Assembly (NCBI RefSeq): GCF_013402815.2
Contig: NZ_CP058601.1
Location: forward strand, 2,232,001 to 2,296,000
Direction: 5' to 3'
DNA length: 64,000 nucleotides
DNA from: Natrinema halophilum
GTDB taxonomy: Archaea; Halobacteriota; Halobacteria; Halobacteriales; Natrialbaceae
Shown in pieces: positions 1 through 64,000 of the stretch. A program made the position numbers and the translations under genes. The notes under the pieces were generated by a model that saw only the letters and a program-made list of their open reading frames with translations, was not told the DNA's origin and did no database searches. Numbering within the stretch: position 1 is the stretch's first letter; each line of letters starts with the position of its first letter.

Positions 1-478
1 ATGCATCCCACGCCTTACTCTCATAGTACCTGCCGAACGGCGTGTCCTCGCGCTCCTCTTCGGGTGGGAGGACGTATTCGGCGGTGACTCTACCGTTCGG
101 CGTGGAGAGCGTGGCATGGTCGTCGTTGAATGTTGCGGAGCGTTTGTCGTAGACGACGCTCCACGAATCGAACTCTGGTCGGCTCGTCTTCTCTCCCTGC
201 TTGAGTTTCTCGACGCCACCTTTGACGGCTTCGATGGCGCGGCGGATGCCTTTCTGAACGAGGTTTGCGGTGAGGTCGGTTTCCTCGCGCAACTCGCTGT
301 AGAGGGCGTCTTCGGCTTTGCTCTTGTTGGTGATGCAGAAGTCGTCGTAACGCCACGCCCATTCGCTGGTGCGGTTGGCGCAGTGCAGGAATTGAGTTTT
401 GGTTTGATGGAGGTCGCCACGACGCTCTTCGGGCACGTTGAGTTTGATGGGCACGGTACGTCGTGGCGCGTCGTCCAT
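1..478 (-). CDS. tnpB: IS200/IS605-family TnpB (IS1341 type), 5' portion only, cut by window edge
   Basis: This reading frame is open from an ATG at 478 to the left edge, so only the first 159 residues are visible. The protein begins MDDAPRRTVPIKLNVPEERR and continues through the N-terminal region typical of haloarchaeal IS1341-type TnpB, with the recognisable strings WAWRYDDFC and FDSWSVVYDKRSATF. TnpB proteins are RNA-guided RuvC-type nucleases carried by IS200/IS605 elements. The RuvC and zinc-finger portions lie beyond the window, so whether the gene is intact cannot be judged. An AT-rich stretch with ATTATAAGG lies just upstream and could hold the promoter. No tnpA is visible in this part of the element. 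Confidence 0.85.
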   Translation of the reverse strand, partial: MDDAPRRTVPIKLNVPEERRGDLHQTKTQFLHCANRTSEWAWRYDDFCITNKSKAEDALYSELREETDLTANLVQKGIRRAIEAVKGGVEKLKQGEKTSRPEFDSWSVVYDKRSATFNDDHATLSTPNGRVTAEYVLPPEEEREDTPFGRYYESKAWDA

Positions 479-580
479 CCGTGATTCACATTACCTTCTG
501 CTGCCTTATAATAGTTTATGCGTAATGGGGAGTCACCCTTGCCATCGGGCGTGGTTTGTCGAATCGAGTGTCGGCTTCCT

Positions 581-601
581 CCCCGACCTCGAGGGTCGGG
601 G
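581..601. repeat. Perfect 8-bp hairpin resembling an IS1341/omega-RNA end
   Basis: CCCCGACC (581-588), a 5-base loop and GGTCGGGG (594-601) form a perfect inverted repeat. The surrounding TTCCT and GCATCCGCC recall the hairpin at the 3' end of the TnpB pseudogene near 17.5 kb. It lies about 100 bp upstream of the truncated tnpB start and about 105 bp past the stop of the Brp/Blh gene. It could be a relic right end of another element, a left-end hairpin of this one, or simply a transcription terminator. There is no U-run after it in either direction. Confidence 0.4.
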
Positions 602-707
602 CATCCGCCTCGTACTGCCTGTGAAACGAGCGGCGTCATCGTCGGATTCAGAACGATCCGGCTCGGCGAAGGGGTCCCCCGGGGCCGCCCATCGGGCGGG
701 TCGCGGG

Positions 708-1778
708 TCAGTCCGTCGGGTCCCAGATTCGCTGTTCTCGGTCGAGTAGCGTGACGACAACGACGTGAGGGGGGGTTAGTACGGCTATCGTGACCAGATA
801 GAGCGCGACGACGTCGGGGACGGTCGCGGGCGTCTGCGGAACGGTGAGTCCGATCGCGACGAATATCACCAGTCCGCCGGCGGTCGGGAGCATCGCATCG
901 CGGGAGAACCGGCGACAGGCATCGGAGATTGCACCGCGATCGAGCGCAGACCGGGCGACCGGGTCGACGAGCATCGTCCGGAGGACGTGCCGGAGGGAGT
1001 GCCAGAAACAGAAGTACAGGCCGATCGCCAGAACCGGCGGCACCACCGCGAAGTACGCGACGAGTCCAAGCGTCTCCGTCAGATCGACGAGCCACGCCCC
1101 CCGATCGTCTCTCCCCGCCCGGATGAGGCCGACGAGTAACGCGAGAGCGATACCCGTACCGACACCGATCGCTAAAGCAGTCCGAAGCGTCGGTGAGACT
1201 ACTCGTACCACCCTCGCGGCCGAACCGGGAGCGAACGTGCCCACGAGCGTCTCCGCGACGGACGCGTACCGCTCGGGGAACGCGATCAGCGGAACGAGCA
1301 TCGGAATTCCGCCGCGAACGATGAGCGCGAGCAGACGGTCCGCCCGGGTCTCGAGATAGTCGGCACCGACGAAGGCGAGGAGCGCGTAAACATCGCCTTG
1401 CCCCCAGTGGACGAGCGTACCGAGGACGAACAGGGCGAACGCGGCGGCGGGGGCGAGCCACCAGAAGACTGCGTATGCCGTGCCGACGAAGAGATAGAGG
1501 ACGCACACGAACCCGACCGAGCGCGCGGTGACGGGGGCACCGCGGGCCCGCGGTAGCACGAGATGGTCGACGGCCCCGTGAGGCAACCCGAGGACGACGA
1601 CGCTGAGCAGGAGTGGAACGTACTGGTAGACGAATCGGGGCGAACCGGCGACGGCCGTGATCGATATCGAGACACCGACCGTGAGCAGCCCGCATCCGAG
1701 ACTCAGGCGAGCGGCTCGCCGTCGGGCGCCGTCCCGTCCGCGAGCGGTCCTCCCGCGAGGGATCGAATCACCGGTCAT
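708..1778 (-). CDS. brp: Brp/Blh family beta-carotene 15,15'-dioxygenase
   Basis: This 356-residue polytopic membrane protein cleaves beta-carotene to two molecules of retinal, the chromophore of the two rhodopsins encoded just upstream. The diagnostic GLPHGAVDH motif is at residues 64-72. A second conserved His cluster, FWHSLRH, is near residues 260-267. These histidines are the likely iron ligands in the family. Its start overlaps the 3' end of the lycopene cyclase gene by 11 bp, which implies one transcript and coupled translation. Together they carry lycopene to beta-carotene to retinal. The Arg-rich N-terminus before the first membrane segment is longer than usual, so a later start cannot be excluded. 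Confidence 0.93.
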   Translation of the reverse strand: MTGDSIPRGRTARGRDGARRRAARLSLGCGLLTVGVSISITAVAGSPRFVYQYVPLLLSVVVLGLPHGAVDHLVLPRARGAPVTARSVGFVCVLYLFVGTAYAVFWWLAPAAAFALFVLGTLVHWGQGDVYALLAFVGADYLETRADRLLALIVRGGIPMLVPLIAFPERYASVAETLVGTFAPGSAARVVRVVSPTLRTALAIGVGTGIALALLVGLIRAGRDDRGAWLVDLTETLGLVAYFAVVPPVLAIGLYFCFWHSLRHVLRTMLVDPVARSALDRGAISDACRRFSRDAMLPTAGGLVIFVAIGLTVPQTPATVPDVVALYLVTIAVLTPPHVVVVTLLDREQRIWDPTD

Positions 1779-2550
1779 CAGAACGCGCGTCGAGTCGGCT
1801 TAATGTCCCCGCCGGTGACGGGAGTTCGTGGACGTGCTCGAGCAGCCATACGTACATGACGATCCCCTGAACGACGAACACGTTCGTCACGAGGAAGAAC
1901 AGCGCTTCCTCGACGGGAAGCCCCAGCAGCGTGTACCCGACGGTGTGCGCGTCCGAAATGACCCAGATGCCGAGTGCGATCGCGATTCGATCGACGACCC
2001 AGAGGTATAGCGTCGGAACGCTAATAGCGACCAGCACTGACTGACGAGTATCCCAGAGGTACGTGATGCCAAACCCCCACTGGATGGCGAGAACCGGTCC
2101 GGCCCAGGCCAACAGCCACCCGAGGTAGTACGTTGAGGTGCCGCCTATCAGCATCCAGCCGGCGGCAACGAGGGCCAGGCCGCTGAAAACCCCCCAGAGG
2201 CGATGAGCGAGAGAGATGCCCAACGATCGATCGATGGCCGGTGGGTCCTGAAACAACCAGAACGCGGTCAGCGTCGTCTGGAGAACGAAAAAGAGGTACT
2301 CCTCGATCGGGGTATGCCAGACGGTCGCAACGACCGCACCCTCGCCGTACCACCAGACTCCCGCGGGAATCAAACGATTGGTCAACGGCGTCGTGTAGAT
2401 GACCGCGAGCGCGATCAGAATACTGAGTCCGGAAAGCGGCCGAACACCCCACCAGGCCCGATCGCGTCGCCGAGCGACGCGGTATAGAATCAGTATCGGC
2501 GGCACGATGAACGCCAGGAGAACGCCGAAGTACGTGATAGGGACGGTCAT
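1768..2550 (-). CDS. crtY: Lycopene beta-cyclase, membrane heterodimer-fusion type (CrtYcd)
   Basis: This 260-residue membrane protein converts lycopene to beta-carotene. It consists of two homologous halves, each with the family's acidic motif: PIEEYLFF at residues 81-88 and PVEEALFF at 212-219. That matches the fused CrtYc-CrtYd arrangement of haloarchaea. I chose the start MTVPITYFGV because upstream in-frame sequence is Arg/Ser-rich and non-membrane-like, while homologues begin at this first hydrophobic helix. The gene sits between halorhodopsin (181-bp gap) and brp (11-bp overlap), all on one strand. This supports a dedicated retinal supply for the opsins. Confidence 0.92.
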   Translation of the reverse strand: MTVPITYFGVLLAFIVPPILILYRVARRRDRAWWGVRPLSGLSILIALAVIYTTPLTNRLIPAGVWWYGEGAVVATVWHTPIEEYLFFVLQTTLTAFWLFQDPPAIDRSLGISLAHRLWGVFSGLALVAAGWMLIGGTSTYYLGWLLAWAGPVLAIQWGFGITYLWDTRQSVLVAISVPTLYLWVVDRIAIALGIWVISDAHTVGYTLLGLPVEEALFFLVTNVFVVQGIVMYVWLLEHVHELPSPAGTLSRLDARSDDR

Positions 2551-2731
2551 AAGCGGTACAACGCGTGTCGTGGGTACTTCCTGCGAAGTAGCGGGCCGTG
2601 CCGGAAGACGGTCCGTCGGAGAGGGAGTCTCGCGCCGACGGAGGGTACGGTTCGACCGTGGATTCCCCCTCGGGACATCTTCCGACGGGGCCGCGGGAGT
2701 CGAGCGTCGAAGCGGTCCTGAAACATTCGAT

Positions 2732-3607
2732 TCAATCGTCAGGCGTCGTCGGCCCCGAGATACTGGCGCCGTAGTCCGTGCCGCCGGTGATCGTATCCGG
2801 TTCCTCGACGACGTAGGACATGGCAACGAACGTGACGATGTATTTCGTCACGATATCGAGAAGGCTGTAGCCCCACGAGGTGACCGCGACGTCCAGGATG
2901 GCGAACCCTTCGACGCCGAGCGCCCAGAGGATCGGATAGCCGAACCAGCCGACTACTGTGAGGAACTTGAGCGTGCGGAACAGATCGCCGGTTCCCGCCC
3001 GCTTTGCCTCCGCGGTCCAGTCGACGAGAATGACGTACACGATCACGAGGAAGAAGATCGAACCCAGCACGAACCACCACCAGCGGAGCACCAGCGAGGA
3101 CGTCGTCAGTGCGGCCGCCAGGCCGGTGACACACATCGCAATCGTAAACGCACTGGACGTGAGGATCTTCGTCCAGTTCGACCCCGCGATCATCCCGAGC
3201 GCGATCAGGATGAACGGCGTAGAGAACGTCCACGTGAGATATCGTCCCCACATCGTCAGGACTCCGTTCTCGCCGGCCGTCGTCGCACCCGCGGCCGGAT
3301 GACCCGCCGGCATCTCGAGGACGCTCAGCGTCAATCCCGACGCGAGTCCCGTGTAACTCGAGATCGAAACGACCGAGATCAGCATCAGAACTGTCGCGAT
3401 CGCCTTCGATCTGGGATCGGTCAGGTTCCGTCCGAGATAGGCGATCCCGAGGATCGTGATACCCGCGAGCGCGATGTTGATCACGAACGACAACGCGAGC
3501 AGGGTATTGTCGCCGCCGAAGACGTACTCGAACAGCTCCGCGTCGGTCATCCCGTTTTGGAGGGCGACGTGACCTGATCGAAATCCGGCTGCGACTAGTG
3601 ACTGCAT
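2732..3607 (-). CDS. hop: Halorhodopsin, light-driven inward chloride pump
   Basis: This 291-residue seven-helix retinal protein has the chloride-pump triad in helix C: Thr125, Ser129 and Ala136, where bacteriorhodopsin has Asp, Thr and Asp. Arg122 precedes them in RYLTW. The Schiff-base lysine is Lys255 in DIVTKY. The B-C loop EMPAGH and the SWGYSLLDIV stretch are hallmarks of halorhodopsins, and the overall match to the Natronomonas pharaonis protein (from memory, also 291 residues) is high. A TATA-like box about 30 bp upstream of the ATG predicts an essentially leaderless transcript. The gene lies between bacteriorhodopsin and lycopene cyclase on the same strand. It hyperpolarises the membrane and helps maintain chloride balance in light. 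Confidence 0.96.
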   Translation of the reverse strand: MQSLVAAGFRSGHVALQNGMTDAELFEYVFGGDNTLLALSFVINIALAGITILGIAYLGRNLTDPRSKAIATVLMLISVVSISSYTGLASGLTLSVLEMPAGHPAAGATTAGENGVLTMWGRYLTWTFSTPFILIALGMIAGSNWTKILTSSAFTIAMCVTGLAAALTTSSLVLRWWWFVLGSIFFLVIVYVILVDWTAEAKRAGTGDLFRTLKFLTVVGWFGYPILWALGVEGFAILDVAVTSWGYSLLDIVTKYIVTFVAMSYVVEEPDTITGGTDYGASISGPTTPDD

Positions 3608-3630
3608 CGATACTGGTTACGTCAATCTCG

Positions 3631-3642
3631 CAATACATAAAC
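3631..3642 (-). promoter_or_regulatory. Probable TATA box of the halorhodopsin gene
   Basis: Reading on the minus strand, GTTTATGTATTG is centred about 30 bp upstream of the halorhodopsin ATG. That spacing would place transcription initiation 2-5 bases before the start codon, the usual leaderless arrangement in haloarchaea. No clear Bat-type upstream activator site could be assigned. Confidence 0.5.
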
Positions 3643-3853
3643 GGGTTTCCAGTCCGAGACGGAGACTCACGGCCGTTGAGCCGTAAGTGCCGTAAAGTGT
3701 CTACTGGCGATGGCGATCAACTGGCGGATGGGCACTTGGCGGGACCGGTAGAAAGCAGGTCGAGTTGTCGGTTCGGTCGGCGGACGGTCGGAGGATTAGG
3801 CGACGCATCGGACGGTCGGGAAGGCGACAGTCAGGGGACGATACTGGTGTGGT

Positions 3854-4585
3854 TCAGGTCGGTGTCGCGGTCGGTGCGGTCGCCCGTTCCAGGACGGAGC
3901 GACTTCGGAGCAGGAGGACGCCGAAACCGACTTTCGCCGAGAGATCGAGGATCATGAACGCGGCAGTCTCCCAGTATAGCGGAAGGATGCCGAAGGTGCC
4001 CTCAGTTCCGAGAAGCCAGACGACTGGGTAGAGCAACCAGAGCGCGATGAGCAGGTTTCGCAACGTGCCGAACAGGGACGCGACGTCCGACGTGCGATTT
4101 CGGGCGGTCTTGGAAAGCGTTCCAACCAGGAAGTACAGGAGGGCGAGCAGGGCACCGGTGCTGATACCCCACCAGGCGATTCGGGTTGGCGGTGTCGTCG
4201 CGAACGCCGCGATCGTCCCGGTTCCGATCATGAACACGTCGAGACCGAGCAACGTTGCGATCGTGTTGCGATCGGCTCCCGCCAACAGCGAGAGGTCAAG
4301 GAGCAAAAGCGGCGTCGTGAAGATCCAGTCGGCGTACCGTGCCCAGTAAATCGTGAGCGCCTCGTCGCCGACGGTGACCTCAGTGACGCCGAAACCCGTC
4401 GCCATCGCGAAGTACATCACGGCGGCGATGGACGTCACGAATATCGTGATGATGTAGAACTCCTGCATCTTGGGGTCACGCACACCGCGTCCCCGGCCGA
4501 TGAAGTAGAGCGTTCCGAGTGTCATTCCGATCGTTCCGATCCACAGCCACAGAGATTCTGGACCGACTGGAGTGGCCATAGCCAT
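3854..4585 (-). CDS. bop: Bacteriorhodopsin, light-driven proton pump
   Basis: This 243-residue seven-helix opsin has the complete outward proton-pump signature: Arg83, Asp86 (acceptor), Thr90 and Asp97 (donor) within RYADWIFTTPLLLLDL. The Schiff-base lysine is Lys218 in LDLSAK. Glu195 and Glu206 match the proton-release pair of bacteriorhodopsin. The ATG at 4585 follows GAGGTG with six bases between. A second in-frame ATG lies two codons later, and the TATA box position would also fit a leaderless start there. The gene is the first of the minus-strand photobiology block, followed by halorhodopsin, lycopene cyclase and the retinal-forming enzyme. It faces a divergently transcribed membrane protein. 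Confidence 0.96.
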   Translation of the reverse strand: MAMATPVGPESLWLWIGTIGMTLGTLYFIGRGRGVRDPKMQEFYIITIFVTSIAAVMYFAMATGFGVTEVTVGDEALTIYWARYADWIFTTPLLLLDLSLLAGADRNTIATLLGLDVFMIGTGTIAAFATTPPTRIAWWGISTGALLALLYFLVGTLSKTARNRTSDVASLFGTLRNLLIALWLLYPVVWLLGTEGTFGILPLYWETAAFMILDLSAKVGFGVLLLRSRSVLERATAPTATPT

Positions 4586-4600
4586 CACTAACACCTCTCG

Positions 4601-4610
4601 GATAAATACC
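4601..4610 (-). promoter_or_regulatory. Probable TATA box of the bacteriorhodopsin gene
   Basis: GGTATTTATC on the minus strand is centred about 20 bp upstream of the ATG at 4585 and 26 bp upstream of the next in-frame ATG at 4579. Transcription would start at or within a few bases of the initiation codon, as described for bop of Halobacterium. Confidence 0.5.
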
Positions 4611-4743
4611 GTCTCCCATACCGAGACTGAATGTCATCGAGAACATCCCACTCGTCAGTTGATACCTGAAGATATCGGAGTGTATATCCCGACGCCTCGT
4701 TTTCGAACACCTGCCCCCAAACGCCGACCTCGATCTCGAACTG

Positions 4744-5352
4744 ATGAGCTCAACTGACCCGACCGATCCGATCGCGGACGCGCTCCTCGGCGAATCGACG
4801 TACGAACGACTTCGAGTGCAACGGTATGCGCTGATCAAACGCCGGATTCCTCGGAAACTCGCCTGGCAAAGCGGCCTGTTGTGTGTTCTCGCGCTCATCG
4901 TCCCGATCACCGCTACGTATCCGTCCTCGGTCCGGGCGGCGTTCCCGGGAGGAAATCCGCTGTGGTCGTCGCCGCTCGTGTTGTGGGTTGGCGTCTACGC
5001 TGGCGCCATCCAGTTGGGAACGGCGACGTGTCTCGTCGCCGTCTCGATCGCTCGCCACCGACGGGAACCAGGGTTATCGGAGTCGGAGGCAGACACGCTC
5101 TTGAACATCGAGGACGTCGCATCAATGTTCGGACTCGCGACCGGTGGGTTCGCCATTTTGCTCACCGTTGGGTTCTTCCTGGTGGGACACGCCGGAATCG
5201 AGACGTTCGAGGCGGTTATCGAATCCGCGCCGCGAGACCCGTTCGAACAAACTGTGATCTCAGTCCCCGTTGTCGCCGTCGGCACAGCGGCCGCGGTAAG
5301 TTCCTGTGTGCTCTATCTACTCAGTCGGTATCTCTCGCTCGAGTCTCACTGA
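4744..5352 (+). CDS. Hypothetical membrane protein divergent from bacteriorhodopsin
   Basis: This 202-residue protein has an acidic, soluble N-terminus of about 40 residues and then four predicted membrane segments. These lie roughly at residues 42-62, 80-104, 128-150 and 176-196. I do not recognise a family. The start ATGAGCTCA is 158 bp from the bop start in a shared divergent promoter region, so light- or oxygen-dependent co-regulation with bop is possible but unproven. The coding bias is normal for the window. No ion-binding or catalytic motif is evident. Confidence 0.7.
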   Translation: MSSTDPTDPIADALLGESTYERLRVQRYALIKRRIPRKLAWQSGLLCVLALIVPITATYPSSVRAAFPGGNPLWSSPLVLWVGVYAGAIQLGTATCLVAVSIARHRREPGLSESEADTLLNIEDVASMFGLATGGFAILLTVGFFLVGHAGIETFEAVIESAPRDPFEQTVISVPVVAVGTAAAVSSCVLYLLSRYLSLESH

Positions 5353-5506
5353 CGTCCGACGGTAGCCCCTCGGTCCGTCGTCGCAGGAAAGTCTGGAGTG
5401 ATCGTATGTGTATCCGCTGCTGAAATGAGACCTAGTTGTTTAAGGAAAAGCCATAAACACGAGACAAGTGTCTTGTAATTCTGTGAGATGGTTGTGATAC
5501 TACTCT

Positions 5507-6436
5507 ATGAAGTATGACGTCGGTACAGACGGCAAAAAACGTGCCGCCACTGGAAATACCGCGAACGCCGGGCCTTTTGTGACGAGCGGAACGAAACTCG
5601 AGGCGATACGCGAACAAATCGTCGCCGACGTTCGGGCCACGGTCGACGACGCTGGTGCGGACGGCGTCGTCGTCGCGATGAGCGGCGGGATCGATTCGAC
5701 GCTGACGGCGGCGCTCGCGGTCGAGGCCGTCGGGAGCGATCGCGTCCTCGGATTGGGACTGCCCTGTCACAAGACGGAACTGGCTCACGTTGACGATGCG
5801 CGCACGATCGCGGATGGACTGGGAATCGAATTCGAAGAAATCCTGTTGCGTCCGCTCCTCGAGGCGTTCAAGGGGACGGTCGGGAACGAACTCGAATCGC
5901 CGGCCGATGGCGACGACCGGCCGAACGAACGGAATCACGAGATCGGAAACGTGACCGCGCGATTGCGGATGGCAACTACCTACTACGCGGCAAACGGTCA
6001 GTCACGGCTCGTTCTCGGTACTGCGAACCGTTCCGAGCGGCTGCTCGGTTACGTCACCAAGTACGGCGACGGTGCGGCCGACATGTACCCGATCGGCGAC
6101 CTCTACAAAACGGAAGTCAGGGCGCTGGCGAAACACGTCGGAATCCCCCGCCGAATCATCGGAAAAGAACCGACGGCGGGGTTCTGGGCTACTCAGACCG
6201 ATGCCGGCGAGCTCGGTGCGCGCTATGACGTCATCGACCCGTTGCTCTCCCGACTCGTCGACGACGGACTCCCGGTAGACGATGCCGTCGACGACCTCCG
6301 ATTCGATCGCGAGACGGCGCGCGATATCGAACGGAGACACGCCGCCTCGACGCACAAACGGAACACGCCACCGACGCCGGGAATCGATGGCCGCGGCGAT
6401 AGCCGATCGGGAAACGGATCGGAAGCGCACGAGTAG
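5507..6436 (+). CDS. nadE: NAD+ synthase, ammonia-dependent
   Basis: This 309-residue enzyme amidates nicotinic acid adenine dinucleotide to NAD+ with ATP and ammonia, the last step of NAD synthesis. The ATP-pyrophosphatase P-loop SGGIDST is at residues 59-65. The family strings MATTYYAANGQ, GTANRSERLLGYVTKYGDG and YKTEVRALAKHVGIP follow in order. There is no N-terminal glutaminase domain, so free ammonia is the likely nitrogen source. An acidic loop (SPADGDDRPNER) near residues 127-138 looks like a halophilic insertion. The first 25 residues are poorly conserved-looking and the true start may be downstream, near the TKLEAIREQIV segment. Confidence 0.93.
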   Translation: MKYDVGTDGKKRAATGNTANAGPFVTSGTKLEAIREQIVADVRATVDDAGADGVVVAMSGGIDSTLTAALAVEAVGSDRVLGLGLPCHKTELAHVDDARTIADGLGIEFEEILLRPLLEAFKGTVGNELESPADGDDRPNERNHEIGNVTARLRMATTYYAANGQSRLVLGTANRSERLLGYVTKYGDGAADMYPIGDLYKTEVRALAKHVGIPRRIIGKEPTAGFWATQTDAGELGARYDVIDPLLSRLVDDGLPVDDAVDDLRFDRETARDIERRHAASTHKRNTPPTPGIDGRGDSRSGNGSEAHE

Positions 6437-6518
6437 CCGCGAGGACACGACGGTCCGGGCCCGATCGGCGGCGGGGATTCGCTTGCGACGCGGCACCACA
6501 TCGACCTTCGAGGTCGAT

Positions 6519-6932
6519 TCAGCGGCCCGAATCGTCGGCGTATAACTCCGGATTGCGCCACCAGAACAGGCCCCAGGAGAGCAGAAATCCGCCAGCCATC
6601 GCGATGATATCGAGGAGAAAACTGGGGAGACCTCTGCCCGAAATCGCGACGAGCGTGATCGCAGCCCCCAGCGCAGCCCCCGTTACGATGAACAGGACGT
6701 CACCGGCGATTCGCACCCGCGAGTGGGCCCAGTAGTGCTGTCGGTGTTCGTCGAACCAGACGCCGACGTAGATCACCACGGGAGACATCGCCGAGATGAT
6801 CGTGATCGAACGGTACGTCTCGGGGAAAACGGCCGGAACCAAGACGAGCACGTTAAGCAAGTTAGCAGCCAGCGTCGCGACGAAAAGGCCGGCCATGAGC
6901 CATCCCCATCGCGGTATCCGCTCTTTGTCCAT
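6519..6932 (-). CDS. Hypothetical four-helix membrane protein
   Basis: This protein of about 137 residues begins MDKERIPRWGW and has four hydrophobic stretches, ending WGLFWWRNPELY before a short acidic tail. A GTG five codons upstream is an alternative start. It resembles conserved small haloarchaeal membrane proteins without assigned function. It lies downstream of the winged-helix gene on the same strand with about a 45-bp gap, so the two may be co-transcribed. Confidence 0.65.
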   Translation of the reverse strand: MDKERIPRWGWLMAGLFVATLAANLLNVLVLVPAVFPETYRSITIISAMSPVVIYVGVWFDEHRQHYWAHSRVRIAGDVLFIVTGAALGAAITLVAISGRGLPSFLLDIIAMAGGFLLSWGLFWWRNPELYADDSGR

Positions 6933-6977
6933 ACCGGGGACGGTCACCGCTGGAAAATAGTTCTGCCGCTCCGAGCG

Positions 6978-7271
6978 TTATTCTGCACAGCAAGCGTCCT
7001 TTTTCGGAGATTCTTCGACGCCGTTGCCGTCGGCTGCGACCGGTTCCTCGAGTCGGTACAAGCTCTGGCGAGCATCAGCAAAGTAGATGTCCTCGTCGAC
7101 GATCCCTATTTCCTCGAGTCGCTCGAGCGCGTATCGCACCGTCCGGGCCGAAAGCATCGATTCCTGGACGATCTGTTTCTGCGTCAACGGCCCATCGTAC
7201 TCGAGAACCTTGAAGACGAGTTTCGCACTCGGTGGCAGGTCTTCGATCTCTTCCCCGTCGGTCTCTTCCAT
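6978..7271 (-). CDS. Small winged helix-turn-helix transcriptional regulator (MarR/TrmB-like)
   Basis: This 97-residue protein starts MEETDGEEIEDLPPSAK. Its core, LVFKVLEYDGPLTQKQI followed by TVRYALERLEEIGIV, is a typical winged helix with a recognition helix around residues 43-58. The C-terminal tail ends in a Cys pair, DACCAE, a feature seen in several haloarchaeal regulators. A longer reading frame extends 16 codons upstream but adds a non-acidic segment, so I chose the ATG at 7271. Its target is unknown. The adjacent same-strand membrane protein is one candidate. Confidence 0.75.
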   Translation of the reverse strand: MEETDGEEIEDLPPSAKLVFKVLEYDGPLTQKQIVQESMLSARTVRYALERLEEIGIVDEDIYFADARQSLYRLEEPVAADGNGVEESPKKDACCAE

Positions 7272-7955
7272 GTTACGAATCGAAAGGCCCCAGCAGTATA
7301 AAAGTTGAGCCTTACCCAACGTGTAACCGGCATATGTTACTTAATTATAAAACCAGTAAATTATACTCTGAGGGGGTTGAGAGTCGAATTTGGGAATGTG
7401 GCTCGATCGGGTGAAACAGATCAAAACGAGTGACACCCAATATTGTGTGGTAGAGTACGTGCAAATAAAGCAGGTCCCCGTGGTGAATGATATATTCGAC
7501 AGGTATAGGAGTCATTGAACGTCACTGCACACCTCGATCGCGAATTCGTGGCCAGCGAGTACTCGCTGGCCGCAGCAGTGCGAGCGGTGGGGACATCGTT
7601 TCAACGACTGCTAGAGGATTCGTTCGGGCCCGTCCGTCGCCGATCGTTGAATCTTCGTCTTCCCACTTCGCTTGCGACGTTCGTACTTCTGGATCGTTCC
7701 GGTCGCGGATTCGGAAGTTCGGCAGCGTATTCGACTCGACGAACATCCGTGTGATTCCTTCTTGGGTCCCGGATCGCGATCAGCCCGTTTCCGTCGACCG
7801 TTGCGAGATCGCCCGTACGGTAGTGGCGTTTGCAAACGCGACGACGTTCACGAATTGGTCGGTCCGTTCTGGCCCCGACGATCGATGGGCCACTCATCCG
7901 TCCTCGAAACGCGGATTGACGGTCAACTCGTTTCTCCCCGAAGTGAGGCGGGACG
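7272..7955. other. 684-bp intergenic region with no convincing gene
   Basis: Reading frames here lack haloarchaeal codon bias and none resembles a known protein. The 5' third is AT-rich and should carry the promoter of the winged-helix gene. The middle holds one copy of a dispersed palindromic repeat, listed separately. Confidence 0.6.
7539..7617 (+). repeat. Dispersed palindromic repeat, copy A
   Basis: A 79-bp segment opens with CGCGAATTCG and carries a perfect 22-bp palindrome at 7550-7571 (half-site GGCCAGCGAGT). It continues with CGCAGCAGTGCGA and TTTCAACGACT. The same order of elements occurs without gaps, in inverted orientation, at 20027-20105. It is intergenic in both places. It may be a MITE- or REP-like element or a structured RNA. 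Confidence 0.75.
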
Positions 7956-9182
7956 CTACAACTGTTCCCAGATTTCCTCGTCGTCCTCGAAGGCGTCCGG
8001 TTCATCGGGGGCTGAAAAGTCGTCGCTTCCCCCGAATTCTGTGAAATCCTTGGTGGAGAACTCGCTGTCAGATCCGACGACGGGTGGTTGTTCCTCGAGG
8101 TTCATCTCCGGCCAGGCTGTCTCTTCCCAGAGGCCGCGATCGCTGTAGTAGTAGACGATGCCGTCGTTGACGACCGCGAACAGGCCGCGTTGGCTGTCGT
8201 GGACGACGCGTTCGTTGGTATCGATCGCAACGTCGACCACGTCCTCGAGCGTATCGAGCGACACGTGGTAGTCGCCGAGCCACATCGGAATCGATCCACG
8301 CGAGATCCATTCGGCGTATCGATGTTCGTGGACTGCCCGTCGAGCGGCGTCGATGTCCGCTGGCGACCGGCGCGCGACGAACGCCGCCCCGACCAGCGAA
8401 AGCGTTCCCAGCACCGAGAGGCCGCCGATGAGCGCAGTGCTGCGTGGGACGGTCGTCCGTTCCACGCCGCTTTGGTAGCTGTGCGTCGCCGAATCGGACA
8501 TCGATCCGCCCAGCCAGTAGGCGTCCTCGGTGATCCGTATCGGCGACGAGGTCGTTATCGTTCCCTCGTGTCGACCGGTATCGTACTCGGCACGATACGT
8601 CATCGTGAGCGTGACCGACCCGATACCGCTGACTTCGCTCTCGAGTTCCCGCTGGCGCTGCCGAAGGGCTTCGACATCGATAGTCGCTTCCGACCTTGCG
8701 ATGCCGTTTTCGATCGACGGCGATTCGCGGAACACGGTGTGGGTTTCGTTCCAGAACGCTGTACCGTCGCGAGACGCTTCGAAGCGAACCTGCAGTTCGT
8801 GCGTGACGTTCGCTTCCTCGATTGCTGTTCCGTCGGTCGGATTTCGCAGTTTCGTTTTCGGCGTGATCGTCAATTCCGGGGAGGCGTCGAGTACGTAGAC
8901 CGAGCTATCGGTGAGTCGTTCGCCCTCGTTCCAGAGCGTGCTATTTTGGATGACGATAGCGCTCGTCTCGACGGACGACGAGACGCGTTCTTCGCCGAAC
9001 TGGGGCGTAGACGTCGTCACCGGGTTCGCGACGGCCCAGCCGGTCGCACCGAGTGAGAGAACGCCGACGATGACCAGCACGATCACGATCGAGCGAGCGC
9101 TTCGTGCGAGCAACAGATCGAGCCGCGGGTTATCGATCACACGTGTGACACCTGCCGAATTCCGATTGGTACTCCCCCCCAT
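7956..9182 (-). CDS. DUF5305 family membrane-anchored protein
   Basis: This 408-residue protein has an N-terminal membrane segment (about residues 30-52) and a roughly 200-residue external beta-rich domain. A second membrane helix follows near residues 247-268, then a cytoplasmic domain with a strongly acidic tail. This layout matches the DUF5305 family, which in haloarchaea is found beside SipW-like signal peptidases and DUF1102 proteins. It is the last gene of a four-gene minus-strand run behind the signal peptidase (96-bp gap). Its function is unknown. The context suggests a role in export or assembly of the surface proteins encoded upstream. Confidence 0.8.
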   Translation of the reverse strand: MGGSTNRNSAGVTRVIDNPRLDLLLARSARSIVIVLVIVGVLSLGATGWAVANPVTTSTPQFGEERVSSSVETSAIVIQNSTLWNEGERLTDSSVYVLDASPELTITPKTKLRNPTDGTAIEEANVTHELQVRFEASRDGTAFWNETHTVFRESPSIENGIARSEATIDVEALRQRQRELESEVSGIGSVTLTMTYRAEYDTGRHEGTITTSSPIRITEDAYWLGGSMSDSATHSYQSGVERTTVPRSTALIGGLSVLGTLSLVGAAFVARRSPADIDAARRAVHEHRYAEWISRGSIPMWLGDYHVSLDTLEDVVDVAIDTNERVVHDSQRGLFAVVNDGIVYYYSDRGLWEETAWPEMNLEEQPPVVGSDSEFSTKDFTEFGGSDDFSAPDEPDAFEDDEEIWEQL

Positions 9183-9278
9183 TTTCCCGGACCGGCCCGC
9201 GTACTGGGCCGGTCGACGGGATAACCATAGGCAAATGATGGAAATCGACTATTATAAGCATAGTGGCCCTGGCGCCGG

Positions 9279-10457
9279 TTATCGATCGTTCAACCATTTT
9301 CGCAGTCTTCGCTCGAGTCGGGTCGAGAGCGGGACGTGATGGCCCGGAGATCGAAACCGGATATCTCCGCTCCCGAAGATCAGGAGGACGAGCGAGACGG
9401 TGGTCGCGACGATGACGCCGTTTACGGCCGCGATGGCTGCCAGCGGGTGGAGGTCGTGGAGCCAAACCAAGGCGACCGGAGGTAATACGGCGAGATATCG
9501 GTATTCGCCGAGATGACGCGTATATTTGCCCGTCTCTTCCGGAGCGGTTAGCCACACGGATGTTTCCCCGCGGTCCCGAATGCCGACTGTCTGCCACCGA
9601 GGGTCGACACCGATCCCGCTACTTTCGGACTCGTGGACGATCGTGACGGGCACGTACCCGGCGTTGTGGACGGATCTCGTGAGTTCTGTCGTCGCGCCGG
9701 GAGTGACGATCTGTGGATCGTTGGTCGGCGATTCGGTACTTACGAGTTCGTACTCGTAGGTTCCCGACGGGACGACCATCGCCGCGGTCGCGAACGTCAC
9801 GAACACCAGTAAGACGAGTCCGAGTGCAGTCCAGAACGCGATCACGTTCTCGCGAGACCGACGTCTCGTCGTCTCGCGCCGTGCGGGTCCGAGCCGTTCG
9901 AAAAGGGTGGCGAAGCCGAGGAATGCGACGCCGATCGCGACGAGCATGGCACCGAGGCCGTTCGAGGACGGAGTCGTCGTCACGCCGACGATCGTCGCGA
10001 TCGTCCCGTAGCCCCGTTCCGCGAACCCTTGAATCGCCATCACGCTGGTGCCGAGGTACGGGATCGTTACGACCACACCCCGTATCTGCAGGGCTTTCGC
10101 GACTATCTGCCCGTCCTGTACGGGCGGCTCACCGCCGTCCTGATCGGTAAACGGATTCGCGTCTCCCTTCGTCACGTATCCCTCATCGGTCGTATCGACG
10201 ACGCGATGCGTCGTCAGACTGCCGCCGTGGAGTTCTCTCGCCTGAAAGACGATGACGTCACCCTCCTCGACGTCACCCGAGACGATGCTCGGAATCGCAA
10301 TGAAACCGTCACCGGTGTCCATCGTCGGTTCCATACTACCGGACGCGACGTACCCGAGCAAGATCGGCTGTCCGAGGAGCTGGCCGACCAGTAGCAAGAC
10401 GACGACCAACGCGAGTACGAACCCGAATCCCCGCTTGGCGAGCGCGGCGGCAGTCAT
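9279..10457 (-). CDS. Archaeal (Sec11-type) signal peptidase I with C-terminal extracellular domain
   Basis: This S26-family membrane protease removes signal peptides. The catalytic Ser41 is in SGSMEPT, His84 in TTHRVV and Asp99 in KGDANPFTDQD. The His in place of Lys makes it the archaeal/ER type. At 392 residues it is about twice the size of a minimal Sec11. The C-terminal half adds membrane helices and an external beta-sandwich-like segment (about residues 235-330) before two more helices and a basic tail. Position next to DUF1102 and DUF5305 genes suggests a dedicated peptidase for those substrates, comparable to SipW for TasA. That analogy is inference. Confidence 0.88.
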   Translation of the reverse strand: MTAAALAKRGFGFVLALVVVLLLVGQLLGQPILLGYVASGSMEPTMDTGDGFIAIPSIVSGDVEEGDVIVFQARELHGGSLTTHRVVDTTDEGYVTKGDANPFTDQDGGEPPVQDGQIVAKALQIRGVVVTIPYLGTSVMAIQGFAERGYGTIATIVGVTTTPSSNGLGAMLVAIGVAFLGFATLFERLGPARRETTRRRSRENVIAFWTALGLVLLVFVTFATAAMVVPSGTYEYELVSTESPTNDPQIVTPGATTELTRSVHNAGYVPVTIVHESESSGIGVDPRWQTVGIRDRGETSVWLTAPEETGKYTRHLGEYRYLAVLPPVALVWLHDLHPLAAIAAVNGVIVATTVSLVLLIFGSGDIRFRSPGHHVPLSTRLERRLRKWLNDR

Positions 10458-10664
10458 GGATGCTGAGCGAGAACGATCATTGTCGACTAACTGTTCGGTC
10501 TGACTATACTACTGCTGATGTATAAATGTCGCGAGCCGTCGATGCACGAGGAAGACCGGCGGTTCGTATCCGCCGAGCGACGAATCGAGATGCTCCAGTT
10601 CGAAGCGACAGCGTTGCGGTTGCGGGCGACGGTGGAGGGCGACATCCGATCTGAAACGCGCCTA

Positions 10665-11819
10665 TCAGACGATCGTCCACCGGCGGTTCGCAGCCACTAT
10701 CAGGATCATCAGCCCTGCCGACGCCGGCGGCGCGAGTGCTGCCGTCGTCACCGCCGAAAGTTCTCGATTCCGGATCGCAAGCGGTCCTGGTTCATCGACT
10801 CTCACCGTCCCCGCGGTTATCCCGCTCACCGCGATTTCGTACGTGCCCGTCTCGCCGAACGTGCGCTCGAAGGTTAGCGTCCGTTCGCCGTTGGCTGGAA
10901 TCGAGACGACACGACTGTCGACGACGATTCCGTCGACCGCAAACTCGAGTGTCCGCTCGACCGGCGCATCGGTTGGATTGCTAACCGTCGCTCGGATCGT
11001 CGTTGATTCGCCAGCAGTGAGTGACGCATCGTCGACAGACGCGTTGACGACATCGATCGGCGGCCCTTTGACGGTTACCGATCGGCTTCCGACGCCCTCG
11101 ATTCCCACGTCGAACGACTCCGGCCAGTACATCGTCCGTTCGAACGTGACGGATGTCGACTCGCCGGGCCCGAGTTCGATCGACCGCTGTTCGACGACAG
11201 TTCCGTCCACCGTCAACGACGCCGTAACCGACCCCGTTTCGTCGCCGACGTTTCGATACGTCGCGGTCGCCGTCACCGTTTCGCCGGTCTCGAGCGACAT
11301 CGGCGAGACAGTGAGGTTATAGCCCGATATTACCGGTCCGGTATCGGAGTCGTCACGTTCGGGTTCGTCATCTTCGTACTCCACCATGACCGTGAACGTC
11401 TCCGTTCCGTTCTGTGCGATGCTCGTGTCTACCGCGACGCCGATGTGTTTGGTTTTACCGGTTGCCGGCTCGAGTGGGCTCGATTCACTGATCGTGTGAG
11501 TCGGATCGCCACCCTTGTAGAATGTGAGGCCGGAAACGTCGTGGTCGATCCAGACCCTCTCGACGTCATCGGTTACCGTGATCGTGAACACGTCATCCGC
11601 GTGCGTTACCGCGTCCTCGTTCAGGCGTTCGAGATCTAACTCGAGTTGATCGCCCGAAATACGAGCGTAGTCTCCGTTCGGTCCGGACGCTGGTTCCAAC
11701 TCGAGTCTATCGGTTGTATCGCTCTGTGGTCCCCCATTTGCAGCGATCACGACTGCGCCAGTCGATACTGTGGCTCCCACCACGGTGAGCAACACCAGAA
11801 ACGTATACCGAACGGACAT
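10665..11819 (-). CDS. Exported surface protein with DUF1102-like N-terminus and CARDB-type domains, C-terminal anchor
   Basis: This 384-residue protein has a signal segment (VRYTFLVLLTVVGATVSTGA) and a DUF1102-like domain containing RLELEPASGPNGDYARIS. Two CARDB-type beta-sandwich modules follow, at about residues 165-255 and 255-345. Each has the adhesion-like pattern of charged strands ending in SVTFERT or TLTFERT. A C-terminal hydrophobic helix and RRW end suggest membrane anchoring. CARDB domains are found in archaeal cell-surface proteins. It sits between the DUF1102 gene (27-bp gap) and the signal peptidase, probably in one operon. It may be a minor or anchoring subunit of a surface structure. 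Confidence 0.78.
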   Translation of the reverse strand: MSVRYTFLVLLTVVGATVSTGAVVIAANGGPQSDTTDRLELEPASGPNGDYARISGDQLELDLERLNEDAVTHADDVFTITVTDDVERVWIDHDVSGLTFYKGGDPTHTISESSPLEPATGKTKHIGVAVDTSIAQNGTETFTVMVEYEDDEPERDDSDTGPVISGYNLTVSPMSLETGETVTATATYRNVGDETGSVTASLTVDGTVVEQRSIELGPGESTSVTFERTMYWPESFDVGIEGVGSRSVTVKGPPIDVVNASVDDASLTAGESTTIRATVSNPTDAPVERTLEFAVDGIVVDSRVVSIPANGERTLTFERTFGETGTYEIAVSGITAGTVRVDEPGPLAIRNRELSAVTTAALAPPASAGLMILIVAANRRWTIV

Positions 11820-11846
11820 AGAGAGGGGGAAAGCGAGGTACCGAGC

Positions 11847-12353
11847 TTAGTTACTCGTTTTGGTGGCGTTGATGGTGATCGTCACGTCATCTGATGACGA
11901 GAACTTGCTGGAATTAAGCGCGAGGCCGACGGATTTGGTATCCGAGGTGCCGATGCTGGTTAACTCGGCCTTGTTACCGGTGGTGTACGTCCGGGTTTCA
12001 CCGGTATATACCATGATCGAATCGCTATTGGAAGAGACGTTGGCTTTGATAACTCCCTCGTCGTTGTTCTCTATGTCGAGTACGTCGTCGTAATACGTAG
12101 TGGCGTTCCCGTTGACCTTCGTGAATTTCAGCCCGAGTTCACCGTCTGACCCGTTACTGTAGCTGATAGCGCTACTGCCGGTGTAACTACTGTTGAGGGA
12201 AATGCCGAGGGCCGCATCCGCGTCACCGGTCGTTTCTACACTCACGTCACGCTGCGCTTCGACCTGGCTGAACGCGCCCGAAGCGATAAGCGCTCCACCA
12301 AGTAGGATGGTCGTTCCCAATACGAACAACACGTTGCGTCGGTTCATTCTCAT
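11847..12353 (-). CDS. DUF1102 family secreted protein, TasA/SipW-substrate-like
   Basis: This 168-residue protein starts MRMNRRNVLFVLG, preceded by GGAGA about nine bases upstream. A single N-terminal hydrophobic segment ends GALIASGAFSQVEAQRDVSV. After the likely cleavage site comes a Ser/Asn/Thr-rich beta domain with no cysteine. The pattern of a short signal, then a Gly/Ala-Phe boundary, then R-x-V-x-V-x-T and an A-x-LGI strand recalls TasA/camelysin-type fibre subunits. Only the DUF1102 match is family knowledge; the fibre idea is inference. It is the promoter-proximal gene of the four-gene minus-strand run and could be the major product. Confidence 0.8.
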   Translation of the reverse strand: MRMNRRNVLFVLGTTILLGGALIASGAFSQVEAQRDVSVETTGDADAALGISLNSSYTGSSAISYSNGSDGELGLKFTKVNGNATTYYDDVLDIENNDEGVIKANVSSNSDSIMVYTGETRTYTTGNKAELTSIGTSDTKSVGLALNSSKFSSSDDVTITINATKTSN

Positions 12354-12847
12354 GATTATGGTCTCCGTTCCGCAGTTTCCGGCACCCGTATGCGACGGGT
12401 AACCGGTGTGCGGTTCTGGTCGTACCGTGGAACGATACCCACTTTGTATTGAGTAGCCAGAACCGGCGAAAGCCCGGCCATACGCATCTTCAAGGGGGGC
12501 CTGAAAGCCGATTGCGGCCGTTTTACCGGGGTGGAGACGATGACGTTTCGCCAACCGAACCGCGATCGTTGGCGACTCGAAAGCGACTCTCGAGCGACAG
12601 TGGCCACTATTATCAGACCCTCTATATTTACACCAATTAATTCAGTCATGTATGTTATCCCAATCTCGTCCATAATTATCGAGTGAACAGATCGCTTGTG
12701 ATGCGAAAATCATTCAACAGTACTCAGTCAGGCGTTCGCAGTCGATAGACGCCGTTTTCACGAAGCGATACGTGCGATAGCTGGAGGCCACTGAAGGACA
12801 ACAAACGTTATATATCACCAGAACAGATATTTATATTGATTAGGAGG
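12354..12847. other. Divergent intergenic region between DUF1102 operon and DUF7344 regulator
   Basis: Nearly 500 bp without a credible gene separates the two divergent starts. A TATA-like TAAATATAG on the minus strand near 12620-12632 would give the DUF1102 transcript a leader of roughly 250 bases. The plus-strand promoter is annotated separately. Confidence 0.55.
12807..12816 (+). promoter_or_regulatory. Probable TATA box of the DUF7344 regulator gene
   Basis: GTTATATATC lies about 36 bp upstream of the ATG at 12848. Initiation some 26 bp downstream would leave a leader of about ten bases. A GGAGG abuts the ATG with no spacing, so it is probably not used as a normal ribosome-binding site. 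Confidence 0.5.
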
Positions 12848-13420
12848 ATGGCAACAACCGGTGAGAGTCAACCGGCCCAGTCGAGGCCCGGAGACTACGA
12901 CACCCAATCGAGGGAAGGCGAAATATTCGACCTGCTTTCCAATCAGCGCCGCCGATACGCCATCCACTACTGTAAGCGCGAGGAAACGCCCGTCTCGCTG
13001 GGCGACCTCGCCGAACACGTCGCTGCGTGGGAACTCGAGAAGGAACTCGAAGAAATCACCTCGGCAGAACGAAAGCGAGTCTATACATCGCTACAGCAGT
13101 CACACCTGCCAGCCCTCGAGCAAGCCGATGTGATCGAATTCGACGACCGGACGGTCGAACTCACCGACGAAGCGGCCGAACTGGACGTCTACCTCGACAT
13201 CGTTCCGGGCGATTCAGTCCCGTGGGGAGTCTACTACCTGGGGCTGACCGCGGTCGGGGCCGTCGTGATCGCGGGGGTGTGGCTCGAGGTGGTCCCGACG
13301 GGGACGATTCCCGAACTCGGCTGGGCGACGCTGGTGTTCGCCCTGTTCGGCGTGTCGGCCGTCGTCCACGTAGTACAGAACCGACGAATGCGAATCGGAA
13401 AAACGGAGCGACCGCCGTAA
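12848..13420 (+). CDS. DUF7344 winged-helix regulator with two C-terminal membrane helices
   Basis: This 190-residue protein has an N-terminal winged helix: EIFDLLSNQRRRYAIHYC, then the SLGDLAEHVAAWE helix and a LEQADVIEFDDRTVELTD wing. This is the haloarchaeal DUF7344 pattern. Two hydrophobic helices (about residues 126-148 and 155-175) follow, so the regulator should be membrane-tethered. It is divergent from the DUF1102/signal-peptidase run and 9 bp ahead of an exported protein. It could therefore sense envelope state and control both sides. An upstream TTG would add four codons but lies in the putative leader. Confidence 0.82.
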   Translation: MATTGESQPAQSRPGDYDTQSREGEIFDLLSNQRRRYAIHYCKREETPVSLGDLAEHVAAWELEKELEEITSAERKRVYTSLQQSHLPALEQADVIEFDDRTVELTDEAAELDVYLDIVPGDSVPWGVYYLGLTAVGAVVIAGVWLEVVPTGTIPELGWATLVFALFGVSAVVHVVQNRRMRIGKTERPP

Positions 13421-13429
13421 CTAACACCC

Positions 13430-14338
13430 ATGGCCGATCGAGTTCGTACGACGCGTCGTGGTGCACTGGGTCTCATAGGGGGTGGTGCAGTGTTCTCGAT
13501 CCTGGAAACCCAGGGTTACTCTCACGTACTGGGAGAACGGTTGACGAACGTACAGACCGCCACCGATAAGAACGCGCTCCTTGGTATCACCGGCGCGAAT
13601 GATACGTCGATCACACCGACGTTTACGAACAACACCAACAGACACATGGACGTAACGCTCGATAGCGCCGAAGCTATCGAACTGGACGTCGGAAACGATG
13701 GAAACTGGGTCTCGCCTCCGACGTCGTTCCCGCTGGTTGCAGGTGAATCGAAGGAAGTGAACATCCGGTATCTCGGCGTCTGCACCAGCGCAGGCTGGGC
13801 GACGGTGGACATTACCGGAGGACTTGCCGACGGGAGTGGGAACACCGTCGGTTCTGTTCACCTTTCTCGAGATTTCAAGATTTCCGAGGCTGGACAGGTG
13901 CAATTCACCGGGACTGCGAAAAGCGCCGGTAGCAGTGGCAAGTACGAATTCGAAATAGAAAACACGGGTTGCTCCGATGTGACGTGGACCGGGGTCGGGA
14001 TCAACGAAACGACGACTGGTGCAGACTACGTCTCCGGAAAGGGAAGTCTGTTTAACAAAAATACGAAACAGGAGTTAGTTACAGATCAAATTCCGATAGA
14101 TAGCGGTAATCCCGAGAGCGATACCCGTCGTGACTTCAACCAATCGGTTCAATTACTCCGAAACGATCCCATGAGGTTCGAATTCAGGGAATTTATGCAA
14201 ACTGCATCCGGGAACGGGAAGGGAAACAAAGATTCCAAAGTGGATATGCAGGGAGAGGACATCCGAATCACGCTGTATCTAAGCGACGGGAGTTCTGCCA
14301 TTGTCAAACTCTGTCTCGGAACCTGTGATTTTAATTGA
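13430..14338 (+). CDS. Exported protein with Tat-like signal, DUF1102-like
   Basis: This 302-residue protein begins with VRTTRRGALGLIGGGAVF, an Arg-Arg motif followed by a hydrophobic stretch. The segment RLTNVQTATDKNALLGITG mirrors the start of the mature DUF1102 protein encoded across the divergent promoter. The rest is beta-rich with four scattered Cys (two as SVHL/CTSAGW and ENTGCSD, two near the C-terminus as KLCLGTCDFN) that could form disulfides. It lies 9 bp after the DUF7344 regulator and is probably co-transcribed with it. No membrane anchor is visible at the C-terminus, so it may be released or assembled into a surface polymer. Confidence 0.72.
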   Translation: MADRVRTTRRGALGLIGGGAVFSILETQGYSHVLGERLTNVQTATDKNALLGITGANDTSITPTFTNNTNRHMDVTLDSAEAIELDVGNDGNWVSPPTSFPLVAGESKEVNIRYLGVCTSAGWATVDITGGLADGSGNTVGSVHLSRDFKISEAGQVQFTGTAKSAGSSGKYEFEIENTGCSDVTWTGVGINETTTGADYVSGKGSLFNKNTKQELVTDQIPIDSGNPESDTRRDFNQSVQLLRNDPMRFEFREFMQTASGNGKGNKDSKVDMQGEDIRITLYLSDGSSAIVKLCLGTCDFN

Positions 14339-14397
14339 ACGTGGGGGCCAATCGACGCAGCAAAGAATTCTCGAACGTCGTTTCGGCCCAGATAATT

Positions 14398-14470
14398 GAC
14401 GTAACGGACGGAATACCCGGTAATTCGGCCAAGGTAACGACGTAACGGACGGAACACCTGGTAATCCGCT
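14398..14470 (+). repeat. Imperfect tandem repeat, 41-bp period
   Basis: GACGTAACGGACGGAA begins at 14398 and again at 14439. The two copies agree over about 31 bases with a few transitions before diverging. The repeat lies in the 200-bp spacer between the exported protein and the small membrane protein, just ahead of the latter's promoter region. Confidence 0.85.
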
Positions 14471-14538
14471 GTTCGGTCACGTGACCGCTTCGCACCCAAT
14501 GCGAACGCCTTTTTAGCACCGGTCCCGCAGTTTCTGTC

Positions 14539-14856
14539 ATGTCGACCGAATCGATTAGCGACCGACGCGAACACATTCGCTCGGTCAGTGTAACCGCCAT
14601 GTCCGCGCTACTGGGCGTCGGCGCGGCAGTCGCCTCCGCGACGTGGGTCGGAACGACCACGACGGCTGCCCAGAGCACGGAAACGCTCGCGTTCGTCGTC
14701 GGCGCAATCGTCGTCCAGTACGTCCTCATCAACGCCCTGGGGATATACGGCGAGGACGAATTCGGAACCAAGCATTATCTGTTCGTGGCGTTCATGACCT
14801 TCGCGCTATGGTTTATTACGTGGGGCATTTTGCTCACCGCGGAGGCAACTGGCTAA
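14539..14856 (+). CDS. Small membrane protein upstream of ABCE1
   Basis: This 105-residue protein has an acidic and basic mixed N-terminus of about 14 residues and three hydrophobic helices. They lie at about residues 18-38, 48-68 and 82-100. I do not recognise a named family, although small membrane proteins in this position are common in haloarchaea. Its stop is separated from the ABCE1 ATG by one base, so the two are almost certainly translated from one message. The link with ribosome recycling is positional only. Confidence 0.75.
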   Translation: MSTESISDRREHIRSVSVTAMSALLGVGAAVASATWVGTTTTAAQSTETLAFVVGAIVVQYVLINALGIYGEDEFGTKHYLFVAFMTFALWFITWGILLTAEATG

Positions 14857-14857
14857 G

Positions 14858-16672
14858 ATGGCCGACGACAGCATCGCCGTCGTAGACCTGGACCGATGTC
14901 AGCCCGATCGGTGTAGCTACGAGTGCAAAAACTACTGTCCGCCAAACCGCACCGGTAAGGAGTGTATCACCCTCCGCGGTGAGGAAGCAGACGAGGGGCA
15001 ACCCGAGCAGATCCACATCTCCGAAGAGATCTGTCTGGGCGAAACCTGTGGCATCTGCGTCGAGAAGTGTCCGTTCGACGCCATCGAGATAATCAACCTC
15101 CCCAAGGAACTTCAGGACGACCCCGCACACCGCTACGGCGAGAACGCCTTCTCGCTGTACGGCCTCCCCGCTCCGCAGGAAGGGCAGGTGACCGGTATCC
15201 TTGGTCCCAACGGAATCGGGAAAACGACCGCGGTCCGAATCCTCGCAGGCGAACTCGAGCCGAATCTCGGCCGCTACGAGGAGTCGCCGGGCTGGGACGA
15301 GGTGCTCGAAGCCTATCGCGGGACGGAGCTACAGGATTACATCGCAGACGTCCGCGACGGCGACGTTACGGTGGCACGAAAGCCCCAGTACGTCGACCAG
15401 ATTCCGAACACCTTCGACGGCAACACGCGCCAGCTACTCGAACGGACGAACGAGCGGGGGGCCCTCGACGACCTGGTCGAGCGCCTCTCGATCGAGCCGG
15501 TCATGGAGCAGTCGATCGACGACCTCTCTGGCGGCGAACTCCAACGGGTCGCCATCGCGGCCACGCTGGCACGCGACACTGACTTTTACTTCCTCGACGA
15601 GGTCACGCCGTATCTCGACATCGGCCAGCGCGTGACCGCGGCGCGGCTGATTCGCGAACTCGCCGAAGAGGAGGACAAGTCGATGCTCGTCGTCGAGCAC
15701 GACCTCGCAATTCTCGACCTGCTCGCGGACACGCTCCACGTCGCCTACGGTGAGCCGGGGGCCTACGGTGTCATCACGTCCCCGAAATCCGTCCGCAACG
15801 GCATCAACGAGTACCTTTCGGGGTATCTCGACAACGAAAACATGCGGATTCGGCCGGATCCGATCGAATTCGAGGAGCACGCGCCCCGAACCGGGACCCA
15901 CGGCGACACGCTCGTCGAGTACCCCAACCTCACCAAGAGCTACGGCGACGGCGAATTCAGCCTCGAGATCGAGAGCGGCCAGATTCGCGAAAACGAGGTA
16001 CTCGGGATCGTCGGCCCGAACGGGATCGGGAAGTCGACGTTCGCGAAACTACTGACGGGCAATCTGACGCCCGACGATGGTGATGCCGATCTCGATCTCG
16101 AAATTTCCTACAAGCCCCAGTACGTCACCATCGACCAGCATATGCGGGTCGACGCCTTCCTCTCGTCGATCACCGACCAGTTCGGCTCGTCGTACTGGAA
16201 CACGGAAATTGCCCAGCCGCTCCAGTTAGAGCGTATCATGGAGCAGAACCTCTCGGACCTCTCCGGCGGTGAGCGCCAGCGGGTCGCGATCGCGGCTTGC
16301 CTCTCCGATTCGGCCGACCTCTACTTGCTCGACGAACCCTCCGCTCATCTCGACGTCGAACAACGGGTACAGGCGACCAAAGCGATCCGCCGCTACGCCG
16401 AACAGCAGGACGCGACCGTGATGGTCATCGACCACGACATCTACATGATCGATCTGCTCGCGGATCGGCTGATGGTCTTCGACGGAGAATCCGCCGTCCA
16501 CGGCCGCGCAGGAAAACCCCAGCCGATGCGCGACGGCATGAACGAATTCCTCGCGAACCTCGAGGTTACTTTCCGCCGGGACGAACGCACCTCACGCCCG
16601 CGGATCAACAAACCCGATTCTCAACTGGACCGCCAGCAGAAAAGCGACGGCGAGTACTACTACGCGCCGTGA
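14858..16672 (+). CDS. ABCE1 / Rli1, ribosome-recycling ATPase
   Basis: This 604-residue cytosolic protein splits ribosomes into subunits after termination. The N-terminus binds two 4Fe-4S clusters through CQPDRCSYECKNYCPPN and CLGETCGICVEKCPFD. Two ABC domains follow: Walker A GPNGIGKTT with signature LSGGELQRVA, and Walker A GPNGIGKST with signature LSGGERQRVA. Walker B segments are FYFLDEV and LYLLDEPSAHLD. Length and domain order are as expected for archaeal ABCE1. The first Walker B is followed by V-T-P-Y instead of the usual P-S-S/A, a mild deviation. Confidence 0.97.
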   Translation: MADDSIAVVDLDRCQPDRCSYECKNYCPPNRTGKECITLRGEEADEGQPEQIHISEEICLGETCGICVEKCPFDAIEIINLPKELQDDPAHRYGENAFSLYGLPAPQEGQVTGILGPNGIGKTTAVRILAGELEPNLGRYEESPGWDEVLEAYRGTELQDYIADVRDGDVTVARKPQYVDQIPNTFDGNTRQLLERTNERGALDDLVERLSIEPVMEQSIDDLSGGELQRVAIAATLARDTDFYFLDEVTPYLDIGQRVTAARLIRELAEEEDKSMLVVEHDLAILDLLADTLHVAYGEPGAYGVITSPKSVRNGINEYLSGYLDNENMRIRPDPIEFEEHAPRTGTHGDTLVEYPNLTKSYGDGEFSLEIESGQIRENEVLGIVGPNGIGKSTFAKLLTGNLTPDDGDADLDLEISYKPQYVTIDQHMRVDAFLSSITDQFGSSYWNTEIAQPLQLERIMEQNLSDLSGGERQRVAIAACLSDSADLYLLDEPSAHLDVEQRVQATKAIRRYAEQQDATVMVIDHDIYMIDLLADRLMVFDGESAVHGRAGKPQPMRDGMNEFLANLEVTFRRDERTSRPRINKPDSQLDRQQKSDGEYYYAP

Positions 16673-16976
16673 TCGGCTGGGCCGATCTCGTCCGCATACC
16701 CATCCTCTGAGAAAGCGGGTGATCGATTCGGTCGCCGCCAGTAGATCGATTCGGTCGCCGCCGGTTGCAGAGATCGGTCAACAGAAGAACGTGTCTCGCA
16801 CCCGCGATGAAGACGCCCCAATACGTTCGATAATCATATCTTTTATCTAACTCAGGATGGAGTCGGAGAAATAGAATCCGGCGTATAAACCACTGTTCTC
16901 CTGCTCCGTGCGGGCTTCGATTCGAGAATCTCGATCGGTCGCATAATTTAATAATTCTGGATTTTACTGGTACGGT
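16673..16976. other. Spacer with a 23-bp tandem duplication
   Basis: No gene is visible. GATCGATTCGGTCGCCGCC occurs at 16721 and again at 16744, giving a 23-bp tandem unit. The 3' part is AT-rich (CATAATTTAATAATTC), with TATA-like sequence 25-35 bp before the DUF3592 start. Confidence 0.7.
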
Positions 16977-17495
16977 ATGGGTAAGCAACAAGTCATAGGA
17001 CTGGTACTGATACTGGTTGCCGCCGGTCTTCTGGGTGGGGCAGTACTGGGGCCGTTTTCGACGTATCAGGAGGTCCAGGGCTACGAAACGGCAGAAGCGA
17101 CGATCATCAGTTCAGGCATGGAGTCGGCAACTGAGCAAGAAGATGGAGAAACCGAGACCGAATACTATCCGCGCGTCGAATACGAGTACTCCGTAGATGG
17201 AACGAGTTACACGGACAATCGAGTCTTTCACGCATCGCAAATAGAGAACGAACCCGGAGAACTTCGCGGTAAAGAATTCGACAGTCAGGGCGATGCACGG
17301 GATATCGTCGATTCGTATCCAGACGGTGACACCGCCAGCGTTTTTTACGACCCAGCCGACCCGGACGTCTCGTATCTGCAGGATCCGTCGACGGATCTTC
17401 TCGTGACGACGGCCATAATGGGTTTGATGGGCCTCGTGTTCGGTGGTATCGGGATCGGTGGAACGCTCGGACTCGTCTCGCTCAACGAGGACTGA
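16977..17495 (+). CDS. DUF3592 family membrane protein
   Basis: This 172-residue protein has an N-terminal helix (about residues 5-25) and an external beta domain. That domain contains YPRVEYEYSVDGTSYTDNRVF and the family's VFYDPADPDVSYL motif. A second helix follows near residues 140-165. This is the DUF3592 layout; the function is unknown. The TATA-like sequence close to the ATG suggests a monocistronic, nearly leaderless transcript. The TnpB remnant is inserted just after its stop. Confidence 0.85.
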   Translation: MGKQQVIGLVLILVAAGLLGGAVLGPFSTYQEVQGYETAEATIISSGMESATEQEDGETETEYYPRVEYEYSVDGTSYTDNRVFHASQIENEPGELRGKEFDSQGDARDIVDSYPDGDTASVFYDPADPDVSYLQDPSTDLLVTTAIMGLMGLVFGGIGIGGTLGLVSLNED

Positions 17496-17516
17496 CATCC
17501 ACGTCACACTTTGAGA

Positions 17517-17555
17517 TCCTCCCCGCCCTGAAGGGCGAGGATTCCCACGGTGGGA
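17517..17555 (-). ncRNA. 3'-end hairpin of IS1341-type element (omega-RNA scaffold end)
   Basis: On the minus strand, the tnpB remnant's stop is followed by ACCACAATATCCCACCGTGGG and then a GC-rich stem-loop. CCTCGCCCTTC pairs with GGGCGGGGAGG. This is the conserved terminal structure of haloarchaeal IS1341 elements and, in TnpB systems generally, the scaffold end of the guide RNA. The bases after GGATCTCAAA (below 17509) would then be the guide, that is, flanking DNA at the 3' end of the DUF3592 gene. The exact boundary is inferred. Confidence 0.6.
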
Positions 17556-17574
17556 TATTGTGGTTTACGACGTG

Positions 17575-18257
17575 ACCTGTTCTTGCGGTGCGAACGCACC
17601 AGCTTCCGTGTCAAACAGGAACGTTGAAGGCTGTGCCAACTAGCCGTTACTCCTATCATCGCCATCCGTGGCGAGACTCGGAGATACTTTCTGTCGAATA
17701 TTTTCAGCGCCGTTCACATCAGCGTTCGCTACTGTACCGCACTTATCGCACACGTACAACCCGCGTTCAACACGGTTCGCCTTACGCTTCCGACACAACA
17801 CGAACACGACTTCCACGTATCACGCTCAGACACCTGCTCGACCGCGATGCCTTCCATCTCGGCCTTGTATTCGAGCAGGTCGGTGAAGCGGTCGAACGCC
17901 CACGAATGCCCACGAATGCAGGTCAAGGTTGCCGTGATTGCCCCAGTTCTTCGACTCGCCGTTCTCCTCGTCCTCACGGTTACCAGAGAGGTCACCCACC
18001 ACGATGGTTCCAACTCCCTCATCCACACACCGTTCAACGATGTGCTTGGAGAGCGTGTGGAAGTAGTGGGTGCGACGAGCCGACTTCTTCTGATTCAACC
18101 GCGTGGCCTGCTCGGAGTCGGAGTCGTCACAGCGAGCGATGCGGTTGCTGAAGTAGTAGCCGTCCTGCTTCAGACAGTTGAACGGTGCGTACACGCCATC
18201 AATGAGAAGCCCCGCCGTCACCGCCGATAGATGATCGGCATCCTGACGCAGCTGCAA
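17575..18257 (-). pseudogene. tnpB: Decayed IS1341-type TnpB, C-terminal half
   Basis: The remnant begins at about LRQDADHLSAV and retains NCLKQDGYYFSNRIARCDD, NQKKSARRTHYFHTLSKHIV and the RuvC-region GTIVVGDLSG. Three lesions are visible. The 10-bp string GCCCACGAAT is duplicated near 17900-17919, which shifts the frame within LHSWAF. A second shift falls inside the CSCC zinc-finger segment. A TAG replaces the expected Trp codon after DDRSNG. The true C-terminus, ending QEQVTS and TAA, is still readable past the nonsense codon. The N-terminal half is missing. The protein cannot be functional, although the adjacent terminal hairpin is intact. Confidence 0.9.
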
Positions 18258-18345
18258 CCGATTGCACTGCTGGATCTCGTCGTGGGTTCGCTCTGGCCGT
18301 CACCGGACAACGTGGATCGAATCTTCCTGCAAGTACAGTATTCGA

Positions 18346-18867
18346 TTAGCTGATCAACCGTTGGCAACTCCCACAGAGATTCTCCTCTTTGATGTCGACC
18401 TCGCGAACAGTCGGCGAAAAGTTCATCACGCAGCGATTGTTGTCACAGTGTTCGAGCCCGTAGGTATGGCCGATTTCGTGGACGATCTCCTTGCGGACGC
18501 GGTCTTCGAAGATGTCGGCGGCACTCTGATTCGAGAAGCCGCCGTCGCTCGAGGTCTGGAGGCGGTAGGTGGAGACGACGCTCCCGCTGCCGTCGAGATA
18601 CGCCAGACCGAAGACGTAGTTGCGTCGCCGATAAAAGAGGTCGTGAGGAGTGATGGCGATGTTTTTCTTCCCGCGACCGACCCGTTCGGCAAGCTGAATG
18701 AACGTTTCGGCTGAATACTGGTTCCGATCGGAGTCGTAGGCGCCGTTGGGGACCGACTGCGAGTCGTTGACCGACACGTCGCAGTCGTAAACCGATCGCA
18801 ACGCAGTGGAGGCCGCCCGCTTGACCTCGGCGGGAACGTTGCCGACCGGCACGATATCGACGAGCAT
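18346..18867 (-). CDS. amzA: Archaemetzincin, zinc metallopeptidase
   Basis: This 173-residue cytosolic protease has the full archaemetzincin motif. HEIGHTYGLEHC is at residues 130-141, with zinc-binding His130, His134 and His140. Met148 follows for the Met-turn. Cys141, Cys146, Cys165 and Cys168 supply the second, structural zinc site. I chose MLVDIVPVGNVP as the start because it begins the first beta strand; an ATG nine codons upstream is possible. The gene is divergent from the UPF0146 gene with only about 40 bp between starts. Substrates of this family are unknown. Confidence 0.93.
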   Translation of the reverse strand: MLVDIVPVGNVPAEVKRAASTALRSVYDCDVSVNDSQSVPNGAYDSDRNQYSAETFIQLAERVGRGKKNIAITPHDLFYRRRNYVFGLAYLDGSGSVVSTYRLQTSSDGGFSNQSAADIFEDRVRKEIVHEIGHTYGLEHCDNNRCVMNFSPTVREVDIKEENLCGSCQRLIS

Positions 18868-18906
18868 GGCAAGGGCTATGGCCGCGGGCGGCATAAACGT
18901 CCCGCC

Positions 18907-19302
18907 GTGGACCACTCTCGCAGGAATGCCGAGACCATGATCGATTACCTCGCCGACTACGAGCGGGTGATCGAGATCGGAATCGGCCGTCGGACCGACC
19001 TGGCTCGGGCGCTCGCAAAGGAGGGGACGACGGTCACTGCGACGGACGTACACGACCGTGAGGTTCCAGCGACGGTTCGGTTCGTCCGCGACGACATCGT
19101 CACCCCCGACCCGACGGTCTATGCGAGCGCGGATGCCGTATACGCCCGGAACCTGCCGCCGGAACTCCACCGCCCGGCACTCGAGGTCGCACGGGACGCC
19201 GACGCAGACTTCCTGTTTACGACACTCGGCGGCGATCAGCCGACAGTGCCGGTCGAACGAAAGACGATCGAAACGGGGACGCTGTACGTCGTTCGTGCAT
19301 AA
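18907..19302 (+). CDS. UPF0146 family protein
   Basis: This 131-residue protein has a Rossmann-like SAM-dependent methyltransferase appearance: VIEIGIGRRTDLARALA, then VTATDVHDR at the second strand and DAVYARNLPPELHRP. This is the UPF0146 family, with no established activity. The start is a GTG. It faces the archaemetzincin gene across a short divergent spacer and is followed about 50 bp on by a membrane metalloprotease gene. Confidence 0.85.
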   Translation: MDHSRRNAETMIDYLADYERVIEIGIGRRTDLARALAKEGTTVTATDVHDREVPATVRFVRDDIVTPDPTVYASADAVYARNLPPELHRPALEVARDADADFLFTTLGGDQPTVPVERKTIETGTLYVVRA

Positions 19303-19351
19303 TTGGGATAGCGGACAGTACGAATGAATTATCCGTTCGCGGAACGTTTCG

Positions 19352-19987
19352 ATGGTAGTGAACGGAGAGGGGGTCACCTACGTTGGTGGTGCCGTGATCG
19401 CCATGGTCGTTTTAGCTGCAGCGATAGTCGGTATCGGCACCATCCTGTGGCTACTGTTCCGTCTCTTTACCGTCCCCGGCGTCGTCGTTCACGAGTTCGC
19501 TCACAAGTGGGCCTGCGAATTCGTGGGCGTCCCGGTACTCGAGGTCGCGTACTTTCGACTCAGCGATCCGCCGGGGTACGTCCGCCACGCCCAACCGGAA
19601 CGCTATCGGGAGACGTTCGTCGTCAGCGTTGCTCCATTTCTGGTCAACACAGTCACCGCGTTCGTCGCCTTTCTCTGTCTCGCAACGTTCCTCGAGACGA
19701 CGGGCAGTATTCGGGCAGCCTCGGGCGAAGAGATTGTCATCGCCGTTGTTCTAGGGTGGTTGGGACTCTCGGTCGGGATGCACGCGTTTCCGAGCACGGG
19801 AGACGCAAACAGCCTCTGGAGCCGTTCGCGAGCCGAGTGGCGGCGATCGCCGACGGTATTGCTCGCCATCCCCGTGGTGGTCGTGATTTACGTCGCGAAT
19901 CTGCTTTCGTGGCTTGGTGCAGACTGGCTCTACGCGCTTGGAATCGGGGTCGTGGCGTTTTCTTTTATCGGGCCGCCGATATTTTGA
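19352..19987 (+). CDS. Membrane metalloprotease, M50-like
   Basis: This 211-residue polytopic membrane protein has the zinc-binding motif HEFAH at the end of a helix, in VPGVVVHEFAHKWACE. A downstream PxxxNT stretch (VAPFLVNTVTAF) resembles site-2-protease relatives. It is smaller than true S2P proteins and lacks an obvious LDG motif, so DUF3267-type or another zincin-like membrane family is possible. Four or more hydrophobic segments are present. It may form a run with the preceding UPF0146 gene. Confidence 0.78.
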   Translation: MVVNGEGVTYVGGAVIAMVVLAAAIVGIGTILWLLFRLFTVPGVVVHEFAHKWACEFVGVPVLEVAYFRLSDPPGYVRHAQPERYRETFVVSVAPFLVNTVTAFVAFLCLATFLETTGSIRAASGEEIVIAVVLGWLGLSVGMHAFPSTGDANSLWSRSRAEWRRSPTVLLAIPVVVVIYVANLLSWLGADWLYALGIGVVAFSFIGPPIF

Positions 19988-20026
19988 TCGTCCGGTTGCG
20001 GTCTCGGCGGTCGATGCAACAAGATA

Positions 20027-20105
20027 GCTCTCGGAGTCGTTGAAACGTTTTGCTCTCCGATCGCACTGCTGCGGCCAGCAAATCCTCGCTGGCCGCGAAT
20101 TCGCG
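20027..20105 (-). repeat. Dispersed palindromic repeat, copy B
   Basis: Read on the minus strand, this segment matches copy A at 7539-7617 without gaps, with roughly 18 differences over 79 positions. It shares CGCGAATTCG, GGCCAGCGAG, GCTGGCCGCAGCAGTGCGA and TTTCAACGACT. The central palindrome is less perfect here (GGCCAGC/GCTGGCC arms with a longer loop). Confidence 0.75.
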
Positions 20106-20174
20106 AGCAGGGCGAGCAGTGACTTCAACGACTACGGTAGGCGACGAGTGGGCTGACGAATCACGAATGGATGG

Positions 20175-20242
20175 ACCACGAGCAACGATCGAGGCGTCCG
20201 CCGTACAAACCACGAGCAACGATCGAGGCATCCGCCGTACAA
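20175..20242 (+). repeat. 34-bp tandem duplication
   Basis: Two adjacent 34-bp units start with ACCACGAGCAACGATCGAGG and differ at a single base (G/A). They lie 40 bp upstream of the HAD hydrolase start, so the duplication may have moved or doubled promoter-proximal sequence. Confidence 0.95.
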
Positions 20243-20281
20243 ATGGTTGGTCTTTAACCTCCGAGACACGTCCGACCGAGT

Positions 20282-21163
20282 ATGAACGCAGACGCCGTCG
20301 TTCTAGACATCGACGGAGTACTCGTCGACGTCGGTGACTCCTACCGACGCGCAATCGTCGAATCTGTCGAGGCCGTCTACGACCGGACGATTCGAAAAGC
20401 CGATATTCAGGACTTCAAAGACGCGGGCGGGTTCAACAACGACTGGGAACTGACCTACGCAGTCGCCCTCTACGTGTTGGCGATCGAGGACGGATACGAT
20501 GGGTCGATAACGGCATTCACCGACGAGATCGCATCCGTGGGTGGCGGCCTCGAGGCAGCCAAAACCGTCGTTCAGGAGGCGATCGGTGCACGAGCGACCC
20601 AGCGTGTAACCGACCAGTGGGATCGGACGCGACTGCGCGACGTCTTCCAGCAACTGTACCTGGGTGACGAACTCTATCGCGGACTCGAAGGGGGCGAGCC
20701 GGATCTCGAGCGCGAAACGCCGGGGTTCATCCACGACGAGCCAGTGTTGCTCGAAGCAGATGCGCGGGACCGACTGCTCGAGGGCTACGACGTTGGCATC
20801 CTGACCGGCCGGCCGGAAGCCGAAGCCGAAATCGCGCTCGATCGGGTCGGTCTCGACGAGGCGATCGCGATTGACCGCCGCTTTACGATGGACGACTGGG
20901 AGGAAGGCAAGCCCCATCCCCGAGCGCTGTGTACCCTTGCGGAGCGGTTCGACGCCGACTCGGTCGTTTTCGTCGGCGACACGTTAGACGATGTCAGGAC
21001 CGCAGTCAACGCGACCGAAACCGATGAGGATCGGGAGTACCACGGCATCGGCGTGCTTACCGGCGGGCTGACCGGCGAAGAGGGACAACGGAAGTACGAA
21101 CGCGAAGGGGCAACAGCGGTGCTGGAATCGGTCAACGAGGTGCCGGACCTGCTCGACTCGTAG
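20282..21163 (+). CDS. HAD superfamily hydrolase (TIGR01548 type)
   Basis: This 293-residue phosphatase-like protein has the HAD nucleophile motif DIDGV (Asp9/Asp11), motif II ILTGRPE and motif [11 protein letters not shown] long cap domain follows motif I and includes [14 protein letters not shown], characteristic of the subfamily that occurs in archaea and is related to plant IGPD-associated proteins. The substrate is unknown. The 3' end overlaps the convergent response-regulator gene by 32 bp. Confidence 0.9.
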
Positions 21164-21635
21164 CCAGAGGAGAGGACTGGCGGCGTCTCGAGCGGTCGCC
21201 GGGAAGACGGCCGAGCGTGAGCCAGAAATCTTCGAAGGAACGGCCGAGATCGATGAACTCGTCGGGTTCGACCGGTTTCTGGACGTAGGCGTTCGCGTAG
21301 AGATCGTACGATCGCGCGATGTCCTCTTCCGACGGCGAACTGGTCATTACGATCACCGGAATCGATCGCAGCGTCGATTCGGATTTGAGTTCCGACAGAA
21401 CGTCTGCACCGCTGACGCCGGGCAGTTGGAAATCGAGCAAGATCATGTCCGGGCGTGGGCTATCCGAGTACTCGTTCCGTTGGTGGACGAAATCGAGGGC
21501 CGATTCGCCGTCGGAAACGGTGTGAATATTGCAGACAATGTTCGCGTCTTCGAACGATTCAGAGAATAGACGCGCATCCCCCGGATTGGGTTCGATCAAC
21601 AGGATACTGATGGCATCCTCGAGCGGTGGAGACAT
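21132..21635 (-). CDS. Stand-alone response regulator receiver protein
   Basis: This 167-residue protein starts [20 protein letters not shown]. The phospho-acceptor is Asp68 in [10 protein letters not shown]; the conserved switch residues are in VMTSS, and Lys120 is in VQKPVEP. There is no output domain, only a basic Arg/Ser-rich tail. Such single-domain regulators are abundant in haloarchaea and usually act with orphan histidine kinases. No kinase is in the window. The 3' end overlaps the HAD gene on the other strand. Confidence 0.9.
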
Positions 21636-21938
21636 ACTTCGATTTCGGAATGGGACCAAAAGAACCGCACGGTCATACGATAGTAGAGTGACCAGTCGTT
21701 CGTCGAGAAAGATTCGAATTGGAAGATGAAAGATTGTTCGATGCTCTCGAGACGGAACGGATGGCGAGCAAAGGACGGCATCGCATCGGCAGCCGTTGAC
21801 TCGAGCCAGTCACTGCGTTGTGACTCGGTCGTCTGAAACTGTTCCCGACTTCGTCGGGAAGCGTCAGTCCGGGCATCGTCCCAGATTTCGCAGGCATGTC
21901 AACGGTAGGTATTTTATGGAGGTTGGGTAACGTGATGT
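21636..21938. other. Spacer with a strong hairpin
   Basis: No gene is supported. TTCCCGAC at 21842-21849 and GTCGGGAA at 21853-21860 form a perfect 8-bp stem with a 3-base loop. The sequence resembles IS200/IS605 terminal hairpins but no transposase remnant adjoins it. TATTTTATGG near 21910 is a TATA candidate for the acidic protein. Confidence 0.5.
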
Positions 21939-22289
21939 ATGGAAGATTCCGAAATTACCGTCGACGTCGAAGTAGAGGTCGAAGTGGACTCCGACGAGCT
22001 CGAGATCGAAGTCGGGGACAAACGCGAATTCGAGGGCGAACTCGAAGTCGAAGGGCTGAGCATTGAAGTCGAGGCGGAGATCGAGGTCGAAGGCGAAGAC
22101 GAAGACGAAGACGAAGACGAAGAGGCGGAAGGGCCAGCTGACGAAGACGAAGACGAGGAGGAGGAAGAAGCTGAAGCGGAGGGAGAGGCCGAGACGGAAG
22201 AGAAAGACGAGGAGGAGGAAGAAGCTAAAGAGGAAACAAAGGAAGAAGAAGCCGAGACAGAAACGGACGACGAAGCTGAGGAGGACTGA
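21939..22289 (+). CDS. Extremely acidic low-complexity protein
   Basis: In this 116-residue frame I count 69 Asp or Glu, about 59 percent. There is no Trp, Tyr, Cys or His. The N-terminal 50 residues alternate acidic and Val/Ile/Leu (VDVEVEVEV, SIEVEAEIEVE), a beta-strand-like pattern. The remainder is a run of Glu/Asp with Ala, Gly, Thr and Lys. A TATA-like box and an ATG support expression. It lies about 110 bp ahead of the acyl-CoA synthetase gene on the same strand. I do not recognise a family. It could be an acidic chaperone-like or cation-binding protein, or a non-coding purine-rich stretch that happens to be open. Confidence 0.55.
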   Translation: MEDSEITVDVEVEVEVDSDELEIEVGDKREFEGELEVEGLSIEVEAEIEVEGEDEDEDEDEEAEGPADEDEDEEEEEAEAEGEAETEEKDEEEEEAKEETKEEEAETETDDEAEED

Positions 22290-22398
22290 TTCGACACAGC
22301 GCCCGCGGTCAGCGGGATGCGCATCGAATCGTCGACTACTCAGAAAGGACGATCCGCGTGTCGAAAAACGCAACGTGTTGGCCCCAGAAGGCGGTGGC

Positions 22399-24060
22399 AT
22401 GAGCTGGACTGTTATGCCGACGTTTGCGGACTACGAAGCGGCCCGCGAAGGATTTTCGTGGGAACTGCCCGACGAGTACAACCCCGCCGTCGATTTCCTT
22501 CGGAAACACGAGGATACGAGTCGAACGGCGCTCCGATACGAGGATCCCGATACAGGACTCGAGACCTATTCGTTCGACGAAATCGACGAGCGATCGGATC
22601 GCCTCGCCGCAGCTCTGGCAGCCCTCGGCGTCGAGGCGGAGGACCGCGTCGGCGTCGTCGTTCCGCAGAAACCACAGAACCCGTTGACCCACCTCGCGAA
22701 CTGGAAACTCGGGGTCGTCTCGGTCCCGTTGACGGTTCTCTTCGGTCGCGACGCGCTTCAGTACCGACTCGCCGATAGCGAGGCGAAAGCGGTCGTCATC
22801 GACCCGAGCGTTCGGGAGACGATCGATGAGATCCGAGACGAGTGTCCCGCGCTCGAGGCGGTGATCGAACTCGGTGACGGCGATTCGGTGCAGGGCGAGG
22901 CATACGCCTTCGACGACGTAGTCGAGAGCTTCGACCCCGGGATCGACGTATACGAGGCGACGCCGGAGACGCCGACGGCGATCATGTATACGAGCGGGTC
23001 GACCGGGCCGCCGAAGGGAGTCCGGCACAGTCACGCGCTCTGGCTCGGTCGGGCCGCCGCAGCGTACAACTACTTCGATCAGGGGCTATCCGAGGGCGAG
23101 GCGACGCTGTGGACGCCCGCGGACTGGGCCTGGGGCGCCGCCCTCGGCGGAACCCTCTTCGCGGCGTGGCACCACGGCTGTACGATCGTCGGGTGGCCCC
23201 GCGACGGATTCGATCCCGAAGACGCCTACGACCTCATGGAACGCCACGGGGTAACCAAGGCATTCATGCCTCCGACGGCGCTTCGCATACTGATGAGCGT
23301 CGACGACCCGGAGGCACGGTACGACCTCTCGCTCGAGACGTTCGCCTCGGCTGGCGAGCCGCTTACGTCGGAGGTCGTCGGCTGGGTCGAGTCGACGTTC
23401 GACGACGTCGCGATCAACGAATTTTACGGTCAGACAGAGCTCAACCTCGTCGTCGGAAACGTGGGAAGCTGGTTCGACACGCGACCGGGAAGCATGGGAA
23501 AACCGTTGCCCGGTTACGAGATCGCGGTACTCGATCCGGACACCCACAAACGCAGAGAGCGCGGCGAGGTTGGCGAGCTTGCCATCCGACCGGGGGACCG
23601 CCGCGTTTTCTTCGACGAATATCACGGCCTGCCGGAGAAGACGGCGGCCAAACGAACCGATGACGGGTGGTACCTGACCGACGATCTCGTCGAGCGCGAC
23701 GCAGACGGCTACTGCTGGTTCGTCTCCAGAGCGGACGACGTTATACTCACGAGCGGTTACCGCGTCGGTCCGATGGAAGTCGAAGATGCGATCCTCACAC
23801 ACGAGGCCGTCGAGCAGGCCGGCGTCGTCGGCGTTCCGGACGACACCCGCGGCGAGGCGATCAAGGCGTTCGTGAAACCCGCAATCGACGAATACGATCC
23901 CGACGGACTTCGGACGGAGATCCGCGAAGTAGTCCGCGAGCGACTGGCCGAATACGAATACCCCCAATACGTCGAGTTCGTGGCGGCGCTGCCGACGACG
24001 ACGACGGGCAAAATACAGCGTCGCGCTCTTCGAGACGGCGAGGAAACCGACGACGGATAA
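22399..24060 (+). CDS. Acyl-CoA/acetyl-CoA synthetase, AMP-forming
   Basis: This 553-residue adenylate-forming enzyme activates a carboxylic acid with ATP and CoA. The AMP-binding P-loop is YTSGSTGPPKGVRHSH, the A5-type motif is NEFYGQTE, and the hinge region is WYLTDDLVERD. The C-terminal catalytic lysine is in TTTTGKIQRRALR. The sequence WTPADWAWGAALGGTLFAAW is typical of acetyl-CoA-synthetase-like or medium-chain acyl-CoA ligases. The reading frame is open much further upstream through the acidic gene in another frame, but ATGAGCTGGACT begins the conserved region. Substrate specificity cannot be read from sequence. Confidence 0.92.
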   Translation: MSWTVMPTFADYEAAREGFSWELPDEYNPAVDFLRKHEDTSRTALRYEDPDTGLETYSFDEIDERSDRLAAALAALGVEAEDRVGVVVPQKPQNPLTHLANWKLGVVSVPLTVLFGRDALQYRLADSEAKAVVIDPSVRETIDEIRDECPALEAVIELGDGDSVQGEAYAFDDVVESFDPGIDVYEATPETPTAIMYTSGSTGPPKGVRHSHALWLGRAAAAYNYFDQGLSEGEATLWTPADWAWGAALGGTLFAAWHHGCTIVGWPRDGFDPEDAYDLMERHGVTKAFMPPTALRILMSVDDPEARYDLSLETFASAGEPLTSEVVGWVESTFDDVAINEFYGQTELNLVVGNVGSWFDTRPGSMGKPLPGYEIAVLDPDTHKRRERGEVGELAIRPGDRRVFFDEYHGLPEKTAAKRTDDGWYLTDDLVERDADGYCWFVSRADDVILTSGYRVGPMEVEDAILTHEAVEQAGVVGVPDDTRGEAIKAFVKPAIDEYDPDGLRTEIREVVRERLAEYEYPQYVEFVAALPTTTTGKIQRRALRDGEETDDG

Positions 24061-24150
24061 AGCGATACTGGCAGTGATGGGCTGTCACCGTTTTCCAACG
24101 GGCCGGGAAACAGAGGCGGTTTTATTATCTTCGCAAGTGAATGTCAGGGT

Positions 24151-24570
24151 ATGTATCGAGTATTGATGCCCGTCGATGCGAACGAGGACCGCGCGCTCAA
24201 ACAGGCCGAATACGTCACGTCGCTGCCCGAGGCCAGCGAATCTGTCGAAGTGTATCTCCTGTTCGTCTTCACCGAGGACAGCGACGACCTGCCTAAGGAA
24301 TTCGAGAAGTTCAAAACCGCGTCGCGGATCGGTTCCATCCGACGCGCACAAGAGCGAATCGAGGAGGCCGGCATCGAGGTCACGATACTCGAGAACAGCG
24401 GCGACACCGAGGCGGACATTCTGAAGGAAGCCGACACATACGACGTCGACTCGATCGTTCTCGGCGGTCGGAAACGCTCGCCAGTAGGGAAAGCGCTCTT
24501 CGGCAGCACTACTCAGGGGGTTATTCTCAACTCCGATCGCCCCGTGGTCGTCACCGGCGGCGGAGAATAG
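24151..24570 (+). CDS. Universal stress protein (UspA family)
   Basis: This 139-residue single-domain Usp has the conserved first strand YRVLMPVDANED. The ATP-binding-type signature G-x2-G-x9-G-S/T is present as GGRKRSPVGKALFGSTTQ. It ends RPVVVTGG. These small proteins are usually dimers linked to stress survival. The gene stands alone between the acyl-CoA synthetase and a GNAT gene on the same strand. Confidence 0.92.
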   Translation: MYRVLMPVDANEDRALKQAEYVTSLPEASESVEVYLLFVFTEDSDDLPKEFEKFKTASRIGSIRRAQERIEEAGIEVTILENSGDTEADILKEADTYDVDSIVLGGRKRSPVGKALFGSTTQGVILNSDRPVVVTGGGE

Positions 24571-24652
24571 GTCGACGTCCGTCGGTTCACTCGTGGGGCA
24601 GCCATGTCCAAGCCAGCAGCCACCTTATGCGGCTCGATACTGACGGGTACGT

Positions 24653-25480
24653 ATGGAGATACGGGAACCGACCTCGGACGAAGCTGAGCGAATTCGTGAG
24701 GTCGTCGACAGTTCGATGACGACTTCGTTCAGGCTCAGCCCGAATCAAATCGACGCAGTGACCGACGATACGTTTGCCGAGGATGCCGTCGCCGAGCGGC
24801 TCAAGGACGAAACCACGGTGCTCCGCGTCGCAGAAACAGCTGCTGAAATCGAAGGCGAAGCAGTCACCGGGTTCGTCGAAGGGCGCCTCGAGGATGGCTG
24901 GGGAACGGTAAGATGGCTTTTCGTCGATCCGGAACACCGCGGACGAGGCATCGGGACGGAGTTGTACGAGACCATGTCCGAAACCCTGCGCGATCGGGGT
25001 GCCGAACGAGTTTGCGTCACCGTCCTCGAGGCCAACACTGAAGGCCATCAGTTCGTCGAACGGTTCGGTCTCGAACACGACGGCGACTGGCGAGTCGACG
25101 TCGCCGACGAGTCGCTCGTGAAATACGTGTACACGGACCCGAGCGTCGATGCCGATCATCCGGCCGAGTCGACCGGCGCGGACTCTCAGGACGCCGACGA
25201 GGAGGGGTTCCCCGAAGCGGAGATGACCGACGGGACCCTGGCGTCGACCGACGATGGCGAGACGGTATACATCGACCGCAGCGAGGAAGAATCCGGCACG
25301 GCGGCGTCGTTTTTCGTCACCTACGAGGATGCCGACTTCACGGACCAGTACGGGTTCTACTGCGCGAACTGCGGTTCACTCGACATCTCCATGGACAACA
25401 TGGATCGACTCGAGTGCGGGGACTGCGGAAATACCCATGCAGAGCGGTCCGGTGAATCGTACGACGACTCATACCTCTAG
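24653..25480 (+). CDS. GNAT N-acetyltransferase fused to a C-terminal zinc ribbon (DUF5816-like)
   Basis: This 275-residue protein combines two parts. Residues 1-160 are a GNAT domain with the acetyl-CoA-binding motif VDPEHRGRGIGTELYE. After an acidic linker, residues 200-265 hold a domain with CANCGSLD and ECGDCGN, a four-Cys zinc ribbon of the kind annotated as DUF5816 in haloarchaea. The acceptor substrate is unknown. The zinc ribbon may bind nucleic acid or a protein partner. The fusion appears continuous, with no sign of a frameshift. Confidence 0.85.
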   Translation: MEIREPTSDEAERIREVVDSSMTTSFRLSPNQIDAVTDDTFAEDAVAERLKDETTVLRVAETAAEIEGEAVTGFVEGRLEDGWGTVRWLFVDPEHRGRGIGTELYETMSETLRDRGAERVCVTVLEANTEGHQFVERFGLEHDGDWRVDVADESLVKYVYTDPSVDADHPAESTGADSQDADEEGFPEAEMTDGTLASTDDGETVYIDRSEEESGTAASFFVTYEDADFTDQYGFYCANCGSLDISMDNMDRLECGDCGNTHAERSGESYDDSYL

Positions 25481-25558
25481 CCGGTGAGTCGCGAGGCTCC
25501 CCCGTGTCCATCCGGTTCCGAGTCGGTATCCGACCTCGAATCGGTTCATCACTTCGGA

Positions 25559-25612
25559 AAAAGGGGAATCACTTCGAAAAGGGGAATCACTTCGAAAAGG
25601 GGAATCACTTCG
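25559..25612. repeat. Three perfect 18-bp tandem repeats
   Basis: The unit AAAAGGGGAATCACTTCG is present three times without mismatch and overlaps the stop codon of the DUF2391 gene. The 18-bp period keeps the frame on the minus strand. A related ATCACTTCGG lies just before the first unit. Confidence 0.95.
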
Positions 25613-26048
25613 CGAAGATGCTGTCGGCCGTCGCCGCACCGACGACGCTGAAGACCGCACCGACGCTGACGGCCTTGAACGTGGTCAGTACGAGATCGCC
25701 GGTCGACTCGGTCTCGAGGAAAGTATCGGGTGCTCCAAACAGAAGCGCGAGGACGGTAACGGAGCCGAAGGTGACCAGCATCAGCGAGATAAATCGAACC
25801 GGAATGCCGGCGACCTCCTGCTCGTCGTCGGCATCGCGAGTCGTATCGGCCTTGTACAGCGCCGCGTAGCCGATGGTGAAGACAATGGCGACGATCGTAA
25901 GCGCCTGGGCGATGTGCATATTCCCCGCGAGCGTCCAGACTTCCTCCGTGACGACGAACGGACCCGCGAGCAAGAATCCCCCGATGATTTGCTGGGCCGA
26001 GTCCGCAAGCCGATACTCGGGCGGGCGACGAGGCCGTCGAAGTTTCAT
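25605..26048 (-). CDS. DUF2391 family integral membrane protein
   Basis: This 147-residue protein has four predicted helices, starting MKLRRPRRPPEYRLADSAQQ. The segments FLLAGPFVVTEEVW and PVRFISLMLVTFGSV match the DUF2391 pattern. It is shorter than many members, and its C-terminus (ATADSIFAK) ends inside a tandem-repeat tract. The present stop may therefore have been created or moved by repeat expansion. An upstream in-frame extension of 110 residues is Arg/Ser-rich and improbable. Confidence 0.78.
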   Translation of the reverse strand: MKLRRPRRPPEYRLADSAQQIIGGFLLAGPFVVTEEVWTLAGNMHIAQALTIVAIVFTIGYAALYKADTTRDADDEQEVAGIPVRFISLMLVTFGSVTVLALLFGAPDTFLETESTGDLVLTTFKAVSVGAVFSVVGAATADSIFAK

Positions 26049-26148
26049 GGCGGAAGATGATGGGGAAGGGGTAAAACAGTCCCGCTCGATCGGGGTTAGA
26101 CACTGATTCTCGATTCCGGCGGTGAGCAAGGAAGACCCGGGACGCGAG

Positions 26149-26889
26149 TTAGACGAACAGCAAAAGCGCGGCGTAACTTCCCGCACCGACGGCAAACGGC
26201 CAGAAGCGGCTCTCGCGGTCCGACGGGAGTTCCTCTTTGATACCGTTGAGGACGACGCCGCCGGCCAGGAACGGAACGAACACCGCGACGAGGAGTTCGG
26301 CCCCCTCGAGAGCGTAGCCGCCCACGAACCCGACGATGACGGCTCCCGACAGAATCCACCGACCCCGGTGTTGGTAGACCTGTCCATGATGTTCGCGAAG
26401 GCCGTCGTCCGTGACGACGAAGTGAAGCGCCATCGCGACGACGAAGAGGGTGATATTACCGAGTTCGGGGTCCCAGAGGAGAGAGCCGATGATCGCGTTG
26501 TAGAGCGCGAACGACCCGAGGTGAATCCAGAATACGGCGGTGGCGGGGATTCCGTCGGTCCGAGTGGCGCCTCTGTTCGCCCGTCGAGCGAGTTGCTCGA
26601 GACCGTAGAAGACGACGAATCCGAAAAGCGCGATCAGGTACCCGTACCGGTCGGCGAACACCATTGGTGTCCCGTGGCGCTCGATCGTCACTGCAGCCTC
26701 GTGGATGTCGGGGAGAAGATGGACGAACACGTACGCAACCGAGACGCCTCCCGCCACGGACAGCCATCGGCTCCGCGGGATTCGGCCGCCGACGCCGAGA
26801 CGGCCGGCGAAGAGGTGCACCAGCGCGAGGACGGCCGCATACGCGAAGAGTGCCGGGACGGATGCAGCCGCCGGTTCAGGTGGGCGCAT
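26149..26889 (-). CDS. ZIP-like integral membrane protein
   Basis: This 246-residue polytopic protein has about eight hydrophobic segments. It contains the ZIP-type string FVHLLPDIHEA and later ALHFVVTDDGLREHHG, whose His and acidic residues could bind divalent metal. The layout resembles ZIP family transporters, but the classical HNxxEG motif is absent, so transport activity is uncertain. It is followed 100 bp on by the DUF2391 gene and preceded by the Na/Ca exchanger gene, all on the minus strand. Confidence 0.65.
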   Translation of the reverse strand: MRPPEPAAASVPALFAYAAVLALVHLFAGRLGVGGRIPRSRWLSVAGGVSVAYVFVHLLPDIHEAAVTIERHGTPMVFADRYGYLIALFGFVVFYGLEQLARRANRGATRTDGIPATAVFWIHLGSFALYNAIIGSLLWDPELGNITLFVVAMALHFVVTDDGLREHHGQVYQHRGRWILSGAVIVGFVGGYALEGAELLVAVFVPFLAGGVVLNGIKEELPSDRESRFWPFAVGAGSYAALLLFV

Positions 26890-26935
26890 CGCCGGAGGCT
26901 ACACGGCGGACGGCCAAGGTGTTTGGCCGGTCGAC

Positions 26936-28327
26936 TTAATCGTCCGTACTCCGCGGCCGATCGCCCCCGATCGGCATCGCATCGCCGACCGTCCCTGCGG
27001 TTCGGCGGACGAGGCGTCGGAACGACCGGCGGCGGCGGACGAACAGCGCGGTCCCGAGGACGACGTAGATGGCGGTATAGATGAGCAACAACTCGGTACT
27101 CGTCACCGGCAAAATGACGAACTCGCGGATGATGACGAACTCGATGACGACCTGCGAGAGGAACAAGACGAGCAGCGTGAGTGCTTCCCTAACGGAGATC
27201 TGGAACCGGAGCAGGAGAGAGATGGCGAAAAACGACTGCGCGGCGGTCAGCCATATCTCCGCGGATTGTTTGAAGTCGAACGCGAGAACGCCGTACTGGC
27301 CGAGCGCGAGGGAGTGAACCACGACGAGCGTTCCGATGAGGAGCGTCCACTGGTTGAGTTTCGAGGAGATGAGCGCGTTGAACCCTGCGGTCGACCGCGC
27401 TTTGTTCACCAGGTAGATGACGACGATGAGTTCCGGCGATTCGGAGGCCAACGGCGCGATCCACTGAATCATGAAAAACGAGGGGATACCAACGTTCTGA
27501 CCGAGAAGTTCGAGGCCGTGAGCGAAGGGTTCGACGGCAGTGAATATTATTCCGCCAGCGTACGCGAAGAGAAAGAGAACGACGGCGATCCGGCGCCCCT
27601 TCGGGAAGCGCTGCAGATACGCTGGCACGCCGACGTGTTCCGTCTCGGGTTCGGCCTCGCCGCGGAGGATGACGGCGATGTAGAGGACGTAGAGTCCCAC
27701 GAGAACCAGCATGTCGAGGATATCGATGCCGTCGCCGAGCGGCACGAGAAACGCCCAGGCCGTCGCGGCCAGGAGAAACATGACTTCGAGACCGATATCG
27801 CGATCGAGGACGACGACGTCGGCGAGGAAGCCGGAACGCCGTTCGACGGCGGGATCGATCGACGACCCGCGTCGATAGATCGTAAAGAGGGCGATACCGG
27901 CCCAGCCGATGCCGATGAGGATTCGATTCGCACCCGTCATGTTGGCGACCGCAAGGTTCCCCGCTTCGATTCCGCGAGGAGTGCCGGCGAACTGACCCGC
28001 ATCCCAGGCGTAGAGGGCGTCGACAGCGTATTCGGGTGCAACCGCCAGAACTGCGAGGACGGCGATCGCGAACGCTCTCGGTACGTCCTTCTCGGCCGTT
28101 TCAGCGGCCCATGCGAGCAGGAACGACGCTCCGAGAACGGCGAGACCGGTCACGATCACCGTCCCGAGAGTCGACGTCGATCGGACGAGCGCCGGTGCTC
28201 CGTACTCGAGTCCCGGGACGATGGCATTCACAACCCAGGGCAGAAGGGACGTCGTTCCCCACATGACGACCCAGGGAAATGTCAGTGCCAGTGCGATCGA
28301 AATGGGGGCAAGCGCTCGTCGTCTCAT
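26936..28327 (-). CDS. Sodium/calcium exchanger family protein (CaCA superfamily)
   Basis: This 463-residue membrane protein has two alpha-repeats. One is VAPEYAVDALYAWDAG followed by NMTGANRILIG. The other is IAPLASESPELIVVIYLVNK followed by ALISSKLNQWTLLIG. The Glu residues in each repeat (APE, SESPE) are the expected ion ligands. A cytoplasmic segment with PKGRR separates the halves. It should exchange Na+ or H+ for Ca2+ or another cation. The 47-bp gap to the ZIP-like gene suggests co-transcription of two cation-handling proteins. Confidence 0.9.
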   Translation of the reverse strand: MRRRALAPISIALALTFPWVVMWGTTSLLPWVVNAIVPGLEYGAPALVRSTSTLGTVIVTGLAVLGASFLLAWAAETAEKDVPRAFAIAVLAVLAVAPEYAVDALYAWDAGQFAGTPRGIEAGNLAVANMTGANRILIGIGWAGIALFTIYRRGSSIDPAVERRSGFLADVVVLDRDIGLEVMFLLAATAWAFLVPLGDGIDILDMLVLVGLYVLYIAVILRGEAEPETEHVGVPAYLQRFPKGRRIAVVLFLFAYAGGIIFTAVEPFAHGLELLGQNVGIPSFFMIQWIAPLASESPELIVVIYLVNKARSTAGFNALISSKLNQWTLLIGTLVVVHSLALGQYGVLAFDFKQSAEIWLTAAQSFFAISLLLRFQISVREALTLLVLFLSQVVIEFVIIREFVILPVTSTELLLIYTAIYVVLGTALFVRRRRSFRRLVRRTAGTVGDAMPIGGDRPRSTDD

Positions 28328-28400
28328 GAAGATCTATGGAGATGGATACTGCCCGAACGGGCATACATGATACGATGGCCGTTCGACTCCGGAAACGACG

Positions 28401-29069
28401 CTATTGCTGTGGCGCGCGTTCTTCGTAGGGCTGGACGACCACGAATCCGTCGGAGCCGGAGAAATCCAACTGGTGAGTTTCGTCGGAGGACGAGCCGATC
28501 ATGTTCGAGAGACTCTTGTCGACGTAGCTGCCCGGGGAGAGAGAGCCGCTCCAGGCAACCGTCGCACTGGGATCGGTTCGAACCGGCGGCTGCAACACCA
28601 GCGGCTCGCCGTGGGTGGTAATCGCGACCGCACCTGGTCCGGAGAGGAAGACGTTGGTCATACCGCCGGCCGTGAACCCCGCGATGCTCTTCATCGTTCG
28701 AATTTCGTAGTCCACGCTGGACTCGAACGCGAGGACGTCGTTTCCGTTGACCGAAATCTCGTCGCCCGCCTCGAGTTCGAGGATCTGGATCTTTTTTCCC
28801 TGATCGGCCACATACAGGTGGCCAGTACCGGTCGCTTCCATCACGTCCGTCCCTTCACCCGTCGCCTTTTCCTTGATAAATCCCGTAATCCCCCCTTCTG
28901 CTGAGGACTTGCCTTTGAACGAGATATCACCGTTGTAGGCGATCATCGACCCGGTCTTCGTGGTTACGGACCCGTCGAGATCAATGTCGAGTAACTTTCC
29001 GTGCTCGAGTTGAAACGATTCGCCGCCTTCTTTCGGTTCGTTCGCGTTGACAAATTCGTCGACGTTCAT
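28401..29069 (-). CDS. AIM24 family protein
   Basis: This 222-residue soluble protein is predicted to be all-beta. It contains GSMIAYNGDISFKG, GHLYVADQGKKIQIL and FLSGPGAVAITTHGEPLVL, matching the AIM24/TIGR00266 family. Members are related to a mitochondrial protein of unclear biochemical role and are thought to bind membranes. It precedes the exchanger gene on the same strand with a 73-bp gap. The start ATGAACGTCGAC is supported by immediate similarity to the family. Confidence 0.9.
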   Translation of the reverse strand: MNVDEFVNANEPKEGGESFQLEHGKLLDIDLDGSVTTKTGSMIAYNGDISFKGKSSAEGGITGFIKEKATGEGTDVMEATGTGHLYVADQGKKIQILELEAGDEISVNGNDVLAFESSVDYEIRTMKSIAGFTAGGMTNVFLSGPGAVAITTHGEPLVLQPPVRTDPSATVAWSGSLSPGSYVDKSLSNMIGSSSDETHQLDFSGSDGFVVVQPYEERAPQQ

Positions 29070-29172
29070 AGTGTACCGAGCCGCAAAACGGCTCTATCGC
29101 CCTCATTGAGCGGGAGGTGACAAATAGGTACGCATAGAGAACATTTCACCTCGTGAAATGGACGGACATCGA

Positions 29173-30768
29173 TCACGTCTCGCTCCGGATGTAGTCCGCG
29201 GCCTTTTCTGCGATCATCGTCGTCGGCGCGTCCGTATTGCCGCTCGTAATCGTTGGCAGTATCGACGCATCGACGACGCGTATTCCGTCGAGTCCGCGGA
29301 CCCGAAGTCGATCGTCGACGACTGCCATCTCGTCGTCGCCCATCTTGCAGGTGCCGACGGGGTGATACAGCGTCTCCGCGGTCTCGCGAATGTGTGTGGT
29401 CAGTTCCGCGTCACTCCGTACGTCCGATCCCGGTAGCAGTTCCGCTCCGCGATAGTCGTCGAACGGTTCAGCCTGTAATATCTCCCGTACCAGTTTCACC
29501 CCCTCGAGCAGGATCTCGAGGTCTTCCTCGGCGGTGAGATACTGCGGGTCGATCGCGGGGTCGTCGAAGGGATCGGCAGACCGGAGAGTGATCCGGCCCC
29601 GACTGTCGGGTCGCAACCGGAGCGCGTTCAGCGAAAACCCGTGGCCTTCGGGGTTTGCGAAGCCGTGTTCAACGAAGTGTGCGGGGGCGAAGTGGAACTG
29701 AACGTCCGGCGTGTCGGCGTCTTCGGAGACGGTCGCGAACCCGCCGGCCTCCCCCACGTTCGACGTCAGCGGTCCGCTCTTCAGGAGGAGGATTTTGAGG
29801 AGGTTCACCAGCGAGTCTGCGTCGTCGAGCGTGATCGGTTTCGTACACTCGTAGTCCACGCCGGCCTGCAGGTGGTCCTGCAGATTTCGACCGACCCCGG
29901 GGAGGTCCTCGACGACGTCGATGTCGTGGGTTTCGAGGTGGTCGGCCGGCCCGACGCCCGAAAGGAGCAGTAACTGCGGTGAGTTGATGGCTCCGGCCGA
30001 AAGGATTACTTCTTCGGTCGCATCGACCGTCGCCGGTGCGCCGTTGGCATCGTCTCGAACGTACTCGACGCCCACTGCCTCCCGCCCGTCGAACCGAACC
30101 CGAGTTACGTGCGCCCCGGTTACCGCGGTCAGTGTGTCGCGGTCCAACACCGGCTTCAGATACGCGTCTGCCGCGCTGTGACGGCGGCCGTCCTTCTGTG
30201 TAACCTGGTAGAACCCGACCCCTGCCTGCTCGCCGGCATTGAAGTCCTCGTTGTGGGGAAGCCCAACCGCCTGGCCCGCCTCGATGAACGCCTCGCTTAG
30301 TTCGTTCGGCGACCGAGTATCGACGACGTTCCGGGGGCCGCTCAATCCGTGGAAGTCCGAGGGTCCGCGCTCGTTGTCTTCGGCGCGCATGAAGTACGGC
30401 AAGACATCCTCGTAGGCCCAGCCATCGTTACCCGCCATAGCCCAGCGATCGTAGTCCTCGGGCTGGCCGCGGATGTAAATCATCGCGTTCATCGAACTCG
30501 AACCGCCGAGGGTCTTTCCGCGGGGCCAGTACAGTTCTCGACCGTTGAGCTCCGACTGGGGTTCCGTGTGATAGTTCCAGTCAACCGCCGACTCGAAAAG
30601 TTCCGAAAACGCGGCCGGAATGCTGATCTCGCGTTGGTCGTCCGGCTTCCCGGCCTCGAGTAACAGCACATCAGTCCCGGCGTCGGCCGACAGCCTGTTC
30701 GCGAGAACACACCCCGCCGGCCCCGCACCGACGATAACGTAATCGTAGGATCGCCCGTTCCTCGGCAT
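29173..30768 (-). CDS. GMC family FAD-dependent oxidoreductase (choline dehydrogenase-like)
   Basis: This 531-residue flavoprotein has the FAD-binding VIVGAGPAGCVLANRL at residues 11-26. GMC signature 1 is present as WPRGKTLGGSSSMNAMIYIRG, with signature 2 as GAINSPQLLLLSGVGP. The catalytic His lies in LYHPVGTCKMG, and the C-terminal NTDAPTTMIAEKAADYI matches the family. It probably oxidises an alcohol such as choline to an aldehyde; the electron acceptor is unknown. I chose MPRNGRSYDYV over an earlier ATG ten codons upstream. No betaine-aldehyde dehydrogenase or BetT gene is nearby, so a choline-specific call is not justified. Confidence 0.92.
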   Translation of the reverse strand: MPRNGRSYDYVIVGAGPAGCVLANRLSADAGTDVLLLEAGKPDDQREISIPAAFSELFESAVDWNYHTEPQSELNGRELYWPRGKTLGGSSSMNAMIYIRGQPEDYDRWAMAGNDGWAYEDVLPYFMRAEDNERGPSDFHGLSGPRNVVDTRSPNELSEAFIEAGQAVGLPHNEDFNAGEQAGVGFYQVTQKDGRRHSAADAYLKPVLDRDTLTAVTGAHVTRVRFDGREAVGVEYVRDDANGAPATVDATEEVILSAGAINSPQLLLLSGVGPADHLETHDIDVVEDLPGVGRNLQDHLQAGVDYECTKPITLDDADSLVNLLKILLLKSGPLTSNVGEAGGFATVSEDADTPDVQFHFAPAHFVEHGFANPEGHGFSLNALRLRPDSRGRITLRSADPFDDPAIDPQYLTAEEDLEILLEGVKLVREILQAEPFDDYRGAELLPGSDVRSDAELTTHIRETAETLYHPVGTCKMGDDEMAVVDDRLRVRGLDGIRVVDASILPTITSGNTDAPTTMIAEKAADYIRSET

Positions 30769-31070
30769 GATACCAGATACCAAATACCGCGACCACAATA
30801 GTAGTATCTTCGCGACGTGACCGTCTCGCTTCGGAGAACGTCGTGTCGGAACGAAAGCGTCCCGGACAGATCACTAAATCACTAAAATAGAGCCGAAGTA
30901 CTCGGTGTCGAGCACGAAACGACGAGTCACTGAGTGGAACGGTCGTCCGCACCCCGTCGTCCTGAGAACGGTCGTCCGCACCCCGTCGTCCTGAGAACGG
31001 CCGTCCGTACTTTAATGACCTGAACGTGTAACGTGACGGCCGAACTTCGGCCGGGTCAAAACTGCAGTAG
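30769..31070. other. Spacer with a 29-bp tandem duplication
   Basis: The unit GAACGGTCGTCCGCACCCCG continued by TCGTCCTGA occurs at 30937 and again at 30966. A third, truncated copy starts at 30995. No gene is supported. The tract lies between divergent genes, so it sits in both promoter regions. Confidence 0.85.
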
Positions 31071-32273
31071 ATGGTTCGTCGCAGAACGTGGCTGGTGATT
31101 CTAGTCGCGATAGTCCTGATCGGTGCGACTGCAGCCTACGGTGTCCTCGAAGCGGGCCGACCGCAGGTCGAATCGGTCGACAATGAATGGGGGTCCGTCA
31201 CGGACGACCGGACCGAAGTCGAAACTCGCATAGCCATCGACAATCCGCGATTGCTTCGCCTCGGCGATGCCGCTGCGGACGTCTCGTATACGGTTTCGAT
31301 GAACGACATCGAGGTCGCAAACGAGCACCGCAATCGGATGTCCCTCGCCGACGACGACAGTACCGTTACCGTCTCGACGTGGCTCGACAACGACGACATT
31401 CCGGCGTGGTGGGCTTCCCACATCGGCAGAAACGAAACGACGACAGTGCGAGTCAATCCCAGCGTCGGCATCGACGTCGCCGGAATCCAGCTCCCGGCAA
31501 CCGGGTTGACAGGGACTCGAACCGTGCAGACGAACTTGCTCGAGCCGATCCGGACGAACGAGAGTCAGCGCCTCCAGATCAGTGGACGGACGATGTTCGT
31601 GATCAACGAGACCAACGCGCAGTGGGGCAAAGCGACCGCCAACCGAACGCCGATCGACGCGTCGGCGACGGTTACCAATCAGTTATCGATTCCGGTGCCG
31701 ATTACGGAGATCCGGTATTCGGTCGAACTGAACGGCATCGCCGTGGGTCAGGGCGTGGCCGCCCAGCAGACCGTGTTGAAACCCGACAGTACCCGACCGC
31801 TCGAGGCGAATGCGACGATCGACAATTCGCGACTCGACGACTGGTGGGTCACGCACCTCCGGAACGAGGAGACGTCGAATCTGACGGTCGAGTTCGACGC
31901 GACCATCGAGTACGGCGGCGTCACGCGGACGCTCCCGCTCGAGTTTCTCTCCTACGAGCGGACGTTCGAGACGGACCTGTTCGGCACCCAACCCAACAGG
32001 ACGAACGATTCGTCTCCGAACCGATCCCGGGCGGTCCGAGACGAGCAGTCGGTTCGGGTGTGGTCCAAGCGGGGGTCGCCTGCTCGCGTCAACGGACGAT
32101 TTGCGGTATCTCACAGGAACGCTGCGAGGGAGGGATCGGCAATACACAGGTACGTTGCGAATGCGAAGGCGGGGAGCCACAGTGAGCGAGACCGTTCGAA
32201 CCCGATGCAGGCCGCGCCCGCGACGATTGTGGTACCGAGGACGGAGGCAACGAATACCAGTGAATACGATTGA
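31071..32273 (+). CDS. LEA14/WHy-domain membrane-anchored protein
   Basis: This protein of up to 400 residues has an N-terminal helix (WLVILVAIVLIGATAAYGVL) and two tandem WHy/LEA type 2 domains, at about residues 30-145 and 165-290. Each carries an IDNPRLLRLG- or VTNQLSIPVPI-like strand and a D-x-W-W segment. WHy domains occur in desiccation-related proteins of archaea and plants. After about residue 335 the sequence becomes Arg/Ser/Ala-rich and unlike the rest. This tail overlaps the convergent membrane-protein gene by 163 bp. The natural stop has probably been lost by a frameshift near 32000-32100, or the tail is a lineage-specific extension. Confidence 0.8.
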   Translation: MVRRRTWLVILVAIVLIGATAAYGVLEAGRPQVESVDNEWGSVTDDRTEVETRIAIDNPRLLRLGDAAADVSYTVSMNDIEVANEHRNRMSLADDDSTVTVSTWLDNDDIPAWWASHIGRNETTTVRVNPSVGIDVAGIQLPATGLTGTRTVQTNLLEPIRTNESQRLQISGRTMFVINETNAQWGKATANRTPIDASATVTNQLSIPVPITEIRYSVELNGIAVGQGVAAQQTVLKPDSTRPLEANATIDNSRLDDWWVTHLRNEETSNLTVEFDATIEYGGVTRTLPLEFLSYERTFETDLFGTQPNRTNDSSPNRSRAVRDEQSVRVWSKRGSPARVNGRFAVSHRNAAREGSAIHRYVANAKAGSHSERDRSNPMQAAPATIVVPRTEATNTSEYD

Positions 32274-33250
32274 ACCGCGGCTGCACTGAGCAACGGGAGT
32301 GCAACGACGAGGACGCCGGCCGAAGCCGCCACGGTCGGAGTCATCGCGACGCCGAGCGATCGCGATCCAAGCCGCGCGACCCGGGCGGTAAGGAGCGAGC
32401 CACCAAGCGAGAGGACGACGATCGCCGTACTAGCCGCGCCCGTGGCGACCACACCAGTGAGCTGGCCGAACGGCCAGATGAACCAGATCCTCCCGGACGA
32501 CCAGGCGATGGTCCCGACAAGTGTCGTAACCGCCCCAACAGCGACGGACGGGTCACCGTGTTTCCGCAGGCCCTGCTGAATCGCACCGTTGTACAGAAGT
32601 GCCATCCCGAGCCCGGTCAACACACCCGGAAACACGACCTGCCAGAGCAGCCTGCCGGTCGATAACTGTGGGCCGAAGGGGCCGCCCGGATGCAGGAAGT
32701 ACCACTCGTCCGCTATTTTGAACGCGCCAATCCACCCCGCACCCGCAACTACTGATACGAGGAAAACGGGAGGAAGCGCCTCTCGGCGAGGGAGATCGAT
32801 CTCGACGTCGATTCCGCGCGCTCTGCCGTAGCAAACCGCCAGAACCCCCATCAAAACGGGTCCGATCAGGAACGAAGTGACGACTTCGTCGGGGAATACG
32901 GGGAGGTCCGTGGTTCCGTGGAGTACGTACGCACCGACGAGGAGGACACTCCCGGTCGCCCCACCGAGCGTGAACAGTGCTTCCCGGTCGAGCCTCTCGG
33001 CCGTTGCTCGTCGTCGGCGGGTCACCGCGTACCCGGTGGCGATAGCAACCCCGACGAGCGTCGCGTACACTACCGATCCAACCACCAGCGGGTCGTGTTC
33101 CGAGACGCGCGTAGATATCGCCTCGACGCCTCTCAACACCTGTATTTGCAGAAACAGGGATGCGACCAACAACAAAAACAATACTACGTACTCTCGAACT
33201 CGCGGACTATTACGGACGATACCAATTTTCCGAGGGGCCGAAGTTCTCAT
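32111..33250 (-). CDS. Hypothetical polytopic membrane protein
   Basis: This 379-residue protein, starting MRTSAPRKIGIVR, has about nine to ten hydrophobic segments. It resembles haloarchaeal integral membrane proteins of unknown function. The loop DEWYFLHPGGPFGPQLSTGR and the absence of EExxxR argue against CPBP proteases, although the helix arrangement is similar. GGAGGT directly abuts the ATG, which is too close for a ribosome-binding site, so the message may be leaderless. A TTG nine codons upstream is an alternative. The 3' end overlaps the WHy protein tail on the other strand. Confidence 0.7.
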   Translation of the reverse strand: MRTSAPRKIGIVRNSPRVREYVVLFLLLVASLFLQIQVLRGVEAISTRVSEHDPLVVGSVVYATLVGVAIATGYAVTRRRRATAERLDREALFTLGGATGSVLLVGAYVLHGTTDLPVFPDEVVTSFLIGPVLMGVLAVCYGRARGIDVEIDLPRREALPPVFLVSVVAGAGWIGAFKIADEWYFLHPGGPFGPQLSTGRLLWQVVFPGVLTGLGMALLYNGAIQQGLRKHGDPSVAVGAVTTLVGTIAWSSGRIWFIWPFGQLTGVVATGAASTAIVVLSLGGSLLTARVARLGSRSLGVAMTPTVAASAGVLVVALPLLSAAAVQSYSLVFVASVLGTTIVAGAACIGFERSRSLWLPAFAFATYLCIADPSLAAFL

Positions 33251-33692
33251 ACCTCCATAAATATCCCCCTGCCACAATAATATTTCTATTGTTTTGAAAA
33301 TCTAATTTAATAGTTGGGTTTCTGGTTAGAATATCCGAAGAATGTTCAAATTCTTCTCGTGGGCATATGAGGGGCCGAAACCGGGGACTCCGGGTCGTAT
33401 TCGTTACAGTGAGCCGTCTCGTGATGGGGACGGACTGTCCTCACTTAGGCCGATCAGCACCCCCGTTTTCTGCGACGGGTCGTGAATCGTGGACTCCAAA
33501 ACGACGAGCTGACGACTTCTATCACAGATAGACAGTCGTACAATTCTCACTCCATCGTTCTGTGGTTGACGTCCTCGTCGGGTACACAGACGGCCAGTAG
33601 ACGCGGGTGTTTCAGGCCCGGTGGAAAGACCTGCGATCGGCGGGCAATCGCCGGGTTTGAGGGGAGATACGCCCCCACTGCTACGGGCTATA
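33251..33692. other. AT-rich spacer, no gene supported
   Basis: The first 90 bp are markedly AT-rich (AATAATATTTCTATTG and following) and hold the promoter of the membrane-protein gene. The remainder contains open frames with poor codon bias and no recognisable protein. Confidence 0.55.
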
Positions 33693-34712
33693 TCACCGGT
33701 ATTGCGTATCTGCGATCTGGGCCTCGGACTCATCGCCGGGGAGGTCCAGTTCCCATCGGATAGAAGTCGCGCTATTGTATTTCGAGTCCCCAAAGTTCTC
33801 GTTAACGCGCTTTCGGATGGAAGCCCCTACTTCGACGCTAACCTGTTCCTGGGACGTCCAGTCCGGGAGTTCGAATCCAACGATTGCGTTCTGATACTGG
33901 ATCGGGACCCCGTACCGACTCTCGTTCTGATTGGCACACCAGTTCCACTCCCAACCGAACCCGTTGTTCCCGATTCGATTCATGCCACAATCATCTGGTT
34001 TCGCCAACGCTCCGAAGACTGCCAGTGCGAGTCCAACGGGAGAACCGATCGCACCTATCACTTCTTCGTAGAGGGTAGCCGATAGCGATGCCAGCACATC
34101 GTCCCATCCGTTACCCGACGAGATCTCATTCTGTGCCTTCTCTTTGTATTGCGAGATGGGGTCGTCGCCATTGACGACCTCTTCCCATCGCGGATCCGTA
34201 CTCCTGTCGATAAATCCGGAGTAGAGATACTCCGGTTTGATCGTGACATCGACGTAAGACGGTGACTCCGTTTTGAATTTGGTTCCATTCTGGACAGAAA
34301 GAGGGTTACCGATATCGAATCTGTGGTCGCCCCTCCACGTGTGGGAAACCAGGCTGAACGCGAACCAGTGGGTCGTGGGACTCGGCGAGTAACCCAGATA
34401 CTCGATGCCGGGCCGAATATCCTTGAACGCGTATTGGAAGATGTTCGGTGTCTGGGACGGAACGAGCGAGTAACGCGCATCAATCGACTCAGTGTGCGGT
34501 CCCCAGCCACCGGTGTACCGATCCGTGCCACCAAGGTCCAGATCTGAAATGTCGATGGAACCGACATTCGATGCCGGGGCAGCGCGTGTGCTGTCCGCCG
34601 CGGCTCCCAGACCCGTGATGGCACCCACAGTCGTTAGTCCCGCCCGCTTCAGCGTCTGACGCCGAGTAATATCCGCATTCTCGGCAGCCTTCGATTTATC
34701 CTCGTTCCCCAT
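33693..34712 (-). CDS. Tat-exported protein of unknown function
   Basis: This 339-residue protein has a twin-arginine signal: TRRQTLKRAGLTTVGAITGL, ending near DSTRAAPAS. The mature part begins SIDISDLDLGGTDRYTGGWGPH. It contains HWFAFSLVSHTWRGDHRF and a glycine/alanine-rich hydrophobic helix, VIGAIGSPVGLALAVFGALA, followed by two Cys (DDCGMN, WNWCANQ) that may form a disulfide. I do not recognise the family. TATA-like GTTTATTAC lies about 35 bp upstream of the ATG. The base composition is a little lower in G+C than its neighbours, which fits a transferred gene. Confidence 0.78.
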   Translation of the reverse strand: MGNEDKSKAAENADITRRQTLKRAGLTTVGAITGLGAAADSTRAAPASNVGSIDISDLDLGGTDRYTGGWGPHTESIDARYSLVPSQTPNIFQYAFKDIRPGIEYLGYSPSPTTHWFAFSLVSHTWRGDHRFDIGNPLSVQNGTKFKTESPSYVDVTIKPEYLYSGFIDRSTDPRWEEVVNGDDPISQYKEKAQNEISSGNGWDDVLASLSATLYEEVIGAIGSPVGLALAVFGALAKPDDCGMNRIGNNGFGWEWNWCANQNESRYGVPIQYQNAIVGFELPDWTSQEQVSVEVGASIRKRVNENFGDSKYNSATSIRWELDLPGDESEAQIADTQYR

Positions 34713-35144
34713 AGCCTAAATAAATGCAGGCAAAGGGAGGTAATAAACATATTGAATTCTGTATTTAGATATACGCAATCGATGGATGGAAATTTCTGGG
34801 GCAGATTCGGATAGCGAAAGCATCGAGATAGGTCGTCAGAAAAGCTGTCTGCTGTAATGTTTTGTAGGAGGCCACCCGTCGAGAGACCGGTGCGGCCGGT
34901 CCGTTGGGGAAAAGTATTCGAACGAACCAGCGAGCCGGCCGATTGCCGCTCCACGGGTTATGGAATCACTTTACCCGCACGTTGAACGGCTGGGACTGAC
35001 GTTTCGAACGGGTCTGGGGGCCAGGGGTCCGGATTGACCGCCACCGTTCGTCACCCTTCGTTCGCTGCCTATTTCGAGTGACGGCACCCGAAAACCACGT
35101 AGCCTGACTCCCGTTTTTTCAAGCTCCGCGGCGAACGACCAGCT
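34713..35144. other. 432-bp spacer, no gene supported
   Basis: The left part is AT-rich and carries the Tat-protein promoter. The right part has a 25-codon frame starting MESLYPHVERLG that I consider too short to support. Confidence 0.5.
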
Positions 35145-35609
35145 ATGACCGAATTCCGCGGCGCGTGGACGGAAGCCGAAGTCGAGGACTTCCTCGAAGA
35201 GACCACAGTCCCGATTCGGATCGCTACCAACCGACCGGACGGCTCGCTGTGGCTCGTCGCACTATGGTATCGCTACCGGAACGGCGTACTCGAGTGTGCG
35301 ACCGGGGCGAACGCGACGCTGGTTCGATTCCTCCGGCAGGACCCGGAAGTCGCATTCGATATCTCCACGAACGACGTACCGTACCGCGGGATCAGAGGAA
35401 ACGGAACCGTCACGATGACGACCGATAGCGACAAGGCGGTGCTTCGGGCCCTCATCGAGCGCTATCTGGACGGAACGTCCTCCCCGCTCGCTCGGTGGTT
35501 GCTCGGCGACGACCGCGAGGAGGTGCGCATCGAAATCGAGCCGCGGACGATATACAGCTGGGACTACAGCAGTCGGATGGGTGGGAACTCGACCGAACCG
35601 ACGGCGTAG
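35145..35609 (+). CDS. Pyridoxamine 5'-phosphate oxidase family protein (FMN-binding split barrel)
   Basis: This 154-residue protein begins MTEFRGAWTEAEVEDFLEE. The core, VPIRIATNRPDGSLWLVALWYRY, then ATGANATLVRFLRQDPEVAFDI, is the split-barrel fold that binds FMN, F420 or haem. The C-terminal strand VRIEIEPRTIYSWDYSSRM closes the barrel. The exact substrate is unknown. A second member of the family is encoded at 54358-54744, with low similarity to this one. Confidence 0.85.
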   Translation: MTEFRGAWTEAEVEDFLEETTVPIRIATNRPDGSLWLVALWYRYRNGVLECATGANATLVRFLRQDPEVAFDISTNDVPYRGIRGNGTVTMTTDSDKAVLRALIERYLDGTSSPLARWLLGDDREEVRIEIEPRTIYSWDYSSRMGGNSTEPTA

Positions 35610-35697
35610 CCCGAAAGAGGTGCAGTTACGGCGAAAACGTGGTCCCGCCTTTCACAGTACGTCGGTCCCACCGACCTCGACGGTGCGTCCGCTCGCG

Positions 35698-37011
35698 TTA
35701 CGACGTCGAGGAGGGGGCCGTTCGTCCCATCTGTTCCGCCCGGCGTCTGATCCCGCGGAGCATCCCTCGCTCCATGACGAAGTGAGCGGGCTCCCAGAAA
35801 AGGTAGTTCACTCCCTCCTGGAGCGCCGGAAACGACGAGAACGGTCCGATCGAAGACCGGCCCGGATTCGACCGCGTCCGCGCCAGGAGCCGCGTCGATC
35901 CGTCGGCGACCGGCTCGAGCACGAACGCCCACGTCCACGCCGGCGACTCGCCCGGCGGCCTGAGAACGAGCGTGCGTTCGGTCTCGAGATGTGCAACTTC
36001 CGGCGCGGATTCCGGCGACGAAACGGGATAATCCGCCGGTGCTAACCGAACGACGTCGCCCTCCTCGAGAGTCTGGTACTCCGGAACGATTCGATCCGCG
36101 TTGTGGATGTCGGCACCGACCGCGTTCTCGAGCCAGTCGTAACTGTAAAAGCCACCTCGCCCCTGTCCGAGCTGGACGAGCCACGGCCAGACTGCCTCGA
36201 CGGGAGCGTCGATTTCGATCGCATGGGTGACCTGGTCCGTCGCGTCGGGAAGTAAATCGTCGCCCGGGAGCGGTGCACGCGCTTCCCGCGTCGTCGAACC
36301 CCAGCGGCGGTGCCAGGGTCGAATGACGAAGTGATACGCGCCGACGAGGGTGAGCGCGGCGGCTGCGACGAGCCGGCTACCGGACAGGCCCGGTCCCCTT
36401 CGCGTTTTGCTCCGTTCGCTGGCCGTTGATTTCCGGCGTGCGACGGCCTCCGCGTCGGCCGTGATGCGCTCGAGCGCCCGAGACATCAGGTATCCCGCGA
36501 ACGGGCCGATAAGACGCCAATACCGGCGGAAGTTTCGGCTGGCGCGCTCGCTCGTGGTCGCCGTACGCGCCTCGTACGTCAGAAGCGTCCGTCGCTCGCC
36601 GTACGGTCGGACGGACAGACCGATCGCGAGCTTCGCGTAGCCCGGATCGTCGAACGCGACGAACTCGTCGGCATCGACGTGGCGCCACTCGATGGTCGGT
36701 CGCCAGAACTTCCCGACGGCACCGAAAACGAATTCCTCGCCCGGGACATCGGCGAGCCGCGTCCATTCCTCCGTTTCCGCAACGTCGGCGAAACGGAGCC
36801 GTCCGGGCGTCGGTTCTCCGGGCTCGCCGCCGCCCCTTCGTGAGACGGCCGCCGGGACGTCTCGAAGCCGGGAGAGTGCGCCCACGATCGGGCCGGTGTC
36901 TGTCAGGTCGGACTCGAGCATCGCCTCGTAGGTCGTCTCGGGATCGGCCTCGACGATCGCGTGGCGAACCACCGTGACGTCGAACTCGGGCAGAAATCGG
37001 TCGATGTGCAT
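35698..37011 (-). CDS. Twin SRPBCC-domain protein with central membrane helix
   Basis: This protein of about 437 residues has two START-like ligand-binding domains on either side of a hydrophobic helix. The first (MHIDRFLPEFDVTVVRHAIV to about residue 180) contains EFVFGAVGKFWRP. The second starts near HAIEIDAPVEAVWPWLVQLGQ and continues with GGFYSYDWLENAVGADIHNA. The helix SRLVAAAALTLVGAYHFVI lies between. SRPBCC domains bind hydrophobic ligands such as lipids or polyketides. Several residues upstream could extend the start to 37059. The fusion of two copies in one chain is unusual. Confidence 0.85.
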   Translation of the reverse strand: MHIDRFLPEFDVTVVRHAIVEADPETTYEAMLESDLTDTGPIVGALSRLRDVPAAVSRRGGGEPGEPTPGRLRFADVAETEEWTRLADVPGEEFVFGAVGKFWRPTIEWRHVDADEFVAFDDPGYAKLAIGLSVRPYGERRTLLTYEARTATTSERASRNFRRYWRLIGPFAGYLMSRALERITADAEAVARRKSTASERSKTRRGPGLSGSRLVAAAALTLVGAYHFVIRPWHRRWGSTTREARAPLPGDDLLPDATDQVTHAIEIDAPVEAVWPWLVQLGQGRGGFYSYDWLENAVGADIHNADRIVPEYQTLEEGDVVRLAPADYPVSSPESAPEVAHLETERTLVLRPPGESPAWTWAFVLEPVADGSTRLLARTRSNPGRSSIGPFSSFPALQEGVNYLFWEPAHFVMERGMLRGIRRRAEQMGRTAPSSTS

Positions 37012-37123
37012 CGATTGATCGGTTCCCGTTGAGACAGCTGTCTGAAACGGATCTCGCATCGGTGTTCATTCGACGACGGCCGAGGTAATAGAACGAACGC
37101 GCCGCACGTGCCAGTTCGGCGCC

Positions 37124-37963
37124 TTACTCGCGGGAGTCGAACTCCTGATAGATGATGTGACCGCATGCCTTGCAGTGTGACGCGTCTCGGTCGTGAGACG
37201 ACAGCCCGCAGTTCGGGCACGTGACGTCTACTTTCCCCTTGCGGCTCCACTCGCGGACGATCTTGCTCGCCTGCCACGGGAGGACGATGATGGCGGCCAG
37301 TATCGACGCAACAGTGACCCATCGTCCGGCGACAGTAACCGGGACGATGTCGCCGAATCCGACGGTCGACAGCGCAACCACGACGTAATAAAACGCATCG
37401 CCGAACGTAGCCACCTCGGGGTTGGCGGCGTGTTCCGCGCTGTAAAACAGGCCGGCGGAGACGAACAGGAGCACCAGCACCGTCAGCAGCAGTTTTAGCG
37501 CTCGAAGGGCGTTGTCGGAGATCGTCCCGAAGAAGAACTCCGCGTCCCTCGTAAAGCGGTAAAATCGAAGGACTCGAACGACCCGAATCACTCGGAGGAA
37601 CCCCACGCTGGCAACGGTCGCCGCCCCCGGCCAGAGTACGACGAGTAGCGTCGGGAGGACCGCAATCAGGTCGATCAGTGTGTACACGTCGAGGAATTCC
37701 GCGAGGCGGTTTTCGGCCCCGTAGAGTCGCAGCAGGTACTCGGCCAGAAAGACGACGGCGATGGCAACCTCGGCGTTCCAGAGGACGCGGACGACGGGCG
37801 AGGAGAGCGGGTACGTCTCCGCGACGAAGATGGCGACGAAGACGAGGTTCAGAACCAACAGCGCGATATCTATCACTTTCCCCAGCCACGTTCGGTGATC
37901 CAGCAGATAGAACCGCACGGCTTCTCGGGTGTTACGACGCTGGAGCGGCGATTCGGCCGTCAT
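37124..37963 (-). CDS. Voltage-gated potassium channel, KvAP-like, with C-terminal zinc ribbon
   Basis: This 279-residue channel subunit has six membrane helices. S4 is clear: Arg124, Arg127, Arg130, Arg133 and Arg136 recur every third residue in GFLRVIRVVRVLRFYRFTR. The pore helix and selectivity filter STVGFGD are at residues 199-205. After S6, a short cytoplasmic tail carries CPNCG and CKACGH (Cys249, Cys252, Cys264, Cys267), a zinc ribbon. The channel should pass K+ in response to membrane voltage. The zinc ribbon may link gating or assembly to metal or redox state, which is inference. It is followed on the same strand by the twin-SRPBCC gene. Confidence 0.9.
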   Translation of the reverse strand: MTAESPLQRRNTREAVRFYLLDHRTWLGKVIDIALLVLNLVFVAIFVAETYPLSSPVVRVLWNAEVAIAVVFLAEYLLRLYGAENRLAEFLDVYTLIDLIAVLPTLLVVLWPGAATVASVGFLRVIRVVRVLRFYRFTRDAEFFFGTISDNALRALKLLLTVLVLLFVSAGLFYSAEHAANPEVATFGDAFYYVVVALSTVGFGDIVPVTVAGRWVTVASILAAIIVLPWQASKIVREWSRKGKVDVTCPNCGLSSHDRDASHCKACGHIIYQEFDSRE

Positions 37964-38132
37964 TCGACAATACTGATTTGGGATCGAGATACGTAGACCC
38001 TCGGTTCTAGCGCACGGCAGCAGAATTCAAGACGCAGGGCGTGTTCGCGATCGACAGGGATCGCTCGGTCAGCCGATGAAGGGCAAAGCGACCACGTCTC
38101 GAGGGAGACTCGCAGTCGAAACGGTCGATGGC

Positions 38133-38540
38133 TTACGAGCGAGTGTCAGCGTCGGCAGCGTCTAACAGCCGGGCGATCGTGGGGTCCTCGTCGATCAACA
38201 CGACGACGCCCTCGCTGTATTCGACGAGGCCGTTTGCCCGCAGCGGCGGGAGGGCGAAGTGGTGGAGGTCCGTTATCGCTCGTTCGAGCGCATCGGTCGG
38301 AACCTCGTCTGGATCGCAGTCGTGTTTCCGAGCAGCGACGTGACGGGCGAGTACCGACCGCTTTACGGCCGCACCTTCACGTCGGAGGTGTTCCAGAACG
38401 TAGCGACGGGTCGGGTTCGCCAGGAGAGAGAACGCATCGTTGGTGGAAAGCGACGGTTCGCCACCGTCAGTGCAGAGTTTCGCGGGGACGCTGCGAGTCG
38501 GTTGCATCCGCGTGTGGAACGAACCGTCTTGCGACGTCAT
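38133..38540 (-). CDS. DUF7344-type winged-helix protein
   Basis: The protein has roughly 135 residues, depending on the start (MTSQDGSFH or MQPTRSV). The winged-helix core reads FSLLANPTRRYVLEHLRREG, then KRSVLARHVAARKHDCDP and the wing ANGLVEYSEGVVVLIDED. This is the soluble version of the domain seen in the membrane-tethered regulator near 12.9 kb. It stands alone, between the K+ channel and a HalOD1 gene on the same strand. Target genes are not evident. Confidence 0.8.
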   Translation of the reverse strand: MTSQDGSFHTRMQPTRSVPAKLCTDGGEPSLSTNDAFSLLANPTRRYVLEHLRREGAAVKRSVLARHVAARKHDCDPDEVPTDALERAITDLHHFALPPLRANGLVEYSEGVVVLIDEDPTIARLLDAADADTRS

Positions 38541-38597
38541 ATGCCTCCACGAGGACACAGACACTAAGGACCGCGGCTTGCTGACGCTGAACTCTTT

Positions 38598-38930
38598 TTA
38601 CTCGCACCGACTGTGCTCGTCGGCCGGCGGATCGATGACGATCCGGCCGTCGTCGATCGTCACGTCGTGTTCGTAAATGCGGACCGTGACGCCGTCCGTC
38701 GAACCTCCGTTCGTGTCGGCGGCCTCGACCGAGCCAACCAGTATCTCCGGATCGGCAGCCTCACCGAGCGGGTCTATATCGGTCGTTGAAACGCCCGCGA
38801 CCGCCGCAACCGATCTGATTGCTTTGATAAGGATCTCGGAACCGTCGGCGGTCTCGTATTGCTGTTCGTACGTTCCCGTTCGTGCGTCGAGCGTCGGGTC
38901 AACAGGGCTCGGCTGATGTGTTCCATTCAT
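38598..38930 (-). CDS. HalOD1 output-domain protein
   Basis: This 110-residue protein has the HalOD1 fold over residues 30-100: ILIKAIRSVAAVAGVSTTDIDPLGE followed by VTVRIYEHDVTIDDGRIVI. HalOD1 is a haloarchaeal output domain associated with signalling proteins; here it is free-standing. It precedes a DUF7344-type regulator gene by about 60 bp on the same strand, so the two may be co-expressed. No kinase or receiver domain is fused. Confidence 0.88.
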   Translation of the reverse strand: MNGTHQPSPVDPTLDARTGTYEQQYETADGSEILIKAIRSVAAVAGVSTTDIDPLGEAADPEILVGSVEAADTNGGSTDGVTVRIYEHDVTIDDGRIVIDPPADEHSRCE

Positions 38931-39076
38931 AGTGGCACCTCCGCTTTCCGATGGCCGCTATGCGAGACAGGGGCCCGACACTGTTAAATTTGGCCCCCTC
39001 GGCACCCCAACGGCGGGAATTTTCTCATCGACGAAATCGTTCCCGCTCGTGAAAACGACCCCGTCGATGACGGAAA

Positions 39077-39841
39077 TCAGAAAATCGTTGCATACTCGGA
39101 CCGCTCGCGGTAGCGATCGAACACCGACTCGGCCCACTCGTACACCCCGAGGTCGTCGGATTCGACGAGCAGACGAAGGAACCCGTCGTCGTGAGCGGCG
39201 ATTCCGACCGTCCCGTCACAGAGGAACAATTCGAACGGGCAGTCGTCGTATATCATGACTTCGAACCGGCCGGTACGAGCTGCCTCGCGGGCGTTCTTCC
39301 CGTACTCCGAAAAGAGGATTTCGATGACCCGCCGGTCGAAAATCGCGACGACCTCCGTGCCGCTCAAAACCTGCTTGTAGGCGATGTCGAGGAATATCGG
39401 GGAGATCACGCCCGAAAAGAGACGGATTCGATTCGACCCGGCGAGTAAGTCCGTGATCCGTGTCGTCGCAACGTGGGCGTGAGCCTGTTTCGGGCGCGTA
39501 ATCTCGGCACCCTCGAGCCCATCGAGCGGGAGCGTCACCGCCGTGGCGTCTACCTCGTCGAGCAGCGGTTGCAGTCGACCGGCGGTTACGACGTTCGTGC
39601 GGTACTCGGCGGTCTCCGTCGCCACGACGCGGCCGAACCCGGTGAGTTCGAACCCGCAGTCGGATTCCGTCAGGACGTGCTGTTCGACGAGCGATTCGAT
39701 CGCCCGATGGACCGTCGATCGAGAAAACGACGTTTCGGCCTCGAGTTCGCCCGGTGTTTTCGGTCCATCGAACAGCGCGTCGAGTAGTTCGCCGCGCCGC
39801 ACGAGTTCCACCGGATCGGGCGCGGGTGCGTCTTCGGTCAT
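39077..39841 (-). CDS. Helix-turn-helix regulator with C-terminal sensor domain
   Basis: This 254-residue protein has an N-terminal winged helix: LLDALFDGPKTPGELEAETSF, then SRSTVHRAIESLVEQHVLTE. The C-terminal domain of about 150 residues (GSNRIRLFSGVISPIFLDIAY, EVVAIFDRRVIEILFSEY, DDCPFELFLCDGTVGIAAHD) resembles the DUF1724-type domain of archaeal regulators. The start MTEDAPAP lies at the end of the upstream DUF1059 gene with only 8 bp between stop and start, so the pair is an operon. The effector is unknown. Confidence 0.85.
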   Translation of the reverse strand: MTEDAPAPDPVELVRRGELLDALFDGPKTPGELEAETSFSRSTVHRAIESLVEQHVLTESDCGFELTGFGRVVATETAEYRTNVVTAGRLQPLLDEVDATAVTLPLDGLEGAEITRPKQAHAHVATTRITDLLAGSNRIRLFSGVISPIFLDIAYKQVLSGTEVVAIFDRRVIEILFSEYGKNAREAARTGRFEVMIYDDCPFELFLCDGTVGIAAHDDGFLRLLVESDDLGVYEWAESVFDRYRERSEYATIF

Positions 39842-39849
39842 TCCTGTCG

Positions 39850-40008
39850 TTACATCCGTTCGATCTCGGATTCGATGGTGTCGCGTTCGATATCCAGATC
39901 GTGAGCGTACTCGGCGTGTTCGTCCACGAGGTGGACTATTTCGTCCGTGCTGGCGGCACGCACCAGAAATGGACATCCCTCCTGAAAGCACTCGAATTGA
40001 ACTGTCAT
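39850..40008 (-). CDS. DUF1059 family small protein
   Basis: This 52-residue protein reads MTVQFECFQEGCPFLVRAAS, then TDEIVHLVDEHAEYAHDLDI, then ERDTIESEIERM and TAA. The Cys pair (Cys7, Cys12) and the paired His (His26, His31, and His36 after Tyr-Ala) match the DUF1059 pattern, a small possible metal-binding domain. Codon use is typical of the region. It directly precedes and is probably coupled to the winged-helix regulator gene. GGAGG-like sequence was not found, consistent with leaderless expression. Confidence 0.8.
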   Translation of the reverse strand: MTVQFECFQEGCPFLVRAASTDEIVHLVDEHAEYAHDLDIERDTIESEIERM

Positions 40009-40171
40009 GGCGGTCCGACACAGGAAACGGACGTGAGCCCATTAAATTCGCAGCCAGCGATTGCAGCCGAGACCGGTGGGTCGTTCGTATACAGCTGTCG
40101 ACAGCGAGGACGTTTCGACGCGTTCGGCGCACCCGCCGAATATTACCCCGTCCGAACCGTACGAACGACAG

Positions 40172-41434
40172 ATGAGCGCGACTCTTCAGCTGGTGCTTCG
40201 CGTTCTGTGGCTTCTCGGACTCGCCCTGGTGGTTAGAGTCGCCGTCGATACGTGGCTCGACGTTCCCTACTCGGTCCTTCTCATTCTAGTTGGAGTGGTG
40301 ATATCGGTACTCCACGTCGACGTCGGGCTTCGGCTGTCCAACGAAGTGGTCATGACCCTGGTTCTGCCGCCCGTTCTGTTTAATGGGGTAATCGAGTTGA
40401 ATCGCACCGCGTTGCGCGAAAACCTGGCTGTTCCGCTCGTTCTCGTCGTTCTCGGGATTCCCCTCGCGGTCGTTCTACTCGGAACCGTCAGTACCGTCGC
40501 GTTCGGACTTCCGATCCTGAGTTCGTTTCTGTTCGCCGCAATCGTGGTTCCGACCGATCCAATAGCGGTCCTCTCGCTGTTCGAGGAAGTCGATGTGCCA
40601 GAGCAACTCTCGGTCATGATCGACAGCGAGAGCCTGTTCAACGACGGGGTTGCGATCGTCATCGTGAACGTGCTGACGTCGATCGCTGCCGAGCAATCCC
40701 ATCCGACGATCAGTCTCGAGTTCGCCGGAACGGTCGTCCAGGATTTCCTCGTCATCAGCGCTGTCGGGTTCCTCGTTGGATCCGTCTGCGGGTACGGGAC
40801 CACGCTGTTCGTCCGCCGGGTTCCCGAACGAATGGCGATCCTGCTTGCCACGATTCTGACCGCATACGGGAGCTACGTCCTCGCCGAGCACGTGATCGGC
40901 GTAAGCGGCATCCTCGCAACGGTCGGTGCGGGCCTGTACGTGGAGACGATCGCTGACGAAGAATCCGTGATCGATCATCACGCGCTCGAGTTCGTACGCG
41001 ATACCTGGGACGGCGGTGCGTTTCTCCTGTCGACGTTAGTGTACGTCCTCATCGGCGCGCAGGTGCCGATCAGTGACCTGGTCGGCCACCGGTGGGCCAT
41101 ACTCGTCGCTGCCGCGCTCGTCTTGCTCGTGCGGGCGGTCGTCGTTTACGGGCTGGTCGGCGTCGTAAACGTAACTGCCACGAAGAACGTTCCCAACAGC
41201 TATCAACACGTGCTCGTCTGGGGAGGGTTACACACCGTCGTCCCCATCGCGTTAGCGCTCGGCCTGCCCCCGTGGATACCCCATCGCGAGTTCATCCAGA
41301 CGGTGGTTTTCGGCGTTGCAATAACCGGAGCGGTCGTCCAGGGGTTGTTGCTGCCATCGGTCCTGCGCATCATCGGCATTCGAGACCGCGCCTCACGTGT
41401 CGGTGCCGTCGATAGGGCGGAACGACGAAGGTGA
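40172..41434 (+). CDS. Na+/H+ antiporter, CPA1 family (NhaP-like)
   Basis: This 420-residue protein has about twelve membrane helices. The CPA1 ion-binding core is clear: FAAIVVPTDPIAVLSLFEEV in helix 5 and MIDSESLFNDGVAIVIVNVL in helix 6, with Asp-Pro and the Asn-Asp pair as expected. A later helix has RAVVVYGLV with the conserved Arg. It should extrude Na+ in exchange for H+ and so pairs functionally with the light-driven pumps, though it is not linked to them. The start ATGAGCGCGACT was chosen over a long Arg-rich upstream extension. Confidence 0.93.
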   Translation: MSATLQLVLRVLWLLGLALVVRVAVDTWLDVPYSVLLILVGVVISVLHVDVGLRLSNEVVMTLVLPPVLFNGVIELNRTALRENLAVPLVLVVLGIPLAVVLLGTVSTVAFGLPILSSFLFAAIVVPTDPIAVLSLFEEVDVPEQLSVMIDSESLFNDGVAIVIVNVLTSIAAEQSHPTISLEFAGTVVQDFLVISAVGFLVGSVCGYGTTLFVRRVPERMAILLATILTAYGSYVLAEHVIGVSGILATVGAGLYVETIADEESVIDHHALEFVRDTWDGGAFLLSTLVYVLIGAQVPISDLVGHRWAILVAAALVLLVRAVVVYGLVGVVNVTATKNVPNSYQHVLVWGGLHTVVPIALALGLPPWIPHREFIQTVVFGVAITGAVVQGLLLPSVLRIIGIRDRASRVGAVDRAERRR

Positions 41435-41721
41435 CCTCCGTACATCGTGCTGGGACGACTGCAATCGCAAACGACCGTAATCGGGGCGTGCCGTCCGCTG
41501 TGGTCGCGGACGAATCGAACCGGTCGAACGCGGAGTCCACACCGGCACGGGTCGGCCTCGTTCGAGCACGGTGGCAGCACTCGCTATCCGCGTCTCCGAC
41601 GGATTTTTACTCGAGATGTGCGACCGAGTCGGTCTTCGTTGGCGGATGCAACACGGCAGAGTACCGACGCTATAACCGACCGAATGGCGGTCTCTGATTC
41701 GCTGTTACCGACGTCGATCAC
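41435..41721. other. Spacer between convergent genes, no gene supported
   Basis: Open frames here lack normal codon bias. No repeat or hairpin stands out. Confidence 0.5.
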
Positions 41722-41961
41722 TCAGTCGCTCAGATAGCCGAGCGATTCGAGGCGGCTCTCGACTTCGTCCTGGTCGACGGCGTCGTAATTCCGCTCGTCT
41801 CCCTCCGAGACGGCCGCCAGTACTTCCTCGAGGACGAACGTCACGTACTCACTTGCGTCGTCGAAATCGGTATACGCGACACGCTGTTCGACGTCGTCGA
41901 CGAGACTGGACGGTAACTCGACGCGCGTGACGTTCTCCGGGGCGACATCCGATCGTGACAT
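41722..41961 (-). CDS. Ribbon-helix-helix (CopG-like) protein
   Basis: This 79-residue protein has the RHH strand ENVTRVELPSSLVDDVEQRV followed by the two-helix segment DDASEYVTFVLEEVLAAV. An acidic C-terminus ends ESLGYLSD. It is divergent from the sulfatase-like gene by about 120 bp, an arrangement frequent for this pair in haloarchaea, and may control it. It could also act as an antitoxin-like DNA binder, but no toxin gene adjoins. Confidence 0.8.
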   Translation of the reverse strand: MSRSDVAPENVTRVELPSSLVDDVEQRVAYTDFDDASEYVTFVLEEVLAAVSEGDERNYDAVDQDEVESRLESLGYLSD

Positions 41962-42079
41962 AGATGGCGAAACCGCACGTGGTTATAAAAGCGCCCCCCA
42001 TTGTTTAGGCCGCGACCAGTGAAAGTTTTGGACTTATTATCTGAATAATATTGGCCCCTTTCGGACAGTGTCCGAATGT

Positions 42080-43327
42080 ATGCCCGATGGCAAGAGCGTG
42101 GTGCTCGTTACTATCGACAGTTTCCGAACTGATTATTGCGGCGTGGCTGCGGGGGATAGCGAGACGATGCCGACGCTTGCGGCTCACGCGGAGGATGGAC
42201 TGGTGTTCGAAAACGCCATCGCATCAGGTCCGGCGACGTTCGAGTCTGCTACCTCCTTTCTAACCGGAATGAAACCCGTCGAACGGCCGGACGCCGCCGG
42301 CGGGGGCCGCGAGGAAACGAAATCACACGTCCGCAAACACATGGCGGCGCGTCGGTCCGTCGCCGAGGAGTTCTCCGAACGTGGCTACGAAACGGCCGCG
42401 TTCACCGCGAATCCGTGGACCTCTCGATACTTCGGCTTCGACGACGGGTTCGACCACTTCGAGGATTTTATGGACGGCGATGCTTCGAGCGGCCTCCTCG
42501 AAGGGGGTGAACAGAAGAGCACCATCGGGACGCTGGCGATGAACGCAACCAACTGGTGGCAAGGTCAGGACATGTTCATGTCCTGGGAAGCGCTCGCAGA
42601 CGAGATCACCGAGTGGACGGCCGAGGCCGAAGCGCCGTATTTCCTCTGGGTATTTCTCGTAGATAGTCACCTTCCCTATCTTCCGCCGGCGACGTACCGG
42701 ACACAGTCTAGACTCAAGACCTATCCCGCCAACATGGGCCTGTTTCTGGACCGGGACCTTCCGTTCGAGTCCGTCCTCCACGACGTATTGACGACGGCCT
42801 ACGAGAACACGCTTAAGTATACCGACGAATTCCTCTCGTTTCTCACGGAGGAAGTGGGCACCGACCCGCTGTTCGTCGTCCACGGCGATCACGGCGAGGC
42901 CTTCGGCGAACACGGCATGTACGGTCACGGACGGCAACTGTACGAACCCCTCGTAAACGTTCCGCTCGTCGTCTGCAACGGCCCTTCAGGGCGTGTCAAA
43001 GAGCCGTTCTCCCTCAGTCGATTGCCGGCCCTGTTAGGCGGCCTCGCCAGCGGAGACGAAACGGTCCCTGACCGCCTCACCGAACCGTACGTCTTCTCGT
43101 CGAATCGCATGCCGAGCGTCGCCGTCCGCGGACGGGACTGGAAATACATCTGGTCGCCCGACGAGCAGGAGCTATACGACCTCACCGACGGCGAAGATGA
43201 GGAACTCGACGACGACGATCTCCGGACGATCGGTCAGGACCTCGTCGACTTCTATCGCGGGTCCCAGTCCGAGAAGGAACGAGTCGTCGAGGCCGTATCA
43301 GACCTCGCCGAGAGCGGTCGAGTATAG
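42080..43327 (+). CDS. Sulfatase / alkaline-phosphatase superfamily protein
   Basis: This 415-residue hydrolase has the metal-binding start VVLVTIDSFRTDYCG. TFESATSFLTGMKPV lies at the position of the catalytic nucleophile, and FVVHGDHGEAFGEHGMYGHG provides the second metal site. The nucleophile region lacks the C/S-x-P-x-R sulfatase motif in a clean form, so the substrate may be a phosphoester or phosphoglycan rather than a sulfate. ATG at 42080 is preferred; a GTG four codons upstream is possible. Such genes are common near surface-glycan loci, but none is seen here. Confidence 0.85.
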   Translation: MPDGKSVVLVTIDSFRTDYCGVAAGDSETMPTLAAHAEDGLVFENAIASGPATFESATSFLTGMKPVERPDAAGGGREETKSHVRKHMAARRSVAEEFSERGYETAAFTANPWTSRYFGFDDGFDHFEDFMDGDASSGLLEGGEQKSTIGTLAMNATNWWQGQDMFMSWEALADEITEWTAEAEAPYFLWVFLVDSHLPYLPPATYRTQSRLKTYPANMGLFLDRDLPFESVLHDVLTTAYENTLKYTDEFLSFLTEEVGTDPLFVVHGDHGEAFGEHGMYGHGRQLYEPLVNVPLVVCNGPSGRVKEPFSLSRLPALLGGLASGDETVPDRLTEPYVFSSNRMPSVAVRGRDWKYIWSPDEQELYDLTDGEDEELDDDDLRTIGQDLVDFYRGSQSEKERVVEAVSDLAESGRV

Positions 43328-43383
43328 CAACTCGAATCGGCCGCTGCGATGCCGTCATCCGCGTCGGCGCCGCCAGGTATCGG

Positions 43384-45402
43384 TCACGTTCGGCCCGAAT
43401 CCCGTTCCTCGAGGACGTAGAGACCGCCGTTGCGATCGGAAGCGTAGATCCAGGGCTTCTCCCGCTCCTTGTAGATACCCCAGACGTCCTGAATGCCACC
43501 GTTTTGTTCCTCGAAGTCGTCCCCGCCGCGATTGTAACGGGCCGTCTCGACCGGCTTGGAGGGATCGCTGATGTCGAGAATAAGCACTCCGTTCGAGTAC
43601 CAGGAGACGTACGCTTTGTCGTCCTCGACGATGGTGTTGTGCACGGAGTAGGTCCCCCTGGGATCGCAGCCCTCGTGGGTCGGATCGGCGCTGCAGCGCG
43701 TGTCGAACTCGCTTGCCAGTACCGGGTTCGCTTCGTCGGTGTAGTCCCAGATGCGTACGTTGCCCCAGCGCTCGGGTTCGGCGACGGCACTGATGCTTTC
43801 GCCGGTGGCACCGACGGTGAGGTCGTCGGCGCTGCCGACGTCGAATACGTTCAGGCCGGTCGTGTGACCGACGAGGAGTCCCGGAATGTCACGCGATTCA
43901 CCGCTCATCGTCGATACCGCGTCGCCGTTTGCGCTATTGTTGAACACGATCATGCCGTCGTACCCCGCCTCGATAGCGGTCTCGGCTTTCGTATCGAAGC
44001 GGCAATCGCCGCGTTGAATAACCGCGATCTCACCCGGTCCACCGGCTTGGGGGACGTCCTCGGCCGCAGGGTCACACCCCAGCCCCAGATAGGTCGTAGG
44101 ACCGGCCATCGTTTGGTCTGGCAGGTCGGCAAGAGGAGTCGTGAATCCGCCTTCGGCGGCCTCGTACTCGCCGGCGTGTGGGCCGTCGGTAATCCGGAAC
44201 GTCGTCGCAAACGGGGCGAAGTCCTCTTCGGTTTCGACGACGACGGAGCCGTCCGCCGACGGCCACGCCTGGTGGCTGTTCCCTTCGTGATCACCGGCGG
44301 TAGGATCGAGCGCCTGTGAGACGAACCGGGGATTCTCCGGATCGCTGATGTCGAGGAGGATCAATCCGGCGTCCCAGTGTGCGAGGTACGCGCGGGTACC
44401 GTCCTGGCTTACGGTGACGTCGTGCAGAAGCCGATTCTGCGACTGGCCGAAGCCGTCTTGGAGCCAGTCGTCGATCATTGCCGTCAGAACTTCCTCGTCG
44501 TCCTCCTCGTGTGGGTTCTCGCTACAAAACTCACCCTCGCACAGATACTCCGCGCCCCAGGCGCTGACGAACTCCGGTTCGGTTGGCTCGGTGAGCTCGA
44601 AGATCTGGAAGCCGCCAAAGTAGCCCCCGGCCTGGAGGGCGACGTAGTCACATGCACCCTGGGTGAAGAGGAACAGATTGTGTACCCCAACGTCGACGAC
44701 GCCGAACGTGTCCCGCACCACCTCGTTGGCGTCGTCCACTTGGACTGACGCCAGATGCGTCGGGGCAGTGGGATCGTCGACGTCGTACACCTCGAAGCCT
44801 CCGCGACCGCCGTCGCAGGGCTCGTTCGAGTGTACCAGGATCGACCCGGAGTTCATGTCCGCGACCTTGACGTCGTTGATCCGACTGCCCTCGACCGACG
44901 GCAAGCTACCGACGTAGGTCGGACAATGAGGATCGCAAACGTCGAAGACGGGGACGCCCGGGCCGAGACGATCGTCCACGAGTCCGTCCTCGTCGAATCC
45001 CTCGCCGGTGCCACAGGGGTCCCCGAACGTACCCAGGTACGCGTAGCCATCGTGTGCCCACACGTCCGTCGTCCCGCTCGGTAGTAAGCGCTCGCCGCGC
45101 CCGGTGAGGGTAAGGTTCTCGGCGCAATCGGCACACGGTCCGTCGCTGACGACATCACTGGTCGCGGCGTCCTGTTTCATCAGTCGCCGACTGGGGTCCT
45201 GGACCGAACCCCCGTGAACGACGCGCTCAGGCAACTCCGCGTCGTCCGTCACCGCGAACGACGGGTGAGTGGTACCCGTTCGTGGTATCACGCCGAGACT
45301 GCCGAGGCCGAACGTAGCGAGCATCGATCGCCGCGAGACGGCCGGTGGCGAATGTGATTCTGTCGAACTGTGGTCGGTATCCGTTGAATTTGCTGGTGAC
45401 AT
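43384..45402 (-). CDS. Tat-exported LVIVD-repeat beta-propeller protein with PA domain
   Basis: This 672-residue protein begins MSPANSTDTD and has the twin-arginine signal SRRSMLATFGLGSLG. The exported part has multiple LVIVD-type propeller blades: GGFEVYDVDDPTAP, GGFQIFELTEPTEP, GLILLDISDPENP and GVLILDISDPSKP. A protease-associated (PA) domain is inserted around residues 435-530 and contains IAVIQRGDCRFDTKAETAIEAGYDGMIVF. Paired cysteines (CADC, CDPHC, CEGEFC) suggest disulfides. The function is unknown. The combination points to an extracellular scaffold or binding protein rather than a protease, since no catalytic motif is visible. Confidence 0.88.
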   Translation of the reverse strand: MSPANSTDTDHSSTESHSPPAVSRRSMLATFGLGSLGVIPRTGTTHPSFAVTDDAELPERVVHGGSVQDPSRRLMKQDAATSDVVSDGPCADCAENLTLTGRGERLLPSGTTDVWAHDGYAYLGTFGDPCGTGEGFDEDGLVDDRLGPGVPVFDVCDPHCPTYVGSLPSVEGSRINDVKVADMNSGSILVHSNEPCDGGRGGFEVYDVDDPTAPTHLASVQVDDANEVVRDTFGVVDVGVHNLFLFTQGACDYVALQAGGYFGGFQIFELTEPTEPEFVSAWGAEYLCEGEFCSENPHEEDDEEVLTAMIDDWLQDGFGQSQNRLLHDVTVSQDGTRAYLAHWDAGLILLDISDPENPRFVSQALDPTAGDHEGNSHQAWPSADGSVVVETEEDFAPFATTFRITDGPHAGEYEAAEGGFTTPLADLPDQTMAGPTTYLGLGCDPAAEDVPQAGGPGEIAVIQRGDCRFDTKAETAIEAGYDGMIVFNNSANGDAVSTMSGESRDIPGLLVGHTTGLNVFDVGSADDLTVGATGESISAVAEPERWGNVRIWDYTDEANPVLASEFDTRCSADPTHEGCDPRGTYSVHNTIVEDDKAYVSWYSNGVLILDISDPSKPVETARYNRGGDDFEEQNGGIQDVWGIYKEREKPWIYASDRNGGLYVLEERDSGRT

Positions 45403-45606
45403 ATCGGTTATCTCGCTGCATCGATGCGCAGCGATTCTCTCTCGCCTATCGTTCATACAATCATATATAAACAGTTATTAAGCGATGTTACTATCGGTAA
45501 TTGGGAGAAGTTGTTCAATAAATACGATGTTAACAGGGGTGAACGGTTTCGAAGCGCTACCGGGCGCGTACAGTGGTGCTATTCCGGCGACGAAACCCCG
45601 TTCGGC

Positions 45607-45762
45607 TTATTCATCGGCCCACTCGGTCGTCGCCGGAGAAGACAGGCGACAGCCGCAGGGCCAGGCGAATCGTCCGCATTCTGTCGAGCCGAAGCAATAG
45701 TCGACGGCGATGTCCCGGCCGCAGCGGGGACAGAGACCGAGCAGTGAGCGATCATCCGTCAT
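45607..45762 (-). CDS. Small cysteine-rich putative zinc-binding protein
   Basis: This 51-residue protein starts MTDDRSLLGLCPRCG and contains CPRC, DYCFGSTECG and CGC, six cysteines arranged like a double zinc knuckle (DUF7837-like small haloarchaeal proteins). It is continuous with a much longer upstream open frame, but that extension is Arg-rich and includes a tandem duplication, so it is unlikely to be translated. Small zinc-finger proteins of this size are widespread in haloarchaea and mostly uncharacterised. Confidence 0.6.
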   Translation of the reverse strand: MTDDRSLLGLCPRCGRDIAVDYCFGSTECGRFAWPCGCRLSSPATTEWADE

Positions 45763-46281
45763 CGGACGCGATAGCGCTGAAGCCCCGCGGTCTGTGCGGG
45801 GACGGCGGCGTTCGGCCGTGCAGTAGCTCGAGCGACGGGATGGCGGCGTTCGGCCGTGCAGGCGCTCGAGCGACGGGACGGCGACCTCACGGACACGAGC
45901 CGTCCGAAGTTCTTCGCGCTGGGCGCGTTCGCGACTCCTCGGGCCCGGACTGTGACCGATCCGACGCGGAGTTCGGCTGCATCGCCCCCGTTGAACTAGA
46001 GACAGATCGGTTCGAAACAGTTGGGGCTGGAACTCGTCCCCCAACGGCGGTGGAAGTCGACGTCCCGACGATAGTTCGGCCTGACGTCCTCGAGACACCC
46101 CTAATATTGTTCATGTATAGAACACCCATCATCCACGTTGTCTCGATCCCTGCGTAACACAGCAATATTTACCGGTTGAACTGCGGCTTTTGATTTTCCC
46201 TCCCTTGATCGCTGGCCCAGAGTTGCATTTTCAGGACAATACCTCTTCCATGGCGAACGAGAGGCTAGCACTAGAACAACG
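45763..46281. other. Spacer with hairpin and tandem duplication
   Basis: CCCCGC/GCGGGG at 45784-45801 form a short hairpin. It is followed by two 38-bp tandem units starting GGCGGCGTTCGGCCGTGCAG at 45804 and 45842. The rest shows no gene. The promoter of the rhodanese-MBL gene is expected in the last 100 bp (AATATTTACCGG near 46164). Confidence 0.6.
45804..45879 (+). repeat. 38-bp tandem duplication
   Basis: Two 38-bp units, GGCGGCGTTCGGCCGTGCAG plus GCTCGAGCGACGGGA, differ at three positions. The duplication lies upstream of the small zinc-protein gene on the minus strand. Confidence 0.9.
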
Positions 46282-47430
46282 ATGTTCGAACAAATCACCG
46301 CACGAGAACTCGCGAACGAACTCGATGCGGACGACGACGAGTACGCGATTGTCGACACTCGACCGGCGGACAGCTACGAGTCGTGGCACGTCCCCGAGGC
46401 GGAGAACGTTCCGTTCGGACCGGCAGAGACGCTCGGCGACGAACAGGAAGCGGAGATCGACGACCTCGTCGACGGAAACCCGATAGTCACCATCTGTGGC
46501 AAGGGCGCGACGTCAACGACCCTCGCCGGGGAACTCGACGCGAACGGGTACGACGACGTCGCGGTCGTGAAAGGCGGAATGCGCGATTGGAACTCGCTAT
46601 ACGAACGGGCTCGCGTCGACACCGATGACGACGTTGGCCTCACGCAATTCCAGCGGCGAGGAAAGGGGTGTCTCAGCTATCTCGTCTGGTCCCCGGACGC
46701 GGGCGAAGCAGCGGTCGTCGATCCGACCCGACATATCGACCAGTACGTCGTCGCCGCCGCCGAACACGACGCCGAGATAACGCACGTACTCGATACGCAC
46801 GTCCACGCCGACCACGTCTCCGGCGGTCGAGAGCTAGCCGAGCGACTGGACGTACCGTATCACCTCGGTGCCCGCGCCGAAGAGCGGGACCTCGAGTACG
46901 AGTACGAGCCGCTCGAGGACGGTGATTCGATTCACGTCGGCGATGTCGAAATCACGGCACTCGCCGCGCCCGGACACACCACCGAGATGGTGAACTACCG
47001 CGTCGACGACGAAGCAATTCTTACGGGCGACGCCCTGTTCGTCGACTCGGTCGGACGCACGGAACTCGAATTCGGCGAGGACCAAGCGGATGAGGGGGCC
47101 GAGATGGAGTACGAGACGCTCCACGAGACGCTCACGGAACTGCCGGACGACCTCACCGTCCTCCCGGGACACGTCACCGTCACGAACGACGGTCGGTTCG
47201 AAAACGGGTCGCCGGGACGGCCTGTCGCCGCCTCGCTCGAGGAGGTCGAACGACGGCTCGACCTCCTCGAACTGGGTCGGGACGAGTTCGTCGAACGAAT
47301 GGTCGAGAACGTCCCGGAGAAACCCGACAATTACGAAACCGTGATCGACGTCAACACCGGCCGAGAGCGTCCCGATAGCAGTCGGCAGGCAACGAAACTC
47401 GAAACCGGGGCCAACAACTGTTCGGCGTGA
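46282..47430 (+). CDS. Rhodanese-metallo-beta-lactamase fusion (persulfide dioxygenase-like)
   Basis: This 382-residue cytosolic protein joins an N-terminal rhodanese domain to a glyoxalase-II-type metallo-beta-lactamase domain. The rhodanese domain (residues 1-110) has active Cys72 in TICGKGATS. The MBL domain has THVHADHVSGG at residues 172-182, a later GHTTEMV, and LTGDALF with the bridging Asp. The MBL half matches ETHE1-like persulfide dioxygenases, so the enzyme may oxidise glutathione- or coenzyme-bound persulfide and transfer sulfur. In many bacterial fusions the rhodanese follows the MBL domain; here it precedes it. The tail ends NNCSA. Confidence 0.9.
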   Translation: MFEQITARELANELDADDDEYAIVDTRPADSYESWHVPEAENVPFGPAETLGDEQEAEIDDLVDGNPIVTICGKGATSTTLAGELDANGYDDVAVVKGGMRDWNSLYERARVDTDDDVGLTQFQRRGKGCLSYLVWSPDAGEAAVVDPTRHIDQYVVAAAEHDAEITHVLDTHVHADHVSGGRELAERLDVPYHLGARAEERDLEYEYEPLEDGDSIHVGDVEITALAAPGHTTEMVNYRVDDEAILTGDALFVDSVGRTELEFGEDQADEGAEMEYETLHETLTELPDDLTVLPGHVTVTNDGRFENGSPGRPVAASLEEVERRLDLLELGRDEFVERMVENVPEKPDNYETVIDVNTGRERPDSSRQATKLETGANNCSA

Positions 47431-47899
47431 TCGATGCCGCCGTCTCCGTCTCGAATCGCTCGGCTGTCATCATACCGGAAAGCGTCCTTCGTCGCTTCCG
47501 GGCGGGTCGTTCTTCTGTCGAGATATCACCGCCCGCCTGGGACAGCGGAAACAGCATCCTCAGCACAACCGAGGGCCTGAGCAGAAACAGCATCCTCAGC
47601 ACAACCGAAGGCCTGAGCAGAAACAGCATCCTCAGCACAACCGAGGGCCTGAGCAGAAACGATAGCCTCAATACTCCCAGTCCTCGATCTGATAGCAGTA
47701 GCTACCGAATGACGAACTGCGATAGGTCCCGAAGATCAGACTTTCTCGAGAGAATCGCGATGCCGATGAAGTGAATCTCGATCGCGTATACGACAGATCG
47801 CATTTCCGCAGAGAATCGCTGTGGGTCCAAGAAACCTCCTTCGGTGACCGAACTCGGCCGGACGTCGCTTTTAGGTCCCGAAATAGTACAGACCAGTAG
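47431..47899. other. Spacer with 36-bp tandem repeats, no gene supported
   Basis: Open frames through the repeats exist on both strands but reflect the in-frame 36-bp period. Nothing here resembles a conserved protein. Confidence 0.55.
47549..47656 (+). repeat. Three 36-bp tandem repeats
   Basis: The unit starts AAACAGCATCCTCAGCACAA and ends GCCTGAGCAG. Three copies lie head to tail with one substitution, and a fourth, diverged partial copy begins at 47657. The unit contains CCTCAGCACAACCGAGGG, which can form a weak stem. There are no spacers between copies. Confidence 0.97.
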
Positions 47900-48091
47900 A
47901 TGTTCGATTCGTTCGCCGACGCGCGCTTCTGCCTCGGATCGCCCGACGACGTCATCGAGACAATCGAATCGTACCGGGAGGCCTTCGGGACGGACTACCT
48001 GCTCTTCCGGACGCAGTGGCCCGGGATGGACGACGACATCGCCGAGTCCTCGATAGACCTGTTCTGTGAGGAAGTCCTTCCCTCGTTTTGA
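47900..48091 (+). pseudogene. C-terminal fragment of a luciferase-like monooxygenase
   Basis: The 63-residue frame reads SPDDVIETIESYREAFGTDY followed by LLFRTQWPGMDDDIAESSID. This is the C-terminal end of LLM-class flavin- or F420-dependent oxidoreductases, in which a GSPDDVIE segment binds cofactor phosphate. About 270 N-terminal residues are absent, and no other frame upstream supplies them. It is therefore a deletion remnant bordering the repeat tract. Confidence 0.7.
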
Positions 48092-48516
48092 CTGCGGCCA
48101 ACCGACCTCTCGCGTCGGACGGTCTCGGGGTTCAACGCGTGAGAATTCCGATTCAGCCGGGGAAAAGTAACCGAAACCACCAAACCAGACGCCTCGTATG
48201 CGAGCCGTCACCCTTTCGGTCGGCACAGTGAGTCGAGCGGTCGCAGATGGCTTCCGCTGGGCGCCGGGCTCACCGTGGCTGACGTCGTGTAGGGGCCAGA
48301 AAAGAAACTGGAAGGAGTGGTGAAGGCTGCAACCGATATGATTCGGCCACGACACCGACACTTCGGACCCGACGTTATCCATTAGCACGGGGACACGGGT
48401 GCAGCGAAAGGATAGGTTCGGGAGTCGTGCTAAATACAAAGCGCATAGTCAGTAGCAGTCCCATCACGGTTCCATTGACGGTACCTTTTATGCTCACTCT
48501 CACGTTAGCGTACCGC
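48092..48516. other. 425-bp spacer, no gene supported
   Basis: A 41-codon frame at 48198 (MRAVTLSVG) has moderate codon bias but no recognisable features. Upstream extensions of the following membrane protein begin at 48427. Confidence 0.45.
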
Positions 48517-48951
48517 ATGGGCTCGCTCTTGCCACGAAGTCACTCATCCAGTGCCGCTGCAGCGCTCGTCGGCAGTCTCGTTGGGCTGGCCGTGGTCTGT
48601 CTATACTTCGGCGCTGGCTTACTCCTAGCAGGATGGAGCATCAGCGAATTTCTCACTCATCTCTCAGTTGACACTCTCGGGTATCTTCTGGGCATGATTG
48701 TCCTCGTGATCACCTTCGTCGGACTCCCCATCGCCTTCTTCCTCCGGTTTAATTTGATCACGCCGCTTGTAGTCCTCGTGGCCGTGGTTCTTGGGTGGCT
48801 CATCCTCGGTGCCATACAGGGAATACTCTCACTCCAGACGATTTTCGGTCTCGCCCTCTACGCGGCGTACCTTTCTCCACTCGCTCTCATTCTCTACGCC
48901 ATCTTTGGCGGGGGCGAGTGTCTCTTCCGAACCAAAACAAGCAGTCGGTAG
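48517..48951 (+). CDS. Hypothetical small membrane protein
   Basis: This protein of about 144 residues has four hydrophobic segments and a Ser-rich N-terminus (MGSLLPRSHSSSAAAALVG). It ends GGGECLFRTKTSSR. Earlier in-frame starts (48427 GTG or 48490 ATG) would add a further hydrophobic stretch. I do not recognise a family. Codon bias is weaker than in the chromosomal core, in keeping with the surrounding accessory region. Confidence 0.5.
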   Translation: MGSLLPRSHSSSAAAALVGSLVGLAVVCLYFGAGLLLAGWSISEFLTHLSVDTLGYLLGMIVLVITFVGLPIAFFLRFNLITPLVVLVAVVLGWLILGAIQGILSLQTIFGLALYAAYLSPLALILYAIFGGGECLFRTKTSSR

Positions 48952-49100
48952 GACCGACCCGGTCTTGGGTCTGTATACACCCTCTGTATCGGTCACGCCA
49001 GTATTGACAAAGACTGAGTAGCTGGAAATGACGCTGCTGAATACAGCGCGCAAATTCAGCACGGTCTCACCGTTGGCCCTCCGCCATATTTACTGTCCGA

Positions 49101-49778
49101 TCACGGCCCGTGCTGGGGTCGAATAGTTGACTGTGATCCCTCGTAAAGGAGCACGAACGCGAACGCAATACACTGATCCGTAGACACTCGTGACCGGGAA
49201 CAAGTGATCTGCATGGCGGACAACCTGTCGGAGGATGACCCCTCTGCCGGGCCGCGCTGGAACTGTCCAATCTTCGCACCATCCTGTCCCAATACATCCC
49301 ACGTTACGTACGTTCCGGACGAAAGGAGGGGCGTCGACTTGTCCACTTGATCAGTGGTGGCGACGACATCTCCCTCTGTATTGGTGAGCTGCCAGTCGCC
49401 GAGAATCCGACGCGACTTTGCAACCGTCCCCAATTGTTCCCCCGTCTGGGGGTCCAAAATCGTATAGCCGCTGCTTCCCTGGTCCACTTCGACGACGAGG
49501 CGAGGATCGCCCTCGGGCTCGATGAACACGTACGCGTAGTGCGGGATGGAAACGGGGAGCCAGTCTGAGTCCGCCGATCCGTTTGTCTCGAAGACGTCGA
49601 AAACGTACGTGCCGCCCGACCTGACGACATCGTACTTGTGCACCCGATCTCCGTCGGCCTCCGTCTCGTATCCAAGGTCGCCGAACAGCACGTCACGGAG
49701 CGAGATATCGGACAGATCGATCGCGGGCTTGATCCAATACTCCCCCGGTGAGAGGTCGGGATCGGACGCACTTTCCAT
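49101..49778 (-). CDS. Tubby-like / LURP-one-related protein (tentative)
   Basis: The protein has about 225 residues, starting MESASDPDLSPGEYWIKPAI. The middle, LVVEVDQGSSGYTILDPQTG, then EQLGTVAKSRRILGDWQLTN and EGDVVATTDQ, has the repeating strand pattern of the tubby C-terminal-like fold used by scramblase and LURP-one proteins. The match is structural-pattern level only. The last 45 residues include a hydrophobic stretch (CIAFAFVLLYEG) that may be the core helix of that fold. There is no signal peptide. Neighbours give no functional clue. Confidence 0.5.
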   Translation of the reverse strand: MESASDPDLSPGEYWIKPAIDLSDISLRDVLFGDLGYETEADGDRVHKYDVVRSGGTYVFDVFETNGSADSDWLPVSIPHYAYVFIEPEGDPRLVVEVDQGSSGYTILDPQTGEQLGTVAKSRRILGDWQLTNTEGDVVATTDQVDKSTPLLSSGTYVTWDVLGQDGAKIGQFQRGPAEGSSSDRLSAMQITCSRSRVSTDQCIAFAFVLLYEGSQSTIRPQHGP

Positions 49779-50153
49779 ACAGACCTTACAATTCGGAAAG
49801 GAATCATAAGGGTTGTGGGAATCTGACAGTCGGATGAACACTGACGTTTGACTGGTTAGATTCGTATTCATTCGAGATGGATGAAGTCGTCACTTCGTAT
49901 CGGATGATAATACGTTTCCGGCAATGGGTTCCTCCATGTCATTGATATAGTAGGGCCCGTGGACGGTCCTTGCCCGTGACATGCCACCCTCGCTGGCGAA
50001 GGTAGTGATGAATACACCCTCTGGGCCCTGTTTAGACGCCCGAATCCATCAGGTTGAATTGATCTATGTATGCGATTGAACAACGCCAATTCCAATGTGA
50101 TATATAAGTAACATCAAGGTTTATCCGATGTGCTTACCACTAACTAAAGCAGA
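49779..50153. other. 375-bp spacer, no gene supported
   Basis: Contains AT-rich promoter-like sequence (TGATATATAAGTAAC near 50098) ahead of the beta-helix lipoprotein gene. No repeat or RNA was identified. Confidence 0.5.
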
Positions 50154-51488
50154 ATGCCAGAAAAAATCGGGAGTGAGGTCCGAGCCAGGCCATTACTCTC
50201 TCGACGGGGATACCTAGCGATGACAGGGACCCTTGCGATTGGGGGCATGGCCGGCTGTTCGCAAGGTGGCGGTGATCAGAGCGGAGATGGTGGGGGAGAT
50301 ACGAACGCCACCCCAATGACAACCCCGCAAACAGCCTCTCCTACTGCGGCCGCTTGTGACTCCCCAACGACGCTCTCACCATCGGACGTCAAGGAAGGCG
50401 GCACTATATCGGCGGGCTGCTACCGGGTAGAGAAAACGCTCACAGTCGAGACGGGAACACTGACCGTGGAACCAGCGGTCGTCATACAGTTCACCAACGA
50501 CGTCGGGTTGAACATCGAGAGCGATGGTCGGATACAGGTCAGCGGCACTGAGGAAAACCCGGTGCGCTTAACGGGGACCGAACAGAGCCGTGGCTTCTGG
50601 AAAGGCGTCCAAATCAGAAACTCGAATTCTGCCGATAACGTCCTCGAGCGTACTATCCTTGAGTATGCCGGCAGCTCAGCGTGGAATCCAAACTACTCCC
50701 CAGCAGGTCTTTTCCTCCGCGGGGAGAACGTACGATTGTCCATTCAGCATTCAACGTTCCGAGGAAATGCCAACGTTGGCGTGACTGTGACCAAGGCCGG
50801 GGCACAGCTCGGCCTTGATGGAGTACTCTTCGAGGAGAACGAGGCGCCACTATATATGCCGGCGAATCTGGTTCGCGGTCTTGAGGCGGCGACCACCTTC
50901 ACGAACAACGACGAGGGGGTTGTCTATATCGGTGAGCCGAGTGGTGCCGGTCGGACGACCGTCACTGAACCGGCCGACTGGCCGGCGCTCGACGTGCCAT
51001 ACCGACCGCGAATCAACGTCCACGTCGAAGCACCGGTGGAGGTTGCATCTGGGGCAACATTCACGTTCGAACAGGGCAAGGGGATGCAGATCCGTGGTGA
51101 GGGCCGGTTGACAGCAGACGCCACCGGTGGGGACCCTATCTTCTTTAGCGGGACCGAAGACATCACCGGCTTCTGGAAGGGGCTTTACTTCGTTAACTCT
51201 CTGAGCAGCGACAACGTCCTGAAAAACACCGTCATTGAGAACGGTGGGAGCGGCGAAACCGTTGGCGGCGGTGCCGACGACGTGGCAAACCTGTTCCTCC
51301 ACGGTGACCAACGCGCCGCCGCTGTCACCATTAGCGATTCGACGATCCGTGGGAGTGGAAAGTACGGCATCGCGATCAGAGACGGAAATGCGAGAGTCAT
51401 GGGCTGCGATGGGATGGCCTTCGAGAACAATTCGGGACCGGACACATACAACCTCGAGTCGGGGACGTCGATTTCCAGTTGCCAATAG
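50154..51488 (+). CDS. Tat lipoprotein with duplicated right-handed beta-helix
   Basis: This 444-residue exported lipoprotein has the signal LSRRGYLAMTGTLAIGGMAG followed by Cys, a twin-arginine plus lipobox arrangement common in haloarchaea. A Thr/Ser/Gly-rich spacer follows. The body contains two homologous right-handed beta-helix units of about 165 residues. RGFWKGVQIRNSNSADNVLE in the first corresponds to TGFWKGLYFVNSLSSDNVLK in the second. Such folds often bind or cleave polysaccharide, but no catalytic residues can be assigned. A TATA-like TATATAAG lies about 55 bp upstream. The gene sits in the accessory stretch. Confidence 0.85.
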   Translation: MPEKIGSEVRARPLLSRRGYLAMTGTLAIGGMAGCSQGGGDQSGDGGGDTNATPMTTPQTASPTAAACDSPTTLSPSDVKEGGTISAGCYRVEKTLTVETGTLTVEPAVVIQFTNDVGLNIESDGRIQVSGTEENPVRLTGTEQSRGFWKGVQIRNSNSADNVLERTILEYAGSSAWNPNYSPAGLFLRGENVRLSIQHSTFRGNANVGVTVTKAGAQLGLDGVLFEENEAPLYMPANLVRGLEAATTFTNNDEGVVYIGEPSGAGRTTVTEPADWPALDVPYRPRINVHVEAPVEVASGATFTFEQGKGMQIRGEGRLTADATGGDPIFFSGTEDITGFWKGLYFVNSLSSDNVLKNTVIENGGSGETVGGGADDVANLFLHGDQRAAAVTISDSTIRGSGKYGIAIRDGNARVMGCDGMAFENNSGPDTYNLESGTSISSCQ

Positions 51489-51586
51489 CCGACTACCAGA
51501 TAGACTGCAATAGATATGATTTCTGCCGTTCGATTGAATCTAGTTTTTCGGAATTCATGCTGACTTGAGTATTCTCGGCGGCACGG

Positions 51587-52189
51587 TTGTTGGAGGAGAT
51601 TCCGAAGCAGATTCGGCAGCGCCCTGATTGTGCGACGTGGGAGAACGCGAAGGAGATCGTGAAGGCGATTCCGAATCCGCGGAACAAGGCGGTCGCCGTC
51701 CTGCTGGCGAAGACTGGGTGTCGATTGGGGGAAGCACTGGAGATCAAGATGGACGACTTGATGCTCGACGATGGGTTCATCCGGCTCCGAGATCCGGAAG
51801 ACTTCATCGAACAGGTACAATCCGTCAACGAAGAGGTGGACGGACAGATCGTGCTTGTTCTGGTATCGTCGCAAGATTCAGGCGCAATCCTCGATTGGAC
51901 CGTGCTCGACTACGAGGATGTCATGTTCGAGCCATACTCGGAAGATGAGCTGATGACGCTCCTGGAGCAGGGGTTCACTGCAGCTGATACCGCCGTTCAG
52001 GCTGTTCAACAGTCACTGCTCCACCGGATCGCGGCAGAAACGGTTGAGGAAGCTGAGAGCGATGTCCGGCACGCGTTCAACCGGTTGGAGGATGCGGTGG
52101 CTGCTGCGGCTGCCGACGGTGACAGTGTGGTGTCGGAGCAGTATCTTGACCAGATGGTGCCGCGGCTGCAGGGCCGGCGACGTTTCTGA
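51587..52189 (+). pseudogene. Chimeric frame: tyrosine-recombinase fragment joined to an unrelated C-terminal domain
   Basis: The first 65 residues (LEEIPKQIRQRPDCATWENA through KTGCRLGEALEIKMDDLML) are the start of a tyrosine-recombinase catalytic domain, with the catalytic Arg in TGCRLGEAL. After FIRLRDPEDF the sequence changes to a helical acidic protein (AVQAVQQSLLHRIAAETVEE, AFNRLEDAVAAAAADGDS) that is not integrase. The catalytic His and Tyr boxes are absent. The start would be TTG. I interpret it as a recombination junction that left an open frame; the C-terminal part could still be a real gene end. Confidence 0.6.
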
Positions 52190-53208
52190 ACGATTGTCTA
52201 CTTCGATTTAAGCGTCGAAGCAACTATGGCAGTTCCGCATAGAACTCATATATAGGAAGTGCGGCCACGGCACTCAAAGTGTACTCTATTCGACCACAGG
52301 TTCCTACTGACCTCTCTCAGAGGATAGCAGACACGATTCTATGACGTTCGTACACTTCTTTCCCGAAATGTCTGGATAGAAAGCTGGCCTCGGCACTCAT
52401 AGGGCTCGTCACGACCGGGTGCCGAGTCCGGCTCTGAGCGGGTGCGTCGTCATCGGCCACTCGAGGCTACGTCTATCGCTCTAAAGACGATTTGGATTCC
52501 CGACGAGCCGGCTCTGTCACGGCGGTTCGCGCATCGAGTAGAGACTCGTCGTACATCTCAACCCATCGAATTCGTGCAATTCCAACGAACGATAGTCCTG
52601 GCAGCCACGTTCGGTCCGGTCACCGGACGTGCCGACCGTTGTCATCCCTCGAGCGGTCGCGGTTCCGAGACGGTCGCTCGAGACGCGAGCCCTATGCGGC
52701 TTCGTCACTGGTTCCGGATGCGAACCCCGCGTTCCACTCGTCGATCAGGTTCTCGAGTCGGGCACGATTCTGGGACGGGAACGTACGGGGGGCGAGGTCG
52801 GTCGCTGTTCGCGGGTCCTCGGTGACGGTGCTCGAGGGGGCCGGTCGCGTCGTGGTTCGGTTCAGCGTCGATTCGGGATCGGTGTCCGGTTCGGGTCGTG
52901 TGAGGTGTTGTGTGCTCATGTCGGTCTGGTGTGGGATATCGTCGAAAATCGGTACTCGTCATCGGCAACGAACTCAGACTGCTACGTGTACGACCGACAT
53001 CTCTACTCACCTCCTTTTCCCCACTCCATAATAAATGTTCATGATGTATCCTGCTACGTGACGTACCATCATGCGAGGTAATAGCACGACAACGGCAGGC
53101 ACGATTCGCGCCGGAAAGGGTACGAATACGCGGTTACAAAGCGCGGTCGGAACTGCCAGCTGTCGATAGTTTGAGAACCCGCGGCCGCATCATCCGAAGT
53201 GGACCAAG
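52190..53208. other. Gene-poor stretch of about 1 kb
   Basis: One weak small frame on the minus strand is listed separately. The remainder shows no conserved protein, hairpin or repeat that I can support. TATA-like ATTCGACC and AATAAATG sequences are scattered. Confidence 0.5.
52692..52919 (-). CDS. Possible small Thr/Pro/Arg-rich protein
   Basis: This 75-residue frame, MSTQHLTRPEPDTDPESTLN to ENLIDEWNAGFASGTSDEAA, has a composition plausible for a disordered haloarchaeal protein with a short C-terminal helix (RLENLIDEW). There is no recognisable family and no neighbour in operon distance. It may be a chance frame. Confidence 0.3.
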   Translation of the reverse strand: MSTQHLTRPEPDTDPESTLNRTTTRPAPSSTVTEDPRTATDLAPRTFPSQNRARLENLIDEWNAGFASGTSDEAA

Positions 53209-53886
53209 ATGGCGGACGAAGACCGTGACGACGTCGACGTGAGTTTCGTGGTGCCGGCGCGCAACGAGGCCGATTACCTTCGGGGGACACTCGCCAGTCT
53301 CGCCGCGCTCGACACGGAATACACGTACGAGGCGATCGTCGTCGACGGCAACTCCCACGACGACACGGTGTCGATCGCTCGAGAGTACGGCGCCGCGGTC
53401 GTCCACGAAGCCGGCTCGAGCATCGCCGCGGCGAGGAATCTCGGCGCGGAGCGAGCAAGCGGCGAGTGGCTCGCCTTCGTCGACGCGGATACGCGAGTGC
53501 GGGCGAACTACCTGACCGAACTGCTCGGCTTCGTCGAAACCAACGGGCTCGCGGCGGCGAGTTCGTACTGTCGGATCACCGGCCCCTATCGCGCCAAGCT
53601 GATGGAAGTGACGATCAACCACGTCTTCTCACGGCTCGAGTACCCCATTCTGCCGGGGTTCAACTGTTTCGTCCACGTGCGGGCCTTCGAGGAAAGCGGT
53701 GGATTTCCCCGGGTACCGAACGAAGACACGGCGTTCAGCCGGGCGTTCTCGAGAGAACTACCGACTGCCTACTGTCCGACAGTGCTGGTCGAGAGTTCCG
53801 GACGTCGGATCGACGAGTCCGGGCTGACGGGAACGCTGTGGCACTACCTGCAACTGGACGTCGAACGGCTTCGAACGGACTACTGA
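53209..53886 (+). CDS. Glycosyltransferase family 2
   Basis: This 225-residue GT-A enzyme has the donor-binding start VSFVVPARNEADYLRGTLAS, the EAIVVDGNSHDDT strand and the metal-binding DADTR after GEWLAFV. There are no membrane helices, unlike dolichol-phosphate enzymes. It probably adds a sugar to a lipid or glycan. It is a single gene with no other glycan genes around it. Confidence 0.9.
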   Translation: MADEDRDDVDVSFVVPARNEADYLRGTLASLAALDTEYTYEAIVVDGNSHDDTVSIAREYGAAVVHEAGSSIAAARNLGAERASGEWLAFVDADTRVRANYLTELLGFVETNGLAAASSYCRITGPYRAKLMEVTINHVFSRLEYPILPGFNCFVHVRAFEESGGFPRVPNEDTAFSRAFSRELPTAYCPTVLVESSGRRIDESGLTGTLWHYLQLDVERLRTDY

Positions 53887-54357
53887 ACGACTGCTTCAGC
53901 CCGGCGGTGGTGTGCAACGAGGGAGTGACTACGAGCACACTCAACCGATTGGACAGGGTAATCTGTCTCGGATCGTCGGACGATGGTAAAATGTCCCGGA
54001 TCGTCTTGTGAGAGCCATGACGTTTCCCCGTGAGGGAACATCCGGGACACAGGAAGGTCGGCGCCTATCGACTTAAAATACAGGATATGGACGGTTTCAA
54101 TACTGAAATGGTTTTTGTCGGATTCGATGCCACATGAACCGGTAGCCACTCGGGGTACTCCCGACAAACTCGAGCGAGCGGGACGGCTATTCGGGCGAGA
54201 CGAGAGGGGAAAATGCACGGTGAGAGAAAATAACGCGAGAAAGGTGGCAAAAACGGACTAACGGATTGCCGGAATCGTCGGCGGCGAGTCGGTCACATAC
54301 TGACTATCGGAACCCGCATGGGAGCTACTTTTGGTCCTCCTCGTCGGCCGTTGAACC
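53887..54357. other. 471-bp spacer, no gene supported
   Basis: A minus-strand frame across most of it lacks recognisable features. GTTTCCCCGTGAGGGAAACA-like sequence near 54023-54040 (TTTCCCC/GGGGAA imperfect) can form a small hairpin. Nothing else was identified. Confidence 0.45.
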
Positions 54358-54744
54358 GTGACGAGCGTTCCATCGAAAGCCGAACGACTGCTCGAGAGCG
54401 AGCCGGTGATGGCTCATCTGGGGACCTGTGTCGAGGGGCGGCCCCACGTCGCACCGGTCTGGTACCGATACGTGGACGGGACGGTAGAGATCGTTACGAC
54501 GGGCCGGAAACTGGCGAACGTCCGACGGAATCCTCGCGTCTCACTCTCGGTCCAGAAGGACGACGCGGGGCAGACGCGTTGGATGGTGTCCTTGCTGGGG
54601 ACCGCGACGGTGATCGAGGACGAGGTCGAGACGGACGCGGCTCGTCGGCGGATAAACGAAAAGTACGCTGCCGAGCCCGACGCCTACGCCGACAATACGC
54701 TGGTCCGAATCGAGATCGGATCGGCGACGTACAGGACGTACTGA
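54358..54744 (+). CDS. Pyridoxamine 5'-phosphate oxidase family protein
   Basis: This 128-residue split-barrel protein starts at GTG. The core VMAHLGTCVEGRPHVAPVWYRY and the cofactor-facing TTGRKLANVRRNPRVSLSV are typical of small FMN/F420-binding members. VSLLGTATVIEDE and VRIEIGSATYRTY close the barrel. It is a stand-alone gene. Its substrate is unknown; many such proteins reduce small molecules with F420. Confidence 0.87.
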   Translation: MTSVPSKAERLLESEPVMAHLGTCVEGRPHVAPVWYRYVDGTVEIVTTGRKLANVRRNPRVSLSVQKDDAGQTRWMVSLLGTATVIEDEVETDAARRRINEKYAAEPDAYADNTLVRIEIGSATYRTY

Positions 54745-54911
54745 CGCCGGCTCGACGCAACGACGCCACCACCCCGGATCAACTTCGAAAAAGGACTCGA
54801 GGAAGAGGGGTGATCCCGTCGCCATCGTAGCGATACGCATCCCAGCCGGCGTTCGACGCACCGTCGGTGTCGCATCGCTGTCTCCGATCATCCGTACCGA
54901 TCCGACGGGAT

Positions 54912-55262
54912 TCAGTCCTCGAGCAACCGTACCGTGTCGGATTCAGCTTGTGCCGTCCCACCTCGTACGAGATGACGACCCGTCGAAGCAGTTCTCGAGG
55001 TCGTGCGCTCGAAGCGTCGCCAGTTGGCGGTCGCGAACCCGTTCGTGAGTACTTCGATTTCGATCGTCTCTGCCGGCTGTTCGAGGTCCTCGAGAGCGCG
55101 CTGCGGTGGAGACAGCGAGGCGACCACCCCATCGTATGCCTGTCGCTACTCCCTGGAGGCGTTTCCCGGACATCTGCGATGGCGCTGGCCAACACGTCGC
55201 GGTATTCCCGATCGGGTGGAGCAAGGACCCGTCGAGATCGAAGGCGATCGCCGTCGTGGTGG
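54912..55262 (-). pseudogene. Decayed HAD-family hydrolase
   Basis: Pieces of one HAD protein lie in sequence but in different frames. TTAIAFDLDGSLLHPIG (motif I) is in one frame, EYRDVLASAIADVR in another, and LEQPAETIEIEVLTNGF (motif II, LTNG) in a third. LRAHDLENCFDG and VVISYEVGRHKLNP follow in yet other frames. At least three frameshifts and an internal deletion of much of the cap are implied. It lies just downstream of the flavoprotein gene on the same strand, so the two may once have been an operon. Confidence 0.75.
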
Positions 55263-55333
55263 GGCCTACTCGACCGGCTGTGAAAAGCGAACATTTCGAA
55301 TCGGCGAACTGTGGTGCGCGCCGAGGCGGATAA

Positions 55334-56557
55334 TTACTCTCGACCGGGCGACGGCCCACGGAGCCCCGGATGAACGTCCACCTCGCGAACCCGTCGCATC
55401 CTGGCGCGGAGGTCGGATTGACTGGCGGGTACAGACTGCTCGAGGTCGGTTTCGCCGTCGCCGTCCTCGAGGTCTGCGAGCGATTTCGGAAAGATGCGAA
55501 GGTCCTTGTGAATCGCCAGACCAGCGTAGGCCCCGTCGCTGATGGCGATCGTGGTCTGATTCTGGCCGTGAGTGACGTCGCCCACGGCGTAGACGCCGTC
55601 GACGCTGGTCTCCCGTCGTTCGTCGACGGCGATCGCACCGTCGTCGCGGCGGTCGCACCCGAGATCGGCGGGAAGACCGGCGTTGTAAACCGACCCGTAC
55701 ATCGCGAAGCCGCCGAGGTAATCGCGCTCGGTTCCGTCACCGGACTCCGTGCGGCTGTCAGTGGGACGTGGTCCCACGCTGTCGGCGAATTCGAGACCGC
55801 CGAGCCACGGCGGTTCGTCCTCGTCGATGCTCTCGTCGTCGTAGGCGGAGACGACGGCCGTGTCGATCCGATCGACGGGATGTGCGTCGAGTTGGTCGGC
55901 AGTCTCCTCGTCCCACTCCGGCTTTCGGTCGTCCAACAACAGGTCGACGTCGGGAGTGAAGTTGAGCATCGTCATCGCGACGTGCGCCGCACTCTCGGTG
56001 TGACCGAGGACGAAGACCGGCCCGTCGCCCAGCGTATACGCGTCGCAGTGGAGACAGTAGTGTAGACCCCGTCCCGTAAACCGCTCGAGTTCCGGCACGT
56101 CGGGGCTCCGGTCCCGGAACCCGGTCGCGAAGACGACTCTGTCGGCGTCGACGGTCGCGTGGGCCGTCTCGAGCCGAAATCGAGGGCGGTCGGGACCGGT
56201 GCCGCCATCGTCGGTCTCGCTGTCGGCGTCGGTTGTTTCGGCGGCGCCACCGTCGTCGCCGTCGGCGTCCGGACGATCGTCGATACGCGTCACCGACTCG
56301 ACGGCGTCCGGATAGAAGTCGCCGCCGTACTGGTCGAGTTGGTCAACGGCGTGAGTAGCGAGTTCTTGTCCGGAGACGTTTTCGGAGACCCCGAGCAGGT
56401 TGTGAACGTGATTGACGGCCGTGTGACGACCGCCTTCCTTCTCGAAAACGACCGTCCGATGGCCGAGTCGGGTCGTGTACAGCGCGGTCGTCATCCCCGC
56501 AGGACCGCCGCCGACGACGGCGACCTCGTACTCGAGGGGTCCGCTCGAATCAGTCAT
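55334..56557 (-). CDS. Thioredoxin reductase-like FAD/NAD(P)-dependent oxidoreductase
   Basis: This 407-residue flavoprotein begins MTDSSGPLEYEVAVVGGGPAGMTTALYTTR-like, with the FAD motif GGGPAGM. The redox-type motif CLHC is in GLHYCLHCDAYTLGDGPVFV, followed by the NAD(P)-binding region. The C-terminal FAD motif is VDGVYAVGDVTHG. There are two acidic insertions (ADGDDGGAAETTDADSETDD and a SGDGTE segment), and the protein is longer than standard TrxB. The CxxC suggests a disulfide reductase, but the partner is unknown. The start was chosen over a 53-codon Arg-rich extension. Confidence 0.88.
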   Translation of the reverse strand: MTDSSGPLEYEVAVVGGGPAGMTTALYTTRLGHRTVVFEKEGGRHTAVNHVHNLLGVSENVSGQELATHAVDQLDQYGGDFYPDAVESVTRIDDRPDADGDDGGAAETTDADSETDDGGTGPDRPRFRLETAHATVDADRVVFATGFRDRSPDVPELERFTGRGLHYCLHCDAYTLGDGPVFVLGHTESAAHVAMTMLNFTPDVDLLLDDRKPEWDEETADQLDAHPVDRIDTAVVSAYDDESIDEDEPPWLGGLEFADSVGPRPTDSRTESGDGTERDYLGGFAMYGSVYNAGLPADLGCDRRDDGAIAVDERRETSVDGVYAVGDVTHGQNQTTIAISDGAYAGLAIHKDLRIFPKSLADLEDGDGETDLEQSVPASQSDLRARMRRVREVDVHPGLRGPSPGRE

Positions 56558-56786
56558 CGTACGCGCACTCGCGGGCCCAGCGGGTTGAGGCTGCCCCGTG
56601 AATATGCGGACGGGACGGTCGCCGGATCGGGTCGTCTCGAACCGGCTGGGGTGAGCCGCTCGGGAAGCCAGAACGGCGACGTTTGGGCCGAAAACCGGAT
56701 CGTGCCCTCGATCCACGACCTACGACCTACGTCTCTCGACCCACGACGGATTCGCCTTCAGACCGCCCGGCCGCTAGTCGGTTTCC

Positions 56787-57932
56787 CTATCCCTCGAGTC
56801 GCTCGCGCGCGGCCGCAACAACCAGTGGGAGCGTGATCGTCGCATCGGCGTAAACCGAGACGTTCTCGGCATCTTTCTCGAGTTTGCCCCACGAGCGGGC
56901 TTCGTCGAGGGTCGCGCCGGAGAGGCCGCCGGTCTGTTGAGGATCCATCGTCAACTGGACGGCGTAGTCGTAGGCGCCGGGGGTCACGAGCATCGTCTGG
57001 AGGGTGAAGTTCTTGGGAACGCCGCCGCCGACGACGAACGCGCCGGCTTCGTCGGCGTCGAACGCGATGTCGGTAAGCGGCGTCATGTCGGCCAGCGCGT
57101 CGAGCGAGAACGCGGAGGTCTGGGAGTACATCCACGCCTGCAACCCGAGGACGGAATCCTGAACGGCCGGGCAGTAAATCGGCACGTCGTTCTGGTACGC
57201 GGCGGCGGCGATACCGGGGTCCTCGCCGACGTCGTCGCGCTCGTTGACTTCGGCGTTGGCCCGGCCGAGTTCCTCGGTGAGCCGTTGGATGGAAACCGGT
57301 CCGCCCTCGCGGCTGGTGCCGCCCGCGGCGTCCGAGGTGGCCTCCACCTCGCCCCCCTCGCACTCGGCCTCGAGGACCGGAAACACCTCCTCGCGCAGGT
57401 GAGATTCGAACGTCGCGAAGAACTCCTGCGGGAGGTAGACGTTGTAGATGCGGTCGACGCCTTCGTCGCGAAGCGTCTCGTCGTGTTCGCGTTCGGTCTT
57501 CCCCTCCGCGTGGACGTCGCCGTGGTGGTGTTTGCCGCCGATAGCCTCGATGGCGTCGTGCGTGAGGTTCGCTCCCGTCGTGACGAGAACGTCGATGTAG
57601 CCGTCGCGGATCAGGTCGGCGACGATCGCTCGCATCCCCGTCGGCACCATCGCACCTGCGAGGCTGAAAAAGACGGTCACGTCGTCGTCGAACATCGCCT
57701 CCGTCACGTCAACCGCCTCGTGGAGGTTCGCCGAGCCAACGCCGGCGTTACCGTACTCGTCGGCGAGTTCGCCGACCGTCATTCCCGCGCGGACCTCGGC
57801 GTGACCGATCGGATCGTGGGAAAACGTGTGCCGTTCGGGCTCCGAATGCCCGCTCGTCTCACCGTCCTCGCTCCCGTCGTGGTCGCCGCCTCCGTGATCG
57901 CGCTCCCCGCTCCTGTCGTGGTCCTCGTTCAT
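56787..57932 (-). CDS. dys: Deoxyhypusine synthase
   Basis: This 381-residue enzyme transfers the aminobutyl group of spermidine (or agmatine in archaea) to a lysine of aIF5A. The NAD-binding and catalytic region is clear: FFSLAGAMVPTGMRAIV, VTTGANLTHDAIEAIGG and GGGVPKNFTLQTML, whose Lys is the expected covalent-intermediate residue. GLSGATLDEARSWGKL and ADATITLPLVVAA follow. An N-terminal extension of about 40 residues and an internal GGKHHHGDVHAEGKTEREHDE-like loop are rich in His and acidic residues. They may bind metal or reflect halophilic drift. Confidence 0.95.
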   Translation of the reverse strand: MNEDHDRSGERDHGGGDHDGSEDGETSGHSEPERHTFSHDPIGHAEVRAGMTVGELADEYGNAGVGSANLHEAVDVTEAMFDDDVTVFFSLAGAMVPTGMRAIVADLIRDGYIDVLVTTGANLTHDAIEAIGGKHHHGDVHAEGKTEREHDETLRDEGVDRIYNVYLPQEFFATFESHLREEVFPVLEAECEGGEVEATSDAAGGTSREGGPVSIQRLTEELGRANAEVNERDDVGEDPGIAAAAYQNDVPIYCPAVQDSVLGLQAWMYSQTSAFSLDALADMTPLTDIAFDADEAGAFVVGGGVPKNFTLQTMLVTPGAYDYAVQLTMDPQQTGGLSGATLDEARSWGKLEKDAENVSVYADATITLPLVVAAARERLEG

Positions 57933-58025
57933 GTCCTCGGTTCCGCGAGCCACCGGTTTGAACGTCGCGGTCTCGCTTCTCAGAACGGGCCCGGTTCGAG
58001 CCAACGGTCTCTGGGTGCCACGTGG

Positions 58026-58859
58026 TCATCGCCACCACCAGCTCGGAAGTGGACAGAAGTATGCGTTCGCACTCGAGGCCGCGGCGATCCGCTCGTCGTT
58101 CGCGAACAGATCGACGCAGAGAGATCCGTCGCTATCGGTTGCGATGAAACAGCGCGTCCCGTTCGCCCGGATGCGCAACTCGTTACGGTCGGTGTCGCTA
58201 CCGGTTTCCGCGAATCCATCGTCGGACCCCGTCGTCTCATCCGCGACACCGCCGGAAGCGGTCGTTCCATCCGTTTCACCGCCGGACGGGGGATCGATCA
58301 CTTCCCCGAAGAATTCCTCCTGACACGCGACGTACTCCGGGTTGTCTGCCGAGATGTCGCCACCGTAGGGGACGACGGGGGTTCCCTCTCGGAACGCGTC
58401 AGTCGTGTTGATAATGGAGTTGTCGGGAACGTCGTCTACGTCGGCAATGTCGAAGATAGCACACCCGTCGACGGGACCGAACTGCCAGAAGATGTTTCCG
58501 ATGCCGCTGTCCGTGTCGAACGTCGCGTCGACCATCACCTCGGCGAAGTCACCGACGACGCGGACCGTCTGGCAGTCCAGATACTCGATCCCCTCCTCGA
58601 CGGGGACGGTCTCCCACTCGAGGTGTACCGGCTGGTCGGATTCGTTCTCGACGCAAAAAAGCGCCGCACCGCGATCCGTATCCGCACAGATCGCCCGAAG
58701 GTTGATCTTCGCGGGGTCGACCGTCGACGACTTGTGGTCGTCGGTCGCACTGCTGGCACCGGCGCTCGAGACGCCGAGTACACCACCGCCAACGACCGCA
58801 CCGGCGGTGGAGAGCGTTCGCAGACAGTCTCGTCGCGTCCGTGAATCGTCAGTTGTCAT
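58026..58859 (-). CDS. Tat-exported Cys-containing protein of unknown function
   Basis: This 277-residue protein has the twin-arginine signal TRRDCLRTLSTAGAVVGGGV, ending near SSAGASS. The mature part contains a beta-rich domain (NLRAICADTDRGAALFCVEN, EYLDCQTVRVVGDFAEV), a Gly/Thr/Ser linker around residue 195, and a short C-terminal domain ending FCPLPSWWWR. Eight or so cysteines could form disulfides outside the cell. I do not recognise the family. The gene is followed by dys on the same strand 94 bp later, without functional connection. Confidence 0.8.
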   Translation of the reverse strand: MTTDDSRTRRDCLRTLSTAGAVVGGGVLGVSSAGASSATDDHKSSTVDPAKINLRAICADTDRGAALFCVENESDQPVHLEWETVPVEEGIEYLDCQTVRVVGDFAEVMVDATFDTDSGIGNIFWQFGPVDGCAIFDIADVDDVPDNSIINTTDAFREGTPVVPYGGDISADNPEYVACQEEFFGEVIDPPSGGETDGTTASGGVADETTGSDDGFAETGSDTDRNELRIRANGTRCFIATDSDGSLCVDLFANDERIAAASSANAYFCPLPSWWWR

Positions 58860-59240
58860 GGATAGTCTCCCGGAATTGGCCCCGGAAGTTGCCAGACAAT
58901 CGGCGAACGATGACTATTGTTATCGGCTGACTGTCCGACTGCCACGACGATGATCGATCGTTGTCGTGACTGAAACGATCGGTAGGGCCCGACTGACATA
59001 CCCCCAACGGAGACGGTGTCCGGTTCGGACCGCTTTCGGTAACTCGCGCCGGTTGCGATCGGCAATCCCGTCTTTCGGCACGCACGCCCACACTACCCGC
59101 CCACCTCAAAACCGACGATCTCACAACCGACGACCCAATCGACGATCGCAACCGACGATCGCAATCGACGATCGCAACTGGCGGTCACGATAACACGGTG
59201 TTTCCCGATCGAAAACGAAAATTCGACCCTCAGCGGCTAC
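58860..59240. other. Spacer with a short repeat tract
   Basis: No gene is supported. A run of about five degenerate units around CGACGATCGCAAC (13 bp) spans roughly 59111-59178; the last three are the most regular. It could be a slippage product or a protein-binding array. Confidence 0.7.
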
Positions 59241-59504
59241 CTATGTTGTTAGCTGCTGCCAGTACTCGACCGTCCGATAGAGGAGATACAGGATCGCATT
59301 GAGCAAGCCGGTGAGGACGAACACACCACCCAGTTGCGGACCGAGAGTCTTGAACAGACTTCCCGGGCCTCCGATTTCGGCGATTCCGTAGGTGAAAAAC
59401 GCCGCGATAACGCCCCAGACGAGCAAAATAGCCGCAATAGTCGCCCCATCGGTCACGTACGTCGATACCGGAAGCGCAGATTGCGGTGTCCGTGATGAAG
59501 ACAT
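59241..59504 (-). CDS. Small two- to three-helix membrane protein
   Basis: This 87-residue protein, starting MSSSRTPQSALPVSTYVTDG, has hydrophobic segments at about residues 20-42 and 55-78. It ends RTVEYWQQLTT. It resembles unassigned small membrane proteins conserved in haloarchaea. It stands alone between the Tat protein and the Nif3-like gene. Confidence 0.6.
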   Translation of the reverse strand: MSSSRTPQSALPVSTYVTDGATIAAILLVWGVIAAFFTYGIAEIGGPGSLFKTLGPQLGGVFVLTGLLNAILYLLYRTVEYWQQLTT

Positions 59505-59640
59505 GAACCGTCGGTTTCGACGGTCGCCACTTAATGGTAGGGAAAGCTGAAAGATCGCTTGTAGCTAACGTCCCACGGTAATCGCAAGCGGCAGCGTCGA
59601 GCGCGACTGGCCATCGTCGACGATGACGGACGCGACCCCG

Positions 59641-60408
59641 CTATAGTCCGGTCGGAACCTCGAGATAGGTCGTCTCCAGTCCCCAGTCTGCGACGACATC
59701 CTGGACCGAGCGCACGCCGAACGTCTCGGTGGCGTAGTGACCCGCCAGAACGACGTTGATGCCGGCCTCGCGGGCCTCGTGATAGGCCTGCTGTTTGCCC
59801 TCCCCCGTCACCAGCACGTCCGCACCGGTCGCGACGGCCTCGTCGAGCCAGTCGATCCCGCTACCGGTGACGATCGCAACGTCCTCGATCCGATCCGGGC
59901 CGAACCCGAGCAGCCGAACGGACTGGCCGCCGGTTTCGAGGGATGCCTCGAGTCGCTCGCGTAATTCGTCGGATGGGTAGGGGTCGGATGCCACCCCACG
60001 TTGGCCGATATACTCGGGACCAAGCTCGCCGAAGGGTGCCCGGTCCTCGAGATCGAGCAGGTCGGCGACGCCGGCGGCGTTGCCCAGTTCCTGGTGACCG
60101 TCCAGCGGGAGGTGAGAAACGTACAGCGCGAGGTCGTGCTCGATAAGCGGCGCGATCCGGTCGTACGTTCGGCCGGTTACGCGATCGAAGCCGCCCCAGG
60201 AGAGCCCGTGGTGGACGACGAGGAGGTCTGCGTCGGCCTCGACCGCGCGGTCGACCGTTTCGCGGACGCCATCGACGGCGAACGCGACGCGTTCGATCTC
60301 GGCCTCCTCCGGGCCGATCTGTAAGCCGTTCGCGCTGGCGTCGATGTCGGCGTAGTCGGCGGTTCGCAGGGTGTCGTCGAGTCGATCGACGACGCTCGAG
60401 AGTTTCAT
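59641..60408 (-). CDS. Nif3-like dinuclear metal-centre protein
   Basis: This 255-residue protein starts MKLSSVVDRLDDTL. It has the conserved metal ligands in LLVVHHGLSWGGFDRVTG, YVSHLPLDGHQELGNA and VVLAGHYATETFGV. The spacing of His and Glu residues matches the NIF3/DUF34 family, which forms toroidal hexamers. Biochemical roles proposed for the family include GTP cyclohydrolase-like activity and metal homeostasis; none is settled. It lies just downstream of ctaD on the same strand with a 143-bp gap. Confidence 0.93.
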   Translation of the reverse strand: MKLSSVVDRLDDTLRTADYADIDASANGLQIGPEEAEIERVAFAVDGVRETVDRAVEADADLLVVHHGLSWGGFDRVTGRTYDRIAPLIEHDLALYVSHLPLDGHQELGNAAGVADLLDLEDRAPFGELGPEYIGQRGVASDPYPSDELRERLEASLETGGQSVRLLGFGPDRIEDVAIVTGSGIDWLDEAVATGADVLVTGEGKQQAYHEAREAGINVVLAGHYATETFGVRSVQDVVADWGLETTYLEVPTGL

Positions 60409-60551
60409 GCCCGTTGGTTCGGAATCGATCTCCTTGTATCCGGTTGGTTTCACCCCTCGTGACGATCGATGGTCGCGCCGACCCGAGGAACGGTGGGACG
60501 TGACCGGTTTTCCGCCGAACCGATCGCAAAACGCGAACCGCAGCGCCAGCG

Positions 60552-63029
60552 CTACATCAGGTAGAACAGCGGGAAGAGAAACACCCAGACGATGTCGACG
60601 AAGTGCCAGTAGAGCCCGAAGTACTCGACCGGGCGGTCGTCCGTGAGGTACGCGTCGACGGTCACGACCCGGTAGATCATGAACCCGGCGATGAGCAGCC
60701 CGAGGATGACGTGTAGCGCGTGCAGGCCGGTCGTCACGAAGTACATGGAGTACTCGAGGTCGCTGAACCAGTAGATGCCGTGGGAAAACTCGACGCTCCA
60801 CTCGTAGCCCTTGATCGCGAGGAACAGGAATCCGAGCCCGAGCGTGGCGCCCATCGACGCCAGCAGCCCGCGTTTGTTCCCCCGTTCGGCCATCACCAGC
60901 CCGAGGACGACCGTGAAACTCGAGGTCAGCAGGACGTAGGTGTTGATCAGACCGATGAGCGACGATGGCGGCACGGTCTCGACTTCGCCCCAGCCCGTGT
61001 GAAGTCGCATGAAGATGTAGGCGCCGATGACGGCACCGAAGACGACGACGTCGGACGCGAGGAAGAACCAGACGCCGGTTTTCGTCGTTCCGACGCCTTC
61101 GAACGGCCAGCGCTCGGCGATCTTCATCTCGGGTGCGTGGAACCGCTCGCGGCCGTACTCGAACAGCGTGTATCCGAGTATTCCGACCCCGACGAGCGAG
61201 AGCGCAGGATAGGCTGCGTTCGTCGACCCGGCTGTCGAACCGGCGAGTTCGGCCCCTCGCGCCGTTGCGAAATTCGCGACCCACGGCGTCATCCCCGAAA
61301 GGCCGAGGAAAAGGACGAACATGCCGATCCCGATGCCGAACGGCCAAATGCTCGCGTGGTCTTCGTGACCCGCCTCGAGCGACTCGGCGTGATTGGCTCG
61401 CTCGTGTGTCGCCGCCCCGCCGTCCGTTGCGGTCGACGATCGATCGTCGACGAACTCGAGATTGCCGCTGGCGTAGCTGGGCCGGTTCGGCCAGTTCTCG
61501 AGCGGCGGGGGCGAAGTCGTCGCCCACTCAGCCGTTCGGGAGAACCGCCACGGATTGTCCGGCGCATCGGGACCGGACACCAGACTCTTCCCCAGCGTAA
61601 TGAACACGAGGAGGACCGACAGGGCGAGGACGTATGCCCCGACCGTCGCGAGCTGGTGGTACAGTTGCATCCCCTCGGCATAGTGAAAGACGCGCCGCGG
61701 CGTCTCCCAGGCGAGAAACATCGGGAAGTAAAGCAGGTTGAACCCGATGAAGTAGACGGCGAAGCTGAGTTTGCCGAGTCGTTCGGAGTACATCTTCCCG
61801 GTGATCTTGGGCCACCAGTAGTAGAGGCCGCCGATCAATGCGGTGACCCCCGCGACCATCACGTAGTGGAAGTGAGCGACGACCCAGTAGGTGCCCCGGA
61901 ACTCGTAGTCGAGGACGACGGCGCCCAGGAAAACGCCCGTGATGCCGCCGAGGATGAACAACACGACCGCACCGAGGTTGAACAGAAACGGCGTGGTGAA
62001 CCGGACACGTCCCTTGACCATCGTGTAGATCATCGAGAAGACCATCAGGTCGAACGGCAGGGAGATCCCGATCGTCGTCGCCATGAACAGCGTCTTGATC
62101 TCGAGATTGATCGTCGTCAGGAACATGTGGTGCATCCAGACGAGGAACGACTGCACCGCGACCAGGACCATCGCGATGATGACCCACTTCCGACCGACGA
62201 GTCGGCGGCCACAGAAGGTCTGGAACGTCTCGAAGATAATTCCCAGTGCGGGGAAGAACACGATGTACACCTCCGGATGGCCGAAGAACCAGAACAGATG
62301 ACCCCACAACAGGCTCGATCCCTCTTGTGTCGAGGAGTAGTATTGTGTGAGCAGAATGCGGTCGGTGAGCATGAGAATTAGCGCGGACAAAAGCGCCGCA
62401 AAGGCAAACAGCATCATCCAGACGGTCAGCAGCGTCCCCCACGTGAACAGCGGCATGTTCCAGGTTCCCATGCCCTCCGCGCGGCAGCGATGGATCGTCG
62501 TCAGGAAGTTCACCGAGCCGAGCGTGACCGACATGACGAACAGGGTCAACGCGAGTATCGTCGCAGTCCCACCCGTCGTCAGCGTATAGCCGGGGTTGTA
62601 GATCGGGACGTTCAACGGGGCGTACATGTACCAGCCGTTTGCCCACGTCGTGCCCTGGAAGAACGAGAGCAAGACGAGAATCCCAGAAAACAGGTAAAAC
62701 CAGTAACTCAGGGCGTTCAGGCGAGGAAACGCGAGGTCCTTCGCACCGATCTGTAACGGAACCACGTAATTCGCGAGACCGAACCCGAACGGCGAGATGA
62801 ACCAGAACACCATCAACAACCCGTGGATCGAAACCGCCTGGTTGTATTCGGTGTTCTCGAGGAGCCCAGTACCGCCGGCCTCCCAGAGGTGAGCACGAAA
62901 GAGCAGTGCGAGGACACCTCCAGCAACGAGCATGAACAATGCGGTTCCCAGGTAGAGAATCCCGACGTCTTTGTGATTTGTCGTGACCAGCCACCGCTTG
63001 ACCGTCGTCCGTGGAGGGAGATCACTCAT
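60552..63029 (-). CDS. ctaD: Cytochrome c oxidase, fused subunits I and III
   Basis: This 825-residue haem-copper oxidase reduces O2 to water and pumps protons. Subunit I motifs are complete: SIHGLLMVFW (haem a ligand), FFGHPEVYIVFFP with the CuB His and cross-linked Tyr, the WMHHMF His pair, and VVAHFHYVM for the two haem ligands. From about residue 560 a subunit-III-like domain follows, with KTGVWFFLASDVVVFGAV and GLHALHVILGLL. Fusion of I and III is known in haloarchaea. MSDLPPRTTVK is favoured as the start because GGAGGT lies eight bases upstream. It overlaps a tiny upstream frame by eight bases. Confidence 0.96.
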   Translation of the reverse strand: MSDLPPRTTVKRWLVTTNHKDVGILYLGTALFMLVAGGVLALLFRAHLWEAGGTGLLENTEYNQAVSIHGLLMVFWFISPFGFGLANYVVPLQIGAKDLAFPRLNALSYWFYLFSGILVLLSFFQGTTWANGWYMYAPLNVPIYNPGYTLTTGGTATILALTLFVMSVTLGSVNFLTTIHRCRAEGMGTWNMPLFTWGTLLTVWMMLFAFAALLSALILMLTDRILLTQYYSSTQEGSSLLWGHLFWFFGHPEVYIVFFPALGIIFETFQTFCGRRLVGRKWVIIAMVLVAVQSFLVWMHHMFLTTINLEIKTLFMATTIGISLPFDLMVFSMIYTMVKGRVRFTTPFLFNLGAVVLFILGGITGVFLGAVVLDYEFRGTYWVVAHFHYVMVAGVTALIGGLYYWWPKITGKMYSERLGKLSFAVYFIGFNLLYFPMFLAWETPRRVFHYAEGMQLYHQLATVGAYVLALSVLLVFITLGKSLVSGPDAPDNPWRFSRTAEWATTSPPPLENWPNRPSYASGNLEFVDDRSSTATDGGAATHERANHAESLEAGHEDHASIWPFGIGIGMFVLFLGLSGMTPWVANFATARGAELAGSTAGSTNAAYPALSLVGVGILGYTLFEYGRERFHAPEMKIAERWPFEGVGTTKTGVWFFLASDVVVFGAVIGAYIFMRLHTGWGEVETVPPSSLIGLINTYVLLTSSFTVVLGLVMAERGNKRGLLASMGATLGLGFLFLAIKGYEWSVEFSHGIYWFSDLEYSMYFVTTGLHALHVILGLLIAGFMIYRVVTVDAYLTDDRPVEYFGLYWHFVDIVWVFLFPLFYLM

Positions 63030-63156
63030 CCATGTCCACCTCCCCACCAAAACGGACCCTCACGTCGACATCGCCTCGTGTCGATAGTTGATCGAGTACG
63101 CCCGCAACCCGACGGCCGAGACGGCCCCTCGAATGGGCGACTGGAACCATAATCAT
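63022..63156 (-). CDS. Possible small coupled leader protein upstream of ctaD
   Basis: This 44-codon frame starts ATGATTATGGTTCC and encodes MIMVPVAHSRGRLGRRVAGV followed by LDQLSTRGDVDVRVRFGGEV. It ends in an ATGAGTGA overlap with the ctaD start. The helical Arg-rich middle and strand-like end are not known to me. The overlap and the GGAGGT within its last codons suggest translational coupling, but the frame could be fortuitous. Confidence 0.35.
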   Translation of the reverse strand: MIMVPVAHSRGRLGRRVAGVLDQLSTRGDVDVRVRFGGEVDMDE

Positions 63157-63472
63157 CAGATCACCACCACGATTCGCCGTATCAAGGTATCCGGTGCGCT
63201 TGCAGGCGGTACTTATTCTCCGAGAGCCGCGTCGGCTCGTATTCGGCGGGTTCGATCCCGGCAGAATCAGGTACGAGGTCGATAGCGATTTGACCGGACG
63301 CGACGACGAACGCGGAGGGAATCGAATCTGTTCACCGCGGCCGACTCAATACGACGAACTTCTGTCAGGCAACACTGCGAAATTTACAGGGCCAGCCGAT
63401 AGCAGGACGCGATCACTTGAGCCTGTTTGCGCGTCCCACACACCCATCGTCCGACCGGGAAAGCGCTTCCGT
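63157..63472. other. Spacer between ctaD and glpQ, no gene supported
   Basis: GGCGGTACTTATTCTCC near 63205 is an AT-containing promoter candidate. A T-arm-like GCGGGTTCGATCCCGGC at about 63247-63263 is not part of a tRNA. Confidence 0.45.
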
Positions 63473-64000
63473 TCAACGACTCTCAGCCGTCCGGCTCGTG
63501 CCCCCGATTAGTCCGGGATAGTCGGCGATAATGCCGTCGACGCCGGCCGCTGCAAGCCCGTCGAACTGGTTCCAGTTCGTCACCGTCCAGACGTTGACCG
63601 CACGTCCTTCCGCGTGGGCTTCCTCGAGAACGTCGATCTCCGGTTCGGCGGCCGAAAAGCCGGCGTACTCCGTCCCGGCCAGTTCCGTCCCCGCAATCGC
63701 GTTTCGGGGCGGATGGATCGCCTCGCAATCGTATCGGCGCGCGATTTCGAGACTGCCCTCGAGATCGTCCCAGACGATCACCGCAGCAGAATACTCGGCT
63801 ACGTCTCGCAGTGCTGCGATCGCACCTTCGCAGAACGACGAGAAGAGGAGGTCCCCGCCGAACGACTCGCAGTCAGCGACGACTCGCTCGACGAACGGCC
63901 GCCACACCGTGCGACGTCGGTCGCGGTCGGCCGACGGAAGTGACGCTCCGACTCGTAGGTCCGATCGCCCCGGGTTCTTCAACTCGACGTTCACCCCTAT
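63473..64000 (-). CDS. glpQ: Glycerophosphodiester phosphodiesterase, partial (N-terminus beyond window)
   Basis: The frame is open to the right edge, with GVNVELKNPGRSD at the boundary, the conserved metal-binding VNVELK strand of GDPD enzymes. The remaining 175 residues contain ADCESFGGDLLFSSFCEGAI, the EAIHPPRNAI strand and RAVNVWTVTNWNQFDGLAAA followed by GVDGIIADYPGL, the TIM-barrel end typical of the family. The missing N-terminal third should include the HRG motif. The enzyme hydrolyses deacylated phospholipids to glycerol 3-phosphate and an alcohol. Confidence 0.9.
   Translation of the reverse strand: MGVNVELKNPGRSDLRVGASLPSADRDRRRTVWRPFVERVVADCESFGGDLLFSSFCEGAIAALRDVAEYSAAVIVWDDLEGSLEIARRYDCEAIHPPRNAIAGTELAGTEYAGFSAAEPEIDVLEEAHAEGRAVNVWTVTNWNQFDGLAAAGVDGIIADYPGLIGGTSRTAESR

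Follow-up and report, generated by a model that had tools for sequence, protein, structure and literature searches.

The locus lies in Natrinema halophilum (GCF_013402815.2, contig NZ_CP058601.1), within a 64,000-nt stretch of DNA that we call the window and to which all its coordinates refer. The translated sequence of the window holds six intact reading frames there, and these confirm the gene order, strands and coordinates given in the earlier note. Transcribed from the minus strand, in this order, are P0001 (11847..12347), a TafE/DUF1102-family pilin and probable shaft subunit; P0002 (10665..11819), a TafF-type protein; P0003 (9279..10457), an enlarged signal peptidase; and P0004 (7956..9182), a DUF5305 membrane protein. 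The plus strand encodes P0005 (12848..13420), a DUF7344 winged helix with two membrane helices, and P0006 (13430..14338), a TafC-type exported protein. P0001 has an alternative start, MRMNRR, at 12353. Elsewhere in the window are two adjoining bacteriorhodopsin-family genes (2732-4594, minus strand; PF01036, 157 and 224 bits) and, at 14539-16672, an EMC6_arch gene followed by one for an ABCE1/RNase L inhibitor-type ABC protein; genes with lengths equal to those of the latter pair flank the cluster in many relatives.

P0001 had previously been described as a DUF1102 secreted protein. Its match to the corresponding model, PF06510, falls below the cut-off (17.7 vs 22.2 bits), and it is the NCBIfam TafE model that covers nearly its whole length, with 72 bits, which is also below the respective cut-off of 155. 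A relatives search found no viral relatives of P0001. Twin-arginine motifs mark the starts of P0001 (MNRRNVLF) and P0006 (TTRRGALGL) as putative Tat-type signals, unlike the Sec-type start of P0002. A mature start shared by all three exported proteins had been proposed, and it holds for two of them: V-x-T-x-x-D-x-x-A-x-L-G-I occurs at residues 37-49 of P0001 and 41-53 of P0006 with identical spacing, and is absent from P0002. The region encoding this signature spans 12201..12281 on the minus strand in P0001, where an SGA-F cleavage region and a probable N-terminal donor strand precede the motif, and 13508..13588 on the plus strand in P0006, where, as judged from the sequence and its alignment with relatives, the motif follows a TQG-Y cleavage region. 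At the end of the signal, [T/S]GAF is found in 59 of 63 members of the P0001 family, 56 of which carry RR upstream. In the pilus structure 9P0A ('Natrinema sp. J7-2 Tafi pilus', released 2025-07-23), 188 of the pilin's 215 residues are modelled; if the chain is unbroken to its C-terminus, it would start at the Phe of GAF.

P0002 was correctly recognized as a CARDB-type anchored protein: it has a Sec-type start, two stretches matching CARDB (47 bits) and a C-terminal hydrophobic stretch at residues 359-377. It has no direct match to the NCBIfam TafF model, but profile comparison links it to TafF (98.1%) and its N-terminal domain to the P0001 family (97.1%, E value of 6e-11). This domain order, with the pilin-like part first, CARDB next and the hydrophobic segment last, makes P0002 a likely base of a pilus. 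The assignment of P0004 to DUF5305 is also correct (PF17231, 163 bits). The genome has only two copies of this family, both beside enlarged peptidases, and neither DUF5305 nor DUF1102 is mentioned in the literature that we searched.

P0003 is indeed an enlarged Sec11-type peptidase, with 392 residues, extra membrane segments, a C-terminal extension between membrane segments and a match above the cut-off to the archaeal signal peptidase model TIGR02228 (69 bits). Residues S41, H84, D99 and D105 are invariant across nine homologues and agree with the Ser/His pattern of endoplasmic reticulum (ER)-type signal peptidases, a pattern common to SipW and archaeal peptidases, whereas the match to the NCBIfam SipW model reaches 50 bits, far below the cut-off of 190. 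Further signal peptidase genes lie elsewhere in the genome, at C1:2799-2801 kb. Genome-wide, solid matches to the TafE and TafC models and both DUF5305 genes are confined to the window locus and C1:3155-3161 kb, and both of these loci carry an enlarged peptidase. This co-occurrence supports, without proving, that P0003 may be a dedicated enzyme.

On the opposite strand, P0005 is a DUF7344 protein as described (PF24035, 102 bits), and two hydrophobic stretches in its C-terminal part are predicted membrane helices. DUF7344 also adjoins tafA and tafC in a reference cluster, and this position next to subunit genes suggests a probable role as a local regulator of the cluster. P0006 has no Pfam match above the cut-off; its N-terminal third matches TafC with 35 bits, below the NCBIfam cut-off of 410, and its residues 5-153 match a TafC alignment with 98.3%. 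The predicted model of P0006 is a two-domain, all-beta structure (pLDDT 83) with an N-terminus of low confidence, and fold searches with it returned general two-domain beta-sandwich matches, all with Z below 8 and none specific. Across 79 related loci, the protein in this slot varies in length between species. The reference TafC (L098:5614-6768) ends in a Laminin_G_3 domain, which is concanavalin-like and lectin-like and suggests a candidate carbohydrate-binding tip adhesin; P0006 lacks this domain.

Together, we read the six genes as a Tafi pilus cluster without canonical tafA, with a probability of about 0.88. Taf stands for Tat-fimbriae ('tafi'), which are surface structures of haloarchaea (Galeva et al., iScience 2025, 28:111793, as cited in PMC12687288). 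The reading is based on gene content, homology, predicted fold and a genomic position syntenic with that of a solved Tafi pilin gene. Clusters from genomes with TafA above the NCBIfam cut-off, which we used as references, are built from the same families as the window locus. In one of them, L098, TafC (542 bits), TafA (245), TafE (222) and TafF (567) all exceed their cut-offs, and a signal peptidase, DUF7344 and DUF5305 adjoin the taf genes. TafE, TafF, TafC, signal peptidase, DUF5305 and DUF7344 of the reference clusters are all represented at the window locus, which also shares their Tat-type signals; it differs in lacking TafA, in TafE and TafC scores below the cut-offs and in the missing Laminin_G_3 domain.

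Canonical TafA has no match above the NCBIfam cut-off in either the window or the whole genome. We do not treat TafA as defining for Tafi, because the cluster type of Natrinema sp. J7-2, from which a pilus has been solved, also lacks it. This gene context was read from N. gari, where the gene in the syntenic position of P0001 (L132:5935-6612) encodes a protein identical to the solved J7-2 pilin at 182 of 182 residues, in a cluster without TafA. In a sample of 79 named loci collected through homologues of the peptidase, DUF5305 accompanies the peptidase in 74, TafE-type proteins in 71, DUF7344 in 64, CARDB/TafF-type proteins in 59 and TafA in 7. These counts place the gene arrangement far beyond chance. 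The loci span many genera, with Natrinema species as the nearest relatives of the window locus, and the Tafi gene set is thus widespread among haloarchaea, mostly without tafA. There is strong support for the idea that the cluster makes a secreted fibre and brings its own signal peptidase, since the syntenic gene encodes the solved Natrinema Tafi pilin; what the earlier note did not provide was the name, Tafi, and the locus joins a system already known and structurally solved within this genus rather than representing a new one.

Structure prediction had been set beforehand as the check on the fibre hypothesis, and an archaeal bundling pilus heads the fold matches of P0001. The AlphaFold2 model of its mature part is all beta (pLDDT 79.7, with a pLDDT of about 50 for the first ten residues), and Foldseek ranks 7UEG, the AbpA bundling pilus of Pyrobaculum calidifontis, first, 7PNB second and 9P0A tenth. 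VIA-align superposes P0001 on 7UEG with a Z of 9.1 and an rmsd of 2.8 over 114 residues (15% identity), and on 9P0A with a Z of 7.5 over 111 residues. Since many unrelated beta sandwiches score a Z of 7-8, the sequence evidence outweighs the fold evidence for P0001. As a single sequence, P0001 matches the 9P0A pilin with an E value of 4.8e-9, mainly through the signal and the mature start, and the profile of its family, A2, built from mature sequences, matches it with an E value of 1.8e-21 over profile positions 1-139 of 143; part of the strength of the latter match arises because A2 includes the N. gari locus L132, that is, the solved protein's own sequence. The two systems share the genus, the position of the pilin gene, the signal, the mature start and the lack of TafA, but P0001 is only about a quarter identical to the solved-pilin type (26% to the N. 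gari sequence) and its mature part has 135 residues compared to 182.

Which subunit forms the shaft is less obvious from family names. In a tree of 114 small subunits, TafA is monophyletic (100/100), and P0001 and the solved pilin fall together on the other, TafE, side. NCBIfam names TafE (NF052522) a fimbrial adapter, a label at odds with 9P0A, whose deposited pilin belongs to the TafE side. Taken at face value, the name, the position outside the TafA clade and a genome without TafA above the cut-off would make P0001 an adapter only, with the shaft formed by P0006 or by a protein encoded elsewhere, and the cluster a remnant or dependent on a subunit in trans. We consider this unlikely, as the solved J7-2 pilin is itself a TafE-side protein from a TafA-less cluster, TafE-type proteins occur in 71 of the 79 sampled loci and TafA in 7, and all six reading frames are intact. 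Despite its placement on the TafE side, the match and synteny with the 9P0A pilin make P0001 a very probable shaft subunit, and very probably one of the TafE-side proteins that form the shaft in TafA-less clusters. The 'adapter' label for TafE may thus mislead, as the family shares its side of the tree with a solved Natrinema shaft pilin.

The export routes, the cleavage by P0003, the assembly through donor strands and the parts played by anchor, tip and regulator are our inferences for this Tafi pilus. P0001 and P0006 would be exported folded through Tat, and P0002 probably through Sec. P0003 would cut the precursor of P0001 at [T/S]GA-F and that of P0006 at TQG-Y, which would free an N-terminal strand in each. 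Donor-strand complementation between successive P0001 subunits, joined head to tail, would then build the shaft. P0002, in which the same type of pilin-like domain precedes CARDB stalks and a membrane helix, would anchor the base, and P0006 would serve as a minor or tip subunit. DUF5305 (P0004) may help to assemble or anchor the pilus, and DUF7344 (P0005) may be the local regulator.

Before the Tafi assignment, the locus had been compared to the SipW/TasA system, and the comparison partly holds for the mechanism, with its ER-type peptidase and an aromatic residue conserved in the cleavage region. No sequence link to TasA/camelysin was found, and the signals of the main substrates are Tat-type. 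As in tapA-sipW-tasA of Bacillus subtilis, a secreted beta-rich subunit is encoded beside an ER-type peptidase, and an aromatic residue closely follows its cleavage site; in TasA, the generic peptidase LepB is hindered by the Phe at P2' together with residues around it, and cleavage falls to SipW, a dedicated ER-type enzyme (PMC10269814). The window locus differs in its enlarged peptidase, and its TafF anchor and DUF5305 are without a shown counterpart in tapA-sipW-tasA. A reading of the cluster as a genuine TasA/camelysin-SipW matrix-fibre system, sharing ancestry with the one in Bacillus, could draw on this aromatic, on the 50 bits of P0003 against SipW and on the fold similarity to AbpA, which PMC9674648 describes as TasA-related. 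AbpA comes from a distant archaeal lineage and is 15% identical to P0001. Neither Pfam nor NCBIfam TasA/camelysin models match at E values up to 1, which is compatible with distant homology, the SipW score is far under 190 bits, TasA is absent from the 50 structural matches listed for P0001, though it may rank below them, and the signals are Tat-type instead of Sec, so that such descent appears improbable. The second Foldseek match of P0001, the thread filament Saci_0406 of Sulfolobus acidocaldarius (7PNB), is weak (E value of 0.008); this thread is a donor-strand-linked filament (PMC9715654).

That these are unrelated secreted surface proteins beside a general signal peptidase, forming no filament, is very improbable: archaeal surface proteins often contain CARDB domains and the strain is known here from its genes, but the neighbourhood is conserved in 79 loci of many genera, the genome has signal peptidase genes elsewhere and a solved pilus is built from the syntenic gene.

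Within the Tafi pilus reading, P0003 and DUF5305 might together form an assembly platform, in which the C-terminal extension of the peptidase would hold the nascent pilin during cleavage of the signal by the catalytic domain, and this cleavage would itself license donor-strand polymerization, free of chaperone and usher, onto a TafF base that also bears the pilin-like domain; we put this forward tentatively, as a possibility that is rather doubtful at present. The locus offers a clear way to ask whether donor-strand filaments depend on a local ER-type signal peptidase in the way that TasA depends on SipW.

The same genome has a second Tafi-type locus (L109, C1:3155279-3160525), which encodes TafE-type proteins of 612 and 198 residues, a DUF7344 protein, a TafC-like protein, a DUF5305 protein and an enlarged peptidase that is 40% identical to P0003. 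Many Natrinema relatives (L077, L078, L080, L082, L084-L090 and L093) encode, within the cluster or next to it, a protein of 870-1060 residues that is missing from the window; its gene often separates the TafE-type gene from that for DUF7344. Two of these proteins were scanned, and both contain DUF7289, one together with Pilin_N and the other with VWA.
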